NCBI GenBank assembly: GCA_020850575.1
Contig: JADZEJ010000007.1
Location: forward strand, 62,001 to 126,000
Length of the DNA: 64,000 nt
Direction: 5' to 3'
Origin: Candidatus Uhrbacteria bacterium
Lineage (GTDB): Bacteria > Patescibacteriota > Patescibacteriia > 2-12-FULL-60-25
This document shows, one piece after another, positions 1-64,000 of this stretch (within the stretch, counting starts at the first letter, position 1; the number at the start of each line of letters is the position of its first letter). Below the pieces are notes generated by a model. It made no database searches, was not told where the DNA came from, and saw only the letters and a list, made by a program, of their open reading frames with translations. A program made the position numbers and the translations under genes.

Positions 1-2196
1 ACCGACAAAAATAACGTCATCATTAGCACCTTAGCCACTGTTACCGCAGATATAATTACCGTACCGGGGACCCTCACTTCACCTGATATTCAACCACTAA
101 ACCTTGTTGCTGGCGCCACCACGACTGCCACCGTCGTTTTTAGCACAGCCGTAGGTATCCCCCATGATGGAAAAATAGCTCTTACCTTCCCTTCTGATTT
201 TGTACTAAATGGAGCAAGTGGAATTAGTTGTTCTGGTTTTCTTGGTGGTGCTTCAATCGCAACATCTGGCACAAATCAATTAATCATTTCACGTGATGGA
301 ACTGATAACGGGGTGTCGGCAGCAACAATTTCTTGTCTCATAACCTCAATCAAAAATCCAACGGTAAGCGGAAGCGCTGGTTCGTATCTCATTGAAAACA
401 CGGATTTGAATGGAAATCTGATTTCTTCGGTCATTGCCGGAGCCGATACGCTCACAGCCGGAAATATAACGGCAAACCTCGAACCGGATACTTTGCTCAT
501 AAGCGCCACCACAACATATACATACTCATTTACTGCCACCAATACAATTCCTTCTAATGGAAAACTATCCGTCACGTTCCCATCAAGCATAAGTTTAGTT
601 GGCGTAACATCAACATCAATGACTTGTAGCGGTCTTGATGGAAGTCTATCTTCTTCCGTCTCCGGACAAACCATCACGAGCGTAAGAAGTGGGGGCACGA
701 CTACAACCGAAAATAGCCTTATAACCTGTACCATTGTAAATCTACGCAATCCTACAATGATCGGTTCAGCCGGAACGTATATCGGACGTACGACGAATTT
801 TATCGACCAATTTATCGATGAAAATACTTCAATCGCCGGACAAACATTTGCTACCAGTGGAACACTTCCTAGTGCTGATTTGTCTCTTTCTTCTCTCACA
901 ACAAATAGTACGCCAACTATAACGCTCAATTTCAATACATCTCTTGGATTACCCCGTGATGGAAAAATAGTACTCACTTTTCCCAATGGCTTTAACCTAA
1001 CGAATACCATTACGACAAGCTGCTCTGGATTATCCGGTAGCACAACAAGTTCAGTCTCCGGTCAAATTCTGACCATTACAAGATCCGGAGCAAACAGTCG
1101 TGGATTGGGGAGCATCACATGCACCATTTCAGGAATAGTAAATCCAGCTTCAGCAGGCGTAGCTGGAAACTATTCCCTTGAACTTCAAACTCCACACAAC
1201 CTGACTATCGAACAAAATATGGCTATCACAGGCGATACGTTTATTGCACCGGTGGTTAGCAGCGGTGGTGGAGGCGGAGGGGGTGGCTCAAGCACACCAA
1301 TCACTACACCAACATTTCAAACTTCAGCTGATCCGCAAATTCGAAAACAAATCGAAGAACGTTTAGCAAAACTCCCAGTTGCTCAACATACTCTCGTAAA
1401 ACTCATCGATGACGGTAATCCAAATACCCAACAAGATAGCGCCGTCTATTACATTGGGAGCGATGGTCTACGACATGCATTTCCAAACAGTAAAATTTAT
1501 TTTTCTTGGTATTGTGATTTTAACGGAGTGGTTACACTCACCGCAAAAGACCTCGCTTCAATCGGATTAGGTCGCAACATTCCATATCGTGCCGGCAGTA
1601 AACTTGTTAAATTCACCACCGATACCAAAGTCTACCTCGTCACTCAATTCTCTGAACTCCGTGCCATTCCAGACGAAAAATTTGCTGCAAAACTTTTCGG
1701 TTCGAATTGGAATAAACTGGTTGACGATATTTCAGACGCATTCTACCTAGACTACACTTTTGGAAAACCATTCTCCGAAAACGAGAATATATCACTCGAA
1801 AGTATCCTCGCTAGCTCTCTTATTCCAAGCGACGATCTCCGAATCACCGGCTACACTCGTCCAGCAGGACTAAACAAACAAATTTGTACCGCCAATAAAG
1901 AAGAACCCGTAGCATCCAATACAACAAATGCCTTCAAAAGACCAAGTTCAATCCCAAAGACCTTCATCTTTAAGAACGAACTTTCAATTTCCAGTGCCAG
2001 CTCAATTGAAATCAGATATCTTCAAACACTACTAATAGCTCTCGGAAAAGAGATTTATCCCGAAGCTCGTGTGACTGGAAATTTTGGACCAGCCACCGAA
2101 CAAGCCATCAAAACGCTCCAATCAAACAACAAAATTCCAGTCACGGGTATCTTGAATTCTGCCACTAGAAATATCCTCAACGATCTTCTCAAATAA
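1..2196 (+). CDS. Repeat-rich surface protein, 3' part (start lies before the window)
   Basis: The reading frame is open from the first base to TAA at 2194-2196, so 731 residues are visible and the start is missing. Three or more copies of a domain of about 130 residues follow one another (about 85-460, 480-870 and 880-1240). Each has a DGKIxLTFP-like strand, a Cys-x-Gly-Leu segment, an SVSGQ turn and an NPxxxGxAGxY ending. A glycine linker (1261-1290) then leads to a region about 1430-1790 with YYIGSDG and LRHAFPNS. The last 65 residues or so (about 2005-2190) resemble the peptidoglycan-binding type 1 domain, with GNFGPATEQAIKTLQ. The inferred role is an extracellular fibre or adhesin held to the wall by its C-terminus. 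No catalytic motif is visible. Repeat boundaries are approximate. Confidence 0.8.
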   Translation, partial: TDKNNVIISTLATVTADIITVPGTLTSPDIQPLNLVAGATTTATVVFSTAVGIPHDGKIALTFPSDFVLNGASGISCSGFLGGASIATSGTNQLIISRDGTDNGVSAATISCLITSIKNPTVSGSAGSYLIENTDLNGNLISSVIAGADTLTAGNITANLEPDTLLISATTTYTYSFTATNTIPSNGKLSVTFPSSISLVGVTSTSMTCSGLDGSLSSSVSGQTITSVRSGGTTTTENSLITCTIVNLRNPTMIGSAGTYIGRTTNFIDQFIDENTSIAGQTFATSGTLPSADLSLSSLTTNSTPTITLNFNTSLGLPRDGKIVLTFPNGFNLTNTITTSCSGLSGSTTSSVSGQILTITRSGANSRGLGSITCTISGIVNPASAGVAGNYSLELQTPHNLTIEQNMAITGDTFIAPVVSSGGGGGGGGSSTPITTPTFQTSADPQIRKQIEERLAKLPVAQHTLVKLIDDGNPNTQQDSAVYYIGSDGLRHAFPNSKIYFSWYCDFNGVVTLTAKDLASIGLGRNIPYRAGSKLVKFTTDTKVYLVTQFSELRAIPDEKFAAKLFGSNWNKLVDDISDAFYLDYTFGKPFSENENISLESILASSLIPSDDLRITGYTRPAGLNKQICTANKEEPVASNTTNAFKRPSSIPKTFIFKNELSISSASSIEIRYLQTLLIALGKEIYPEARVTGNFGPATEQAIKTLQSNNKIPVTGILNSATRNILNDLLK

Positions 2197-2197
2197 C

Positions 2198-2233
2198 AAA
2201 AATCCCCATACGCAACAAGCGATGGGGATTTTT
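2198..2233. terminator. Bidirectional intrinsic terminator between convergent genes
   Basis: An aaaaatccccat / atggggattttt stem (2198-2209 with 2222-2233) has runs of A on one side and T on the other. It therefore works for the surface-protein gene on the plus strand and for tsf on the minus strand. Confidence 0.85.
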
Positions 2234-2242
2234 TTATTCAGC

Positions 2243-2854
2243 TTACTCAGTTGCGGCTGGAGCTGGACTCATCTCAAATCTGACAAAGCGAGCAACAACG
2301 ATTTTTTCACCAATCTTCGCGATCTGAGCAGTAATAAGCTGCTCTACCGTCGTATCCTCATCTTTATAAAATGCTTGCTTGGTTAAACACACGTCGGTAT
2401 ACCACTTCGTCAGCTTTCCTTCGATAATCTTTGCCTTAATATCTTCTGGTTTCTTTTCATCTACCATTTCTGCTGCAAAAGAAGCCCGCTGTTTTTCAAC
2501 GATCTCTACTGGAATCATTTCAGGAGAGACGAATTCCGGATTGTACGCTGCAACCTGCATCGCAAGTTCATTTGCAAATGCAATAAAACTTTCATTGCGA
2601 GCTACAAAGTCAGTTTCGCACTGCACTTCGATCATTGTTGCCAATTTACGATTGTGATGAACGTAAGTTGCTACAACGCCTTCAGACGTTGTGCGTTCGG
2701 CATTCTTTTTTGCAGCCTTCGCAGCACCCTTTTTCTTCAAAATCTCGATCGCTTGATCCATGTCATCATGAGCTTCTTCCAATGCTTTTTTACAATCAAC
2801 GATTCCAGCACCGGTTCGATTGCGAAGATCCATTACCATTTTTCCATCTGCCAT
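2243..2854 (-). CDS. tsf: Elongation factor Ts
   Basis: EF-Ts is the guanine-nucleotide exchange factor for EF-Tu in the cytoplasm. The 203-residue product has the N-terminal UBA-like region (LRNRTGAGIVDCKKAL), which contacts EF-Tu, then the core with the TDFVARN signature near residue 80. It is shorter than the roughly 280-residue E. coli protein and has a single reduced core, as in many compact bacterial genomes. It lies 56 bases downstream of rpsB in the usual rpsB-tsf order and is probably co-transcribed with it. Identification is secure. Confidence 0.96.
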   Translation of the reverse strand: MADGKMVMDLRNRTGAGIVDCKKALEEAHDDMDQAIEILKKKGAAKAAKKNAERTTSEGVVATYVHHNRKLATMIEVQCETDFVARNESFIAFANELAMQVAAYNPEFVSPEMIPVEIVEKQRASFAAEMVDEKKPEDIKAKIIEGKLTKWYTDVCLTKQAFYKDEDTTVEQLITAQIAKIGEKIVVARFVRFEMSPAPAATE

Positions 2855-2910
2855 AAAGATTGTTTAGTTAAATCAAAATGAAAATGAACTAATATTCTGA
2901 ACAACAAAAA

Positions 2911-3684
2911 TCAATTTTGTTGTGATGAATTTCGATGCATCGGAGCTGCAGACTTTTGTAATAATGCTCCGCCTAAACGAGCACGAGCTGATTCCCACTC
3001 TGTATGACCTTCTTTACAAGCCTGAGCCATCACGGTTGCAATAAGCTCAATTGATTTCACAGCATCATCATTTGCCGGAATACAGTAATCAACGTCGTGT
3101 GGATTTACATTCGAATCACACAAAGCAATTACCTTTACTCCACGGCGAACTGCCTCTTCAAGAGCTGTCTTGTCTTTACGAATATCAAAAATCAAAATAG
3201 CTTCTGGAATACGCGTCAATTCTTGAATACCACCAATTTTTTCTTCAAGCAATTCTATTTCTTCCCCAAAACGTTGCTGTTCAAGCTTGGTATATTTCGC
3301 AAGTTCACCACGTTCCTGCTTACGCTTTAAATCCTTAAATTTTCGAATCTGTTGAGAAATGATCGAAAAATTCGTCATCGTACCTCCCAACCAACGATTC
3401 GTAACATAAGGCATGTTTGCAGATTGTGCCGACTTTTCAACCAAGTGCATTGCTTGCTTCTTGGTTCCTACGAACATGACATTACCACCGCGTTGCGTCA
3501 CCGATTTAGCAAAGGCGGCCGCTTTTTCAAGAGCCTTCTGTGTCTCTTCAAGATTGATGATATGAATACCATTACGACTTCCAAAAAGGAATTTCTTCAT
3601 CTTTGGATGCCACTTTGAGGTCTGATGTCCAAAATGAACACCAGCCTGCAAAAGTTCCAACAAACTAGGAACTTTATGAGCCAT
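2911..3684 (-). CDS. rpsB: 30S ribosomal protein S2
   Basis: S2 binds the body of the 30S subunit and helps recruit S1 where that is present. The 257-residue product shows the family pattern from its N-terminus: LLEAGVHFGHQ-like (LLQAGVHFGHQTSKWHP), IHIINLEET, FVGTKKQA, RWLGGTMTNF and the central ELTRIPEAILIFDIRKD segment. The ATG at 3684 has GGAGG about 17 bases upstream, which is further than usual. A leader of about 155 bases precedes it. It heads an operon with tsf. Confidence 0.97.
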   Translation of the reverse strand: MAHKVPSLLELLQAGVHFGHQTSKWHPKMKKFLFGSRNGIHIINLEETQKALEKAAAFAKSVTQRGGNVMFVGTKKQAMHLVEKSAQSANMPYVTNRWLGGTMTNFSIISQQIRKFKDLKRKQERGELAKYTKLEQQRFGEEIELLEEKIGGIQELTRIPEAILIFDIRKDKTALEEAVRRGVKVIALCDSNVNPHDVDYCIPANDDAVKSIELIATVMAQACKEGHTEWESARARLGGALLQKSAAPMHRNSSQQN

Positions 3685-3839
3685 AAAAATATCGCCTTAA
3701 TCCTCCCTGCAACAGCCTTGGAGATCGAGCATCGCTCAACAGGCGCCAAAACTATCGTAATCACGGAATGAATTGATTCAATAATCGACACATTCCGTAA
3801 TTAGTCGCAAGTGGGTGATTTAAACGCCTCAATTGAGGC
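3685..3839 (-). promoter_or_regulatory. Structured 5' leader of rpsB (candidate autoregulatory leader)
   Basis: From the predicted start near 3839, the leader holds a perfect 14-base palindrome gcctcaattgaggc (3826-3839). It also has a hairpin acggaatg / cattccgt (3763-3770 with 3791-3798) and a small gagc-gat-gctc hairpin (3733-3743). S2 leaders that bind their own product are known in other bacteria. Equivalence here is inference. Confidence 0.45.
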
Positions 3840-3845
3840 AGCAGG

Positions 3846-3874
3846 AACATATCAAATATCAACAAAAATGACAA
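3846..3874 (-). promoter_or_regulatory. rpsB promoter
   Basis: On the minus strand, TTGTCA (3869-3874), a 17-base spacer and TATGTT (3846-3851) match a housekeeping sigma-factor promoter. Transcription would start near 3839, at the edge of the palindromic hairpin. Confidence 0.6.
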
Positions 3875-3883
3875 GACGCAACC

Positions 3884-3923
3884 AAAAAAAACAGGACCCA
3901 TAGCCAATTAAGGCCGGGGTCCT
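3884..3923 (-). terminator. Terminator of the lipoprotein gene
   Basis: On the minus strand an AGGACCC / GGGTCCT stem (3893-3899 with 3917-3923) is followed by a run of T. It lies just after the stop codon at 3953. Confidence 0.8.
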
Positions 3924-3952
3924 AAGAATTAGGTCGAAAGGAACGAAACGTA

Positions 3953-4717
3953 TTAGTTACATGCATTGGGAGGTTGACCACCAGGACAACCCGTGTTGGC
4001 AAGGGAGTTGTGGTTGTGGAAGATACCATCGCATCCACAAGTCAACCCGCCACATTTGAAACAAGTCGGACGATCCGCATCGCCGCAAGACGTACCGATT
4101 CCAACGCCTTCACACGGATCAGACGGACTGCCACCGGCGCCAGCTGTTCCAGCCGCACCGGCTTCACCAGAGATCCCCGCAAAACCTGCATCACCGGCCG
4201 CACCGGCAGACCCAGCCATACCTGCCGAGCCTCCCGTTGTCGAATCATCAATGCACTTTGGCTGCGAATTGACGAGCTCGCAATGCTGATTAGCACCACA
4301 CATGATGCCATCACAGCTTGAAACCGCGCCACCAACGCCAGCCGAACCTGAGCTTCCGCTCATACCCGCCTTACCTGCGTTTCCGACATCTCCACCGTTC
4401 CCACCCGTACCGACACCGCCAACACCCGCACCGCCGACGCCAGCCGCACCGGCTCCAGAAAAACCAGCCGAAGCGCCACCGTTTCCGCCAAAACCGACAC
4501 CGCCAACACCCGCACCGCCGACGCCAGCCGCACCAGCTCCAGAAAAACCAGCCCGCGAGCCAGTATGACCAGAGCCAGAAACTCCGCCTTTACCCGAATA
4601 CGCGCCAGAGTTCCCGCCAACATTTCCATCATTTCGAACAGAGAAATCCTCTCCGGCACAGGCCAACAATTGACAGGACAACAGAAACAAAGCCACAGAA
4701 CGAACATTTTGTGACAT
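3953..4717 (-). CDS. Glycine/alanine-rich, cysteine-rich predicted lipoprotein
   Basis: The 254-residue product starts with a lipoprotein signal (FLLSCQLLAC, lipidated Cys at 20). A low-complexity Gly/Ala/Val region follows (about 40-130) and contains a 28-residue tandem repeat. Next come a C-x4-C-x5-C-x8-C cluster (135-155), a stretch with glycine at every third position (about 163-197, collagen-like) and eight further cysteines at the C-terminus. Its start has a good Shine-Dalgarno sequence (AAGAAAGGA). Base composition is far richer in G+C than the flanking genes. This layout recalls surface lipoproteins of Myxococcota, so gene transfer is possible but unproven. It stands alone between convergent or unrelated operons. 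The function is unknown beyond a cell-surface location. Confidence 0.75.
   Translation of the reverse strand: MSQNVRSVALFLLSCQLLACAGEDFSVRNDGNVGGNSGAYSGKGGVSGSGHTGSRAGFSGAGAAGVGGAGVGGVGFGGNGGASAGFSGAGAAGVGGAGVGGVGTGGNGGDVGNAGKAGMSGSSGSAGVGGAVSSCDGIMCGANQHCELVNSQPKCIDDSTTGGSAGMAGSAGAAGDAGFAGISGEAGAAGTAGAGGSPSDPCEGVGIGTSCGDADRPTCFKCGGLTCGCDGIFHNHNSLANTGCPGGQPPNACN
4392..4559. repeat. 84-base tandem repeat, two copies, inside the lipoprotein gene
   Basis: The copies are 4392-4475 and 4476-4559. The segment 4409-4469 recurs at 4493-4553 with essentially one change. The unit is 28 codons, so copy-number change would keep the reading frame. Confidence 0.9.
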
Positions 4718-4756
4718 GATTAATCCTTTCTTGTCTTAGAAAAGTACTCTCCATTG

Positions 4757-4770
4757 AGCAATTTTGCTCT
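4757..4770 (-). other. Hairpin in the leader of the lipoprotein gene
   Basis: A gagcaa-tt-ttgctc inverted repeat lies about 40 bases before the start codon at 4717. A TTGACA box lies further upstream (4809-4814), but no convincing -10 is seen. The rest of 4718-4884 holds nothing clear. Confidence 0.35.
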
Positions 4771-4884
4771 TTATGAAGATATCTCAATAAACCATAAAAT
4801 ACGTATTTTGTCAATCAATGTCTATACAAAAAAGGACAAATCCAAAATCAATCTCTCAAAACAGAATATTTGCGATTGGACCAA

Positions 4885-5952
4885 TTATCCCTCTTCATCA
4901 GTTCCCTCCTTACCCATCTTCAGCGCAGCAATTAAATGATCAAAATCTCCATCCAAAATAACATCAATATTGTGCCAAGAATGCTTAATCCGATGATCCG
5001 TTATCCGATCTTGTGGCCAATTATACGTTCTTATCTTTTCTGAACGATCTCCGCTTCCAATTTGTGATCGACGCGCGTCATCTAAAGCCTGATGTTTTTT
5101 TTGCTCTTCCGCCTCCCAAATACGTGCTCGCAAAATCGTCATTGCTCGTTCACGATTTTGTAATTGCGAACGCTCATCCTGACAACTCACTACCACACCT
5201 GTTGGAATATGCGTAATGCGCACAGCTGACTTTGTCGTGTTCACAGATTGCCCACCCTTTCCGCCGGCACAAAATGTATCAATCCGTAAATCTTTTTGAT
5301 CAATCGTAATTTCAGTTGATGTAATTTCTGGCAATACAGCAACCGTTGCCGTTGATGTATGAATACGACCCTGTTTTTCAGTAGCTGGAACACGTTGCAC
5401 CCGATGCACGCCACTCTCATATTTTAAAGCACCGTAAGCACCATCACCCTCAATAGAAAAAATAACTTCTTTAAATCCACCCAATTCGGCTGAAGAAGAA
5501 GAAATAAGTGACGCTTTCCAACCTTTACGTTCTGCATAACGCGAATACATACGAAGCAAATCACCGGCAAATAACGAAGCTTCATCTCCACCGGCACCCG
5601 CGCGGATTTCGATAATAACGTCATTCGCATCATGCGGATCAGGCGGGACCAAGGCTAATTCAAAAGCAGCAGATGCTTCTTCAAAAGACGATTCGAGACC
5701 GGGTAATTCCATCTTTGCCAACTCCTGCATCTCTACATCATCCTGCGTCAAAACCAGTTTAGCATCTTGTAAAGCTCGCTTGGCCGCCAAATAAGTTTCC
5801 GCAATCTTATTCAAAACACGCTGCCGATCATAAGCCTTAGACATCTCACGAAACTTGTTCATATCACCCGTCACATCCGTCGACGACAAAGCTGCTTCAA
5901 GCTTCAGAAGTTCTTGTTTAGCGTCAATGGCTGCTTGGTGTAAATCGGACAT
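4885..5952 (-). CDS. prfA: Peptide chain release factor 1
   Basis: RF1 reads UAA and UAG in the ribosomal A site and triggers release of the finished chain. The 355-residue product has the GGQ loop ([18 protein letters not shown]), whose Gln is the site of methylation in the family. It also has [13 protein letters not shown] before it and the C-terminal [14 protein letters not shown] helix. Length is normal. It follows rpmE, with a terminator-like hairpin in the 42-base gap, so expression may be partly uncoupled. The start at 5952 has no Shine-Dalgarno sequence. Confidence 0.96.
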
Positions 5953-5956
5953 ATAT

Positions 5957-5980
5957 CAAAAACCGACCTTCTGGGTCGGC
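5957..5980 (-). terminator. Terminator or attenuator between rpmE and prfA
   Basis: On the minus strand a CCGACC / GGTCGG stem (5963-5968 with 5974-5979) is followed by five T. The T run ends only a few bases before the prfA start codon. Confidence 0.65.
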
Positions 5981-5994
5981 TTTCATAAATAAAG

Positions 5995-6306
5995 TTACGC
6001 TTCGTTGAGCTCAGTTGGTATGATTTGTGCCTTCTTTGCAGCTTTCTGACTTGCGCGCTTTTCAGCTTTTGCCTTCTTACCGAGAACCGTTCCGGCTTTT
6101 GCTGCCATCGCAGCCGATTTTTCATTAAACTTCTCAACACGGCGAGCTGTATCAAGCAATTTTTGTTTACCCGTGTAAAAAGGGTGGCAAGCCGAACATA
6201 ATTCGATCGAAATCGAGGCCAAAGTTGAACCAACCGTATAGGTGGCTCCACAGGCGCAACTGATTTTAGCGTCTGCTGTGTAGTTTGGGTGAATCGTGGC
6301 CTTCAT
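5995..6306 (-). CDS. rpmE: 50S ribosomal protein L31 with long basic tail
   Basis: L31 bridges the ribosomal subunits. The first 65 residues carry the family pattern MKATIHPNY, a zinc-binding type CxC pair near residue 18, [10 protein letters not shown] near 40, and a RVEKF segment. All Cys are kept, so this is the zinc-binding form. About 35 extra Lys/Ala-rich residues follow, giving 103 residues against about 70 in E. coli. The ATG sits nine bases after a -10 box, so the mRNA is probably leaderless. It is divergent from queA. Confidence 0.93.
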
Positions 6307-6315
6307 AGTGGCGAG

Positions 6316-6344
6316 AATATAACAAAGATTGGATTTTCTGGCAA
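6316..6344 (-). promoter_or_regulatory. rpmE promoter, leaderless type
   Basis: TTGCCA (6339-6344), a 17-base spacer and TGTTATATT (extended -10, hexamer 6316-6321) lie on the minus strand. The hexamer ends nine bases before the ATG. It overlaps the queA promoter on the other strand. Confidence 0.65.
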
Positions 6345-6357
6345 GACTTGCTATGTT
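6329..6357 (+). promoter_or_regulatory. queA promoter, leaderless type
   Basis: TTGGAT (6329-6334), a 17-base spacer and TGCTATGTT (extended -10, hexamer 6352-6357) end six bases before the ATG at 6364. Confidence 0.6.
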
Positions 6358-6363
6358 CTGGTT

Positions 6364-7359
6364 ATGAATACCTCAGACTTTGACTATAAGCTGCCTCCCG
6401 AACAAATTGCCCAATCCCCCATTGAACCACGTGACCATAGCAAGCTTTTAGTTTTGGACAAAGCTAATAAAACATGGAACCATCAACATTTTTATAATAT
6501 TGATCGTTTCCTGCGACCGGGAGATCTACTGGTTATTAATGAAAGCAAAGTATTCAAAGCTCGTCTTAGCGCCAACATAAATAATACGACCGTCGAAATA
6601 TTTTTACTACGACCTGAGGACGATCTCTGGATCGCTCTTGGTAAACCGGGGAAAAAAATAAAACCTAACACCGAAATCCATTTTCAAGATGGTCTCAGTG
6701 CTACTATTATTAAAAAAAATGACCAAGATGGAACGATCCTGATCGATTTCAAAGTACCGGCTAATGAAATATTTTCCTGGACTGATAAAATCGGTTCCGT
6801 CCCAACTCCACCTTACGTAGTAGCATCGGAACAAAACGATGCCGCTTATCAAACAGTGTATGCAAAACAAATCGGCTCAGTCGCTGCACCAACTGCCGGT
6901 TTTCATTTCACACCTGAACTCATTCAGAAGTTAAAAAAACAAGGCATTAATTTTACTAATATCACGCTTCATGTCGGCTTAGGTACATTTCGACCCATGA
7001 AAAATGAGCTGATCGAACAACACGTAATGCATAAAGAATGGATTAATGTTCCGGATAAAACCATCCATGACATAAAACAAACTCGAGCACATGGCGGTCG
7101 CGTTATTGCTGTCGGTACCACCACGGTTCGAGCACTTGAATCAAAAATACAACAAGGTTTAACAGATATATTCATCACACCCGGATATACGTTTAAAAAC
7201 ATTGACGGACTTATAACTAATTTTCATTTACCAAAATCAACCTTACTCGTCCTCGTTTCTAGTTTTGCAGGACGTGATTTTATTTTAAACGCCTACGCAG
7301 AAGCGATAAAAGAAAAGTATCGTTTCTACTCTTTTGGAGATGCCATGTTAATCATATAA
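6364..7359 (+). CDS. queA: S-adenosylmethionine:tRNA ribosyltransferase-isomerase
   Basis: QueA transfers the ribosyl part of S-adenosylmethionine to preQ1 in tRNA, making epoxyqueuosine. The 331-residue product has the family N-terminus ([12 protein letters not shown]), [11 protein letters not shown], the central [11 protein letters not shown] and [11 protein letters not shown]-like ([11 protein letters not shown]) blocks, and TTTVRALES. The start was placed at 6364, not 75 bases upstream. The family begins there, and a -10 box lies six bases before it. The reaction needs preQ1-modified tRNA from a Tgt enzyme not seen in this window. Confidence 0.95.
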
Positions 7360-7361
7360 AA

Positions 7362-7394
7362 CAAAAACCTCCACTTTTCAAAAAAATGGAGGTA
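7362..7394 (-). terminator. Terminator of the 7411-8004 gene
   Basis: On the minus strand an ACCTCCA / TGGAGGT stem (7367-7373 with 7387-7393) is followed by TTTTTGTTTT. It may also act as a weak end signal for queA on the other strand. Confidence 0.65.
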
Positions 7395-7410
7395 GTGACG
7401 AGGATAGATT

Positions 7411-8004
7411 TCAAAACAAAAAAACATTTGTTCCGATGCCGAGAGCGCACCACACATGTGGATGAGATGAAACGTGTCCGGTCTGCAAACTGACACCAAC
7501 ATCTCCAATCACAAAAAAAGTGTGGCTAAAATCCCATTCATAAGCAATATAAGGTCCAAAGTAACTAGCTTTATAGAGCTCGACTTTCGAATCAGTGTTT
7601 CTGTATTTAGTCGGAAGCTGATAATCATACGACGCTCCGAACTCAATAGCATGATTTCGTACTTGATTCAGTTCCAGACGAATGGCGCTGTTTCCACTCA
7701 TCAACCACGATCTACCTTCAAATGAATTCATCTGTGCAGCCGATCCACCAAACACCGATGAAAATCGTGTCGTCGTGCCCAGTCGAAACATTTGATCCAA
7801 GTGAATTTCACCACCATATGCAGATCGTTGACGCTTCGCGAATGAAGCCCGACCAAGTGTCGACAAGGCGGTGACACCAAAAGGGACGTTGTGCATGTCT
7901 GCAGTGTGTCGTGATGAATGAGAAGGTTGAGCCGACGCAGGTGAAATGAAAAAAGTTACAACACTTGTAAAAACAAGAACGCCGTATTGATTGAGTGTAA
8001 TCAC
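7411..8004 (-). CDS. Secreted beta-strand-rich protein, outer-membrane-barrel-like
   Basis: The start chosen is GTG at 8004. It has AGAGGAG seven bases upstream and opens directly into a signal peptide (VLVFTSVVTFFISPASA, cleavage before QPS). The open frame runs further upstream without a signal. The mature part, about 170 residues, alternates polar and hydrophobic residues with many Gly and Tyr, for example GASYDYQLP and FGPYIAYEWDF. It ends in Phe (GTNVFLF), which recalls small outer-membrane barrels. CPR cells are thought to lack an outer membrane, so a secreted beta protein of another kind is also possible. No close family is recognised. It stands alone with its own terminator. Confidence 0.65.
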   Translation of the reverse strand: MITLNQYGVLVFTSVVTFFISPASAQPSHSSRHTADMHNVPFGVTALSTLGRASFAKRQRSAYGGEIHLDQMFRLGTTTRFSSVFGGSAAQMNSFEGRSWLMSGNSAIRLELNQVRNHAIEFGASYDYQLPTKYRNTDSKVELYKASYFGPYIAYEWDFSHTFFVIGDVGVSLQTGHVSSHPHVWCALGIGTNVFLF

Positions 8005-8230
8005 GGAAACTCCTCTGAGTTGAAAAAGAACGTATGCCGAATGGCGCGTAAAAAATAACGGAAATGCCAAAATAACACAAAAAAAACATGGTTTTTTAAT
8101 CAAAATTGACAAGAGATAACCCCTTGACAACCTTATTTTTTTACATGAAACAGTAAATGTCACGAATTTTTCCATACAAAAAAACCAAACGACTATACGG
8201 TTATCGCTCAAATCCAACCGTCTATTACGG

Positions 8231-8599
8231 TTATAAAATGTACTCAATATAATGAAATTCTGGTGATTTTTCTGGTAACAAAAGAATCGCTAAAGCATCA
8301 ACCTGGTAATCCCTGACCATAGGCACTTGTTTTTCCAAATAAACTTCAACGGCTTTTGAAAGATGTTTCAATTTTTTTTCAGTAATGGATGTTTCTGGAT
8401 ATCCAAACGTAAAACTTCGTCTTATTTTTACTTCAATAAAATGAAGTTTATTTTGCTTTTCTGCAATCAAATCAATTTCACCAAAACGACAATTCCAATT
8501 ACGTTCAAGAATATGAAAATCTCGACTTCTAAAAAAATCTACTGCGAGATCTTCACCATAGTTTCCAAACCGACGCCGTGGGTCGGTAACGAAAGTCAT
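8231..8599 (-). CDS. YraN/UPF0102 family nuclease-like protein
   Basis: The 122-residue product has the family order: GNYGEDLAVDFF near the N-terminus, the NWNCRFGEIDLIA block and HFIEVKIRR, then a C-terminal VDALAI strand. The Glu-Asp and Glu-x-Lys residues fit the restriction-endonuclease-like fold of this family. The family is often linked to Holliday-junction or DNA repair work, but no activity is settled. Its ATG overlaps the stop codon of the upstream gene by one base (TAATG), so the two are probably translationally coupled. Confidence 0.85.
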   Translation of the reverse strand: MTFVTDPRRRFGNYGEDLAVDFFRSRDFHILERNWNCRFGEIDLIAEKQNKLHFIEVKIRRSFTFGYPETSITEKKLKHLSKAVEVYLEKQVPMVRDYQVDALAILLLPEKSPEFHYIEYIL

Positions 8600-9027
8600 T
8601 ATGATTTCTTTTTAGGCAACCAGCGTTTTAAACGATCTCGTTCCGCAAAACGCTCGGACTCTTCCGGTATTTCAATCGTCAAACGATGCCAAGTTTTCCA
8701 GATCATCCAAGCTATCCACACGATCCAAAACACCCAGGCGATACGAATACTCAATACCGGCACACGCTCATACGTAAAAGTCCAGAGCAATAAACCAACC
8801 AAACCTATCCAAACCAATTGCCAAGAAGCCGCTTGATACACACGACGCTCACGTTTTTCAATCGAGGCACGAATTACATAAATAATCCCAGCAACACCAA
8901 CCATTGCTAAAGCGATTGATAAAATAATCAAAATTCGATCAACTAAAGGAGTAAACGGAATCGGTGTCGTTGAAAACCAATAAGCTGGAGTTACTAAAGG
9001 AGGAAGTATCATAGTCTTGGCAGACAT
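8599..9027 (-). CDS. Small membrane protein, two or three helices
   Basis: No family is recognised. From the ATG at 9027 the product is 142 residues. One hydrophobic helix lies near residues 30-52 (ILIILSIALAMVGVAGIIYV) and one or two Trp-rich helices near 68-108 (WIGLVGLLLW, AWVFWIVWIAWMIWKTW). A charged C-terminal tail of about 30 residues follows. A TTG at 9060 would add 11 residues and overlap the upstream stop. ATG is preferred but neither has a clear Shine-Dalgarno sequence. It sits in a tight run of overlapping genes with a methyltransferase and yraN, so co-expression is likely. Confidence 0.65.
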   Translation of the reverse strand: MSAKTMILPPLVTPAYWFSTTPIPFTPLVDRILIILSIALAMVGVAGIIYVIRASIEKRERRVYQAASWQLVWIGLVGLLLWTFTYERVPVLSIRIAWVFWIVWIAWMIWKTWHRLTIEIPEESERFAERDRLKRWLPKKKS

Positions 9028-9056
9028 ACTGCCCGATTTTGTAAAAACAAGCAAGC

Positions 9057-9626
9057 TCAAACCAACTCATTTGTACGTGAAAAAATAAGTCCGTAATGAT
9101 ACATACCGACGTCAAAAGCATCATGATATTCAATCAATGGACTACGCATTTCACGCTTCACTTGTTCTTGATCAATGCGGTGATCAACCGGTGGACCAAG
9201 CGGACTTGCAATCGGCTTCCATTCAACAACCACGATCCAACCTTGGGGTCGTGTCAAACGTGCCATTTCACGCAACATCTGTGAACGATTCGATGAGAGG
9301 TAAAAATTATTGATAAGCAATGTGATATCAAGCGAACCTTCATCGATACGTGTCGCTCGATACACATCCATATCTGACCAAACTGGATGAACATTAAAAA
9401 ACTGCCCCTCTTTAGCGCGCCGTTCAATATACTCTAAGGCACTTCGCTGGATATCCACGGCGAACACCATTCCTTTTGGACCCACTAATTGCGCGGCTGG
9501 AAACACAAAATGACCAAGCGAACCGCAACCCATATCTGCAATCTTTTGTCCTTCGCGAATTCCAACTCTCTCCAATAACTTGAAAGGATTAATAAGCTCA
9601 GTACCGCTTCGAGGGATCATACACAT
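9057..9626 (-). CDS. Class I SAM-dependent methyltransferase
   Basis: The 189-residue product has the Rossmann motif I IADMGCGSLGHF near residue 30 and an acidic end of strand 2 (FAVDIQRSALEYIERRA). A LTRPQGWIVVVEW strand comes near residue 135. It resembles the UbiE/type-11 methyltransferases, but no motif gives the substrate. Its start overlaps the stop of the upstream small membrane gene by one base (TAATG). It belongs to the same operon as the metallo-beta-lactamase-fold gene upstream. Confidence 0.8.
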   Translation of the reverse strand: MCMIPRSGTELINPFKLLERVGIREGQKIADMGCGSLGHFVFPAAQLVGPKGMVFAVDIQRSALEYIERRAKEGQFFNVHPVWSDMDVYRATRIDEGSLDITLLINNFYLSSNRSQMLREMARLTRPQGWIVVVEWKPIASPLGPPVDHRIDQEQVKREMRSPLIEYHDAFDVGMYHYGLIFSRTNELV

Positions 9627-9922
9627 TATTCTTCATCAACACGTCGCTCAATAGGTTCTGGCTTTGGGATAATAGAACCAAGCGTCGCTTCCAAAAAAGA
9701 ATTCCATAAATTTGTCGCCCACAAAAATCCCAAAAAAATCATCACAATACCAATAAATTTATACATGAGGCTCGTACCTCCTCCACCCAGTTTCGCATCA
9801 GCCCATGGAATACTCCCAAATGTCTCGATAAAACGACGAGTTTTCCAAACGATAATAAAACCAATGATGACCAACAAAAGACCAATTAAGATGCGAGTTA
9901 TCATATGAGTAGATTGTATCAT
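9626..9922 (-). CDS. Small membrane protein, two helices
   Basis: This 98-residue protein is not of a recognised family. It has a helix near residues 9-27 (ILIGLLLVIIGFIIVW), a glycine-rich loop (KLGGGGTSLMYK) and a second helix near 52-70 (FIGIVMIFLGFLWATNLW). The tail is acidic (ERRVDEE). The start could also be Met7. It overlaps its upstream neighbour by four bases and its downstream neighbour by one, so translation is coupled across the operon. Confidence 0.65.
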   Translation of the reverse strand: MIQSTHMITRILIGLLLVIIGFIIVWKTRRFIETFGSIPWADAKLGGGGTSLMYKFIGIVMIFLGFLWATNLWNSFLEATLGSIIPKPEPIERRVDEE

Positions 9923-10734
9923 GTTTCAAACCGATCACCGTCATGCGCCAAAGTCGCTTCTCCAAAATAACCAGCCGCACGCACTTCTGACAAGATAATA
10001 TCCGGTGTGTCTACATCAAAGTAATGCGTAAGCCACAAGCGCTTAACTCCCGCTTTTAAAGCTAAATCGCCACATTGCCTAGGACCCATATGACCATATC
10101 CACCGGTATATTCTTGACCAACGCGAGTCGAACAATCTGCAATCAATAAATCCGCACTCTGCGATAAAATACGAACACCCTCACAAACGCCAGAATCACC
10201 GGTGTATGCAACCACACCATATGGTGTTTCTAAACGAAAACCCATTGCCGGATGTCTTCCATATCCGTGATACACAGAAAAACTTTTTAATACCACATGT
10301 GGTCCAATAGTCTCTTCAAATCCATCATCCATTGCAACAATTTCAGGTGAAAATTCATTCCAATAAGCACCATCATTTTCTGGCTGATGCCAATTCCACA
10401 CTTGCGGCCAATCGCGAGCCAACATTTTTGGCAAATAGATACGTAATTGATGCGCACGTGGATCAGGCTTATCAAACAAAATTGAACAAAATTTTGACTG
10501 AATAAATTGCGGTAAAGCCGCATGATCCGGATGCGCATGTGATACGGCAACATGTGTAACCGATTGCGGATGAACACCGGCGGCACGTAAACGAAATCTA
10601 ATTCCTTCACTGCAATCAAATAAAATATGCACACCGTCCACAGTTATCAAAAAACCGGGTGGTTGTCGTGATAATTTTGTTTGCTGCGTGTCAGCACAAA
10701 CTCCAGTTCCTAAAGCAACGACGGACAAAGGCAT
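9919..10734 (-). CDS. Metallo-beta-lactamase-fold hydrolase, RNase Z-like
   Basis: The 271-residue product has the metal-binding signature HAHPDH near residue 65, the DCSEG strand before it, TGDSGVCEG near 178, and LTHYFD near 236. The order and spacing fit the RNase Z/ElaC branch, which trims tRNA 3' ends. However, the flexible arm is not obvious, so other phosphodiesterase members are possible. The ATG lies six bases after an extended -10 box, suggesting a leaderless mRNA. It heads an operon of five overlapping genes ending with yraN. Confidence 0.8.
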   Translation of the reverse strand: MPLSVVALGTGVCADTQQTKLSRQPPGFLITVDGVHILFDCSEGIRFRLRAAGVHPQSVTHVAVSHAHPDHAALPQFIQSKFCSILFDKPDPRAHQLRIYLPKMLARDWPQVWNWHQPENDGAYWNEFSPEIVAMDDGFEETIGPHVVLKSFSVYHGYGRHPAMGFRLETPYGVVAYTGDSGVCEGVRILSQSADLLIADCSTRVGQEYTGGYGHMGPRQCGDLALKAGVKRLWLTHYFDVDTPDIILSEVRAAGYFGEATLAHDGDRFET

Positions 10735-10740
10735 ACCGCT

Positions 10741-10746
10741 ATCATA
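10741..10746 (-). promoter_or_regulatory. -10 box of the metallo-hydrolase operon, leaderless type
   Basis: TGATATGAT (extended -10, hexamer 10741-10746) ends six bases before the ATG at 10734. A weak -35 (TTGTCG) lies 18 bases upstream. Confidence 0.5.
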
Positions 10747-11009
10747 TCAAGGAGCTACATATCACGACAATAAATTCGCCAGATCCATAAAGACGGATTG
10801 TTATAAAGCTAAATAATGCAACTAAATTTCATCTGAGATGCCCTAAAATCAAACATCTTGTAAGAAACAATTTAAAAAAAAATCAATTACCGTTAAAACA
10901 TACTTACAAAAAAAGAGAAACAAAATAAGAAATATCTTAATTTTACATATTCTTATCTTTGTCTAGTGACATTTTAGTAACAATGTGTCACGATAGACCA
11001 ATCGTTCAA
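10747..11009. other. Intergenic region before tRNA-Val(UAC)
   Basis: This AT-rich stretch holds no gene that can be supported. A gtgaca / tgtcac inverted repeat lies near 10966-10990, shortly before the tRNA. No clear promoter for the tRNA was found. Confidence 0.4.
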
Positions 11010-11086
11010 GGACACTTAGCTCAGTTGGTTAGAGCACCTCGTTTACACCGAGGGGGTCAAAGGTTCGAATCCTTTAGTGTCCACCA
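11010..11086 (+). tRNA. tRNA-Val (anticodon UAC)
   Basis: A complete cloverleaf: acceptor GGACACT / AGTGTCC, D arm GCTC / GAGC, anticodon stem CCTCG / CGAGG with loop TTTACAC, T arm AAAGG / CCTTT around TTCGAAT, and an encoded CCA end. Confidence 0.97.
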
Positions 11087-11121
11087 CTAAAAATCCAGCA
11101 TTTACTGCTGGATTTTTAGTG
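11086..11121 (+). terminator. Terminator of tRNA-Val(UAC)
   Basis: A perfect 15-base-pair stem (11086-11100 with 11106-11120) with loop tttac contains runs of A and T on its two sides. It starts at the last base of the tRNA. Confidence 0.8.
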
Positions 11122-11277
11122 CATTCATGATATTTTATCTCAAACGAACGTACCTATCTTGACGAAAAAGCTTTTTTTTGCTAAGTTCAAAAATCATTTT
11201 AACAGCTCTATCCAGACCTTCCTACTACATAGGGAGAGCTGAAAACAGCTGTTCATTCAAATTACAAGGAGGTTCCG

Positions 11278-12549
11278 ATGGATCCAAAAACGAACAATAA
11301 AATGATGGTTACAGTTCGTTGGTTTCAAAACGTTAATGGTAGCTGGTACGGTCTTCTTCGCCAAGAAGAGGCGACAAAAATGGGGCTTGCAAACAAACGC
11401 GTCAAGCTCTTCGGCAAGCCACCGAAAAATTTGGTAAATGGAGAAATCTGGGAAACCAAAATTCTAGAATCAAAATACTACTTTAATCGGCACTTGTCAT
11501 CAATGAAACAAAATGAAATCTACTGTTCCATCCCAGTAGATGCAAAACCGCTGAAGAAATACCATCCAAACGCAAAAAAGATTGTAAAAAAAGCGATCAC
11601 TGAGAGTAAACAAAAAACACAAATTGGTCTTTTCAGTAAACACACTGATACGTTCAACGACCAATATCAAGTCTATAGCGAAATTCGCACAGGATCTTGC
11701 CCACTCAGTCGCCTCTGGAGAGTTTTTGAAAACGAAAACCTCATTGGCTCGTTCACTGAGTACATCACAATGTCGGTAGTTGCTTCCGCGAACTCAAAAA
11801 AAACTCTGTTCGAAGTGACAGATTTGAACGGAGCTATCCATGAATTCGGACAACCACAATTCTTTCATTTGGATGAGGGTAAGCTGGGCGCAATTTGGAT
11901 CGACGAAAACGGATCATCAATTGTAACTTCAATTCGTGAAGGAACGCTCTTCAAAAAAACGTCATTCACCGAGCTGATAACGCTCTCGATTGAAGGTTAC
12001 GAAGTCTTTGGAGAATTGCGTCTATACGGGCTGACCAATGAACCAATTCAAATAAAAGCCCGATTGGCATACGCCGAACGTGTATATTCGGAATATATTA
12101 TTCCGGCTAAATTCACAGAATCGCTCGAACATCTTTCGCAAGCGGATCAAGATCGTGTTGTACAGTTCATGTGTGAACAAGGCTTCATCGCACACCAAGA
12201 TACTCATCAAGAAGATGTATATCTTGCAGTACTCACAAAATTTCGTCGGCAAATATGTCAAGCGAATAAATTGGTGAGACGCGGTCAGCGAGAAAAAAAT
12301 CTCTCTCTCATCAAAATTGCTGACGAAAGGATCAAAAAGGCTCTTCGAACCCTAAATCAAGCGCTATCAACGGATTTGAATTACGCTCTGGAACCAAATG
12401 CCCAATTGTACAAATGGGTTAATCCTAACATTGAAAAGACACAAAAAATTCAAGCATACGCAAAAAGATTGAAGTGTTATCACGACATTTCAGCAAAAAA
12501 AATTGCATCAATTTTGATGCAATCGTTACAACGAATCACATGTCTGTAG
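11278..12549 (+). CDS. Orphan protein of 423 residues, unknown function
   Basis: No family is recognised. The ATG has a perfect Shine-Dalgarno sequence (AAGGAGG, five bases before), unlike most genes around it. The N-terminal 70 residues contain VTVRWFQN, GSWYGLLRQEEA and NGEIWETKI and look like a small beta-barrel, perhaps OB-like. The middle is a mixed alpha/beta region. The last 130 residues are helical and basic (KLVRRGQREKNL, RLKCYHDISAKKIASI). There is no signal peptide or membrane segment, so it is probably cytoplasmic. It stands alone between tRNA-Val and tRNA-Leu with its own terminator. Nucleic-acid binding is only a guess. Confidence 0.75.
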   Translation: MDPKTNNKMMVTVRWFQNVNGSWYGLLRQEEATKMGLANKRVKLFGKPPKNLVNGEIWETKILESKYYFNRHLSSMKQNEIYCSIPVDAKPLKKYHPNAKKIVKKAITESKQKTQIGLFSKHTDTFNDQYQVYSEIRTGSCPLSRLWRVFENENLIGSFTEYITMSVVASANSKKTLFEVTDLNGAIHEFGQPQFFHLDEGKLGAIWIDENGSSIVTSIREGTLFKKTSFTELITLSIEGYEVFGELRLYGLTNEPIQIKARLAYAERVYSEYIIPAKFTESLEHLSQADQDRVVQFMCEQGFIAHQDTHQEDVYLAVLTKFRRQICQANKLVRRGQREKNLSLIKIADERIKKALRTLNQALSTDLNYALEPNAQLYKWVNPNIEKTQKIQAYAKRLKCYHDISAKKIASILMQSLQRITCL

Positions 12550-12585
12550 CCGGGAAACCAATAATTGGCAAACCCGGTTTTTTTT
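12550..12585 (+). terminator. Terminator of the 11278-12549 gene
   Basis: A CCGGG / CCCGG stem (12550-12554 with 12573-12577), with an inner ccaat / attgg stem, is followed by eight T. It starts directly after the stop codon. The AT-rich stretch from here to 12738 holds nothing recognisable. Confidence 0.85.
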
Positions 12586-12738
12586 GTTATTCAAATTATT
12601 TTAATATAAAATATACGATAAATTTTTTTTTATTGTATTGTATTAAATACTACTCATGTACAAGAAAATCCAATAAACAACCCATAATCAACCGTCTTGT
12701 TAAATTCAATTTCTATTAATAAACCATTTATATCAACA

Positions 12739-12764
12739 CAAAACCGCTATATAAAGCGGTTTTG
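12739..12764 (-). terminator. Hairpin after tRNA-Leu
   Basis: A caaaaccgct / agcggttttg inverted repeat (12739-12748 with 12755-12764) lies just downstream of the tRNA. The T run is short, so termination may be weak. Confidence 0.55.
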
Positions 12765-12767
12765 CAA

Positions 12768-12854
12768 TGGTGCTCAGAAGAGGACTCGAACCTCCACGGG
12801 ATTGCTCCCGCCAGCACCTCAAGCTGGTGCGTATACCAATTCCGCCATCTGAGC
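12768..12854 (-). tRNA. tRNA-Leu (anticodon GAG)
   Basis: A class II tRNA with acceptor GCTCAGA / TCTGAGC. The anticodon stem is CCAGC / GCTGG with loop TTGAGGT, there is a long variable arm (CGGGA / TCCCG), a T arm around TTCGAGT, and an encoded CCA. Confidence 0.96.
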
Positions 12855-12873
12855 ACGGTTGAATGGTGACGGC

Positions 12874-12902
12874 AGCGTAGCAAGTCTAATGAAACTTGGC
12901 AA
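12874..12902 (-). promoter_or_regulatory. tRNA-Leu promoter
   Basis: TTGCCA (12897-12902), a 17-base spacer and TGCTACGCT (extended -10, hexamer 12874-12879) lie 20 bases before the tRNA, overlapping the end of the upstream gene. Confidence 0.55.
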
Positions 12903-13635
12903 TCCCCTGACGACCAATAATCCAATGCATCCCTCTTGGTTTTATTCCTAGTTGAAAAATCTTTCCTTCAATTTGGTGTAAGTCAACAGTAACACTCATT
13001 ATTGTTTCTGACTCAATTCGAACAGTCGATGCACGTAAAACAGTCTCAGGTGTAACACGCTTTCGAAAGCTCCAAGCGGTTGAGACGGTATGACACGGTC
13101 TCATTCGTATTGTTAATTGACCATCATGTAAACTTCCGTCGGTATTTGAAATAACAAAATCAGCTCCCGTCTCCGAATATAAACGGTATTTTTCCGAAAT
13201 AAACAAACTAGCCACACTCTTTTCTAAACTGATTTGATACAAGAAGTATTGATTATTAATAATACCGACATCAACAGCTTCTAAATAACGAGCCGCAAGA
13301 ATATCACACGCGCTTAAACCGGTCCGGATGCCAAACCTTTCGGCAATAGCACACGGCGAACGTAATGGGAGATACCCAACCGGTGAATGGATATCAGGTA
13401 AAAAAGGCATGACACGATCTACTGTAGAATCATCACCGACAATAACGACAGTGGAAATACGATCACGAATAAAACCCTGTAATGTTTCTTTAACGTCTCG
13501 CAATGGTGACAAACGCACAATCGGACCTTGAAGTCCTAATGTCGAAATACGTCCCTCAAGTTCAGAAACGATCCGATGATATTTTCGATCTGCTAAAAAT
13601 TCATCGTAAATATAGAAGTGTGTCCGGTTTTGCAT
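12886..13635 (-). CDS. Diacylglycerol-kinase-like protein with degenerate active site
   Basis: The 249-residue product resembles the lipid-kinase/NAD-kinase fold. A STVVIVGDDSTVDRVM strand-loop near residue 65 stands where the family has GGDGTxxEV. PVGYLPLRSPCAIAERFGI follows where the family has a LGIIPxGTGNDFA stretch. The second half (about 130-249) is beta-rich, as expected. Because the glycines and the GTGND loop are changed, catalysis is doubtful. It may bind a lipid or nucleotide without acting on it. It follows a bactofilin gene by 24 bases in the same direction, suggesting an envelope role. The fold assignment is moderately sure. Confidence 0.6.
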   Translation of the reverse strand: MQNRTHFYIYDEFLADRKYHRIVSELEGRISTLGLQGPIVRLSPLRDVKETLQGFIRDRISTVVIVGDDSTVDRVMPFLPDIHSPVGYLPLRSPCAIAERFGIRTGLSACDILAARYLEAVDVGIINNQYFLYQISLEKSVASLFISEKYRLYSETGADFVISNTDGSLHDGQLTIRMRPCHTVSTAWSFRKRVTPETVLRASTVRIESETIMSVTVDLHQIEGKIFQLGIKPRGMHWIIGRQGIAKFH

Positions 13636-13659
13636 ATACGCGATATGACCGGAATGATA

Positions 13660-14055
13660 CTAACCGGCCAAAGATCCGACCTCTACTTTTCCTGAAATAA
13701 TCGCACCCGCATCAACAGCAATACTTGCACAATGGATATCGCCTGTAATGTGCGCCGTCGAAAGTAAATGGAGCTTATGTGTCACCGAAACATTTCCCTG
13801 AATTTTTCCGGCGATCGTAGCTGATTCAGCTAATACGTCTGCAATAATTTTCGATTCTGAACCAACAATTAATGAAGCGGATGTTTTTACATGTCCGTTA
13901 ACATTCCCTTCGATCTGTACTGATCCTTCGCTTGCAAAATTCCCCTCAAGGGTCACACCTTTTGCAATCATCGTTGATAAGGCATCCGTCAACAATCCAT
14001 TATTGGTCCCGGATTCTAAAGCTGCTGTCATACTACCTTTTTTCAGGAAAAACAT
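13660..14055 (-). CDS. Bactofilin family protein (polymer-forming cytoskeletal)
   Basis: Bactofilins form filaments from a right-handed beta-helix and organise the cell envelope. The 131-residue product shows the repeating pattern of the family: TLEGNFASEGSVQIEGNVNG, then SKIIADVLAESATIAGKI, then HLLSTAHITGDI. A short N-terminal tail precedes the helix. Length is typical. The start could be Met1 or Met9. It lies nine bases from the histidine kinase gene upstream and 24 bases from the lipid-kinase-like gene downstream, so the three are probably one operon. Confidence 0.9.
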   Translation of the reverse strand: MFFLKKGSMTAALESGTNNGLLTDALSTMIAKGVTLEGNFASEGSVQIEGNVNGHVKTSASLIVGSESKIIADVLAESATIAGKIQGNVSVTHKLHLLSTAHITGDIHCASIAVDAGAIISGKVEVGSLAG

Positions 14056-14064
14056 AATAATACG

Positions 14065-15669
14065 CTACCGCTCTACAAGAGTATCGTCAATTTGATGTGC
14101 TGGCAAAGTAAGGCGAAACGTTGAACCCTTACCCACTCCGTCACTCTCACCAGTCACACGACCACCTACTGCTTCAACTAATTGACGTACCACATATAAA
14201 CCTAAACCTGTTCCGTCTTTATCTGATTTTCGCGCGATCTCTCCCCGATGAAACTTTTGAAACAAACAATGCACATCGTCTGAATCCATTCCTTGACCTG
14301 TATCACTAATCACAACATGTAAAGATCCCGTACTATACATTATTTCAACTCTGACACCGCCATGCGATGTGTATTTAACTGCATTATCGACTAAATTAAA
14401 GAGTGCATTTTGAAAGACTTCTTTATCCATTTGATAACATTGAGTTAAATTCGACGCAAATTGAATCTTCAAAAACAGCCCTTTCGTTTGAACCGGAACT
14501 TCAACCTCACGTGTAATTGTGCGTAAAATTTCTTCAAGACAAACAGTCGTTTGCTTACTCGAAAATGCTCCCATTTCAATACGCGATGCATTCAAAAAAG
14601 TTTCGGATAAAGAAGTTAAGCGTTCTGCCAATTCACTAATCTTTAGAGTCGCTTCAATTGCTGGTTTAGGCAAAGTTCCAAAATCACCGGCTTCAAGCAT
14701 GGATGCCGCTCCTCGAATGCCCGCCAAAGGAGTTCGTAATTGATGCGCTACCATATTCACAAAATCATGCCTAGCTTCATCTAATCGTTTCAATTGAAAC
14801 ATCGTTTCTTCAGATAAGATTCGTTTTTTACGCTCTTCTTCAAGACTTTGAATCGCTAAAACTCCATAAATACCAATCGCAACACACACAATAAAAAAAG
14901 CAATAAACTCACTCAAATCACGTGCTCGCATCAAAACCACGATTGCACAAGAAATAAGAGGCACGAAAAAAGCTTCAAGCGGACTTAAATGTACATCTAA
15001 AAAATTTGATCGCAAAAAAGCAAGTAAAGAAATAAAAATAAACAGACAACACAAAATAGGCATCAAAAGACCCGTAGGAATTGGACCGGAAATCAATTGC
15101 AATCCTCCCGCTAATAGAAAAGGAATGAGAAGCACAATCGCATATGAAGCCTGCCTTTGTACTATCGGCAACGAACGATGGGACCATAAAGCCGGATACA
15201 ATATCATTCCAACGATAATCATCGTCATGACATACAAAAAAATTCCCAGAATTGATCCAACCGTAAACAAAGCCGTAATCATATGGGAATCGTAACCATA
15301 CTCACGTAAAACAAAAGCCACGGCTAAAACACCAAATCCAAACAAAGAGCAAAAATACGCAAGAATTGATGACTGAAGCTTCACATGCCTAGCCACATGG
15401 GCGGCAATACGTAAAACAAATCCAGGAGCAAAGAATACCGATAAATAAAATAAAATCTTCCAAATCAAAATTTGTGAAGGCAAGGCCGTGGATTGTAGAT
15501 GTAAAAACCAATCAGCGGATGTCCACAAAGCTAAGCACATCGCAAGCAATCCAAAAGTCAAACTTCCCGGAGAAACGCGTGCGCGACCCCAAATAAAACA
15601 GCCGAGGGTAAAAACTGCTATTGAAAATCCAACTGTCAAAACAAGCTCAATCGGTAAAACAACATTCAT
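14065..15669 (-). CDS. Membrane sensor histidine kinase
   Basis: The 534-residue protein has about eight hydrophobic helices in its first 270 residues, an integral membrane sensor. A short coiled linker follows, then the H box VNMVAHQLRTPLAGIRG near residue 305, the N box FNLVDNAVKYT near 430, the G1 box VISDTGQGM and the G2 box GTGLGLYVVRQLVEAVGG near the end. All catalytic residues seem present. No response regulator gene adjoins it, so its partner is elsewhere. Its ATG lies six bases after a TATACT box, suggesting a leaderless mRNA. It heads an operon with a bactofilin, so a role in sensing envelope state is plausible. Confidence 0.9.
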   Translation of the reverse strand: MNVVLPIELVLTVGFSIAVFTLGCFIWGRARVSPGSLTFGLLAMCLALWTSADWFLHLQSTALPSQILIWKILFYLSVFFAPGFVLRIAAHVARHVKLQSSILAYFCSLFGFGVLAVAFVLREYGYDSHMITALFTVGSILGIFLYVMTMIIVGMILYPALWSHRSLPIVQRQASYAIVLLIPFLLAGGLQLISGPIPTGLLMPILCCLFIFISLLAFLRSNFLDVHLSPLEAFFVPLISCAIVVLMRARDLSEFIAFFIVCVAIGIYGVLAIQSLEEERKKRILSEETMFQLKRLDEARHDFVNMVAHQLRTPLAGIRGAASMLEAGDFGTLPKPAIEATLKISELAERLTSLSETFLNASRIEMGAFSSKQTTVCLEEILRTITREVEVPVQTKGLFLKIQFASNLTQCYQMDKEVFQNALFNLVDNAVKYTSHGGVRVEIMYSTGSLHVVISDTGQGMDSDDVHCLFQKFHRGEIARKSDKDGTGLGLYVVRQLVEAVGGRVTGESDGVGKGSTFRLTLPAHQIDDTLVER

Positions 15670-15675
15670 GTCTCA

Positions 15676-15681
15676 AGTATA
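15676..15681 (-). promoter_or_regulatory. -10 box of the histidine kinase operon, leaderless type
   Basis: TATACT ends six bases before the ATG at 15669 and lies in the short gap after argS. A possible -35 (GTGCCA) is 18 bases upstream, inside the argS end. Confidence 0.5.
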
Positions 15682-15687
15682 GCGCAA

Positions 15688-17454
15688 TTACATCTCTTCT
15701 GGCACGGCAATTCCAAGCAAATCCAAACCTTGTATTAACGTTAAACGAGCCAGAATAACCAATTGAAGACGCGCCTGCTTAACACCAAAAGCTGCATCTA
15801 ATACAGGGATATCTCGATAAAATGCATGTACATCTTGTGCCAAAGCAAAACACCATTGAGAAATAATGCTTGGTTTCATCTCACGTGAAGCGCGTTGACA
15901 TATATCAGAAAAATGAGCGACACGAAGCAACAAAGCACGCTCTGCACGTTCATTCAAGCCAGAAAAATCTAAATCACTCTGCAAATAATCCTTAACTTTT
16001 GCTTTTTTCAAAATACTTCCTAAACGGGTTACAGCATACTGTATGTAAGGTCCCGTATCTCCATCAAAAGCCAAAGCAGCCTGAATATCAAAGGTGATAA
16101 TTTTTTCAGGATCTTGTTTTAACATGCCATATTTCATTCCTGCCTGAGCCAAGCACCAAGCTGTGTATTCCACTTTTCCTTCATTCCAATCAGGATGACG
16201 CTGCGCTGTCGTAGTCTTGGCTTGTTCATTCACGGTATCGCGAAATGTATGAAAAGTAATAATATTGCCTTTACGACTAGACATTGTTCCATCTGGTAAA
16301 GTCACTAACTCATAACCAAGATATCCAAAAGTCTGATGAATACCCATCCGCTTCAAAGCTTCAGCTAACTGACGAAAATTCAAAGCTTGACGAACATCCA
16401 CTAAAACCAAGCTCTGATCCAAATGTGGGTATTCATGCAATTTCATTTCAGCCAATGCCAAATCTTTTGCGGCATAGAGCAAAGATCCATCTGATTTTCG
16501 TAATAACATGAAACCTAATTTTTCTGTCTCCATGTCGATCACCAAAGCCCCCTGACTCATTTTAGCGATTCCTTTCGTTTCAAGTTGATTCAAAATAACA
16601 TGCGCACGATCAACACATTCTGAATCAAAAAATTGACGCTCAATCCGTACACCTAATTCATCAAAAATGTGAACCATCTCATCCATGCACCAACGCTTAG
16701 TTTCACGCCATAGCATTTCCCAAGCGGGATCGTGCCTCTCAAGCGCTGCATGAACAGCCGAGACTTGTGCCATTTTCTCTTCAGATTTTTCTTCTAAAGC
16801 CTTGGTTGCATCCGCATATATCTGACCCAAATAACGCGCAGTGTGTTTTTCAAGCGGCACCGCATCAATAACCGTATGAACCTGTTCCATCCCAAAACGA
16901 ACAACCGAAATTCCCCGAGAAGTCACAAGTTGCCATAAACATTTAGCCACATGCGTCCCGATATCATTGATATAACTCACCGGGATAACGGTCGCCCCAG
17001 AACGACGTAAAATACGTACTAAAGACGCACCTAAAATAAAGTTTCGCAAATGCCCAACATGAATTTCTTTATGTGTATTTGGATTAGCGTATTCAAATAA
17101 AATCGTTTCCGATGTACGTAAATCATTTTGTCCATAAGCCTCACCTTGTAACAATGCCTCTGCTGTTACGCGCTGCATGAGTGACGGCAAATGCAAACGA
17201 AAATTCACATATGGCCCAGCAGCCACTGCCGAAGCGATAGTCACATCGGTCCCGGTCAATGTCTCAGCCAATTGAGTGGCCAGTTCTGCCGGATTTTTTT
17301 TTAAAATTTTTGCGAGTTTAAAACAACCAAAAGCCAAATCACCAACATCAGCCGTCGGAGGTATCACAACTTCACTTGTTTGCACAGGCACCCCTCCCGC
17401 CGCTTCACTCAATCGTCGAGCGACATGACTCAAAATCGCTTCCCAAGTATTCAT
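15688..17454 (-). CDS. argS: Arginyl-tRNA synthetase
   Basis: ArgRS charges tRNA-Arg in the cytoplasm. The 588-residue product has the N-terminal additional domain (about 1-110) and the HIGH-type site ANPNTHKEIHVGHLRN near residue 127. The catalytic core includes MSSRKGNIITF near 395, and there is a C-terminal anticodon-binding helical domain with the usual HAFYRDIPVLD block. Length is normal. It overlaps the end of tyrS by four bases (ATGA), so the two synthetases are translationally coupled. Confidence 0.96.
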   Translation of the reverse strand: MNTWEAILSHVARRLSEAAGGVPVQTSEVVIPPTADVGDLAFGCFKLAKILKKNPAELATQLAETLTGTDVTIASAVAAGPYVNFRLHLPSLMQRVTAEALLQGEAYGQNDLRTSETILFEYANPNTHKEIHVGHLRNFILGASLVRILRRSGATVIPVSYINDIGTHVAKCLWQLVTSRGISVVRFGMEQVHTVIDAVPLEKHTARYLGQIYADATKALEEKSEEKMAQVSAVHAALERHDPAWEMLWRETKRWCMDEMVHIFDELGVRIERQFFDSECVDRAHVILNQLETKGIAKMSQGALVIDMETEKLGFMLLRKSDGSLLYAAKDLALAEMKLHEYPHLDQSLVLVDVRQALNFRQLAEALKRMGIHQTFGYLGYELVTLPDGTMSSRKGNIITFHTFRDTVNEQAKTTTAQRHPDWNEGKVEYTAWCLAQAGMKYGMLKQDPEKIITFDIQAALAFDGDTGPYIQYAVTRLGSILKKAKVKDYLQSDLDFSGLNERAERALLLRVAHFSDICQRASREMKPSIISQWCFALAQDVHAFYRDIPVLDAAFGVKQARLQLVILARLTLIQGLDLLGIAVPEEM

Positions 17455-18635
17455 ACGAGTCTGACAAAATGACGTTTACCCTTTTGAACAATCGCACCAA
17501 CACCAATTTCCATCATAATATCTGTTGCAACTACGTCATTTACCTTCACTCCACCCTGTTCAATTTGCCGACGCGCTTCGGTTTTAGATGATACAATCTT
17601 CATCTCAACGAGAACATCAATTAATTTCACTAAAGCCCCGGAAGAAGATACTGCGTATTCCAACATTTCTTCCGGTTTCTCTCCTTTTTGATGAACCGAC
17701 GTAAAGTGAGCATCTGCCGCAATCGCTGCTTCATCCGAAACCAACAAACGCACTATCGCCTTTGCGAGTTCACGCTTAAATTGCATAGGATTTTCTCCGC
17801 CTTCAATCGCCTGCTTCATTTCAGATAACTCATCATCCGAAATATCTGTAAGCAGTTCATAGCCGGGCAAAACCATTGCATCAGACCAACTCATAATTTT
17901 ACCGTAAATATCATTCGGTTCATCCAAAAAAGTCACCATATTCCCCTCACTCTTTCCCATTTTCTTTCCTGTTGGATCAACGAGTAGTTTTGTCGTAAGA
18001 ACATATTTTTCCTTATTCTTCATCTCGCGCAACAACGTCCGACCTGTCAACATATTGAATGTTTGATCATTTCCACCAATTTCCAAATCAACTTCCATGA
18101 AAACTGAGTCGTAGCCCTGCATAAGTGGATACATGAACTCATGCATGTAAATAGGTTTACCTTCTCGTAACCGATCCTGAAACATATCACGCTCCAACAT
18201 TTGTTGCGCAGTAAAACGTGAAGATAATTCAATCACGTCTGAAAAAGTCATCTTCGCTAACCAGTCACTATTAAATCTCAATTCAACCGGATTCTCTCCT
18301 TCAAAACGAAGGAAACGCCCCGCCTGCTCTTTATATAATTTACAATTCGCCAAAACTTCTTCTCGTGTCAATTGTTTACGTGTGGCTTTCTTATCCGTAG
18401 GATCACCAATCATTGCGGTAAAGTCTCCAATAAGCAAAATAACTCTATATCCCATTTCTTGAAGCATGGCTAATTTACGCAACCAAATAACATGTCCTAA
18501 ATGCACAGTCGGACCAGTAGGATCAATCCCAGCATAAACAAGTAAAGGTGGTCCGGAAACCATCCGATCAGCCAATTTTTCCGGAGAAGGAAACACATTC
18601 TGTACGGCACGAGTCAAGAAATATTGAAGATTCAT
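17451..18635 (-). CDS. tyrS: Tyrosyl-tRNA synthetase
   Basis: TyrRS charges tRNA-Tyr. The 394-residue product has the class I site TVHLGHVIWLRKL near residue 38 and the GNDQTFNMLTGRTL block near 190. The KMSKS-type loop is KKMGKSEGN near 228. A C-terminal S4-like RNA-binding domain ends with ARRQIEQGGVKVND. Length is normal. It is the first gene of a tyrS-argS pair. Its promoter is unclear; a TAAGCT box nine bases before the ATG is a weak candidate. Confidence 0.96.
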   Translation of the reverse strand: MNLQYFLTRAVQNVFPSPEKLADRMVSGPPLLVYAGIDPTGPTVHLGHVIWLRKLAMLQEMGYRVILLIGDFTAMIGDPTDKKATRKQLTREEVLANCKLYKEQAGRFLRFEGENPVELRFNSDWLAKMTFSDVIELSSRFTAQQMLERDMFQDRLREGKPIYMHEFMYPLMQGYDSVFMEVDLEIGGNDQTFNMLTGRTLLREMKNKEKYVLTTKLLVDPTGKKMGKSEGNMVTFLDEPNDIYGKIMSWSDAMVLPGYELLTDISDDELSEMKQAIEGGENPMQFKRELAKAIVRLLVSDEAAIAADAHFTSVHQKGEKPEEMLEYAVSSSGALVKLIDVLVEMKIVSSKTEARRQIEQGGVKVNDVVATDIMMEIGVGAIVQKGKRHFVRLV

Positions 18636-18670
18636 ATTTAATTCAGCTTAACCCAAAATAAATCCACTGG

Positions 18671-18720
18671 CAAACAAAAAACCTCGATCAACGACTAACA
18701 AAAGTTAGACAAATCGAGGT
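18671..18720 (-). terminator. Terminator overlapping the end of the 18705-19235 gene
   Basis: On the minus strand an ACCTCGAT / ATCGAGGT stem (18681-18688 with 18713-18720), with an inner ctaac / gttag stem, is followed by six T. The stop codon at 18705 lies inside the hairpin. Confidence 0.8.
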
Positions 18721-19235
18721 GAAAAATGCAACACAGAACGCTCTCCAAACATCTTGATGAGATCATCGAAATTAACCGCATGAACAACATATTGCGTCTC
18801 GAGCCAAATGCCATAAGCGACGAGCAAATGCTCAAAATTTTGCCTATGTTGAAACATTCCCTCGGACCAACGACGATGAAGATGCAACTGATCCAATGCG
18901 ACTTTTATCGAATCCAAACGGTCACGATCCAAAATAAATGTGATAAGCGCACATGCATCACGTACGTCAGGCTGCTCGGCAAGTTCAACCGACGATCTGA
19001 CACTGACATGCCGCAAAGCCTCATCAACATTCACCGGTGTAATCGCATTAAAAAAATTCTTCGCATCTTCGAGTTCAAACTCAGCTCCCCAACCGACCAT
19101 ACCTCGAAGTCTAAACACATCTCCGATTAGCCCCAAGTAGTGCAATACAGCTTCAACGTTTTGTGGAAAAACGACATCTCTTATCAATCCCAATCGTTTC
19201 TGATAAAACGCGTCAGCATCAAGCTTCCAGCTCAT
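18705..19235 (-). CDS. Orphan protein, paralogue of its upstream neighbour
   Basis: The start chosen is the ATG at 19235, which overlaps the stop of the upstream gene in ATGA. This gives 176 residues. No family is recognised. It is predicted to be mostly helical and cytoplasmic, without signal or membrane segments. It shares with the upstream protein a GDVxRxR-type block (LIGDVFRLRG) and, about 66 residues later, the block DRDRLDSIKVALDQLHLHR, which matches HRDRLQSFLISLTRITMHR in the neighbour. The two therefore look like diverged copies of one gene. The pair sits between valS and tyrS with its own promoter and terminator. The function is unknown. Confidence 0.65.
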   Translation of the reverse strand: MSWKLDADAFYQKRLGLIRDVVFPQNVEAVLHYLGLIGDVFRLRGMVGWGAEFELEDAKNFFNAITPVNVDEALRHVSVRSSVELAEQPDVRDACALITFILDRDRLDSIKVALDQLHLHRRWSEGMFQHRQNFEHLLVAYGIWLETQYVVHAVNFDDLIKMFGERSVLHFSPRFV

Positions 19236-19816
19236 GGTGTATCGTTGTTCAAATTGATCGGACGTTTCATGCAACAGACATACGTCACCCAAGGAGGTTC
19301 ACTTTCGACCAAAAGACGATCACCGCGCTTCGCATTGATTGAAATTGGTCCGAGACGAAGAGAAAAAAATACTTGTCCCAACCAAGCGTCAATGGTCTCG
19401 CGACTTCGCTCCAACATCGCTGCACGACCACTACGCAATAGCGTAAATCGATGCATCGTAATTCGCGTCAACGAAATCAGAAAAGATTGCAATCGATCTC
19501 TATGAAAAATCGACATGTCAACATCGGCTGGAAGCGAAATTGTTTCTGGATAAACAAACAATCCAAGAGGACCTGGCGTATAAACACAGATAATCGCATC
19601 CTCCAAAATATCTTGAGTAAGATTTTTTTTCCATTCGACCATTTGCGGAGAACGCGGAAACACTTTCATCCGATACAAATCGCCCATGGCTATCAATATC
19701 TGAACAGTGATCACATCAGACGATGGTTCTTGAAGAAGCCGCAGAATGTCTTCATACACAGCTTCAGCATAAGTTTGTCGTCGTACATCCCAATCAAATT
19801 TCGTTTGATTTTCCAT
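19232..19816 (-). CDS. Orphan protein, first of a paralogous pair
   Basis: This 194-residue protein belongs to no family that I recognise. The N-terminal 30 residues are charged and helical (YAEAVYEDILRLLQE). An IAMGDLYRMK block follows, and after about 61 residues the HRDRLQSFLISLTRITMHR block that recurs in the downstream protein. There is no signal peptide. A GAGG stretch seven bases before the ATG acts as a Shine-Dalgarno sequence, and a promoter lies about 50 bases upstream. The stop codon overlaps the next start (ATGA), which points to a fixed ratio of two related subunits. Confidence 0.7.
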   Translation of the reverse strand: MENQTKFDWDVRRQTYAEAVYEDILRLLQEPSSDVITVQILIAMGDLYRMKVFPRSPQMVEWKKNLTQDILEDAIICVYTPGPLGLFVYPETISLPADVDMSIFHRDRLQSFLISLTRITMHRFTLLRSGRAAMLERSRETIDAWLGQVFFSLRLGPISINAKRGDRLLVESEPPWVTYVCCMKRPINLNNDTP

Positions 19817-19862
19817 GTAGAACCCTCAAATAGAGAGAGTGATAAAAAAGAACGCACACCGC

Positions 19863-19891
19863 AGTACACATGACAACGATTAAAATGTCAA
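19863..19891 (-). promoter_or_regulatory. Promoter of the paralogous orphan pair
   Basis: TTGACA (19886-19891), a 17-base spacer and TGTACT (19863-19868) lie on the minus strand in the gap after valS. The mRNA would have a leader of about 40 bases. Confidence 0.55.
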
Positions 19892-19894
19892 GAT

Positions 19895-22582
19895 TTATCC
19901 TAACAAAGTACGTTTAGCTACTAGCGCTTGAATTTTCGTTTGAGCCTCTAGTAATTTCTTCTCCATAGCTTGTGTAACTTTTTCTGGCGCTTTCGACAAA
20001 AATTCTTCATTCTGTAATTTCTCTTCTGTTAAAACCACATACGCTTCAAGTTGAGTTAGTTCTTTTGCAATTTTCTCTTTTTCCTTTTCAATATCAACCA
20101 TGGCTAAAGCGTTCACTGCAATTGTCACTCCCGTCCCAACCACGCTCGGCCAACCAGCTGGGAATGATTCAACAACGTGTACAGATGAGGCTCTGGCGAG
20201 AACGCAAATAATCTCAGTATTGTTCAATACCAAATCTTTAGACAAAGCATCGGCGATCAAAGCAAATTCAACTTTAACAGCTGGTTCAATTCCTTGTTCA
20301 CTTCGAAGTCTACGCATATTCGAAATAATTTCTTGCAATGATCGAAAAGCGTCATATTCCGAATGCCTTAATGGTAAATGACTACCTTCTGGCCAAACAG
20401 CAGTAATACAATCTCCCTTAAAACCGGCTAATCCCCAAATATATTCTGTCACAAATGGCATGAATGGATGCCATAATCTTAGGAGAGTATGCAAAGCCCA
20501 CACGAGTTGCATCTCTTTACCTTTTTCGATCTTAGAAATTTCTAAATACCAATCAGCTAAATCATTCCAAGTAAAATCCCTCAACTCTTCTGCTGCAGAA
20601 GAAAACTGATACTTGGATAATTTATCGGTCACAGAAAAAATCACTTCTCTCTGTCTTTGCAAAAACCATCGATCAACAAAAGTAGTCTGGTTAATCTCCG
20701 GGGTAGGATTTGTAACATCCGCATCGCCAATTTGAAGAAGAATAAATCGCGAAATATTCCACAACTTATTCGTGAAGTTTCTAAAACCTTCGATCTTCGC
20801 TTCGGATAATCTCACATCTTGTCCTGGCGTTGTTCCCATCACAAGCGATAAGCGCACTGCATCAGTGCCATATTTAGGAATCAGATCCAATGGATCCAAA
20901 ATATTACCAAGCGATTTTGACATTTTTCTCCCCTGCTCATCACGCACCAAGCCGTGCAAATACACATTCTTAAAAGGTACTTCACCCAAAGCATAGGTCG
21001 ACATAAGAATCATACGCGCGACCCAAAAAAACAAAATATCATATCCCGTTTCCAATACTGCATTCGGATGATAATCCCGGTGTTCCTCCCACATTTTTTT
21101 ATTTGGCCAACCCAAAGTCGAAAAAGACCACATTCCTGAAGAAAACCAGGTATCCAATGTATCCGGATCCTGAATCCATTCTTCGCCGGGTGATGTCTCC
21201 GATATCATCATCTCCTTTTCCACAACCGAAGTATCTGCTTGTGCTCGATACCAAACGGGAATCCGATGTCCAAACCAAATCTGACGTGAAATGCACCAAT
21301 CGCGAAGATGATTAATCCAATGAAAATAAATCTTATTAAAACGTTCTGGGACAATATTTATTTCACCAGATTCAACAGCTTCAATCATCAATTCTTTAAG
21401 CGAAACCATCTCGCCTTTTTTCCATTTTCCAAGAGTATCATTCCGTAATGCGAACAACTTATTCACACGAATAAACCATTGCTCCATTGGTAATTGTTCA
21501 ACGGCAGCACCTCCTCGTTCGGCAACTGGTAAATTTTGCATTATGTCTTCAACGGAAAGTAAAACTCCAGCGGAACGCAAATGCTTTTCAATCTTTTCAC
21601 GTGCTTCAAGAATCGACAAACCAACAAAATCCGAACCAACTTCGGGTAACAAATGAGCATCTTTTCCAATCACTGCCGTCGTCTCTAAACCATGTCTCTC
21701 AGCAATATCCGCATCAATCATCGAATGTGCCGGCGTCACGCCTAAAGCTCCCGTCCCAAAAGCAGGATCCACTGCTTCATCACCAATAATCTTAATTGTT
21801 AGAGTCTTACCGCAAAAAACCGGATGAAACGTTTTACCGATAAAATCTTTATAGCGTGTATCGTCCGGATGAACCGCCACGGCCTTATCGCCAAATTTTG
21901 TCTCTGGTCGTGTTGTAGAAATCGCAATTGGAAAGTCCGCATCATATGTGAAAGTCAATAATTTTGCTTTCGTTTCTTGTATCAAAACTTCATCATCGCT
22001 TAACGTAGTCTGAAATTGCGGATCCCAATTCACAATTCGATATCCTCGCTCAATAACCCCATCATCAAACATCATTTTAAACATGTGAGTAACCGCGCGA
22101 CTACGTTCCGTATCCAAGGTATAACGCTCACGTGACCAATCACAAGAACAACCCATCTTACGAACTTGTTTATTGATTGTATTTTTTGATTCTTCTGCAA
22201 ACTTGACCACTTCTTCCAAAAATTTCTCACGTCCTAAAAATTCACGTGGATTTTTCATCCCTTGTTTCATCAAAAGTTGCTCAACCTTCACCTGAGTGGC
22301 TATTGCTGCATGATCAGTTCCAGGAATCCAAAGCGTTCTTTTTCCTTGCATGCGCTGGAAACGAATCAACAAGTCTTCAATCGCCAACATCGTAGCATGC
22401 CCCATATGCAAAGTTCCCGTCCGATTTGGTGGAGGCATGGTAATGCAATATGGATCTCCGGCTTGATTTCTCTCTGGTAATTGATCCGGGTTAAAAACTC
22501 CGGATTTCTCCCAATTAGCATAAATCCGATCTTCAACGCTCGAAGCGTCATATGTTTTTTGTAGGTCAGAAAAGCGATTCAT
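19895..22582 (-). CDS. valS: Valyl-tRNA synthetase
   Basis: ValRS charges tRNA-Val and edits mischarged threonine. The 895-residue product has the class I site PPPNRTGTLHMGHA near residue 50 and the editing domain with STTRPETKFGDKAVAVHP near 215. The KMSKS loop is GRKMSKSLGN near 555, followed by an anticodon-binding domain with HPFMPFVTEYIW and a C-terminal coiled coil (about 830-890). Length is normal. It precedes the orphan pair in the same direction. Both tRNA-Val genes of the window would be its substrates. Confidence 0.97.
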   Translation of the reverse strand: MNRFSDLQKTYDASSVEDRIYANWEKSGVFNPDQLPERNQAGDPYCITMPPPNRTGTLHMGHATMLAIEDLLIRFQRMQGKRTLWIPGTDHAAIATQVKVEQLLMKQGMKNPREFLGREKFLEEVVKFAEESKNTINKQVRKMGCSCDWSRERYTLDTERSRAVTHMFKMMFDDGVIERGYRIVNWDPQFQTTLSDDEVLIQETKAKLLTFTYDADFPIAISTTRPETKFGDKAVAVHPDDTRYKDFIGKTFHPVFCGKTLTIKIIGDEAVDPAFGTGALGVTPAHSMIDADIAERHGLETTAVIGKDAHLLPEVGSDFVGLSILEAREKIEKHLRSAGVLLSVEDIMQNLPVAERGGAAVEQLPMEQWFIRVNKLFALRNDTLGKWKKGEMVSLKELMIEAVESGEINIVPERFNKIYFHWINHLRDWCISRQIWFGHRIPVWYRAQADTSVVEKEMMISETSPGEEWIQDPDTLDTWFSSGMWSFSTLGWPNKKMWEEHRDYHPNAVLETGYDILFFWVARMILMSTYALGEVPFKNVYLHGLVRDEQGRKMSKSLGNILDPLDLIPKYGTDAVRLSLVMGTTPGQDVRLSEAKIEGFRNFTNKLWNISRFILLQIGDADVTNPTPEINQTTFVDRWFLQRQREVIFSVTDKLSKYQFSSAAEELRDFTWNDLADWYLEISKIEKGKEMQLVWALHTLLRLWHPFMPFVTEYIWGLAGFKGDCITAVWPEGSHLPLRHSEYDAFRSLQEIISNMRRLRSEQGIEPAVKVEFALIADALSKDLVLNNTEIICVLARASSVHVVESFPAGWPSVVGTGVTIAVNALAMVDIEKEKEKIAKELTQLEAYVVLTEEKLQNEEFLSKAPEKVTQAMEKKLLEAQTKIQALVAKRTLLG

Positions 22583-22738
22583 AGTCGTAAAACATCTTAC
22601 AACAAAGCAGATAAAAATACCTAAAAGTTAAGATTAAACTTTTCAAAATAGAAAAAGAGCAAAAAAATGAAGCTTAATTAAACAAAAAAAATGCAAATAT
22701 TGAATGTACAAATTTCTGCTTAATAGAGCGATTTTATC

Positions 22739-22767
22739 TTGACCTGATCTAAAATTCTCGCTAAGGT
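22739..22767 (+). promoter_or_regulatory. Promoter of the degenerate DHH gene
   Basis: TTGACC (22739-22744), a 17-base spacer and TAAGGT (22762-22767) give a predicted leader of only about eight bases before the ATG at 22783. The AT-rich stretch from 22583 to 22738 holds nothing else. Confidence 0.55.
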
Positions 22768-22782
22768 ATCTCATTAATCAGC

Positions 22783-23946
22783 ATGGCTCTCTCTCCAGAA
22801 CAACAAGCGCTTGAGCTAATAACTCGCTCAAAACGAATCTTAGTAACCACTCGTGACAAGGCATCTATCGATGCTCTAACTTCGGTTATCTCCTGCGTTT
22901 CATTTCTCACGAAACAAAAAAAAGGCGTCGAAGGCGTTATTCCAAATATCAAAACCTCAGAACAGCCAAAATTTTTAGCCAAAAATCTAGAAAATATACT
23001 TCCGACAACTGGACCAATGCGACATTTTGAATTAAGTCTCGATCTGCATCAAACAGAACTCGGCGAGCTCTTCTACGACGTTCACGACAAACAAGCTGTT
23101 ATTACCATCGTTCCAAAATCTGGAGAATGGACTTCAAAAGACGTTCATTTTCGAGCAGGACAGGATCGATACGATCTCATCATCGCTGTAGATTGTCCTG
23201 ATATGGCTTCACTTGGTTCACTCTTCCATAATCACGCGGATTTCATCTACCGAACGCCAGTCATCAACATCGATCACGATCCAAGCAATGAATATTGGGG
23301 ACAAATCAATATAGTTGATCTGACCACAGTATCAACCACTGAAATACTGTTTCGTTTTTTTGAATTTTGGAATCGCGGCAATATCGATGCCGATCTTGCC
23401 ACTAATTTACTTGCTGGAATGATTGTTAAAACTCAATCATTTCGCACTATGAATGTGACTCCACGCACACTCCAAGTCGCCTCACAATTATTGACACTTG
23501 GTGCTCGTCGTGAAGAAATAGTTCATGGGTTATGGCGCACAAAAACCGTTCCTACGCTCAAACTCTGGGGACGTGCTCTTACTCGTCTCGAACAAGACAC
23601 ATCATGCGGAATCATTTGGACAACCTTGACTCGTCAAGACTTTTTAGAATCAGAAACTTCAAGCGATGCACTGACGGGCATCGTACAAGAACTTATTAGT
23701 TATGCTCCTGAAGCCAGCATTATCGTTTTAATCTATGAAGATGAGCAAGTTTCATCCAAAGGAGCTCGTGCCATCATTCACGCTTCACCACCGTTTTCTG
23801 CACATGAACTTGGTCATAGTTTTGGCGCATCCGGCAATCGAAGCCAAGTTGATTTCTATATAATGCCAGGAACCACATTAGTCGAAAGTGTAAAACTCAT
23901 AATCAATCGTATTCGTGAAGTGATCAAAATCAAATCGTTAAAATAA
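22783..23946 (+). CDS. DHH-family protein with degenerate catalytic motifs
   Basis: The 387-residue product has the overall plan of the NrnA/DHH phosphoesterases, which hydrolyse short oligonucleotides or cyclic dinucleotides. The motifs are altered. The first, normally HxxPDGDxxGS, reads TTRDKASIDAL. The second reads IAVDCPDMASLG. The DHH motif reads NIDHDPSNEYWG. The GGGGHxxAAG motif near the C-terminus reads FGASGNRSQVD. Most metal ligands therefore look lost or replaced. A second, intact DHH protein lies at 58398-59372. This one may be a pseudoenzyme, perhaps a binding or regulatory protein. It stands alone downstream of a near-leaderless promoter. Confidence 0.7.
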   Translation: MALSPEQQALELITRSKRILVTTRDKASIDALTSVISCVSFLTKQKKGVEGVIPNIKTSEQPKFLAKNLENILPTTGPMRHFELSLDLHQTELGELFYDVHDKQAVITIVPKSGEWTSKDVHFRAGQDRYDLIIAVDCPDMASLGSLFHNHADFIYRTPVINIDHDPSNEYWGQINIVDLTTVSTTEILFRFFEFWNRGNIDADLATNLLAGMIVKTQSFRTMNVTPRTLQVASQLLTLGARREEIVHGLWRTKTVPTLKLWGRALTRLEQDTSCGIIWTTLTRQDFLESETSSDALTGIVQELISYAPEASIIVLIYEDEQVSSKGARAIIHASPPFSAHELGHSFGASGNRSQVDFYIMPGTTLVESVKLIINRIREVIKIKSLK

Positions 23947-24034
23947 AAAACAGTCAAATTGGGTGAGGTCTCCCCAGACACTCAATCCTCGCCAGGAAAA
24001 AGTATCTTGAAGACTCACCCAACGTGACCGTTGT
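23945..24034 (-). ncRNA. Candidate small RNA with its own promoter and terminator stem
   Basis: On the minus strand a promoter would start transcription near 24034. The RNA folds with an outer TTGGGTGAG / CTCACCCAA stem (24014-24022 with 23959-23967). Three short inner hairpins are possible, including GTCT-GGGG-AGAC. A T-rich run (TGACTGTTTTTTATTTT) follows the outer stem. The total is about 90 bases. No known family is recognised, including SRP RNA. A coding role is unlikely because no start codon with a signal is present. Confidence 0.45.
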
Positions 24035-24040
24035 GTACAT

Positions 24041-24069
24041 AGCATAGCCGAAACCGTGAACCCTGCCAA
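24041..24069 (-). promoter_or_regulatory. Promoter of the candidate small RNA
   Basis: TTGGCA (24064-24069), exactly 17 bases, and TATGCT (24041-24046) match the style of other promoters in this window. Confidence 0.5.
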
Positions 24070-24080
24070 GTTTTCCAAAA

Positions 24081-24117
24081 ATAATAAAAAAACCCTTTTT
24101 AATGGGCTTTTTTATTA
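24081..24117. terminator. Bidirectional terminator
   Basis: An aataaaaaa-ccc / ggg-c-ttttttatt hairpin (24083-24117) lies between the gene ending at 24135 on the minus strand and the DHH gene side. It has A and T runs on both sides. Confidence 0.6.
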
Positions 24118-24134
24118 CCAAAGAATCAAATATA

Positions 24135-24806
24135 TTATTTGCAGCTGCTCGTACATCTCTTGTAGAGATCCCCACAATTTGCAACCTTGTCAATATCAGT
24201 CGCCGCCCTTTTACAAATTGCTGCTTCAGTTGAACATTTCTGTTCACAAACTGATGGTATTTTCATCATTGTTTCACCACCTGTTTGACCACATGATTTT
24301 CTACATTCAGTACTCGTATTCTCCCCACCAGCGACACATCGTTCATAACAAACATTCGGATCCGTTTTGGTAATGCCCGCACCACCTGTCGTATCGGCAC
24401 AAGCCGCAGCACTTGATTTACATTGAGACGTTAACATTTTCAACATCTCTTCTATGCGATCTAAGCGCTTTCCTAACTGCTCAACGCTTTGACGAATTGC
24501 GGAATTTGTCGTATCGACCGCTGGTCTCGATTGCGCATCAACCGTTGACCAAGCGATTGCACCCGTCAAAACCACAGCTAAACCGGCTACTATAGCAGCT
24601 GTCCAAACCTGACCGACGCCACGAGCTGTATGAAAAATATGATGATCCCGTACATGCGATGTCGGACCAACATAACGTACGCTACAAGATACACCACAAC
24701 CACCATGACCACATGACGGCTCATGCGCATTCATACCTTCAGGAACAGGACTATGAGCAGCTTTACGCACCACACGGCGCACTGGTTTTTTAGAGAGTTC
24801 TGCCAT
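24135..24806 (-). CDS. Single-span membrane protein with cysteine-pair repeats
   Basis: The start chosen is Met at 24806 (MAELSKKPVRRVVRK), since the residues before it look like untranslated leader. The product has 223 residues. A basic N-terminus and a His/Cys-rich stretch (SCGHGGCGVSC) precede one membrane helix near residues 60-80 (IVAGLAVVLTGAIAW). A short helical, possibly coiled-coil segment follows (VEQLGKRLDRIEEMLKML). The last 85 residues carry C-x3-C pairs (CYERC, CRKSC, CEQKC), which suggest a disulfide-bonded domain outside the cell. No family is recognised. It is divergent from the M3 peptidase gene, with promoters back to back. Confidence 0.65.
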   Translation of the reverse strand: MAELSKKPVRRVVRKAAHSPVPEGMNAHEPSCGHGGCGVSCSVRYVGPTSHVRDHHIFHTARGVGQVWTAAIVAGLAVVLTGAIAWSTVDAQSRPAVDTTNSAIRQSVEQLGKRLDRIEEMLKMLTSQCKSSAAACADTTGGAGITKTDPNVCYERCVAGGENTSTECRKSCGQTGGETMMKIPSVCEQKCSTEAAICKRAATDIDKVANCGDLYKRCTSSCK

Positions 24807-24845
24807 AAAAAAACAAAAGGACTGAAAAGAATAAATAATGATTCT

Positions 24846-24851
24846 AGTATA
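24846..24851 (-). promoter_or_regulatory. -10 box of the cysteine-pair membrane protein gene
   Basis: TGGTATACT (extended -10, hexamer 24846-24851) lies about 39 bases before the ATG at 24806. Confidence 0.45.
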
Positions 24852-24864
24852 CCACAAAACGATC

Positions 24865-24892
24865 TCGACACCGTATCGTATTCGGGTACACT
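24865..24892 (+). promoter_or_regulatory. M3 peptidase promoter, leaderless type
   Basis: TCGACA (24865-24870), a 16-base spacer and TACACT (24887-24892) end 11 bases before the ATG at 24904. Confidence 0.5.
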
Positions 24893-24903
24893 AAAGGCAC
24901 ACT

Positions 24904-26838
24904 ATGATAAATCATTCTTCCTTCAAGCATCCACTCCAAGCCATCACTGACCCAATAACCATGAATGATTTTTGTTCCCAACTATTAACCCAGGCAAAAA
25001 CGATCCAACAAACACTTTCAAAAGAAACAACAGTAACCTGGGAAGAAAGTTTCGGGGCTTTTGACGAACTCATCTATGTACTCATGTTAGCAGGCGGGAT
25101 TACCAGTCTTATGTCAGTGACGCACCCGGATGAACAAATCCGTAAAACAGCCAAAACCTGGGAACCTAAAATTTCTGAATTTATAACCCAACTGTATCTA
25201 GATGCGGCGGTTTATCAAACACTACAAAAAACAAAAAAAACATGGAACAACGAAACGGCAAAAAATCGCCTCCAAACAGATATCCTGCGTGAGTATCGTC
25301 GCAATGGCCTAGATTTAAATGAAGCTCAACAGCATGAACTCAAACAACTGAATCATCAACTCACCGAATTAAGTCAAGCATTTGAAAGCAATCTCGCCTC
25401 TACCGTTGGCTACATCGATATAAAACCAGAACAACTGAATAGTTTACCTCAAGAGTACAAAGATACACATCCAGCCAAAGATGGGCTCATACGTATTACC
25501 ACCAATACTCCGGATTATGTTCCATTCATGAAATATGCAACCGATAGAGCTGCTGCACGCGAACTGTTTATTCAAAGTAAAAATCGGGCAAAAGATCAAA
25601 ATCTACCTCTATTGGATCAAGTGCTCAAAAAACGAGAACAAAAAGCGCATCTTTTAGGTTACAAAAACTGGGCAAGCTATATTCTTGAAACAAGAATGGC
25701 AAAAAATCCTGAAACAGTTCAAACTTTTTTAGAAAATCTACGCGCAGGAATCCAACCAATCATTAAACAAGACCTTTCTTTGCTATACAAAGCGGTTGGA
25801 ATTTCTCCTGATCAAACAATCGCAAGCTATGACATTAGCTACGCGAACAATCTTGCGGACAAAATGCATTTCAATCTAGATTCACAAGAACTGAGTAAGT
25901 ATTTTGAATTTGCTCGTGTGAAACAAGGTCTTCTGCAAACCGCATCACAAGTCTTCCAGATTGAATTTCAGCTAAACCCTAGAGCTCAACTCTGGCACGA
26001 AGATGTCGAAGCATACAATGTTATTCAACAAGGAAATATTATCGGAGAACTCTATCTAGATCTTCATCCTCGCGATGAAAAATACAAACATGCCGCCATG
26101 TTCAATGTACGTGAGTCTTACCAAGGCGAAACAGCCATCGCGGCACTTGTCTGCAATTTCCCAAAATCTAGTAATACCGCAGCTCTTCTTCAACATGAAG
26201 ATGTAATCACTTTTTTTCATGAATTCGGTCATGCTATTCATCATCTCCTCAGTAAAGCAACATTCGCATCCCAAGCCGGAACAAATGTAGCACGTGATTT
26301 CGTAGAAGTTCCTTCTCAATTTTTTGAAGAATACGCTTGGGATTATGCAACACTCAAAACCTTCGCACTTCACGTAATCACAAATGAGCCAATTACTGAA
26401 ACAATGTTTCAGTCTCTAATAAAAGCACGAAATTTTGGGAAGGGCATCGACACCATTCAGCAACTTTATTATGCTACGCTCGACCAAACATACCACACGC
26501 TCCCAACGGGTTTTGACACAACCAAGGTCATGCAAGAGTTGCATCATAAATTTATACCATTCGATTTTGTTCCAGATACACATTTTCAAGCGACTTTTGG
26601 ACATCTCATGGGATATGACGCTGGCTATTATGGCTATCAATGGGCGCTTGCCATCGCAAAAGATTGTTTAACGCCATTTCAAAAATACGGCTTATACGAT
26701 CAAGAGATAACCAAAAAATATCGTACGAATATTCTTGAACAAGGAAGTAGTTCCGATGAAACAGATCTCATCAAGAACTTCTTAAATCGTTCTTTCTCAC
26801 CCACTGCTTACCAAAATTATCTTAACTCTACAACGTAG
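24904..26838 (+). CDS. M3-family oligopeptidase (zinc metallopeptidase)
   Basis: The 644-residue product belongs to the thimet oligopeptidase/Dcp group, which cuts short peptides in the cytoplasm. The zinc site is FFHEFGHAIHHLL near residue 440, with a downstream FVEVPSQFFEEYAWD that provides the third ligand. The C-terminal GYDAGYYGYQWALAIAKD is another family hallmark. The N-terminal helical part (about 1-200) fits the usual fold. There is no signal peptide. The start is supported by a promoter ending 11 bases upstream. It probably recycles peptides taken up or released by proteolysis. Confidence 0.9.
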   Translation: MINHSSFKHPLQAITDPITMNDFCSQLLTQAKTIQQTLSKETTVTWEESFGAFDELIYVLMLAGGITSLMSVTHPDEQIRKTAKTWEPKISEFITQLYLDAAVYQTLQKTKKTWNNETAKNRLQTDILREYRRNGLDLNEAQQHELKQLNHQLTELSQAFESNLASTVGYIDIKPEQLNSLPQEYKDTHPAKDGLIRITTNTPDYVPFMKYATDRAAARELFIQSKNRAKDQNLPLLDQVLKKREQKAHLLGYKNWASYILETRMAKNPETVQTFLENLRAGIQPIIKQDLSLLYKAVGISPDQTIASYDISYANNLADKMHFNLDSQELSKYFEFARVKQGLLQTASQVFQIEFQLNPRAQLWHEDVEAYNVIQQGNIIGELYLDLHPRDEKYKHAAMFNVRESYQGETAIAALVCNFPKSSNTAALLQHEDVITFFHEFGHAIHHLLSKATFASQAGTNVARDFVEVPSQFFEEYAWDYATLKTFALHVITNEPITETMFQSLIKARNFGKGIDTIQQLYYATLDQTYHTLPTGFDTTKVMQELHHKFIPFDFVPDTHFQATFGHLMGYDAGYYGYQWALAIAKDCLTPFQKYGLYDQEITKKYRTNILEQGSSSDETDLIKNFLNRSFSPTAYQNYLNSTT

Positions 26839-26890
26839 AAGAAACGAAAAATAATACTATAATCACCTAAAAGAGAACGTATCCAATTAT

Positions 26891-27625
26891 ATGTCCATGG
26901 AATCTTTTCCTAAAGCATCATCACCAAAAAAATCAGCCAATGAATTACCCTCTTTTAAATTCTCGCAAGTCGAAGCCAACCAAGACGACTTTAACGAACA
27001 AATGTCAGCCAAAGAAGCGGGCAAAGCCATAAGCGATATCTCCAGAGCTGAAGGAGATTTTACTGATGAAAATTTTGAAGATCTTGAAGGTTCATTGAAT
27101 ACATTGCATCTGTCAAAAGCTGAAAAAGCAAAAAAAGAAGCACAAAGCGCAGAAATTGCCATGCAACAAGAAGCTGATGATCTAACCATAGACATTCTGC
27201 GTTTAAAAGTTTCCGAAAGCCTTCCTGAAAAACAAGCGACCGAAAAAGCAATCACGGATATGTGCATCAAGCTACAAAACGAAGGACTGAATCAAGAAGC
27301 GATAGGTGGTCGCGCTTTGCATGCATACGCTCGTTATATTATGGCAACTTCTGATTTGCACAAACCGGATAAAGAAAACCAAGCAAAAATAGCTCGCATG
27401 AAAGACGTCGTCAGCAAAATTTTGGGTTCTAATGCCCTAGGCTTAGGTCAAGATAAAGTTGAACACGGTGGATCCGTTGAACCAAAAGTTGCTCGTAGTA
27501 TCGGTTCAGAAAAAGTAAAAGGAAATCAAGATATATCTTTTGAAAGTCCAGACAAAGGAAAAACTGATCAAGAGCCGGCAATGTTTCGACTTTCTGATCT
27601 AAGAAATCAATCAAAAAAAATATAA
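26891..27625 (+). CDS. Charged, helical hypothetical protein
   Basis: No family is recognised in this 244-residue product. It is rich in Lys, Glu, Ala and Ser, mostly helical, with no signal or membrane segment. The centre (LSKAEKAKKEAQSAEIAMQQ) could form a coiled coil, and a region near residues 105-160 (TEKAITDMCIKLQNEGLNQE) looks more globular. The C-terminal 75 residues look disordered. A TATAAT box (about 26859-26864) lies about 26 bases before the ATG, and no clear Shine-Dalgarno sequence is seen. It follows the M3 peptidase gene by 52 bases but may have its own transcript. Confidence 0.6.
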   Translation: MSMESFPKASSPKKSANELPSFKFSQVEANQDDFNEQMSAKEAGKAISDISRAEGDFTDENFEDLEGSLNTLHLSKAEKAKKEAQSAEIAMQQEADDLTIDILRLKVSESLPEKQATEKAITDMCIKLQNEGLNQEAIGGRALHAYARYIMATSDLHKPDKENQAKIARMKDVVSKILGSNALGLGQDKVEHGGSVEPKVARSIGSEKVKGNQDISFESPDKGKTDQEPAMFRLSDLRNQSKKI

Positions 27626-27666
27626 TACTGGTACAAGAGATAAACAAATAACAAAAATATCTTGAA

Positions 27667-27695
27667 TTGACAATACAACAAAATAACGGTACATT
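27667..27695 (+). promoter_or_regulatory. tRNA-Val(GAC) promoter
   Basis: A perfect TTGACA (27667-27672), a 17-base spacer and TACATT (27690-27695) lie 22 bases before the tRNA. Confidence 0.7.
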
Positions 27696-27717
27696 TTTCA
27701 CACAAAATAAAGATTCT

Positions 27718-27794
27718 GGACGGCTAGCTCAGTTGGTTAGAGCGTCACATTGACATTGTGAAGGTCAGAAGTTCGACTCTTCTGCCGTCCACCA
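27718..27794 (+). tRNA. tRNA-Val (anticodon GAC)
   Basis: A complete cloverleaf with acceptor GGACGGC / GCCGTCC, anticodon stem TCACA / TGTGA with loop TTGACAT, T arm AGAAG / CTTCT around TTCGACT, and an encoded CCA. Together with tRNA-Val(UAC) it covers all valine codons. Confidence 0.97.
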
Positions 27795-27830
27795 TCAAAA
27801 AAATCCTCCTTAAGGAGGATTTTTTGATAA
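27794..27830 (+). terminator. Terminator of tRNA-Val(GAC)
   Basis: An atcaaaaaaatcctcc / ggaggattttttgat stem with a short loop starts at the tRNA end. Six T follow the GC part. Confidence 0.85.
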
Positions 27831-27894
27831 AAAATTACAAGAATCTACACAAATTCAAAAGCATTGTCATTAGTAAAAAAACAAAATTGCAAAA

Positions 27895-27922
27895 CAAAAA
27901 AAATCCTCTATGGGATTTTTTT
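27895..27922 (-). terminator. Terminator of the 16S rRNA transcript
   Basis: On the minus strand AAAAAATCCC / GGATTTTTTTT forms a hairpin ending in eight T, about 140 bases after the 16S 3' end and just outside the processing stem. Confidence 0.65.
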
Positions 27923-27938
27923 AAAAAATCTTCAACTT

Positions 27939-27969
27939 CAGAAAAGTGACCAACTAACCTCCATCGGGG
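27939..27969 (-). other. 16S rRNA processing stem, downstream arm
   Basis: The sequence at 27940-27959 is complementary in 18 of 20 positions to 29661-29680, and the pairing extends through a CCCGAT block. The stem encloses the whole 16S gene, as RNase III stems do in other bacteria. Confidence 0.7.
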
Positions 27970-28056
27970 TTCCAGTGTCTCCATAAATGGAGGTCGACCT
28001 GGGAATCTGATTCCGATTCAGCCGACAATGTCGGCTCATCGTAATAATTTCTCCCT

Positions 28057-29557
<1,501 letters not shown>

Positions 29558-29649
29558 CCCACAAATCCCTGGTAGGAGATTTGGGATCAAGTGTTTAATC
29601 AACCTGCTCGGTTGATGTTTATTTTTCCATCCTTACTCAAAGTAAGATG

Positions 29650-29681
29650 GACCCGATTTTGGTTACTTGGTCACTCTTCTG
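29650..29681 (-). other. 16S rRNA processing stem, upstream arm
   Basis: This pairs with 27939-27969 to close the precursor around 16S alone. Confidence 0.7.
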
Positions 29682-29738
29682 TTGTCGAAGTTCAATAAAT
29701 TCCATTTTTTCGTATCAACCTTTTTGGAATGTGTAAGA

Positions 29739-29767
29739 AGATTACTCAATTATTTATACAATGTCAA
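29739..29767 (-). promoter_or_regulatory. 16S rRNA promoter
   Basis: TTGACA (29762-29767), a 17-base spacer and TAATCT (29739-29744) lie about 180 bases before the 16S 5' end. A weaker TTGATT / TATGTA pair lies further upstream and may be a second promoter. Confidence 0.65.
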
Positions 29768-29895
29768 GAGCTAAACCTCGAAATTAAGATTGAAACTCAG
29801 ATATATTTATTACATAGTCAATGTTCATGTAAAAATCAATGTAAAAGCTATGAGAAAAACACCAAAATCAACAAAAAATTTTGTAAAGAAAATGA

Positions 29896-29924
29896 TTGAC
29901 AAAAATGAAATTTTATGCTAAGGT
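29896..29924 (+). promoter_or_regulatory. Promoter of the 30063-31415 orphan gene
   Basis: TTGACA (29896-29901), a 17-base spacer and TGCTAAGGT (extended -10, hexamer 29919-29924). The leader would be about 130 bases. Confidence 0.6.
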
Positions 29925-29931
29925 GCTTTTT

Positions 29932-29973
29932 CTCCTGAAAGTTGGCATTCGCCCACTTAAAGTCGTTCGGGAG
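29932..29973 (+). promoter_or_regulatory. Structured 5' leader element of the orphan gene
   Basis: An outer stem ctcctgaa / ttcgggag (29932-29939 with 29966-29973, one G-U pair) encloses an inner stem aagttggc / gcccactt around loop attc (29939-29958). It starts at the predicted RNA 5' end. No known riboswitch is recognised. The rest of the leader to 30062 is A-rich. Confidence 0.4.
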
Positions 29974-30062
29974 TTAATTTAAATTCATAATGAAATAAAG
30001 ATTGTTATTCAAAAGAAAAACAATCAAAACAACAAACAGATAGATCGGGAAAAGAGGGTAAA

Positions 30063-31415
30063 ATGGAAAATGATAATGCGAACGTTGGGAAGTGCAATCT
30101 TGCACTCATGGCGCTGTATGCAGCAAGTGAATGCGATAGGCTTGGCAGGTTTACTCCCGAGCATGTATGCGTCATAAAAGCCGCAGTCCAAAAACTTGAT
30201 CTCCCCTTCCCAGGGGTAAAGGTCAAGCCGGTAGAATGGAAGATTCTGACAAAAAACGGAATCAGGCCAGGAACATGGCCTCATTTCTACGCACACATGG
30301 AGGACATTTCTTCAAAAGAAAAGTCCCTAGATGCAATGCGTAAAAAGATCTGCGTCATCAACGCCAAAATCCAGAATCTCGATGAGTACGATGATGAAAT
30401 CATCGCACTTCGAGACGAACGCGGAAGGCTGTTCAAATACATGACCTTCGTCGAGTCCGTTCTCGACGATGTCGTTACCGCGATGCAAGCCGCTGTAGCA
30501 AAGCTACTGCAGCAACAGACGCAACCTTTGAAGGCAAAGGTGGAGGCTCCCGTCGCCGCAGTCCAACCAAAGACTGCGTCGCATCAGGAGTACGTCACTC
30601 CACAAAATGTCGAGGCAATGCTCATCGAGCTCTGTCACGGCAAGATTCGAAGTATCTCGACGCGCTACGCGTCAGCACGTCGTGTCATGGAGCTGATTCA
30701 CTTCGGCACCATGAAGACGCCTCATGCAATCGAGGATATCAACGAGGTCATCCACGACTTCGTGCGCGAAACCATCGAACACGACCGGTACTACGATGAT
30801 GTCAAAAACGCATCTGGCGCCGCATGGTCGTGGATGAAGAACACCTTCCATGCGCTCGCCAACGAGCACCGTAAAGTGAATGGACCCATCGGGTTCTATT
30901 CCACAGGACCCATGGAAGCGGCAACAACGGAGGACATCGAGCGGTACAGTTCAGTCGATGCTAAGATCGACTACTATGCCCACTTTATGGGCATTATGCT
31001 TCGCGAGCTCCCCAAAGCGGTGAGCGAGGAAGACCTGAGCCGAGTATACGATTTGGCTGAGTCCGAAGCGAATGTTCTAATCAAGAAACACCCTCATCAC
31101 GTCGAGATCATCAACAAATGTCTCGACGCGGCGTGCGATGACCTGTACAACCGCTCTTTCAACAGTGACCATCAAGAGCAGATTTACCAGGCTTTGTGCC
31201 AGCTGCAAAGCATGCTCAATCCCTGGTTCGACACCTGGACAGGTCCGATCGTGGAACGCCAGATCCCCAAATCAAAAAAAGAAAAGGGGCAAAAGAGTGG
31301 TTCCATCCCACTCTCTCCGCCGTCAGGACGCTTCGAAAACGATGCGCTCAGGCGGCAACTCACTCAGGTCCTGAGGAAAATCGAGGACGGAAACGTTCCG
31401 ACGGCTCAAGCCTGA
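30063..31415 (+). CDS. Orphan protein of 450 residues, GC-richer than neighbours
   Basis: No family is recognised. The product is mostly helical. A Cys-containing N-terminal region (MALYAASECDRLG) is followed by a likely coiled-coil (about 85-155, LRDERGRLFKYMTF) and a Gln/Pro/Ala linker. A globular helical part comes next (about 180-390), with His/Tyr-rich segments such as VRETIEHDRYYDDV and KIDYYAHFMGIML. The tail is basic and disordered (SKKEKGQKSG). There is no signal peptide. A Shine-Dalgarno-like AGAGGG precedes the ATG. Codons use more G and C than adjacent genes, which may mean transfer or strong expression. It stands alone next to the 16S promoter region. Confidence 0.7.
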   Translation: MENDNANVGKCNLALMALYAASECDRLGRFTPEHVCVIKAAVQKLDLPFPGVKVKPVEWKILTKNGIRPGTWPHFYAHMEDISSKEKSLDAMRKKICVINAKIQNLDEYDDEIIALRDERGRLFKYMTFVESVLDDVVTAMQAAVAKLLQQQTQPLKAKVEAPVAAVQPKTASHQEYVTPQNVEAMLIELCHGKIRSISTRYASARRVMELIHFGTMKTPHAIEDINEVIHDFVRETIEHDRYYDDVKNASGAAWSWMKNTFHALANEHRKVNGPIGFYSTGPMEAATTEDIERYSSVDAKIDYYAHFMGIMLRELPKAVSEEDLSRVYDLAESEANVLIKKHPHHVEIINKCLDAACDDLYNRSFNSDHQEQIYQALCQLQSMLNPWFDTWTGPIVERQIPKSKKEKGQKSGSIPLSPPSGRFENDALRRQLTQVLRKIEDGNVPTAQA

Positions 31416-31462
31416 AAAGACATAACCTTGTTCTGATCATGCCGTGAGGCACTTCAGAATGG

Positions 31463-31507
31463 CGCGCTAGCACTAGAGAATCTCTCAAAGCTAGCGCGTT
31501 TTCTTTT
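31463..31507 (+). terminator. Terminator of the orphan gene, overlapping the rsmA 3' end
   Basis: A cgcgctagc / gctagcgcg stem (31463-31471 with 31490-31498) is followed by TTTTCTTTT. The convergent rsmA gene ends inside it. Confidence 0.85.
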
Positions 31508-32309
31508 GCAAGAAAATCTGAACAAGTTTTGCCCATTGTTCCGGTTTCAATTCTTCCGCGCGGGCATGCTCTGCAATTCCAGCTTCAGTAAAATCTCCAT
31601 CCGTAAAAGAAAAAGTAATAAGATTTGAGCGAACCTTTTTTCGCGGATGCGCAAAACCAACTTTAGCAATTTTCATGATATGTTCTGGATCTACCCCCCA
31701 TTTTTCAAACCTTTCAACCGAAGATAAAGGAATAATTTCTAGTATTGCTGATTGTACTTTTGGAGATGGAAAAAAACTCCCCGGTTTAACAAGCTTCACA
31801 ATCCGTATCGATGATGAAGCAAAAGAAACCATAAGAGATACAAGAGAGTGTTTTCCTCCACGCGCCAATATACGCTCAGCCACTTCTTTTTGAATCAACA
31901 CCACCAATCGCTCTGGCGGATGTGCACGATACAGAGCCTTCCGTATCGCAAGAGACGTAATTGAATACGGTAAATTCGAGACAAATTTCCACGACTCATT
32001 GCCAATAATTTCATCCCAATCAAGACTTGCCGCATCTCCATGCATCACCTGAATCCCTTGTACTTGCAAACGAGGAATAAAACGACGGTCCTGTTCAATC
32101 GCCAAAACCTCAGCACCGGCATTCTTTAAGGCAAAACTCAAAACTCCCAAACCTGGACCAATTTCTAAAATACGATCACCGACATGAACCTGCGCGGCTC
32201 CAACAATCGCCTCAAGTGCCTGTGGATCAATCAAAAAATGTTGCCCAAGAGCTTTATTCGCACCGCTGCCAAATTCAGTCAAGATTGCTTTAATTTCCTG
32301 CAACTTCAT
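31491..32309 (-). CDS. rsmA: 16S rRNA dimethyladenosine transferase
   Basis: RsmA (KsgA) dimethylates two adjacent adenosines near the 3' end of 16S rRNA during 30S assembly. The 272-residue product has GQHFLIDPQALEAIV at the start and the SAM site ILEIGPGLGVLSFAL near residue 45. The catalytic NLPYSITSLAIRK block comes near 114, then FASSSIRIVKLVKPGSFFPSPKVQS. The C-terminal domain is of normal size. Its last codons overlap the terminator of the convergent orphan gene. It lies downstream of prfB in the same direction, with a gap of about 100 bases. Confidence 0.95.
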   Translation of the reverse strand: MKLQEIKAILTEFGSGANKALGQHFLIDPQALEAIVGAAQVHVGDRILEIGPGLGVLSFALKNAGAEVLAIEQDRRFIPRLQVQGIQVMHGDAASLDWDEIIGNESWKFVSNLPYSITSLAIRKALYRAHPPERLVVLIQKEVAERILARGGKHSLVSLMVSFASSSIRIVKLVKPGSFFPSPKVQSAILEIIPLSSVERFEKWGVDPEHIMKIAKVGFAHPRKKVRSNLITFSFTDGDFTEAGIAEHARAEELKPEQWAKLVQIFLQKKTR

Positions 32310-32411
32310 ATCAATGGTATTTGAACATGTTCCGTAAAATTCGCACAGACCCTTAACGTAAAAGCTCTATCTTTCCACCAAGGTAAAATCAATGATGACC
32401 CAATCCATATC

Positions 32412-33542
32412 TTATTCTTCTTTGTTTAATTCTGCGCGAAAGTCACCAGGCTTCACACCCAAACGCAATTCCGCTTCGATAAAAGCATCTAAATCTCCAT
32501 TCAAAACGCCGTCCGTATCCGAAGTTTCGATTCCAGTACGTAAATCCTTTACTAAACGATATGGCTGCAATACATATGAACGAATCTGGCTACCCCATTC
32601 AGCGCTATGAAATTCTCCGCGCAATTGCTGTTTCTCTTTCTGCATTTCTTCTTCTTTCAATTTCACTAATTTTGCTTTTAAAATTCTCATCGCCATTTCA
32701 CGATTCTGTGTTTGCGATCGTTCATTTTGACAACTTACCGAAATTTTTGTCGGCAAATGTACAATACGAACTGCCGAATACGTGGTATTCACGCTTTGAC
32801 CACCCTTACCACCTGACATAAAGGTATCAATCCGTATATCCTCCGGTTTAATTTCAATCTCAATATCATCCGCAATTTCTGGCAACACTTCAACTAAAGC
32901 AAAAGATGTTTGACGTAGAGAATCCGCATTAAATGGCGACAAACGAACCAAACGATGAACACCTGCTTCGCCTTTTAAGTGACCATAAGCATGTCGTCCT
33001 TCAACAAAAAATGTAGCGGATTTAATTCCGGCTTCACCACCGCGACTCTCATCAACTAAACGTACACCCCAACCCTTACGCTCCGCATAACGTGAATACA
33101 TACGAAGCAATATCTCTGCCCAATCTTGAGCATCTGTTCCACCCGCTCCTGCATGAATCGCAACCACTGCACTCGCTGCATCATGTGTCCCGTTAAATAA
33201 CATTGAAAATTCCATCTGAATATAACGTTGCTCGAGCGTGTCAATTTTTTGTTCAATATCATTCTCAATTTCTTCAGTTAACTCTTCTTGTGCTAATTCA
33301 ACAAAATCTGCTAAATCTTTCAAATCAATTCGTAACTTTTCCCATTGAGCATATTCTTTTTTCAACTCAGCTAATTTTTGTAATTCTTTACGAGCACGAT
33401 CAGCATCCGACCAAAAATCCGGTACCACGCTTTCAGCTTCAAGTGCACCAATTTCTGCATTCATTGATTCCAAATCCAAAACAGACCAAGCCTCCACCAG
33501 CTTAACCCGTAAAACAGAAATTCGTTCTTGGACACCGGTCAT
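32412..33542 (-). CDS. prfB: Peptide chain release factor 2
   Basis: RF2 reads UAA and UGA. The 376-residue product carries the SPF tripeptide used for UGA recognition (RLSPFNADSLRQTSF) and the GGQ loop ([18 protein letters not shown]). The coding frame is continuous. There is no in-frame UGA near codon 26, so the programmed frameshift known from many bacteria is absent. Its ATG lies nine bases after a TATGTT box, within the gap after the upstream gene, which suggests a leaderless mRNA. With prfA also present, all three stop codons are read in the standard way. Confidence 0.96.
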   Translation of the reverse strand: MTGVQERISVLRVKLVEAWSVLDLESMNAEIGALEAESVVPDFWSDADRARKELQKLAELKKEYAQWEKLRIDLKDLADFVELAQEELTEEIENDIEQKIDTLEQRYIQMEFSMLFNGTHDAASAVVAIHAGAGGTDAQDWAEILLRMYSRYAERKGWGVRLVDESRGGEAGIKSATFFVEGRHAYGHLKGEAGVHRLVRLSPFNADSLRQTSFALVEVLPEIADDIEIEIKPEDIRIDTFMSGGKGGQSVNTTYSAVRIVHLPTKISVSCQNERSQTQNREMAMRILKAKLVKLKEEEMQKEKQQLRGEFHSAEWGSQIRSYVLQPYRLVKDLRTGIETSDTDGVLNGDLDAFIEAELRLGVKPGDFRAELNKEE

Positions 33543-33551
33543 ATCCCGGCG

Positions 33552-33557
33552 AACATA
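33552..33557 (-). promoter_or_regulatory. -10 box of prfB, leaderless type
   Basis: TGGTATGTT (extended -10, hexamer 33552-33557) ends nine bases before the ATG at 33542. No clear -35 is seen. Confidence 0.45.
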
Positions 33558-33562
33558 CCAGG

Positions 33563-34003
33563 TTACGCGACCTCTCGTCCATCCCCCTCTTCTTGATCAG
33601 GTTCCAAAGAAGAAGCGACATATGGTGGCATAGTACGATCTCCTTCGGTTTTAATCGCTCCAGTCACCGTCATTTCAAAAGCTACCGGACTCTCAGTAAC
33701 ACGATCATCATGACTTATCCGATCAGATTCCTGTGAGACATTTTCTTCATTCATCTTAATACGAACACCGGATGCAGAATCCTTAGACCACTGAGTATGC
33801 GGACCGGAAGTGGAATCTCGTTCCGTATCGGGTATCGCTTCGTCATCTGATTCCTGTACCGGTACATATTCGATTTCTTCATCTGTTGCCAAATCTTCTA
33901 ATCCACTCGAAGAAACCGGCTGAAAATCATTCAAAGATTCCGGATTTGAAAATCCTGATTTTTTTTCAAACGATGTAAAATTCATTGGTGATTCGTTGCT
34001 CAT
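33563..34003 (-). CDS. Acidic, probably disordered small protein
   Basis: The start chosen is the ATG at 34003, because an extended -10 box ends eight bases upstream and the six residues before it are not needed. The 146-residue product is rich in Glu, Asp, Ser and Pro (for example YVPVQESDDEAIPDTERD), with no signal, no membrane helix and little predicted order. No family is recognised. It could be an adaptor or simply a poorly conserved gene. It precedes prfB by about 20 bases. Confidence 0.5.
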   Translation of the reverse strand: MSNESPMNFTSFEKKSGFSNPESLNDFQPVSSSGLEDLATDEEIEYVPVQESDDEAIPDTERDSTSGPHTQWSKDSASGVRIKMNEENVSQESDRISHDDRVTESPVAFEMTVTGAIKTEGDRTMPPYVASSLEPDQEEGDGREVA

Positions 34004-34011
34004 ATGCAATA

Positions 34012-34017
34012 AGCATA
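34012..34017 (-). promoter_or_regulatory. -10 box of the acidic protein gene, leaderless type
   Basis: TGTTATGCT (extended -10, hexamer 34012-34017) directly follows the T run of the preceding terminator and ends eight bases before the ATG. Confidence 0.45.
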
Positions 34018-34020
34018 ACA

Positions 34021-34054
34021 AAAAAACAAAAACCTCGCTAAAACGAGGTTTTTG
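34021..34054 (-). terminator. Terminator of the 34076-34441 gene
   Basis: A perfect 11-base-pair stem (34027-34037 with 34044-34054) is followed on the minus strand by TTTTTGTTTTTTTG. Confidence 0.85.
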
Positions 34055-34075
34055 TAATCATTGGCGTATCCAAAC

Positions 34076-34441
34076 TTAAATATTAAGCTTGCTGCGATAA
34101 GCTCCAATAAGTGGAATTTCCCAAAATTGACCTTGTAAAGTTTTGATCACGGCTACAAGACCCAAAATAAGCATAGCGATCCAGCCAAAGAATCCAACCA
34201 ACCAACCAAGTAACGGAATCATTGAGATCACACCCAGAATCAAACCGGCGATAAAAAATACAATGCCTTGTTTTGCATGTTCCTGACAAAATTTTGAATC
34301 CTTTTTCGCAAGAAGCGGAATCAAGAACAAAATACCGATATAAGATAAACAAGCAAGAACTTTGTTTTCTTCAATATCCTTTTTATCAAAACTTGGCATA
34401 ACATGTGCTTCCATTTTTGGAGCTTGTTGTTGGTCGTTCAT
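34076..34441 (-). CDS. DUF4870/Tic20-like small membrane protein
   Basis: The 121-residue product has a polar N-terminus and then the pattern of the DUF4870-type family. CLSYIGILFLIPLL leads a first helix, CQEHAKQGIVFFIAGLI a second, and a third helical region contains WIAMLILGLVAVIKTLQG. The HAKQG loop between helices is characteristic. The function of this family is not settled. Its ATG lies nine bases after an extended -10 box, and it has its own terminator, so it is a single-gene transcript. Confidence 0.8.
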   Translation of the reverse strand: MNDQQQAPKMEAHVMPSFDKKDIEENKVLACLSYIGILFLIPLLAKKDSKFCQEHAKQGIVFFIAGLILGVISMIPLLGWLVGFFGWIAMLILGLVAVIKTLQGQFWEIPLIGAYRSKLNI

Positions 34442-34450
34442 AATGACATT

Positions 34451-34456
34451 AGTATA
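34451..34456 (-). promoter_or_regulatory. -10 box of the DUF4870-like gene, leaderless type
   Basis: TGTTATACT (extended -10, hexamer 34451-34456) ends nine bases before the ATG. TTGAAT lies 16 bases further upstream. Confidence 0.55.
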
Positions 34457-34478
34457 ACAATTTCTATGGATAATTCAA

Positions 34479-36426
<1,948 letters not shown>

Positions 36427-36488
36427 ACAAAATAATGAAACTAAATTAGTTATTTATGTAGTATTATGTTATATAAATATACGTTTAA

Positions 36489-36515
36489 TTGGCATTCAAA
36501 CTGTCTGAGTGCTAA
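36489..36515. promoter_or_regulatory. CIRCE-like operator upstream of groES
   Basis: TTGGCATTC, nine bases, then GAGTGCTAA matches the canonical CIRCE (TTAGCACTC-N9-GAGTGCTAA) at 16 of 18 stem positions. CIRCE binds the heat-shock repressor HrcA. A possible -35 (TTGAAT on the minus strand) overlaps it. Confidence 0.85.
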
Positions 36516-36549
36516 TACTCAGTAATCCCTATCTTGCATGCAAGCTGAA

Positions 36550-36578
36550 TTGCCGTCAAGACCAAATTCAGTTATGCT
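36550..36578 (+). promoter_or_regulatory. Promoter of the methyltransferase gene, leaderless type
   Basis: TTGCCG (36550-36555), a 17-base spacer and TATGCT (36573-36578) end seven bases before the ATG at 36586. Confidence 0.6.
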
Positions 36579-36585
36579 CCACCGC

Positions 36586-37188
36586 ATGTCAAATTGGCTT
36601 AAACAACTGATCATAAATCCACGTGCTATCGGAGCGATTTCTCCGAGTTCTTCTTCATTAGCTAATTTAATGACGAAATCAATTAACTCCGATGATCGTA
36701 TTCTGGAGCTTGGTCCGGGAACAGGCTCAATCACTCGCAGTCTCATAAAACGACTATCGAATCCGGCTTCTCAACTAACCCTGGTTGAAATAGATCCTTT
36801 TATGGCTAAAACGTGTCGTGCAATATTTCCTCAAATTGAGCTGATAGAAGATGATGCCTTACGGGTCCTGAAAATGAGCGACAAGAAATATAATACCATC
36901 ATTTCTGGTATTCCTTTCGCCATACTTCAAAAAAAAATACGTCTCCAGCTTTTTGCAGAAATCGCCAAACATCTTAAACCGGATGGTACCTTTATCATGT
37001 TCCAATACTCCGTGCTGACTCGCCATGAATTAAAAAACTATTTTAATGAAGTGACAACCAAGTACACTCCGTTCAACCTTCCTCCAGCTTTTGTCTTCGT
37101 GGCAAAAAACAAAATAGACAAATTATCATCAATAAACAACGCCCAGACCAATACGACCATAGATAATGATCAAACAAACCGAGAATAA
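36586..37188 (+). CDS. SAM-dependent methyltransferase, phospholipid- or rRNA-type
   Basis: The start chosen is the ATG at 36586 (MSNWLKQLIINPRAIGA), supported by the promoter seven bases upstream, giving 200 residues. Motif I is RILELGPGTGSITRSL near residue 39, motif II LTLVEIDPFMA, and a later IISGIPFAIL block stands where rRNA dimethylases have NLPY. GAISPSSSSLANLM before motif I is typical of phosphatidylethanolamine N-methyltransferase-like proteins. The substrate is therefore uncertain. The gene overlaps the end of the convergent gene by 116 bases. Confidence 0.75.
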   Translation: MSNWLKQLIINPRAIGAISPSSSSLANLMTKSINSDDRILELGPGTGSITRSLIKRLSNPASQLTLVEIDPFMAKTCRAIFPQIELIEDDALRVLKMSDKKYNTIISGIPFAILQKKIRLQLFAEIAKHLKPDGTFIMFQYSVLTRHELKNYFNEVTTKYTPFNLPPAFVFVAKNKIDKLSSINNAQTNTTIDNDQTNRE

Positions 37189-38338
37189 CGCAGGCAATAA
37201 TGAATGGGAAACAAATATTGTCATAAAAAGTAAATTTTAACCGGACAATTATCCAAATAAAAATCAAACTGCCGATTAAACCAAAATCTAGAACAAATAA
37301 AACGAAAATAGTATGTGGAGGCTGTAGCGGAGCTTTAGTTTTTTCAGTGGAAACCAAACCTAGCATTTCTGCATTTGGTCCAAAACCAAAATACGGTCGT
37401 TGCAAAAACAATGTTCCAGCATCTTTTAAAGAAGTGACCCGTTCAGAAATCGACCTTTTTTCAAGCCGTGTTTCCGTTTGAAAACGCGAAAAAACATGAG
37501 ATCTTTGAGAAATTGAAACGATCGCACCGGATAGTATGATTGAAATACAAACGGCCCAAAAAAATGACGAGAACGTATTTTTTTTCCAGATATTCCATCC
37601 AATAAACCAGACAAAACCAACGCCAAAAGCAATCCAAGAACTTCGCGAATAAGTCAAAATAAGCGCCATCATTAACAAAGCGGAACCGAACGCTAATCCG
37701 ATCGCCTGATATTTTTTACGCACTACACGAGACAATAAAAGAGCATTCAATAAACCGATCGCCAACCAACCACCAAAAATATTAGGATGAGGAAATCCTC
37801 CATACGCTCGCAACAAACGATATTTTCCGTGTTCAACTACCGAAACACCAAGCATTCGAGGATCCTGACTAGCCATGCCAAGCCATGTTGAAGGAAAAAC
37901 AAACTGATCTGCATACTGCCAAATTCCTAACAAAGCGTGTGGAATAAGCGTTAAAAAAAATATCCACATAACTTCTTCTTTTGTGATGTTCTTCCGCATC
38001 AATGACCAAGCAAAACTAGCCAAAAGGAAACATGAAAACCACCAAAAACTGATCGCTTGTATGGCAAGTGGATTTCCACGCGTTGCAAAAACAGATATAA
38101 CAAAAAGAATAGCAATTCCAATACTCTTTCGTTTATGAGTAATCAATGTAGGCTTACAAAATATCCATATCCACAATATGGAAAAAAACATGGGGAACAT
38201 TGATAACACGATGCTCCACGTACCCTGCTCCCATGGCCAACCCGCTAATTCGACCGGAAAAAACCAACGACTTTGCCATGGTAGTAACCACAATGTAAGC
38301 ATCCAACTACCCGTAAATACGCGATTACGCCAATCCAT
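37073..38338 (-). CDS. O-antigen ligase/polymerase-like membrane protein
   Basis: The start chosen is Met at 38338 (MDWRNRVFTGSW), which overlaps the upstream gene by 14 bases; two Met codons further upstream are possible. The 421-residue product has about ten membrane helices and a large extracytoplasmic loop (about residues 250-340) between ILTYSRSSWIAFGVGF and the last helices. This plan is that of the O-antigen ligase family (PF04932), which joins or polymerises polysaccharides at the cell surface. The nucleotidyltransferase-like gene upstream fits a shared role in surface glycans. Confidence 0.75.
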   Translation of the reverse strand: MDWRNRVFTGSWMLTLWLLPWQSRWFFPVELAGWPWEQGTWSIVLSMFPMFFSILWIWIFCKPTLITHKRKSIGIAILFVISVFATRGNPLAIQAISFWWFSCFLLASFAWSLMRKNITKEEVMWIFFLTLIPHALLGIWQYADQFVFPSTWLGMASQDPRMLGVSVVEHGKYRLLRAYGGFPHPNIFGGWLAIGLLNALLLSRVVRKKYQAIGLAFGSALLMMALILTYSRSSWIAFGVGFVWFIGWNIWKKNTFSSFFWAVCISIILSGAIVSISQRSHVFSRFQTETRLEKRSISERVTSLKDAGTLFLQRPYFGFGPNAEMLGLVSTEKTKAPLQPPHTIFVLFVLDFGLIGSLIFIWIIVRLKFTFYDNICFPFIIACVILGLFDHYLWSYWSGRCLLMIICLFCFLPRRQKLEEG

Positions 38339-39248
38339 ATTTTTGCAATAGTCCAACATATTTTTTATAAATAGCATCTCTGGCATCATCCGTATGAAAC
38401 TTTAATGTGGAATCAGAAATAATCACTCGTGTATCCACATTTTGCAATGTCCGAATGGCTGCAGGAAACCACGCCTGCTGAAAATACCGACCGATTATTT
38501 CAAAAAAAGAAAAAATTGGAAAACGAACAAGCGGCTGCGCAACAACAAGATCTGGAGAAACAATCCAACGTCGTGCGAATGGATGATGTTGTCGTATCTG
38601 CTTGTTATGTAACCACAATTCTTTCGAAATTCCATCATCATACAACGGCAATAGCGCTAAAAACCAATGTCGATAATATAAATCAGTTTGTGAAATTTGA
38701 TGAAATGTTAAATCCAAAGCATCATCTGCCACAAAATATGATAAACAAACAGCATCTGGTCGCTCATGTGGTCCAGGTAACCAACCGAGCAATTTAAACG
38801 GAAGAACCGCAAATAATCGCGTCTGCCAAATGCTGCCTTTCCGCACAATCACAAAAAAATCTAAATCTCCAGTATGACTTGCATATCCCCAAGCGGTCGT
38901 ATTAGCTAAAGCCACAAATCGTACACCTGAAAAAAAAGATAACCATCTTGTCACAAGTCTTGCACGTCGATACTTACGTGCATGAAATTGATCACGTTCT
39001 TCAATCTTCCGAGTAATATCTTCAACCTGTTCAGAAAAACCATATCTTCCCCTCACGCATCTAACCGTACCGTCTGCAACCAATCCTTCTATTATCACCG
39101 TCAATGTTTCTACGTGATCAACACAAGCTGTAGAAAAATCGGACGAAGATTGAACATTCTGAATCCATTCGGATAAAATGGGAACATAACCGATAGCCTC
39201 ATAAAAACAAAGACTTCGTAACAAACAAGCGCGCTGAATCTGATCCAT
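38325..39248 (-). CDS. Nucleotidyltransferase-fold protein
   Basis: The 307-residue product has a segment near residue 120 (ALANTTAWGYASHTGDLDFF) that fits the G[S/T]-x(n)-DxD metal site of the nucleotidyltransferase superfamily (GDLDFFVIV). The N-terminal 95 residues look like a winged helix (HVETLTVIIEGLVADGTVRC). Another conserved-looking part is DAVCLSYFVADDALDLTFHQ. The exact substrate cannot be named. It overlaps the start of the O-antigen-ligase-like gene, so co-translation is likely. Confidence 0.6.
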   Translation of the reverse strand: MDQIQRACLLRSLCFYEAIGYVPILSEWIQNVQSSSDFSTACVDHVETLTVIIEGLVADGTVRCVRGRYGFSEQVEDITRKIEERDQFHARKYRRARLVTRWLSFFSGVRFVALANTTAWGYASHTGDLDFFVIVRKGSIWQTRLFAVLPFKLLGWLPGPHERPDAVCLSYFVADDALDLTFHQISQTDLYYRHWFLALLPLYDDGISKELWLHNKQIRQHHPFARRWIVSPDLVVAQPLVRFPIFSFFEIIGRYFQQAWFPAAIRTLQNVDTRVIISDSTLKFHTDDARDAIYKKYVGLLQKYGLA

Positions 39249-39277
39249 ACGCGCTCATTGTGCCCAGGGAATGGCTT

Positions 39278-40039
39278 TTATGACAACTGTGCTTCAACCT
39301 TGGGTGGAGTTGGCTTACGCATCATAAGCTCCTGTTGCAAAAATGTAAGCAAACTCATAACGAACCAATACAAAGATAATCCGCCTGGTAAAGATATACC
39401 TATAAAAATCGTCACCAAAGGCATCATATACACCATTTGTTTGTTCATCATGGTTGCCATACTTTCATCCTCTGCACCCTTACTGCCTTCAACTTCTTTT
39501 GGTGGCGAACTGAGAGCATTCGGTTTCTTCATCATTCTGGAAGTCTGAAAATACTGAACCACACCAGCTAAAATCGCAAGAACATAATTAGGCTTCGATA
39601 AATCGATTAATCCAAAAGAAATTTGATCAATTGTGCCTGGATTTGCCACAAATGGATATAATAAATTCAATCCTTTCGAAGCTAAACCGTCACGTAAAGC
39701 TTGATACAAACCGATAAAAATGGGTAATTGAACCAAAAGCGGCAAACAAGATGCGGCCGGATTAACCTTATCTTTTTTATAAAGTTCCAATAATTCTTTA
39801 GCTTGTGCATCTTTATCATCCTTCAAGCGTTGGCGTATTTCGTCAATCTTTGGTTGTAACAGTTGTAGTGCCTTCTGCTGCTTAATTTGTTGAAAAGTTA
39901 ATGGCCACAAAATCACTTTAACAATAATCGTCAAAATGATAATCGCTAAGCCAATATCATTTCCTGGCAAAATATTATATAACCAAATTAATAAGTTCAA
40001 AATTGGTTGAACAATAATTGTTTGAAATAATGCACCCAT
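39278..40039 (-). CDS. yidC: Membrane protein insertase YidC/Oxa1
   Basis: YidC inserts and folds membrane proteins alone or with Sec. The 253-residue product lacks the large periplasmic domain of Gram-negative YidC and resembles the short Gram-positive type. It has a first helix (ILNLLIWLYNIL), the TIIVKVILWPLTFQQIKQQKA segment with the conserved Arg/Lys-bearing groove region, a charged cytoplasmic hairpin (IDEIRQRLKDDKDAQ), and the AASCLPLLVQLPIFIGLYQALRD block. Further helices and a basic-poor tail follow. It lies only five bases after nusA, an unusual neighbour for yidC. Confidence 0.93.
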   Translation of the reverse strand: MGALFQTIIVQPILNLLIWLYNILPGNDIGLAIIILTIIVKVILWPLTFQQIKQQKALQLLQPKIDEIRQRLKDDKDAQAKELLELYKKDKVNPAASCLPLLVQLPIFIGLYQALRDGLASKGLNLLYPFVANPGTIDQISFGLIDLSKPNYVLAILAGVVQYFQTSRMMKKPNALSSPPKEVEGSKGAEDESMATMMNKQMVYMMPLVTIFIGISLPGGLSLYWFVMSLLTFLQQELMMRKPTPPKVEAQLS

Positions 40040-40044
40040 ACAAT

Positions 40045-41313
40045 TTAGTCCTTCGAGTCTACGAGTGAGTCAGTTGATTCTGTCGTTTGTTCCACATTCA
40101 ATTCTCCAACATCAGAATCCGCTGCGATTCGACCTCCTTCTTCAGCTATCGTAATTTTCCATTCCGTTAATTTAGCGGCCAAGCGAACATTTTGCCCACC
40201 TTTTCCAATTGCTAAAGATAATTGATCCGTCGGAACTCGCACAACAGCCAAATGTTCCGCCTCATGCAATTGCACATCGAGTACCTTAGCCGGACTCAAA
40301 GATGCAGTAATGTATTCAATATCATTTGCAGACCATTGAACCACATCCACTTTTTCACCACCCAACTCACGAATAATTGTTTGAATACGTGTTCCTCGTT
40401 GACCGATACATGAGCCAATCGGATCAATTGCATCATCATGTGCCGTAACAGCTACCTTTGTCCGTGAACCAGATTCACGAGCAATTTGTTTAATTTCAAC
40501 CATCCCATTTGCAACTTCCGGAATTTCTTGTGCAAAAATTGCCGCAACTAAACCTGGACTCGACCGTGATAAACGAATTTCAGGACCTTTTGAAGTCAAA
40601 GCAACTTCACGCAAAATTGCTTTTATGCGAGTTCCTGGAAAATATCGTTCACCTTCAACCTGGTCTTCAGGCAATAACAACCCGGTTGCACGACCAAGAT
40701 CGATCAAAATGGCACGACCTTCACGGCGTTGAACCGTAACATTCATAAGCTCACCTTCACGATCTTTGAAATCATGATAAATCACATTACGTTCAGCCTC
40801 ACGCAATTTTTGCATAATCACCTGCTTTGCCGTTTGGGCAGCCATACGACCAAAAGCAGCAGGCACGTTTAATTCAACTTTAATCTCTTCACCAACCTGC
40901 GCATCAGGTTTTAAATCACGCGCATCTGACAACATAATCATCGTTTTTTGATTAAAAACGAATTCATCTTTTCCATCATTTGTTGTTTGAGACGCAACTG
41001 AATCACTTGCTTGCAAGCGACTACCTCGCATTTCATCTTTTTTAACAATTTGAGCTGCTTCAAACTTCTCAAAATAATCAGTCGGTAAATCCATGTCTTC
41101 AACAACTGACTTCACATCAAAAACACGGATCCCTTGCATAGCACCATCATATCCTTCTGGATCAAACTGGACCTTAATATTTTGATTTTTTGTACCAAAA
41201 TCTTTACGATATGCGGCTGATAAAGCCGATTCGACCGTTTCTAACACGGATTCATATGCAATGTTCTTTTCATCGCAAATTTGGCGCATAGCCTGTGAAA
41301 TTGGGGATGCCAT
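40045..41313 (-). CDS. nusA: Transcription termination/antitermination factor NusA
   Basis: NusA binds RNA polymerase and nascent RNA, affecting pausing, termination and antitermination. The start chosen is the ATG at 41313; a TTG two codons earlier is also possible. The 422-residue product has the N-terminal polymerase-binding domain (about 1-150, ESALSAAYRKDFG), an S1 domain with VTVQRREGRAILIDLGRATGLLLPEDQ, and two KH domains with DPIGSCIGQRGTRIQ and SLAIGKGGQNVRLAAKLTEWKI. The acidic tail is short. It is the promoter-proximal gene of a nusA-yidC pair. Confidence 0.95.
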   Translation of the reverse strand: MASPISQAMRQICDEKNIAYESVLETVESALSAAYRKDFGTKNQNIKVQFDPEGYDGAMQGIRVFDVKSVVEDMDLPTDYFEKFEAAQIVKKDEMRGSRLQASDSVASQTTNDGKDEFVFNQKTMIMLSDARDLKPDAQVGEEIKVELNVPAAFGRMAAQTAKQVIMQKLREAERNVIYHDFKDREGELMNVTVQRREGRAILIDLGRATGLLLPEDQVEGERYFPGTRIKAILREVALTSKGPEIRLSRSSPGLVAAIFAQEIPEVANGMVEIKQIARESGSRTKVAVTAHDDAIDPIGSCIGQRGTRIQTIIRELGGEKVDVVQWSANDIEYITASLSPAKVLDVQLHEAEHLAVVRVPTDQLSLAIGKGGQNVRLAAKLTEWKITIAEEGGRIAADSDVGELNVEQTTESTDSLVDSKD

Positions 41314-41346
41314 ATTCAATTTTTTTATGCTAAGTTTGTAACAAAT

Positions 41347-41371
41347 GGACTCGTTCTTGCTGAACGAGTCC
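41347..41371 (-). other. Hairpin at the 5' end of the nusA mRNA
   Basis: A perfect 10-base-pair ggactcgttc / gaacgagtcc stem with loop ttgct starts just after the predicted transcription start. It has no T run, so it is not a terminator. It may stabilise the mRNA or bind a regulator. Confidence 0.5.
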
Positions 41372-41380
41372 GATACAAAT

Positions 41381-41409
41381 AAGATAACTCACTAAAGTAA
41401 AATTGTCAA
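41381..41409 (-). promoter_or_regulatory. nusA promoter
   Basis: TTGACA (41404-41409), a 17-base spacer and TATCTT (41381-41386). The -35 overlaps the T run of the upstream gene's terminator. Confidence 0.7.
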
Positions 41410-41434
41410 AACCTCCCGGTTTTCCGGGAGGTTT
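41405..41434 (-). terminator. Terminator of the giant surface protein gene
   Basis: A perfect 11-base-pair aaacctcccgg / ccgggaggttt stem (41409-41419 with 41424-41434) with a four-base loop lies just after the stop codon. The T run is short (four). Confidence 0.75.
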
Positions 41435-41437
41435 ATC

Positions 41438-44400
41438 TTATTCATCAGAACGAAGCTCGATATATCCATTGTAACGGATCCAAGGATCATATGTGAAGGA
41501 TGAATTATTATAACGACTCTTCATCGAAGATTCAGCATCACACATGTTAATTTTCAGAGAATAATCTATAAAAGTGTTTTGCGAATATGATTTAGATGCA
41601 TCATAACAACCACCATTTTTCAGACTCAAATCCTTTGGACTTACTGGTGGATTTTTCAAGCTCAAGCTGGATGGTAATGAATCTTTACAATTCCCTGTAC
41701 ACCAGCCCCAATTATCTTGTACAAACACGCGTGGAACAAATCGACATTCAGTTTTTGCATTACTCACGTTATTACCAACAGTACAACTCTTTTCAATCGC
41801 ATTTTTTTGAGCACCCACTGAGAAATATGGACAATCCATAGCAGGTTTTTGTAAATTACTGCAATTATAAGCGTGCTTAAATTCAAAGTAATTTGCCTCA
41901 CAGGCTAACGGGCTCGAGCCATACGTCAATCGCTCCACACAAGTCGCGCCTTCACCGCAATCCGTATATCCAGCCAAACCGGCACGACAGCTGCGACCTG
42001 AATTATTAGAACAAAAACCTGTTCCTACACATTTACCTGCTGCCGCTGGACAATCAGCATCTGAATTACAAGTTAATCCCGGTACAAATTCACATTGTTT
42101 TGACACTCCGCAGAATGGTTTTTTGTTTTTAACACGAGCTTCAGATACTTTCTGCATCGAGCCATCACCCCAATCAATCCACACATCTGAAATTGGAGCT
42201 TGATTATCAGCCGACCAGGCATAAAAACGCATCGTCACACTTGACTGAGAGCCATAATAAATGACATTACCTTCGGTTGCATTATCAATATTTATGGCAT
42301 CCATGCGTGCAATGGCACATTGACCAGGTGAAGTACATTGTCTAGACGTATCGGGAGCGGCAATACGAGGAGCTATTGGCGTATAACCCGAAGTAAACCG
42401 TTGATCGTAATATTCAGATGAACTTTCATGCTTTGCATCAACGCTCGTTCCGGAACCAGGAATAATACTTAAATCCTTTTTAATCGCATACAAACCAAAA
42501 GTGACATCAGTCGGAGAAGCGATAGCATGTGATTTCATCGGTACAAAATACGATCCTGAAATCAACGGACTGCGCAAACACACTTCATTTTCCGGATTCA
42601 TGTAACACAAATCCGGTCGAGGATAATAACCAACTCCATGCGTACATCGATTATTGTCCATATCTTCATCATCAGAAGTACTCGAGACTCCTTGACAATC
42701 CGTACCCATTGAAATAGAGGTTCCGTTCAAATTTACTGAATATTTAAAGTTTTTTGGAGTACCATTTTCTGTAACCGGTTGACAACTTTGTTGCAAAATT
42801 TGAGTGGTTAGCGGTGTTATATTCACAATACATTCACTAGATTGTGTCAAACCAGTACATGGCGCACCGGATCTTGCTCCACCTTTACAAATACCGGCAT
42901 CACTACCCAAGGCAGGAGTACCGTCATCTTTAACACAGATAACATTTGTAATCGGATCGCAATCACTGCCATTCTTACAATAACGTCCGGCAAAAGGTCC
43001 AAGAAAACACATCTTATCTGTCTTTTTCACCGGAAGATCATAATATTGATACACCTGGTAGATACGAGCAAACAAGTTTGAAAGAGTTGAATATTGATAA
43101 ATAGCCATATCTTTTACTGAAGAAATTCGAGACCGTAAACCATATTCTTGTCCTGCTTTAACAAATGTCGCATCAGGAGCAATAAAACCCTTAGTCGTAT
43201 CCAACATCATCATCGCATCATGACCAATCATACGTTGATGTAATGCCGCACCGAACGGAGCATTTTCAGTTCCATACGTATAATTTTGCAATGGAACAGT
43301 AAAATCCGATTGCTGCCAAACACGATCGGTAAAGGCTGCATTTTTTCGATCAACCGGTGAAACAACTTGAGCAACATCACGACATGCGTTTGCAGCACCG
43401 GCTGTAATACGCATATAAATTGCCCGACTGCTAACAGTATTTGGAGCGACCGCCGTTACCCAAAAACCTACGAACTTGAACGGTCCACGCAAACCACTTC
43501 CATCGATTGGTTGCTCGAGAGCTGAAGTAGCATTATCCTTCTCGTTCATATTCTCAAACATCGCACGAATGGCAAAATAAGGACGGTCACCAAAGGCTTT
43601 GTGAAAATACGTATTTTTAGGGTTGATAGGTACCGGACCCAAAGCGCCATCAGTGCTTCCAAACAAATTAAACTTTGATTCGTTTTCATCATTATATCCA
43701 AGTTCCCAGTATTTGTAATAACACATTTTATTCGGATCTTTTGAGCAAGGTATTTTCAAGAGATTCGATTGATCTTGTGTTTTTAAATACCCTTGTTTGG
43801 CACGTGATAATAAACCGTTAAAATTTTTGTTAAAACCTTTATACCATTTATCCGATTCTTGTTTAACGGCAACTTCATCCTTCCAATTTGAAACTGAAAC
43901 TCCATCTACCCATTCAGGTGAAAACAAACAACCCAAAGGCCCATATTGAGTCACCTTATCATCTTCTTCATAGTCAGTATCGGTTAAGTTAAATTTAGTT
44001 GGTTGTAAGTGATGTTGATTATCAACTGGAGGAGTAGTCAATACGTATTTAAATACTATATCAGAACATTTAAGACTATTAAATTCAATCTCAGCATTCT
44101 TTAATCCCACCGGATCAATACCAGTAGCATATAAATCTTCTGCTTTAGCATGTTGATCATCAATATAGTTTTTTAGTGGAGCACATTTTTGTGTATATAA
44201 ATCATATTCATCAGCTGTGAGTCCGGATTCTTTTTCTGAATCGGGTGGTGTTGGATTCAACAAAGTAAAATTTTTATCGCCTTGATATGAATTTGCTATT
44301 GGATACGGACCACCATCTCTTGCGGTTAACATTTTGAAATAATTGCTATATTTTTCGTCTTTTGGAGGCGTAGTATCCCATAAAAATTCATCATCCCAAT

Positions 44401-47400
44401 CAACATTGGTCTTGCCCGGTTGTGGAACATGAAAAGAAAAATACGCAAGCTGTGATTCTAATAATGTATCATTGTCAAGTTTGATATCCGACAAGTCAGA
44501 ATAAAGTCTTGAGCTTCCAAGCATTGATGGGGTAATAAAATATTCAGCATAATTCTTATCCTTTCCTTCACCCGTTGTCACCACACGCAATGAACTAAGA
44601 TCAACTCCTACATTTGTTGGAACAGAAAAAGTAGATCGTGATAAATATGTGGTAGCTTGATGAATTAATACAGCATCTTCGTTTAACGCACAATCGTTAA
44701 TTCCTAAGCCACAAGCTAATTCATTAAATATTAATTTAGTAAACTCATATACTCCTGCTAATGCAGTCAATGGAATAGTTACAGGAAAAAATCCAAGAAA
44801 TTGTGCAGTAGTCTTTGCATTAAGATTACTTCCCATTTTTTCTGTTTTAGCAAAAGCATTTTCACGAGCACTTAACAAAATAATAGCTTCAGGGGCTAGA
44901 GCATCTTTCAAAGTTGTATAAGCATCTGTTAAATAATAATATCGAGCCGCTAAATCATGATAAGCGATCTTTCGAATACCACAAATTTTAGCCATCTCCG
45001 ATTCACGAATATCAGAACCATCAACATTAGAACAAGTTTCTGGTTCACCTAGTTTAAGCAAAGTTGTTGTAGCTGATGAAATTGCATAATTAATATCATT
45101 ACCTCCAGGATAATGCTCGTCTGTGCCACCTCCAATACCAGTATCCTTTACGGCAGCGTATCCAAAATCAAACAAAGATTCACGATATTTGTAAGTGCCA
45201 TTCGTACAAGATTCACGATATAATAATGACTCAACATGACTCATCTTACCAGGTGCTTCTAGCATGTCATAATCAAAAAGACTTACATTTTCTTTACGAA
45301 AACTAGGATTAACACAATAGTATTCCCCAGAATTAAGCGGCGGATTATAACCAACCGTAGGGCTGTAATGATACACATCCTTAGTGCCGGACAAAACCGG
45401 TTGCGGACTCCAAGTTAAACACTGAAATTGACCCTTTGCTCCAACAGTTACCGCTGAATCACGTTGAATGCAATAACCGGGCGTTCCACGAACATACGAG
45501 GTTCCTTCCAATGGTCGACAAATGGAATTAGCTCCACAAGCTTCATTGTACGGAGACTGTGCAGGAACAGCTACACCATTCTCATCAGTGTTTTCTAATT
45601 TTGTATTTGGAATACAAGCTTGCCCATTTTTTGATCCCCCAAAACAAACTCCTTGAGGCGGAGCGCTTTTCGAAGTAACACCTAAATATTTAGTCAATCC
45701 CTCTCCATAATTCGCTTTTGCATACTGACAAGAACAATCTTCGCCACGTTCACAAACTGCCGCTTTATCAAAACCAGCGATATATGTTTTCACGACATTT
45801 GGCTGAATTAATGTATCCCATTCCTTTACAACATCATTACTAAAAGGTGCTTGAGCATCAGGATACGCTTTACACTCAACACCCGGCATAACTTGATTCA
45901 TGTACGAACTATGAGACGCTTTTGGATCTTGTGCGAAAACGGTAGCGATCGTCTGCGCATTTCGTGAATTTCCTGCGGCACCTTGAACATCTGTTACAAC
46001 CTGTGTAAGCGGTGTATCAATCGCTAAATAACAACGTTTCGGTTCTTCGTCAGGCACAAAATAACCAACTTGTTTTGTAAATTTATGCTGACATAAATGT
46101 AATTTCGGTCTCACCGGATCAGTAATCTGTTCCGCCCAACCGAGTTGACCATATTTCGTAACTCCAATGGCAGTCTTTTCTTGATCAGTCATCGCTAAAG
46201 GAATGCTTGCAACAAAACGATAATCATCAAAATACTCATTTGCCTTCTTTGGATTTTCATCTCTTAAAATCTCATAACCGACACGACGACTTACCAAATC
46301 AGCCATTTGAAAACGATTTGCGATCGTATAGCCGGAATAATCAGGATCTCCAAATTCTGTTTTACGCATTGAATATGAGCGATCATTCATGAATACACCT
46401 TCACGCAACACCTTTTCATAATATGGGTCATTGATCTTTTTCGGTTGCGGCTGCGCTAAAGTTCTGTTCAAGTAATTACCACAATAATTTCCTTGAGAAG
46501 ACCCTCCTGAGCGATCACATAACGAAAACTCCGTACATAAATCAACATACTTTTGCTGTGTATCATCATAAACGGTTTCTCCTGAACGACAACCGAACCA
46601 AGCCTTACAATCACGATCAAGTTTTACTTTAATGACTCTATTTGAATCATTTTGTTCACAACGAGCGGTAGCTACAGGTTTTCCTTGAGAATCGGCTGAA
46701 ACACAATCTGCATCCGTTGTACATGCGGCGTACAACAACGCATTCTTTTCATTCTCACAACTTGTATTAGCAGCGGCGCAAGTAGGTTCAAGACAAATAC
46801 CCTTCCCAACACAAAATGGATTACCTTTATCCTTAAATGCACAATCAAGCGGAGTTACTCCGATATCGCCTTTTGCATGAGATTCGGCATACGTTGCCTT
46901 GGCATTAAAGCGTAATGTCGCATCATTGGTATCTCGAATCAAAACACAACCATTAAACGGATCCGCAACATCTCCACACGTGGATTTATCAATATTACCG
47001 TTATTTATAAAATAATAAGGTTTGCCGACTGGTCTAGAAGAATCTGAATGATCATTTGAGTCTCTAAATTCAGTACATTCACTTTGATCTTTTGGACAAT
47101 TAGCCGTCCAACCTTGATAATCATTCGTCATTGGTGCGCTTACTAAGAACGTATTTGCATTCGACAATAAATGTGGATAACAAGGCAGTGTCGAAGTACC
47201 CGACTGCATAAACCAACCAGAATACTGTCCAGCTGGATAAGAGTAAGCCGGCAATCCTTTTTCATCATCAGCTAATGCGCTCGCAGCTGAAAGAGTGACT
47301 TTATCCTTCCATGTACACGCATGCTCTTGAGGATCACGAAAGTATGATACGACGCTATCACTGACAAAGGTATCACAAAACAGTTCAGATGGACGGCACA

Positions 47401-50400
47401 TCATATCCGGCTCACCATCTAACACGTATTTTGTAATATCATCGATCAAATACACCGTTTGAGTTCCCGTTTGCTTCCAAGCCGGATCCAATGTTGGTTT
47501 ACCAAAAGCTCGACAAGAATCCTGACTTGCATCACATCGCACACTTGGTGCATCAATAACGTAGATATTTCTATCCGCCGGTCGTGTTGTAGTAACCGTA
47601 CCAGAATATAAATTATCTAACTTACGAGCAGGTTCAACGGTATTCGGCAAACCCTTCATTGCAAATTGCTGAACATACGGATCCGCTGAATTTCGCGTAT
47701 CAACATATCCGGTACAACCGACCGTCTCAAACTTACATAAGTTGTTAAATTGTCTTACATTTACTTGTTTTGAATTTCGATCTTGATACGCACGACAACC
47801 CAGCATCGCCAATGGTTGTACAACGCCTTCAGTGGTTCGATCACACTCAGCTGGAATCACCCAAGTATCTTTTGCAACATATTCTACATCACGTAATTGT
47901 TTAACCTTAACTTCATCTATATATGTTTCTTTTGGTAAATTATAAATAAATACTTTATTATCCGTGGCTGTTTTATTGGTAGAAAATGGACCAAGCTCAT
48001 ATCGTTTCCATTCAGTAGTTAGCCTAAAAGGAGATCGATTATTCGCAGCATCCTGAACGGCAACAAAAGAATTTGTAAAGTTCTGTTTACCGGATTTAGC
48101 CCAAAAACTAACCATATACAAACTACCGGTATTCGAGGTGAATGAAACTTCAGTTCCACCCTTCCCATCTTCAAGATGTGTAACTTTTAACGAATTATCA
48201 CCAACTAATAACGCTTCTTGAGAAAAACTTAAAGTCGATCCTTCTCCATAAGCAGCTTTACCTATGACAAATCCGGCTGCAGACTTGGCACCACTGAACG
48301 TATCCGTAATGATTGTTTGATAGTTTTTACCGTTTGTTCCAACATAGCCACGACAACCCGCATATTGCTGAGGACACAAAGCACTTTCTGGGATATTCAC
48401 TGAATAAAAACATTGTTTTGCCGTTGAATTCCAATTTCCACCAGTCTTTGTACAATCATCAATGTTTGAAAAAGAAATACGATAATCCGTACACGAACTT
48501 GTCGACAAAACAGTTTGCGAATAATAAATATAATAAACAGCACCACTTTCATTATAAAATTGACGACAATCTAAATCCGTACCTGTTTTCCAAGATTCTG
48601 CATTACAATTTGCAGCTGCCTTCAAAAAACCATCTGGACCTGCTTTTGCCAAGACTTTTGGTTGATCGCCGTTTGCAATCAAACTCCACGTTCGTAATTG
48701 GTAACCGGTCTGATCAGAACCTTCCCATGTAAAAAATGTTTTTGAATTCTGACCAGGAAGTTCACAAGCGCGAACATAACTAAAATATGCCTTTGATTCA
48801 CCTCCCGCTGCTTGATTTTCAACACTTGTAAATTCTTCACAACCAACCGCATCTGCAGTACACGTCAATGCATTTGTTGGAATAAAATTTGCCACCGTAT
48901 CATCATCAGCATCATTCAATTGGGCATTTTCTGTATTTTTCGTTAAATCAAAAGCAGTCGGTTGCTTACGATATTCTGCATATCCAACACAAGATTCTGG
49001 ACAAAAATCCAAACGACTCAAATTAGCAGGAATTTCACTACCATCACCATCTACTTCATGATACGCCTGACAACCGGCATCAATTTGTGAGCAAACACGA
49101 GCATATTTTCCGCATTCTGCCCGATCAGTTGCCTCAACTCCCGTACAAGCTAACTCTTCTGGAGCAATTTTCAAATGTTGTTCAACCAATGATGTATTAA
49201 CTCCATCAACGTATTCGGTTGGAGTCTGACCTTCTTCAACTTGAACCGCATCAATGACAGCCTGTTTACCCTTGATAGTTATCAATAAACCCGTAACACC
49301 ATTCGGTATGGTAAACGAACATGTTTCTCGTCCCCAATTATCACTCAAACTAGCTTTAGAGCTAACAAGATTTCCAGCGGATGCCTGACAATCTGATCCA
49401 AATGTCACAGTTGGTGGCAAGACACCTAATAACGTGTACTTCTTTCCATCCCGACCAAAATAGGTTTTACCAAGTTCCGTATATGGTGTTAAAAGACCCA
49501 TCTGAATCTCAACAGCTCCCATTTGACCTGGAACACGATTTTTTCCATAAAGTGACATCGTATAATATCTATTTCCGACCGCCGAAATAACTTGCGAAAT
49601 TTCACGCATTTGCGCATCTTCAAAATCTAAAGCGACGGAACCAACAAACGCATCTTCTTCACCTGTTGGCGTTTCATAGCTTTTAAGCACATAAGGATTC
49701 AAAGAGTTATTTTGCCAAGCTTGCAACCTCGATGAAGCCGCCTCATCCAATACTTCAAATGAACTATTTTGTAGTAAATTCAATGAACTCGTTTGTGGTT
49801 CCATGGTGTACAACTTGGTACAACCATCATTTGATGCATCACAAGTTTTCACCGTTTTATCAAAATAAATACGCGATGCAGGAGCATTTCCGATATTTTC
49901 CCAATTACTATCAGTAATCTTCCAATTTGAAGCAATAGATCCTCTCCATACATCGGCGGTTGATGTCGACACATCACGCAGTGTCAAATAATACAAACAA
50001 CCGGAATTATCTGCTGTACAAGCACCGTAATCAATCGTGTTACGGACATACGATACAATTTCATTTGTTGAAGTCTGCGTACCGGGTTCAGCTCCTAATT
50101 GCTTATTTGGTTTTTTAAAACTTCGGCAACTGGAAAATCTTTCATCACATTGATCTCCTCCAAAACGCCATACCATTTTTTCAGCAGCACAATATCCATA
50201 TCCTCCGATACAATTCCCCTTATCATCTCTGGTTAAACAAGAAACAACATCCACACATTCTTGAACACGAATAGCTGGAGCTTGATTTTCTCCGCCTATA
50301 ACCGTATCAGTAAATCCTTCAACCGAACACTTAAACGGAGGAGTTGTTAAAATCCAAGCTGGATTTATAAGTTTACACCATGGATGTTGTTCGTCGATTT

Positions 50401-51967
50401 CACCTTGGGAATTACAATTTGTAAAACCGGCAATCACTTGCCCAAGTGTAATATATTTTCCTTGATATTTTTTATTATAAACAGAGTTTGCCGCCAATTC
50501 CCAACCAATAGGTAAAATACGCGAAAAACGAAGTTTTGCTAAATTCGTCGCACAATAAGCGCGTTGATAACAACCGGGATCTTGATTATCTTTTGTTTCC
50601 CATTCCGGAATCAATTCCCAATCTGGATGAAGAAAAAACGTTTTTGACCCGGGCAGCAAACCGGCAGCTTTACCAACCGTCATACCACCTTCTGTTCCTG
50701 CACCTCTCAAAGCACTAGCCAAGCCATTATCCATGCTACAACCCCATAAACCACGTGGCTGCGGACAAGTCGACATCAACACCGTAAAATCCTGTTGTTC
50801 GCCCGTATTCATATTCGGACGTAACAAATCACTAAAATACTGAGATATGATATTTTTTCGACGATTTTGGGTTGAATCAGCAGTTCCTGATTCAGCATTT
50901 GTATCAATCCCCTCATTAGTTAAATCAATCGGATAGACAAATTGATCATTAGATGCTGATTCAAAATACTTCATTAAATCAGATAAGCCACGTACCGCGA
51001 TCGTATTCGCAAACGAACCTGCCGCAATGCTAGGTAATTGCCATAAACCTGCCTGCAATGACATCATAATCATCGCGGTAGCATTTAACTGATTATTTAA
51101 ATTAAGAACATGAAGATTATTCACGTTAGAAAGCGAATCCCTTGCCACCTGTGAAGGCTGCTTAATATTCCCATCAATCAAATTCTTAAAGTTTTTAAAT
51201 CCTTGACCCTCTTGACGATCTAAAATCGCCGCATTTTGTTTATTTGCCCATTTTTGTAAAAATACCTGATTCGCACTTAGAGCGACATTAATCGAATTTC
51301 CACCAAAAGAAACACTTTGTTTCAAATTCATTGCAAGTTGTTCTTTTGATAACGAGTCTTTCGTTGTATTAAATGCCTCCATCATTCTTGTATAGGTACA
51401 ACGAGGTTCACCTGGACCTTTCATCCTCCCAACTCCTAAAGCAAGCTTCAAGTTTAATGAAATGGACTGACAAATATTTAAACCTAATTCAGTTTTAAAA
51501 TAATTTTCATTTAAATTTTCTAATTGTCTATTAAAAATATCATTGCCAAGACTCTTCAAAAAGTCACCAAATTCCATGGAATAAAATTGTGGCGTCTCAT
51601 CAAAACCGCTGTACACATAATTTGCCACTTGCGCTGCCGCCATTTGAGTAAATAATGAAAAACTATCGAGCAAACCAGCGATAACTCCAAAAACGACATT
51701 TTTACGAACAAATTCAGATCTATCTTTCAAGTAATCAAAGATATGACATTCATATTGTAGTTCAATGCCAACTGTTGCACCCGGTGAAGTACCAAGAGTC
51801 GTACCAGAATGTGCACATGGAAAAACTGGTGGGAGGGCAACTGACGCATCTGCGGAAAATGCAAAACCAGGTCGTATCATCAACACTCCAATCAGTGACA
51901 TCACAATCACGCTCGTGACCACACTGAAGCGTAATAACCGATTTCGAAAAAAAGCGTTAAAGTCCAT
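41438..51967 (-). CDS. Giant cysteine-rich surface protein (3509 residues)
   Basis: An N-terminal membrane segment or signal (about residues 14-36, VVTSVIVMSLIGVLMI) exports the protein. Hydrophobic stretches also occur near 90-115 and 290-325. Between residues 650 and 1635 a motif C-x6-C-x2-[FY] occurs nine times (650, 709, 959, 1036, 1198, 1411, 1478, 1524, 1624). Two beta-sandwich regions (about 729-923 and 1220-1357) look like carbohydrate-binding jelly rolls, starting NLLQNSSFEVL in the first and ending in xIDxVxV-type strands. Later come CxxDxDC clusters and, near 3180, a PKD-like DVWIDWGDGS. No catalytic site is visible. It probably builds a disulfide-stabilised surface structure for attachment. 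It follows its small partner gene by four bases. The reading frame is unbroken over 10.5 kb. Confidence 0.85.
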   Translation of the reverse strand: MDFNAFFRNRLLRFSVVTSVIVMSLIGVLMIRPGFAFSADASVALPPVFPCAHSGTTLGTSPGATVGIELQYECHIFDYLKDRSEFVRKNVVFGVIAGLLDSFSLFTQMAAAQVANYVYSGFDETPQFYSMEFGDFLKSLGNDIFNRQLENLNENYFKTELGLNICQSISLNLKLALGVGRMKGPGEPRCTYTRMMEAFNTTKDSLSKEQLAMNLKQSVSFGGNSINVALSANQVFLQKWANKQNAAILDRQEGQGFKNFKNLIDGNIKQPSQVARDSLSNVNNLHVLNLNNQLNATAMIMMSLQAGLWQLPSIAAGSFANTIAVRGLSDLMKYFESASNDQFVYPIDLTNEGIDTNAESGTADSTQNRRKNIISQYFSDLLRPNMNTGEQQDFTVLMSTCPQPRGLWGCSMDNGLASALRGAGTEGGMTVGKAAGLLPGSKTFFLHPDWELIPEWETKDNQDPGCYQRAYCATNLAKLRFSRILPIGWELAANSVYNKKYQGKYITLGQVIAGFTNCNSQGEIDEQHPWCKLINPAWILTTPPFKCSVEGFTDTVIGGENQAPAIRVQECVDVVSCLTRDDKGNCIGGYGYCAAEKMVWRFGGDQCDERFSSCRSFKKPNKQLGAEPGTQTSTNEIVSYVRNTIDYGACTADNSGCLYYLTLRDVSTSTADVWRGSIASNWKITDSNWENIGNAPASRIYFDKTVKTCDASNDGCTKLYTMEPQTSSLNLLQNSSFEVLDEAASSRLQAWQNNSLNPYVLKSYETPTGEEDAFVGSVALDFEDAQMREISQVISAVGNRYYTMSLYGKNRVPGQMGAVEIQMGLLTPYTELGKTYFGRDGKKYTLLGVLPPTVTFGSDCQASAGNLVSSKASLSDNWGRETCSFTIPNGVTGLLITIKGKQAVIDAVQVEEGQTPTEYVDGVNTSLVEQHLKIAPEELACTGVEATDRAECGKYARVCSQIDAGCQAYHEVDGDGSEIPANLSRLDFCPESCVGYAEYRKQPTAFDLTKNTENAQLNDADDDTVANFIPTNALTCTADAVGCEEFTSVENQAAGGESKAYFSYVRACELPGQNSKTFFTWEGSDQTGYQLRTWSLIANGDQPKVLAKAGPDGFLKAAANCNAESWKTGTDLDCRQFYNESGAVYYIYYSQTVLSTSSCTDYRISFSNIDDCTKTGGNWNSTAKQCFYSVNIPESALCPQQYAGCRGYVGTNGKNYQTIITDTFSGAKSAAGFVIGKAAYGEGSTLSFSQEALLVGDNSLKVTHLEDGKGGTEVSFTSNTGSLYMVSFWAKSGKQNFTNSFVAVQDAANNRSPFRLTTEWKRYELGPFSTNKTATDNKVFIYNLPKETYIDEVKVKQLRDVEYVAKDTWVIPAECDRTTEGVVQPLAMLGCRAYQDRNSKQVNVRQFNNLCKFETVGCTGYVDTRNSADPYVQQFAMKGLPNTVEPARKLDNLYSGTVTTTRPADRNIYVIDAPSVRCDASQDSCRAFGKPTLDPAWKQTGTQTVYLIDDITKYVLDGEPDMMCRPSELFCDTFVSDSVVSYFRDPQEHACTWKDKVTLSAASALADDEKGLPAYSYPAGQYSGWFMQSGTSTLPCYPHLLSNANTFLVSAPMTNDYQGWTANCPKDQSECTEFRDSNDHSDSSRPVGKPYYFINNGNIDKSTCGDVADPFNGCVLIRDTNDATLRFNAKATYAESHAKGDIGVTPLDCAFKDKGNPFCVGKGICLEPTCAAANTSCENEKNALLYAACTTDADCVSADSQGKPVATARCEQNDSNRVIKVKLDRDCKAWFGCRSGETVYDDTQQKYVDLCTEFSLCDRSGGSSQGNYCGNYLNRTLAQPQPKKINDPYYEKVLREGVFMNDRSYSMRKTEFGDPDYSGYTIANRFQMADLVSRRVGYEILRDENPKKANEYFDDYRFVASIPLAMTDQEKTAIGVTKYGQLGWAEQITDPVRPKLHLCQHKFTKQVGYFVPDEEPKRCYLAIDTPLTQVVTDVQGAAGNSRNAQTIATVFAQDPKASHSSYMNQVMPGVECKAYPDAQAPFSNDVVKEWDTLIQPNVVKTYIAGFDKAAVCERGEDCSCQYAKANYGEGLTKYLGVTSKSAPPQGVCFGGSKNGQACIPNTKLENTDENGVAVPAQSPYNEACGANSICRPLEGTSYVRGTPGYCIQRDSAVTVGAKGQFQCLTWSPQPVLSGTKDVYHYSPTVGYNPPLNSGEYYCVNPSFRKENVSLFDYDMLEAPGKMSHVESLLYRESCTNGTYKYRESLFDFGYAAVKDTGIGGGTDEHYPGGNDINYAISSATTTLLKLGEPETCSNVDGSDIRESEMAKICGIRKIAYHDLAARYYYLTDAYTTLKDALAPEAIILLSARENAFAKTEKMGSNLNAKTTAQFLGFFPVTIPLTALAGVYEFTKLIFNELACGLGINDCALNEDAVLIHQATTYLSRSTFSVPTNVGVDLSSLRVVTTGEGKDKNYAEYFITPSMLGSSRLYSDLSDIKLDNDTLLESQLAYFSFHVPQPGKTNVDWDDEFLWDTTPPKDEKYSNYFKMLTARDGGPYPIANSYQGDKNFTLLNPTPPDSEKESGLTADEYDLYTQKCAPLKNYIDDQHAKAEDLYATGIDPVGLKNAEIEFNSLKCSDIVFKYVLTTPPVDNQHHLQPTKFNLTDTDYEEDDKVTQYGPLGCLFSPEWVDGVSVSNWKDEVAVKQESDKWYKGFNKNFNGLLSRAKQGYLKTQDQSNLLKIPCSKDPNKMCYYKYWELGYNDENESKFNLFGSTDGALGPVPINPKNTYFHKAFGDRPYFAIRAMFENMNEKDNATSALEQPIDGSGLRGPFKFVGFWVTAVAPNTVSSRAIYMRITAGAANACRDVAQVVSPVDRKNAAFTDRVWQQSDFTVPLQNYTYGTENAPFGAALHQRMIGHDAMMMLDTTKGFIAPDATFVKAGQEYGLRSRISSVKDMAIYQYSTLSNLFARIYQVYQYYDLPVKKTDKMCFLGPFAGRYCKNGSDCDPITNVICVKDDGTPALGSDAGICKGGARSGAPCTGLTQSSECIVNITPLTTQILQQSCQPVTENGTPKNFKYSVNLNGTSISMGTDCQGVSSTSDDEDMDNNRCTHGVGYYPRPDLCYMNPENEVCLRSPLISGSYFVPMKSHAIASPTDVTFGLYAIKKDLSIIPGSGTSVDAKHESSSEYYDQRFTSGYTPIAPRIAAPDTSRQCTSPGQCAIARMDAINIDNATEGNVIYYGSQSSVTMRFYAWSADNQAPISDVWIDWGDGSMQKVSEARVKNKKPFCGVSKQCEFVPGLTCNSDADCPAAAGKCVGTGFCSNNSGRSCRAGLAGYTDCGEGATCVERLTYGSSPLACEANYFEFKHAYNCSNLQKPAMDCPYFSVGAQKNAIEKSCTVGNNVSNAKTECRFVPRVFVQDNWGWCTGNCKDSLPSSLSLKNPPVSPKDLSLKNGGCYDASKSYSQNTFIDYSLKINMCDAESSMKSRYNNSSFTYDPWIRYNGYIELRSDE

Positions 51968-51971
51968 ATGC

Positions 51972-52706
51972 TTATAGTGATTGTTCTGAAGTGGTTGTTG
52001 TCACATTTTCAATATTTTTATCTGCATCTGGCACCGGAACAGGTATCTCCGGAGCAACACCACTCATCGCTGAATCATATAATTTCAACAATTCATCATC
52101 ACTCATTGCCTGCAATTTTGCCGCATCAACATTTCCGGCTAACATCTGTCTAATAACTTTTGGATCACGCGGTAACATTTGTTGAACCAAATTTTTTGGA
52201 ACCTGATTCGCTTGAAATGTTTTTGAATTTTCAATTGCATTATTTTGTAATCCATTTTGTATTCCTTCATTTGGCAATCCAACAGTTGGTGACAAAGTGT
52301 TTTCTTGTTTCAAATTTGAAGTATCTATCGGTTGCCCCACAGGAACACCTGTACAAGTAACATCTAAACCGGAAGCAATCCGAATATTATCCGGCATGCC
52401 ATCACCACAACTATCTCGCAAATTTGGATTTGTTTTATAGACATTTACCTCATCCCAATCCGAAAGACCGTCTCCATCTGTATCGGTACGTTGCTCTTTC
52501 TCAAGTTTTTGTTGATCACTAGGGCCTAATATTTTTTTAGCCGTTAACAATGTATCTTTACGAACTAAAAAAGGCTCCTTAATAGAAGCTTGAATACGAA
52601 ACAAAGACAATGTAATTGCACACCCTCCACAGATCATTAAAACCACCACAGAAATCTGCTGTTCACGCGTTAGCATCCGCCAACGCTCAAGGAAGTTTTC
52701 CCACAT
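51972..52706 (-). CDS. Membrane-anchored protein with a thrombospondin type 3 repeat
   Basis: The start chosen is the ATG at 52706 because AGGGG lies nine bases upstream; an ATG nine codons earlier almost touches the -10 box. The 244-residue product has one membrane helix near residues 18-36 (ISVVVLMICGGCAITLSLF). A calcium-binding thrombospondin type 3 repeat pair follows (TDTDGDGLSDWDEVNVY, then RDSCGDGMPD). The last 130 residues are Asn/Gln/Pro-rich, with a helical part near LAGNVDAAKLQAMSDDELLK. It precedes the giant gene by four bases, so the two probably form one surface complex. Confidence 0.8.
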   Translation of the reverse strand: MWENFLERWRMLTREQQISVVVLMICGGCAITLSLFRIQASIKEPFLVRKDTLLTAKKILGPSDQQKLEKEQRTDTDGDGLSDWDEVNVYKTNPNLRDSCGDGMPDNIRIASGLDVTCTGVPVGQPIDTSNLKQENTLSPTVGLPNEGIQNGLQNNAIENSKTFQANQVPKNLVQQMLPRDPKVIRQMLAGNVDAAKLQAMSDDELLKLYDSAMSGVAPEIPVPVPDADKNIENVTTTTSEQSL

Positions 52707-52734
52707 GTGAAATACCCCTATAAGGCTAGACATA

Positions 52735-52740
52735 AGTATA
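52735..52740 (-). promoter_or_regulatory. -10 box of the surface-protein operon
   Basis: TATACT lies about 28 bases before the chosen ATG at 52706. CTGCCA, 18 bases upstream of it, is a weak -35. Confidence 0.5.
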
Positions 52741-52830
52741 GCACATCGACCAAACCACTGGCAGCAATCTCTCTAAAGAGAAACGCTCAAAAGAACACTC
52801 CAAAAAAATATTTACTCGAGACTCTCCCCA

Positions 52831-52870
52831 CAAACAAAAAACGAACTGCTCATGAGTTCGTTTTTTGTTT
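52831..52870 (-). terminator. Terminator of the Hsp20 gene
   Basis: A perfect 16-base-pair stem (aaacaaaaaacgaact paired with its complement, loop gctcatg). T-rich sequence lies on its 3' side in either direction. It touches the Hsp20 stop codon. Confidence 0.85.
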
Positions 52871-53253
52871 TATTCTCCCCATGTTACTTCTAATCTCTTG
52901 CCAAATTCCCGAATCGGAATACGTACTTCAAGGACTCCGTTTTTCAAACTTGCTTTCGCTCGATCTGTTTGTACTTCATATGGCAATACAATCGTTCGAC
53001 TGAACGAACCCCAATAACATTCTCGATAAAACCACTGATGTTCCTCCACTTCACGCTCGCTACGTCGCTTACCTCTAATAGTAAGCAAATCTCCGTGCAT
53101 CGAAATATCAACATCTTCTGGTTTTACACCGGCAACAGTGGAACGCACAACTAAATCTTCACGATCACGAAAAACATCAACCGACAGTTGTCCCTCTTCA
53201 ACCATTGGGCTGAACCATTCTTGTGTTCCAAATGAAGTCGAATTCAATTCCAT
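52870..53253 (-). CDS. Small heat shock protein (Hsp20/alpha-crystallin)
   Basis: Hsp20 proteins hold unfolding proteins in a refoldable state. The start chosen is the ATG at 53253 (MELNSTSFGTQEW), seven bases after a -10 box, giving 127 residues. The alpha-crystallin domain runs from about residue 28, with SVDVFRDREDLVVRSTVAGV, PEDVDISMHGDLLTIRGKR, YRECYWGSFSRTIVLP and the closing KASLKNGVLEVRIP, which carries the conserved GVL-type strand. The C-terminal tail is short. No CIRCE is seen before it, unlike groES and clpP. Confidence 0.92.
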   Translation of the reverse strand: MELNSTSFGTQEWFSPMVEEGQLSVDVFRDREDLVVRSTVAGVKPEDVDISMHGDLLTIRGKRRSEREVEEHQWFYRECYWGSFSRTIVLPYEVQTDRAKASLKNGVLEVRIPIREFGKRLEVTWGE

Positions 53254-53260
53254 GAACCTA

Positions 53261-53266
53261 AGTATA
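53261..53266 (-). promoter_or_regulatory. -10 box of the Hsp20 gene, leaderless type
   Basis: TATACT ends seven bases before the ATG at 53253 and lies within ten bases of the upstream gene's stop codon. Confidence 0.5.
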
Positions 53267-53275
53267 CACCATGGA

Positions 53276-55144
53276 TTAGTTCCCGGCATCAGGTGACATC
53301 GGAACCGATGCCGTACCTGAATCAGACGATAATTTTTCCACTCCAATCAAACACACAGCTTGCCAAGGACGATAATGACTTTTAAAAACTTCTGATTTTA
53401 CTTCCCCATTTGGATAGGTCACTGAATAGGTAAACTCCGCATCCGCACCGGCGTGTGCCGTTTCTGTACATTTCTTTTTTCCTGGAGGTAAATTCGTCGT
53501 TTCCACCAATTTCATCGGAGGCGGTGAAGTAATATTGTATACTCGTGGTTTTTCTGGAAAATCTGCGATTCGCCCATCCTTCGTCCCCCAATATTCAACA
53601 AATGCCTCATCACCCTTTACATAAGCATGCAAATAAATCGGATGAGTAGTATCATTCTTAAATCGATAGTCAGGTTTTGGATCATAAATCGTTGCATCTG
53701 TACCAACCGGCTCGTAATACCGAACACGATATGAGTGATTACGACGTTCAACGACTGGTAAACCTGCTCGCAATGTGCCTCGAAAAACGGTCGTGCCCAC
53801 TTGGCACAAACCACCACCAAATTCTGGCGTTGTTTCATTACCCTTAATAACCAATTCCGGTAACCATTGATGTTCACCATCGATTGGACCTAATACCTTA
53901 ATCAAAGAAAATTCTTCCCCTGGTTGTAACAACGTGCCGTTAACCTTCGCCAATCCGAGTGCGATATTTTTACGACGATTTGATGGTGATCCGGAAAATT
54001 CTGATTTGCCTACACCTAATAATTCTTTAATTCCCAGCGTTTCCGGATCAATACCCGTAAGTTTAGCCGGCGTACGAATCGTCACTAAAGGAAATGTTGT
54101 CGTTGTAGGCCATTCTGCGATCACTTGTTTCAAGGTTGCCTTTCCATCAAATGCGATACCTTCCGTCCCGCCGGTAAAAGATTCAACCTTCCCATCCTTC
54201 AAAACCAATCCTCCCACCTTTCCTTCTTGTTCAACGTGCGGAAACAGCTCACGCATCGAAGCCTCAAATAAAGTTGAATTCAACATGATATCAATAGTAG
54301 TTGTATCAGGGATCAACGAAATCCATCCAGCAAAAGTCGACGTCGGAATCGGTACCGTCTTTTTATCGTAAGTAAACGACAAAGCAGGTCGCTTTAACCA
54401 TTCCTCAATCTTAGGCAGTAAAGCCTCGAGCGAAGCTTTTGTCACCAAAGGCTCGCGTACCTGATCAAGTAAAACGATCGGTTCAAAACGTAAATCCTGA
54501 GTTTCGTTTTGTAAATTATCAATCGCTCGGTCAAATAGTAATTCAGTGCCACGAATTTCTGGCACAATCGTTATTTTCGGCATAACTTCTCCTGTTGATG
54601 TCGATATTTGTATAGCCGCATCTTGTGGTGTAATCACATCTTGAGCAAAGGCCTGTTTTAAACCATCGCTAATGCCTGTACGAAAAATATCCACCTCAAC
54701 TGGAATTTGTTTTTGTACCAAACGTAAGCGAATTTGTTGTTGAATCTGTTGTTGCCAACTGCCGGTACGGGCATACCCATATGCTCGATCAATCGCATCT
54801 GAAACACGATAACTTAATAAATCTCGAGCGGCATCAGGATTCATCGCATCACCCGACACATCCAAAGAAACTGTTTTTCCTTTATACGTAAAAGGTAATC
54901 CTTTTTCTAGAGCGGCATCTACCGCAGACTGAACTTGAATACGAGCTTCTTCACGTGTCATACCACCAACCGGTACCGACAACACATGCAAACCTGGAAA
55001 TAACCGATTTTCATACAAACGACCATAACTCACCAAACCACCGACAAGTAATAACAAAAAAAATGCTAATAATGCGATACCGACATTGATCCATGTCATG
55101 GCAAGACGCAAATTCTGAGCTAATCGTTTTTTCTCAACCGCCAT
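53276..55144 (-). CDS. VanW family protein with peptidoglycan-binding-type domains
   Basis: The start chosen is the ATG at 55144 (MAVEKKRLAQNL), giving 622 residues. A membrane helix near residues 20-40 (VGIALLAFFLLLLVGGLVS) anchors it. Two repeats of a YkuD-associated/PG-binding-4-like type follow, starting with VLSVPVGGMTREEARIQV. The VanW domain near residues 390-520 shows FSLIKVLGPIDGEHQW, EFGGGLCQVGTTVFRGTL and RNHSYRVRYYEPVGTDATIY. VanW proteins are found in vancomycin-resistance clusters and in many Gram-positives, but their activity is not established. It lies seven bases after a small gene and probably works on the cell wall. Confidence 0.88.
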   Translation of the reverse strand: MAVEKKRLAQNLRLAMTWINVGIALLAFFLLLLVGGLVSYGRLYENRLFPGLHVLSVPVGGMTREEARIQVQSAVDAALEKGLPFTYKGKTVSLDVSGDAMNPDAARDLLSYRVSDAIDRAYGYARTGSWQQQIQQQIRLRLVQKQIPVEVDIFRTGISDGLKQAFAQDVITPQDAAIQISTSTGEVMPKITIVPEIRGTELLFDRAIDNLQNETQDLRFEPIVLLDQVREPLVTKASLEALLPKIEEWLKRPALSFTYDKKTVPIPTSTFAGWISLIPDTTTIDIMLNSTLFEASMRELFPHVEQEGKVGGLVLKDGKVESFTGGTEGIAFDGKATLKQVIAEWPTTTTFPLVTIRTPAKLTGIDPETLGIKELLGVGKSEFSGSPSNRRKNIALGLAKVNGTLLQPGEEFSLIKVLGPIDGEHQWLPELVIKGNETTPEFGGGLCQVGTTVFRGTLRAGLPVVERRNHSYRVRYYEPVGTDATIYDPKPDYRFKNDTTHPIYLHAYVKGDEAFVEYWGTKDGRIADFPEKPRVYNITSPPPMKLVETTNLPPGKKKCTETAHAGADAEFTYSVTYPNGEVKSEVFKSHYRPWQAVCLIGVEKLSSDSGTASVPMSPDAGN

Positions 55145-55151
55145 ATAAAAA

Positions 55152-55382
55152 TTAATCTGATGATAATAATTCATTCAAAATACTTGCAGCAAAAACGCTC
55201 TTCCCAGCATTTTCTCCGCCTTGCGGGAGCGCCAACAATGCGATTGAATCACCCACTTTGGGTAAAAACTCAAAAGCACTCACCGGAATACTCCAATTCC
55301 GACCGGTTGAATCAACAAGCGTAATTTCTTGATCTAGAATGTCAGTAACCTTGCCGATAAACGGATGATAAGACTGATTCAT
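55152..55382 (-). CDS. Small beta-rich protein
   Basis: No family is recognised in this 76-residue product. The sequence (GKVTDILDQEITLVDSTGRNW, then FLPKVGDSIALLAL) suggests a small beta-barrel with turns at DSTG and KVGD. There is no signal peptide. It lies directly upstream of the VanW gene and downstream of the structured RNA region, so one promoter may serve all three. A clear Shine-Dalgarno sequence is lacking. Confidence 0.6.
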   Translation of the reverse strand: MNQSYHPFIGKVTDILDQEITLVDSTGRNWSIPVSAFEFLPKVGDSIALLALPQGGENAGKSVFAASILNELLSSD

Positions 55383-55409
55383 AACGGAACAATAGCGTAA
55401 ATTCTCACG

Positions 55410-55551
55410 AAATAAAATAAGACCTCAAGCAATCCGCACCCAAGAAACCTTTTTGTAGGTTTGAGCGAGTCCGAAGACCTGCTGCACCCTATGAAAAGGT
55501 TCCATGCTTGTCGTGGACGCGGATTGCTTCAGGCCTCATTTTCCCAATGAA
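55410..55551 (-). ncRNA. Structured RNA under a strong promoter (6S-like or leader RNA)
   Basis: On the minus strand a near-consensus promoter starts an RNA near 55551. A 14- to 15-base-pair closing stem (55423-55437 with 55519-55533) is followed inside by a large asymmetric loop and an AACCUUUU / AAAAGGUU helix. A UAGG / CCUA helix comes next, then an 8-pair tip with an internal mismatch and a C-UUCG-G tetraloop (loop at 55472-55475). After the closing stem comes TTATTTTATTTC. A single long hairpin with a central bulge recalls 6S RNA. SRP and 5S signatures were looked for and not found. It could also be the leader of the genes starting at 55382. Confidence 0.6.
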
Positions 55552-55557
55552 TAGCAC

Positions 55558-55586
55558 TTTATACCGAAATAAAATGAAATTGTCAA
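55558..55586 (-). promoter_or_regulatory. Strong promoter of the structured RNA
   Basis: A perfect TTGACA (55581-55586), a 17-base spacer and TATAAA (55558-55563) give one of the best consensus matches in the window. Only some 100 bases separate it from the SMC gene end at 55684. Confidence 0.8.
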
Positions 55587-55683
55587 GAGATGTACCCTAA
55601 AAAAACCAAAGGGACGAAAAAACGGTCAAATGGCCGTTGATTCGAAAGATCTATATAGTTTATAACAAGGTAGAAAATAGCTG

Positions 55684-57909
55684 TCAAGCTGCTTGATATG
55701 AGTCTAAAGAAACCGACAATAACTGAGAAATCCCATCATCGCCCATGGTAATACCATACAATACATTTGCCTTATGCATCGTATTTCGATTATGCGTAAC
55801 GACGACAAATTGCGTTCGATGAGACAACTGATCAATAATTTCAGCAAATTTACGAGAATTAGCATCATCCAAAGCAGCATCTACTTCATCAAGTACTACA
55901 AAAGGCGAAGGATTTATTGCCATTATTGCGCAAATCAAAGCAATCGACGTTAAAGCTCGTTCTCCGCCAGACAAAAGCGCTATTGATTTTAATCTTTTCC
56001 CTGGAGGTGTGGCTTGAATATCGATTCCAGCTTTAACTACTCTTCCTTCGGATGCATCTTCAGCATCTTCATCTTCTTCTCCTGTTTGAGCTATGTCAGG
56101 CAGCACCTTTAAAAGCTGCGCATCTCCTCCACCAAATAATTTTTTAAAATACAATCCAAATTCTTTATTTAATCGTTCAAAAGCGGCATCGCCTCGTTCT
56201 TTAATACTTCGATCAAGTTCTTCGATAATCGTTTCGAGAGAAAGCATAGCGGCTTTCAAATCGTCCGTTTGGTGAGTCAATTCCTCAAAACGTTGCTTAG
56301 TCGTAGCATGTTCGGTAACCGTTTCTGGATCGATTCCGCCGATCCATTCAAGTTGCGTGCGTAACTTCTGCATTTTAGATTGCAATTGCTCAACCGGCAA
56401 AGCCAAGTCTTTATCTGGTGTTTCTGACAATGCTGACAAGTCGGCTTCCAAAGACGGTGCATATTGCCTAATTTCAGCCAAACATCCATCACGACGTGTT
56501 TCTAAACGCGCCATTTCAATCCGTGCATCTGCCAGACGTCGTTCTATTTGCTGAGCTTCATGTCTCTTTGCATTCAATTTATGCTGAATCGCAAAAACCG
56601 CTGTACGTCCTTCATCTTCTTGTTTTGATGCAGCTTGAATACGCTGTTCAGTAGCGGCCATTTTTTCCGTCACTTCCTGCATATCTCTTAATAATTGGGC
56701 CATCTCTACTTCCAATTCTGGGTCGACTTGCATCGTTTTAACTGGCTCTGGCGCAGGCTGCTGTAATTTTGCAAGTAAATCTGTATTGCGTAAACGTAAA
56801 ACCTGAATCAATTCACGCGCTTTATCCAAATCAGGATTCTCTGCCTCTAAAACGGTAAATAATGAATGTTGAGTTTGCTGCAAAGACTCAATTTCTAAAA
56901 TAATCTTCGACAAAGGCAAAGGCGACCAAGGTTTTTGCGCACTCACGACTTTCGCTAATTCACGCTTAGACTCTAATCGAATTTGACGTTCACGCAATTT
57001 TGAACGCTCTTCACGTAAACCGTCTAAAGCATTACGTAATTCATGCGACACTCCATCCTTCATTGGAGCGGCTTTTTCCATACTTGCAAACTCCACTTCC
57101 AAAGTCTCAAACTCCTTCGCTTTAATCAAATAATCCGCCTCTTCCTTATTCAATGTCAAAGTAGCTACATCTAAACGAGCACGAATTTCGCTCCACATTT
57201 TACCAAAATATGCTTTCTCAATCCGGAGTAACTCTTGCTCAATTCCCTCTCTCTCCTGAAGTCTCGTAACTTGTCGTTCAAGAGCAACTAAGCGCGGTTC
57301 AATCTCACGCAACAAAACATCCGCTTGTTTTAAATTTTCACGCGTGTGCTCAAGCTTATTCGCGCTTGCATTTCTTTTTAACTGAAATGGACGCAAACCG
57401 GAAGCTTCATCAAAAAATTCCTTCCGTTCACTTGGAGATGCAACCAATACCGCATCAACCATACCCTGACCAATAACAGAATACGTACGTTGCCCAATAC
57501 CACAATTTGCCAACAATAATACGACGTCTGACAAACGAACAAGCTGATTATTAACAAGATATTCCGCTTCACCATCACGATACAAACGTCGAGTAATAAC
57601 AATCTCAGACATCTCTATCTCAGGCTTGTCGTCATTGACAAGGGTTAAACTAACCTCCGCAAAACCGGCTCGAGGTTTATTCGGTGTTCCTGAAAAAATC
57701 ACGTCTTCTGACTTTTTTGCACGCAACATTTTCATGCTTTGCTCCCCCATCACCCAACGCATAGCATCCGCAATGTTCGATTTTCCAGATCCATTTGGAC
57801 CAATAATAGCTGTCATCCCACGTCGACCGTCTGTATCAGGTTTAAATTCTAAAACCGTCTTAACAGCAACAGTTTTAAAGCCCTGAATCTCAAGTCGACG
57901 CAAATACAT
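55684..57909 (-). CDS. SMC-type ATPase, short and apparently without a hinge
   Basis: SMC proteins form the ring that compacts and segregates chromosomes. The start chosen is the ATG at 57909 (MYLRRLEIQGFKT), giving 741 residues against about 1150-1200 for bacterial SMC. The N-terminal head has Walker A GPNGSGKSN. The C-terminal head has the signature LLSGGERAL and Walker B PFVVLDEVDAALDD, all intact. The coiled coil is much shorter, and at its centre (about residue 390) a Pro-rich stretch (LQQPAPEPVKTM) stands where the globular hinge should be. The reading frame is continuous, so this is not an obvious pseudogene. Dimer formation through a hinge seems impossible. No scpA or scpB is nearby. 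It could be an SbcC- or RecN-like variant, but the head motifs fit SMC best. Confidence 0.88.
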   Translation of the reverse strand: MYLRRLEIQGFKTVAVKTVLEFKPDTDGRRGMTAIIGPNGSGKSNIADAMRWVMGEQSMKMLRAKKSEDVIFSGTPNKPRAGFAEVSLTLVNDDKPEIEMSEIVITRRLYRDGEAEYLVNNQLVRLSDVVLLLANCGIGQRTYSVIGQGMVDAVLVASPSERKEFFDEASGLRPFQLKRNASANKLEHTRENLKQADVLLREIEPRLVALERQVTRLQEREGIEQELLRIEKAYFGKMWSEIRARLDVATLTLNKEEADYLIKAKEFETLEVEFASMEKAAPMKDGVSHELRNALDGLREERSKLRERQIRLESKRELAKVVSAQKPWSPLPLSKIILEIESLQQTQHSLFTVLEAENPDLDKARELIQVLRLRNTDLLAKLQQPAPEPVKTMQVDPELEVEMAQLLRDMQEVTEKMAATEQRIQAASKQEDEGRTAVFAIQHKLNAKRHEAQQIERRLADARIEMARLETRRDGCLAEIRQYAPSLEADLSALSETPDKDLALPVEQLQSKMQKLRTQLEWIGGIDPETVTEHATTKQRFEELTHQTDDLKAAMLSLETIIEELDRSIKERGDAAFERLNKEFGLYFKKLFGGGDAQLLKVLPDIAQTGEEDEDAEDASEGRVVKAGIDIQATPPGKRLKSIALLSGGERALTSIALICAIMAINPSPFVVLDEVDAALDDANSRKFAEIIDQLSHRTQFVVVTHNRNTMHKANVLYGITMGDDGISQLLSVSLDSYQAA

Positions 57910-57971
57910 AACTCCGCATAGAATACTCGAAAATATCCCTTTTGGGCAAACCGAACCCTTGAATATAATCA

Positions 57972-58000
57972 TTGACCAAAATGGCTTCTTTCTATACATT
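57972..58000 (+). promoter_or_regulatory. rbfA promoter, leaderless type
   Basis: TTGACC (57972-57977), a 17-base spacer and TACATT (57995-58000) end six bases before the ATG at 58007. The SMC gene starts divergently within 100 bases. Confidence 0.55.
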
Positions 58001-58006
58001 CACACC

Positions 58007-58354
58007 ATGTCACACAAGCTTGATCAATCAATGGAACATCTCCAAGAAGCTCTTGCAGAAATCTTACGCGAAGTAATTGAATTCCCTCGTGATATTTTTG
58101 TAACGGTACTTAAAGCTCGCATGACCAGAAACGCCAAATACGCAAGTGTTTTATTATCGGTTATGCCAAATAGCGAAGAACAAAATGTCATCAAACAATT
58201 ACTTCGAGAAAACCATACCATCAAAGATGAACTCGCCCATCGTTTACGCATGCGTCGCATTCCTTCCATTCATTGGACTTTTGATGAAACGGAATCTGAA
58301 GCTGCTAAAATCGAAGAAATCATCAACCAGCTTAAAATAAAAGGTGAACTCTAA
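58007..58354 (+). CDS. rbfA: Ribosome-binding factor A
   Basis: RbfA binds the 30S subunit during late maturation and cold adaptation. The start chosen is the ATG at 58007 (MSHKLDQSMEHLQEALAEIL), giving 115 residues. The KH-like fold shows EIPRDIFVTVLKA-like (EFPRDIFVTVLKARMT), AKYASVLLSVMPNSEEQN, and a closing LAHRLRMRRIPSIHWTFDET, which matches the conserved LRxxPxLxFxxD segment. The order rbfA then DHH phosphoesterase is the one known from many Gram-positive genomes, which supports both calls. Confidence 0.9.
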   Translation: MSHKLDQSMEHLQEALAEILREVIEFPRDIFVTVLKARMTRNAKYASVLLSVMPNSEEQNVIKQLLRENHTIKDELAHRLRMRRIPSIHWTFDETESEAAKIEEIINQLKIKGEL

Positions 58355-58357
58355 CTG

Positions 58358-58386
58358 TTGACGAAAATCATAATTCGACATAATCT
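58358..58386 (+). promoter_or_regulatory. Promoter of the DHH phosphoesterase gene, leaderless type
   Basis: TTGACG (58358-58363), a 17-base spacer and TAATCT (58381-58386) end 11 bases before the ATG at 58398. Confidence 0.6.
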
Positions 58387-58397
58387 GTCGGATCAAC

Positions 58398-59372
58398 ATG
58401 ATAGAGAACCACGCATTCAATACGATGCATGAGGCCATCTGTGAAGCTGGTCGTATTTTATTAGTGGCTCATAAAAAACCTGACGGAGATACCATCGGTT
58501 CCAGCTCAAGTGTGTTAAATTGGCTCATTCGCGAAGGAAAAGACGTAACAATTTTTTGTGCAGACGCTCCACCAGAAGCCTTCCATTTTATAGATTCGAT
58601 TCATCGCTATTCCAATGATCCGGTTGTGTTTGAACAAAACTACGACCTTATTATCGTATTTGATTCAGGCGACCTGCGTTATTGCGGCATCGATCAACAT
58701 ATTACCAAAACCCCACCAGGCTACTTTTTAATCAACGTTGACCATCATGGTACCAATACACATTTCGGTGATGTAAATATTGTCATAACAGAAGCCAGTT
58801 CAACAGCAGAAATTGTTTTTCATTTTTTTCATAATCGTCAAATTCATATCGATCATTGCATGGCAACTTCATTATTAACCGGCTTATTTACCGACACAAA
58901 TAGTTTTACCAATGCAGCAACCAATCCAAATGCAATGAATGCTTTCAGCAAACTCATTGCCGCTGGCGGTCGTCATCAAGATATAAAAAAACATCTGCTT
59001 TTTGATAAAAACATTGACTCGCTCAAAATTTGGGGCATTCTTTTGTCACGTCTCCGCCACAATAAAACCTACGACGTTGTCTCAACCTATTTGCTTCTAA
59101 AAGATGCTGAACATGTTAGCACCGACATTATCGAAGGCGTCTCAAATTTCTTGAATGAAGTTACCACAGGCACCGATACCATTCTTTTTCTACGTGAACT
59201 CTCTAATAATAAAATTAAAGGTTCATTTCGCAGCGTAAAACGGAATATCGCAAATATAGCAAAACTCATGGGCGGCGGCGGTCACAATAAAGCTGCTGGA
59301 TTTACAATAAATGGACATATTGAAGAAACAACAAACGGACCAAAAATTATTCCAGAAGGAAAAACGGAATAA
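58398..59372 (+). CDS. DHH/DHHA1 phosphoesterase, NrnA-like
   Basis: These enzymes hydrolyse short RNA oligonucleotides (nanoRNase) or phosphoadenosine phosphate. The 324-residue product has all motifs: VAHKKPDGDTIGS near residue 25, IIVFDSGDLRYCG, the DHH motif NVDHHGTNTHFGD near 112, and the DHHA1 glycine motif MGGGGHNKAAGFTI near the C-terminus. It follows rbfA by 43 bases but has its own leaderless-type promoter. It contrasts with the degenerate copy at 22783-23946. The exact substrate cannot be told from sequence. Confidence 0.9.
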   Translation: MIENHAFNTMHEAICEAGRILLVAHKKPDGDTIGSSSSVLNWLIREGKDVTIFCADAPPEAFHFIDSIHRYSNDPVVFEQNYDLIIVFDSGDLRYCGIDQHITKTPPGYFLINVDHHGTNTHFGDVNIVITEASSTAEIVFHFFHNRQIHIDHCMATSLLTGLFTDTNSFTNAATNPNAMNAFSKLIAAGGRHQDIKKHLLFDKNIDSLKIWGILLSRLRHNKTYDVVSTYLLLKDAEHVSTDIIEGVSNFLNEVTTGTDTILFLRELSNNKIKGSFRSVKRNIANIAKLMGGGGHNKAAGFTINGHIEETTNGPKIIPEGKTE

Positions 59373-59375
59373 AAA

Positions 59376-59402
59376 CTAGCACTCTAAAAGTTTGACTGCT
59401 AA
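59376..59402. promoter_or_regulatory. CIRCE-like operator upstream of clpP
   Basis: CTAGCACTC, nine bases, GACTGCTAA matches canonical CIRCE at 16 of 18 positions with exact spacing. The right half overlaps the clpP -35 box, so a bound HrcA would block transcription. Confidence 0.8.
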
Positions 59403-59420
59403 ACAAGCATCGGTTATGCT
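59392..59420 (+). promoter_or_regulatory. clpP promoter, leaderless type
   Basis: TTGACT (59392-59397), a 17-base spacer and TATGCT (59415-59420) end 11 bases before the ATG at 59432. Confidence 0.65.
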
Positions 59421-59431
59421 GTTTGTAAGTT

Positions 59432-60061
59432 ATGTATCTCTATTCTATGAAAAATCGTTTCGACATTACCTCCATATCTAACAATTACCTCGTTCCTACG
59501 GTCATTGAAAAAACCACCTACGGCGAACGAGCCTACGATATCTACTCGCGCCTCTTAAAAGATCGCATTATTATTTTGGGCACTGCAATTGATGATGGAG
59601 TCGCTAATACCATTGTTGCGCAGCTTTTATTTTTAGAAAGCCAAGATAAAACAAAAGATATAAAACTCTACATTAATTCTCCGGGTGGTTCGGTATCTGC
59701 AGGTTTAGCCATTTACGACACAATGCAACACATTAGCTGTGACGTTTCGACTATTTGTATGGGTATGGCAGCCTCTATGGGAGCAGTTTTGCTTACCGGT
59801 GGCGCCAAAGGAAAACGTTTTGCACTCCCCAATTCAGAAATCATGATTCACCAACCTTTAGGTGGAATGGAAGGTCAAGCAACAGATATCAAAATCCATG
59901 CTGACCACATTCTCAAAACCCGTGATCGTTTAAACAAAATTCTCTCGAAACATTCCGGTCAAGGTCTGAAACAAATCGAACTGGATACCGAACGAGATAA
60001 TTTCATGGACGCAAAAGATGCCATGACTTACGGTTTAATCGACAAAGTCATTTCCAAATAA
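59432..60061 (+). CDS. clpP: ATP-dependent Clp protease proteolytic subunit
   Basis: ClpP forms the two-ring proteolytic chamber fed by Clp ATPases. The 209-residue product has YINSPGGSV, the active Ser in [11 protein letters not shown] near residue 102, the His in [16 protein letters not shown] near 127, and an Asp ([19 protein letters not shown]) near 176. The start at 59432 fits the promoter; the ATG at 59450 ([10 protein letters not shown]) is an alternative. A CIRCE operator in its promoter suggests heat-shock control by HrcA. No Clp ATPase gene is in the window. Confidence 0.96.
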
Positions 60062-61567
60062 CTATTTTTGAAATGCATCGCGATACATTTGACTGCTCTG
60101 ATAATCCGCATTTCCAAAATCATCAGTCCATACCATCCCTCCTTCCATAGGAGGGATTTCAGTTATTCGTTGTTTTGGCACTCTCTTTTGTACTTCTTTT
60201 AAAAGAAAAGAAGCATCTGGTTTTTTTCCATTTCCAGCAAAGAGAAGGACATTCGATGGCATATTTTTTGATGAACTGTTCATCGTATCAATCAGTATGA
60301 TCCAAGAAAAAACAGACTTAAATGTTGCAACAACATTCTTTGTAAATGTCTTCGTATAACCTGTTGTTGGTTCGGCCGCAATAATGAGATTAGCCGCATA
60401 TACACCATCCTCTGATAATTTCGATGAAACATCCTGTAAAGCCTGTTCAGTAATAACATGCCATGGGGTGGAAATATCACCTCCATAAACATCGGATAAG
60501 ATGACGTCGTATCCCGCGGGTAACCGAGGAACCGACGTTCGCGCATCATCAAGTAAAATCCGTGTTTTTGTAGCTTGAACGAACCCCATATATTTTTTTG
60601 CTGCTTCAATGATCGCTGGATCAATTTCAACAACATCAATCACAGCATCTGGATGACGTCGTTGGAAGCTGGAAACCGCATGAAAACCTCCTCCTCCCAA
60701 AACCAAAACACGTTGCGGCGTCGGTACCAAAGAGTCAACGGCTTCAAACCCATGTACATAATCTAAAGCCGAATCACTTGGATTACTTGTATATCCAACT
60801 GCATGCAAACCAGTATTGATTTTAAGCATAACCGTATCGTTTCCACGAAAATTTCCATATACAATTCGAACATCCGCATATGCTGACGGAAAAGATATCT
60901 GCGACGTTTGTAATGGAAATAAAGAAACACTCGGTAAAAGCAATATAAAAGCCAAACTGGAAGCTGTTTTTTTTCTTTTTGGCCATGGTTGAAAAAAACA
61001 AATTGCCGTTATCAAAAGAAAAATACTTAAACCAAGCAATAACCGATGTAATGGAAATTGAGGTAATAGCACATAACCCGTCACATACGTTCCAAATAAA
61101 CTGCCGAGAGTTCCGAAAGCGGAAAGTGAACCGGCGACACGACCCAGAGAATCAACATTTTTTGTAAATAAACGAAGAACCATCGGCGAAATAGCCGCTA
61201 AAAGACAAGCTGGAACCGCTAACAAAAACAATGATGCTAAAACGGCAGCGCTTGAAAATGGCAATAAGGTCAATGGACGAAGTATAACTTCCGAAAACAA
61301 AACCAATCCCAAACACCACAAACCTGAAAGTCCGAGAGCACCAGAAACAAGACGAATATCGGGATAAGAATCGGCAATAACGCCACCAAGCCACGCTCCC
61401 AACGCCATAGCAAGTAAAACCACTCCGATCAAATTTGTCCAAACAATCACCGAAGATCCCAGATACGGCGCAACGATTCGAGAACCTAAAAGCTCCAGGC
61501 TCATCACCGATGCTCCGCTACCAAAGGCAGCAAACATCGGAACAAAACGCTGGAGCATTACCAACAT
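60062..61567 (-). CDS. Membrane protein fused to a spermidine-synthase-like domain
   Basis: The start chosen is the ATG at 61567, four bases after gyrA. The 501-residue product has about eight membrane helices in its first 220 residues (MSLELLGSRIVAPYLGSS begins the conserved part). A soluble class I methyltransferase-like domain follows, with VLVLGGGGFHAVSSFQ, VIDVVEIDPAIIEAAKKYMG and YDVILSDVYGG. This arrangement is that of the fused transporter/spermidine-synthase-like family. Whether it makes a polyamine is unknown, because the catalytic Asp context (LSDVYGG) only partly fits. It ends one base after the convergent clpP stop codon. Confidence 0.8.
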   Translation of the reverse strand: MLVMLQRFVPMFAAFGSGASVMSLELLGSRIVAPYLGSSVIVWTNLIGVVLLAMALGAWLGGVIADSYPDIRLVSGALGLSGLWCLGLVLFSEVILRPLTLLPFSSAAVLASLFLLAVPACLLAAISPMVLRLFTKNVDSLGRVAGSLSAFGTLGSLFGTYVTGYVLLPQFPLHRLLLGLSIFLLITAICFFQPWPKRKKTASSLAFILLLPSVSLFPLQTSQISFPSAYADVRIVYGNFRGNDTVMLKINTGLHAVGYTSNPSDSALDYVHGFEAVDSLVPTPQRVLVLGGGGFHAVSSFQRRHPDAVIDVVEIDPAIIEAAKKYMGFVQATKTRILLDDARTSVPRLPAGYDVILSDVYGGDISTPWHVITEQALQDVSSKLSEDGVYAANLIIAAEPTTGYTKTFTKNVVATFKSVFSWIILIDTMNSSSKNMPSNVLLFAGNGKKPDASFLLKEVQKRVPKQRITEIPPMEGGMVWTDDFGNADYQSSQMYRDAFQK

Positions 61568-61571
61568 GTTA

Positions 61572-64000
61572 TTACTTTTTCTCAACATCTTCCGTCACAA
61601 AAGTCACACTTGATAGTGAATCTCCGGCTTCCTTAAAGCGCATGACGCGCACACCTTGCGTATCACGCCCCAAAGATGGGACGCTCTTAAATGAAACACG
61701 AATGACGATTCCATTCTTAGAAATCAAAATGAGGTCACGAGTATCTTCAACGTTTGAAACATAGGCGCCGACCACCCCGCCCGTCTTTTCAGAAACATGC
61801 ATAGTACGGATACCTGATCCACCGCGACCTTGCACCTTATATTCCTTTAAACTTGTACGTTTACCTAAACCATTCTCAGCAATAGTAAATAATTCTAAGA
61901 GTCCTTTTTCAGCTAATGTCGGAACAATCACATCCATACCAACTACTTCATCTCGATTTTTAAGTAAAATACCACGTACACCAGCCGCCGTACGCCCCAT
62001 TGGACGAACATCGTCTTCTTGGAATCGAATCGATTGACCACTACGACTTACCAATACAATTTCATCAGTACCTGAAGATGGCTTCACCCATTTCAAATCA
62101 TCTCCATCTTTCAAATTAATCGCGATTAAACCTGATCGACGTACATTCGCAAATTCTTCTAAGGAAGTTTTTTTGATTGTTCCCTGGTTTGTCACCATAA
62201 CTAAATACTTACCATTCTTCAAATCTGTCATCGCTAAAATTGTAGCGATCTTTTCACCTGGAGCGAGTTGCAAAAAATTAACAACAGCTTGTCCCTTCGA
62301 CGTACGGCTACCTTGTGGAATGTCAAAAGCTTTTAATTGAAAAACCCTTCCACGAGATGTGAAGAATAAAATATCAGCATGCGTATTTGTCGAAAACAAA
62401 TGCTCAACTTGATCTTCTTCTTTTGTAGTGACACCGGCAACACCCTTACCTCCTCGGGCTTGAGTTCTGAACGTATCAGGCGGCAAGCGTTTAATATATC
62501 CATCCGAAGTTAACATCACCACCGTAGACTCATTCGGGATCAAGTCTTCAACTGAAAATTCACCCACTGGGGATGTAACGACTTGTGTTCGACGTTCATC
62601 ACCAAAACGATCGCGGATTTCCATGAGTTCTTTCTTGACCAAAGCTAACATTTTCTTTTGAGAAGCTAAAAATGACTCAAGTTCTTCAATTAATTTCATT
62701 TTTTCTTCATATTCCTGTTCAACACGTAACCGCTCTAAATTTGCTAACTGTTGTAAACGCATTTCCAAAATCGCAATTGTTTGCAATTCTGACAAATGAT
62801 ATTTTTGAATCAAATTATTTTTCGCTTCATCTTTATCTTTCGATTTCTTGATCGTATTGATAATCTCGTCAATATGAAGCAATGCGATCCGTAATCCTTC
62901 TAAAATATGGGCACGGTCTTTCGCTCGAATCAACTCATATTCAGCACGGCGTTTTACTACCGACTGGCGATGTTTTATATATTCTTCCAAAATCGTTTTC
63001 AATGTCAAAACACGAGGGTGAATACCGTCAACCAAAGCTAACATATTCACATGAAATGTTTCTTGCAATTGTGACATTTTGAATAATTGATTCAGAACTT
63101 TTTTTGGATAAGCATCTTTTTTAAGTTCAATGACGATACGAATTCCTTCTTTATTCGACTCATCGCGTAAATCCTTTATTCCTTCGATTTTTTTATCAGT
63201 AACCAGTTCAGCAATACGTTCGATTAAAGTAGATTTATTCACAGCAAATGGAATTTCAGTCACGATGATACGAAATTGTCCAACTTTATCTTCCACGATA
63301 TCCGTCTTTGCTCGCATCACAATTCCACCCTTACCCGTAGCGTATGCGGCTTTAATTTCTCTTATGTCGTACACAATACCCCCCGTCGGGAAATCTGGAC
63401 CTTTTACATATTGCAGCAAGTCCTCCACTGTTATTTCAGGATCATCAATCAAAGCGGCTGTTGCATCACAAATTTCACTCAAATTATGTGGCGGAATATT
63501 AGTCGCCATACCTACGGCTATACCTAATGTCCCATTCAAAATTAAATACGGAAGTTTTGCCGGCAATACGACTGGCTCCTTAACTGAACCATCAAAATTT
63601 GGTCGCATGTCAACTGTATCTTTTTCAATATCCAACAGCATTTCTTCAGCTATGGCTTGCATTTTTGACTCCGTGTAACGATAAGCAGCGGCATTATCTC
63701 CGTCTATTGAACCAAAGTTTCCTTGACCACGAACCACCGGATAACGCATGGAAAAATCCTGTGCCATACGTACCATAGACTCATACACAGCACTGTCTCC
63801 GTGAGGATGGTACTTTGCAAGCACATCACCAACCACAGCGGCACATTTTTTAAATTTAGCTGTCGATCGTAAACCATTTTGCCACATCGAGTATAAAATT
63901 CGACGATGAACCGGTTTCATACCATCACGCACATCCGGTAACGCACGATCAACGATCACACTCATCGCATAATCCAAAAAAGATTGACGAACTTCATCAA
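61572..64000 (-). CDS. gyrA: DNA gyrase subunit A (5' end outside the window)
   Basis: GyrA breaks and rejoins DNA in the supercoiling enzyme. The frame is open to the window edge; the residues [15 protein letters not shown] lie upstream of the first Met, so the true start is beyond 64000. The quinolone-determining region [18 protein letters not shown] and the catalytic Tyr in [11 protein letters not shown] are present. The C-terminal beta-pinwheel repeats include the GyrA-box-like RGGKGVAGV near residue 540. The last residues are acidic and basic (VTEDVEKK). A topoisomerase IV ParC is possible but the ARGGKG box favours gyrase. Confidence 0.93.

Follow-up and report, generated by a model that had tools for sequence, protein, structure and literature searches.

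On the minus strand of the window, by which we mean the whole analysed stretch of 64,000 nucleotides from a contig of Candidatus Uhrbacteria bacterium, lies the gene of a structured RNA which is conserved throughout class ABY1 of the Patescibacteria, independently transcribed and new. We put the probability of this reading at about 0.97. The locus is best explained as a single-copy RNA gene which, under the control of its own sigma-70-type promoter, gives rise to a stable RNA of about 130 to 140 nt. The first-pass annotation had listed it as an unknown structured RNA, and this description is strongly supported both by the occurrence of a single copy in most related genomes and by strong covariation.

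Conservation and architecture of the RNA

Within its own family the RNA is readily recognised at the DNA level, as BLAST misses it in just one of 36 genomes; one of the 35 matches is weak (E 0.05), the other 34 reach E 2e-11 or better. DNA matches in other families do not exceed chance level. A covariance model built from a MAFFT alignment of 30 relatives (R1) detects the RNA in 239 of the 286 genomes in class ABY1, usually as a single copy. We take this GTDB class to be the group of Uhrbacteria, Falkowbacteria, Magasanikbacteria, Kerfeldbacteria and Buchananbacteria. Compensatory changes, which had been proposed as a check, are present in 41 of the 44 base pairs among 83 copies stemming mostly from different families, and 93.3% of the cells of this alignment pair, compared to 63.5% in shuffles and 40-52% if the partners are slid by one to three columns; the 83-copy alignment is fitted to the model and hence biased towards structure, while the unfitted MAFFT-only alignment of 30 copies, with double changes in 20 of its 44 pairs, agrees in direction. 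The folded RNA (55555-55415) reaches -64.5 kcal/mol, compared to a mean of -36.8 kcal/mol for 200 dinucleotide shuffles (z = -7.4), none of which is equally stable.

The Rfam covariance search likewise proposed beforehand matched no known family: in Rfam 15 there is no match even at permissive thresholds, and signatures of 5S, SRP and tRNA are absent, as had been stated. Near misses to rliA, to miRNA and snoRNA families and to a CRISPR repeat are at chance level. The core pattern also recurs by chance in unrelated genomes, Dyadobacter and Sphingomonas among them, but these matches fail the covariance model. Matches on the opposite strand result from the palindromic shape of the RNA, the strand being decided by promoter and tail.

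The predicted single hairpin proved correct with respect to its long outer stem, its asymmetric loop and its UUCG tip, yet the conserved domain comprises 126 nt instead of the 111 bases originally assigned to it. The closing stem P1 consists of 24 pairs and varies freely in sequence. Between P1 and P2 the large asymmetric loop turns out to be one-sided, with the ten nucleotides CGACAAGCAU bulging from the 5' strand opposite a single U. The inner arm is composed of P2, P3 and P4 and follows the motif GG...UCNGG-loop-CUCGA...CC, P2 beginning with a near-invariant G-U pair. Across the class, CACGACAAGCAU, the two G directly following it and the 3' UUCUUG are near-invariant; within the latter, columns U142 to G146 are conserved in 81 to 83 of the 83 sequences. 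In one divergent member (L128) the pair C29-G146 is changed to G-C, which favours the bulge structure over an alternative pairing of CAAG with CUUG, although this pairing may be adopted as a second state. In the copies L278 (G055) and L284 (G089) the apical arm has acquired long insertions, whereas the bulge and the nearby stems are retained. Nearly all genomes of family f32 harbour two tandem copies of the RNA, such as L094:2817-2937 and 3034-3159, and these pairs resemble the two 6S RNAs of some Firmicutes. A clear ABY1-type RNA (96 bits) is also present on JAACEG010000018.1 (L208), a contig titled Lysobacteraceae which equals an ABY1 contig of genome G173 both in length and in the position of the RNA; the title is probably wrong.

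An RNA gene independent of its neighbours

The promoter TTGACA-N17-TATAAA, reported by the first-pass annotation to precede the hairpin, is indeed found on the minus strand and is conserved in relatives (Table 1). Transcription would hence start close to position 55551. A promoter of the form TTGACA/TAnnnT is present at most 80 bases upstream of the RNA in 44 of 81 class loci, compared to a mean of 1.5 and a maximum of 6 in shuffles and to 1 of 81 on the opposite strand. Upstream of the RNA gene is an SMC gene, which is ended by a terminator-like hairpin of its own. At its other end, P1 probably serves as the intrinsic terminator of the RNA gene. Elsewhere in the window, the minus strand harbours a Cys-rich open reading frame of 3509 amino acids (41438-51967) without Pfam match.

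Table 1. Positions of the RNA gene, its parts and its neighbours in the window, and of phage-borne copies of the RNA
Feature	Position	Strand	Basis or source
-35 element TTGACA	55581..55586	minus	read directly from the sequence
-10 element TATAAA, spacer of 17 bases	55558..55563	minus	sequence; conserved in relatives
Conserved structured RNA domain, 126 nt (P1, one-sided bulge, P2, P3, P4)	55413..55538	minus	covariance models R1 and R2
10-nt 5' bulge CGACAAGCAU	55504..55513	minus	nearly invariant in 83 class RNAs; retained in phage copies
Near-invariant 3' strand UUCUUG opposite the bulge	55441..55446	minus	alignment of 83 sequences
UUCG tip loop on P4	55472..55475	minus	sequence and fold; tip variable in relatives
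U-rich tail behind P1	55409..55419	minus	sequence; U-rich 3' end in many relatives
Terminator-like hairpin behind SMC, between SMC and the RNA gene	55621..55638	minus	
76-aa open reading frame, outside the RNA gene	55152..55382	minus	neighbouring; no Pfam match
VanW-domain gene	53276..55174	minus	PF04294, E 5.4e-40
Phage RNA copy	L248:4197-4324		IMGVR_UViG_3300025103_003706
Phage RNA copies	L249:1-114 and L347:7333-7446		3300006789_000279
Phage RNA copy	L349:7603-7738		3300007512_000191

In the window, 28 bases separate position 55410 from the start of a small open reading frame which is followed by the VanW gene, exactly as first described. One of the two roles originally suggested, a regulatory leader for cell-wall genes, had to be abandoned. 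VanW adjoins the RNA in 65 of 83 loci, and this shared synteny indicates common descent of the RNA loci. Its orientation, however, is convergent in 54 of them, while it lies downstream on the same strand in only 6 and upstream in 5; some relatives have trxB or another gene of the opposite strand next to the RNA instead. A cis-acting leader would always be located upstream of and co-directional with its gene, whereas in most class loci the downstream gene is on the opposite strand. Since VanW usually resides on the opposite strand, a leader for VanW is ruled out. In the window and in close relatives the RNA is positioned upstream of both the small gene and VanW on the same strand, but a role in cis as their leader or riboswitch is extremely improbable, the more so as the downstream gene varies and the transcript is ended by P1 and the U-rich tail. 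The other side of the RNA is occupied at many loci by genes for ClpP, a DHH phosphoesterase or RuvB. Just as little credit can be given to the notion that the RNA is merely a strong terminator, or a hairpin in the 3' UTR, belonging to the gene upstream. P1 followed by U does behave like a terminator, and within the own family the upstream gene is often co-directional. Yet most relatives possess a promoter dedicated to the RNA, the upstream genes occur in either orientation, and neither the invariant internal bulge nor the covarying inner arm fits a mere terminator. With its strand and its neighbours varying among relatives, the RNA gene is independent of the genes which surround it.

Copies in phages and in related lineages

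The exact core CACGACAAGCAUGG...CUCUUGUC is present in an RNA (40.2 bits) on two IMG/VR contigs, which represent one phage found in two samples. This RNA adjoins genes for Erf, a ParB-like protein, a PAPS-reductase-like protein and a YqaJ/RecE-like protein. A second phage, whose exonuclease is 65% identical, contains a homologue of the RNA at the same place with altered stems, and both phage RNAs fold with the same 10-nt bulge open. The copies are located directly behind a 100-aa gene in the Erf/YqaJ recombination region. A member of ABY1 is the natural guess for the phage host. The phage copies represent a natural test of RNA function and suggest that the RNA touches a process worth hijacking.

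Outside ABY1, covariance model R2 matches the RNA in 5 of 7 genomes from a further, small class of Patescibacteria. One of the five, G382, carries it between RuvB and VanW as in ABY1, the bulge being replaced by a few other bases; the bulge of this sister class measures only 3-5 nt. In family f172, R2 also detects RNAs of 157-168 nt in 8 of 11 genomes (E 0.0013 or better); their junction bears one 5' and one 3' hairpin. A model derived from the f172 RNAs (R3) adds five families and independently recovers the copies of ABY1 and of the sister class at identical loci. All copies found by R3 are immediately preceded by perfect or near-perfect promoters. In some related lineages (f123) the 5' strand is almost devoid of unpaired bases, and larger two-sided junctions are seen only in distant homologues. 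Two matches of R2 and R3 outside the RNA family (G360 C17 and G318) are plain terminator hairpins. We read these RNAs as one divergent family present in part of the Patescibacteria; its most distant members are connected with ABY1 by moderate scores (per-genome E of 1e-6 to 1e-5) and by a common layout.

6S RNA and other possible roles

The Rfam model of 6S RNA (SsrS, RF00013), which detects both the E. coli and the B. subtilis RNA used as controls, matches neither the window nor, with E values of up to 10 admitted, any of 19 relatives. Among 18 other Patescibacteria genomes tested, six have an RF00013 match with E < 0.01, which in four genomes is full-length (31-42.5 bits, cut-off 46.4). The CCCACCU 3' motif of 6S is present in those near-threshold matches whose sequence includes that part. 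Four canonical-looking 6S RNAs of other Patescibacteria just under the Rfam cut-off (L339, L340, L341 and L342) are apparently unannotated, and an open-access literature search for 6S RNA in Patescibacteria or CPR returned no paper. Conversely, none of the 20 tested genomes carrying the ABY1-type RNA has a match to RF00013 at E up to 1, and the 18 genomes without this RNA yield no credible R3 match under lax filters. The resulting exclusion (0/20 versus 6/18) has a hypergeometric probability of 0.007 by our own arithmetic, which ignores relatedness and concerns few, related genomes.

This complementary distribution makes the replacement of 6S the best single guess, and we tentatively propose, at somewhat less than even odds, that the ABY1 RNA substitutes for 6S RNA and, like it, binds RNA polymerase. 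Like 6S, it is a stand-alone, single-copy housekeeping RNA with a strong conserved promoter and the shape of a rod with a central interruption. In related lineages hairpins at the 5' and/or 3' side of the junction recall the central bubble of 6S-1. The ABY1 RNA occurs where canonical 6S is undetected. Unlike 6S, it contains a 10 x 1 bulge of invariant sequence in place of an open, two-sided bubble and is not matched by the 6S model; its 126 nt make it shorter than any 6S RNA we know of. Sequence invariance of this kind is not usual in 6S RNAs and could equally well reflect a protein or an RNA partner. One of the shortest 6S RNAs measures about 160 nt (PMC9130861). A precedent for the replacement of 6S by another RNA is Ms1 of the Actinobacteria, a structured RNA of 6S-like look which replaces 6S phylum-wide and binds the RNA polymerase core (PMC9130861), albeit with about 300 nt and a synteny of its own. 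The initial proposal of a CPR form of 6S RNA thus survives as the best functional guess, while formal membership fails on the negative Rfam search and the missing two-sided bubble. That the RNA is a true 6S RNA merely too divergent for the Rfam model would agree with its promoter, its rod shape, its single copy and a distribution complementary to near-threshold 6S. We nevertheless consider this improbable since, beyond these two discrepancies, neither R3 nor R2 matches the canonical 6S loci of Patescibacteria.

If the ABY1 RNA does replace 6S, the long stem P1 would sit in RNA polymerase as the downstream duplex, the invariant bulge CGACAAGCAU would act close to the active site as a template-like strand, and the inner arm would correspond to the upstream region. 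Initiation within the bulge would yield a short product RNA complementary to the bulge and to the 5' side of P1 (5'-GUCGUGGACGCGG-like), and its synthesis would open P1. The 3' CUUG set free in this way could form base pairs with CAAG of the bulge, leading to release of the polymerase. This putative release step resembles the 'central bubble collapse helix' of B. subtilis 6S-1 (PMC8876501).

About as likely as the replacement of 6S is a housekeeping role in which the invariant bulge docks a protein or pairs with an RNA, the hairpin serving as scaffold; the RNA would then neither derive from 6S nor act on RNA polymerase. The near-total class-wide invariance of CACGACAAGCAUGG...UUCUUG bears the mark of a binding site, this core is retained in the phage copies despite their changed stems, and the lack of any 6S model match points in the same direction. 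On the other hand, no partner protein has been identified and no universal RNA target for the bulge emerges at a length of 12 nt: a search with its 12-nt complement, G-U pairs allowed, revealed no site common to all genomes besides the RNA itself. Pairing with 16S rRNA was discarded, as the best site in the own 16S contains two mismatches. Far less probable is a divergent SRP RNA. The bacterial small SRP RNA (RF00169) is also a short, hairpin-shaped housekeeping RNA, and none is detectable in the class (0 of 19 relatives over the cut-off). The ABY1 RNA, however, has neither an RF00169 match nor the conserved SRP tip, and an SRP role is excluded because the class essentially lacks SRP54 domains: among 19 ABY1 genomes a single one has a match above the cut-off, and that match is partial, whereas detection succeeds in 14 of 14 control genomes. 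SRP54-domain proteins, Ffh and FtsY, are accordingly essentially undetectable class-wide; loss of the whole SRP pathway in ABY1, if true, would be notable in itself.

Patescibacteria account for a major share of bacterial diversity and are little known; their genomes are reduced, and few regulators have been described in them. The ABY1 RNA, absent from Rfam and from searchable papers, would be the first known housekeeping regulatory RNA of its class. It may, though we would not wager on it at even stakes, constitute a new class of housekeeping RNA in a large part of the Patescibacteria, unrelated to 6S and SRP, acting through its 10-nt bulge on an as yet unnamed partner and captured by phages to steer their host. 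Should it bind RNA polymerase, it would show 6S RNA rebuilt into a minimal form; should the link to 6S fail, it would be a categorically new kind of bacterial RNA.
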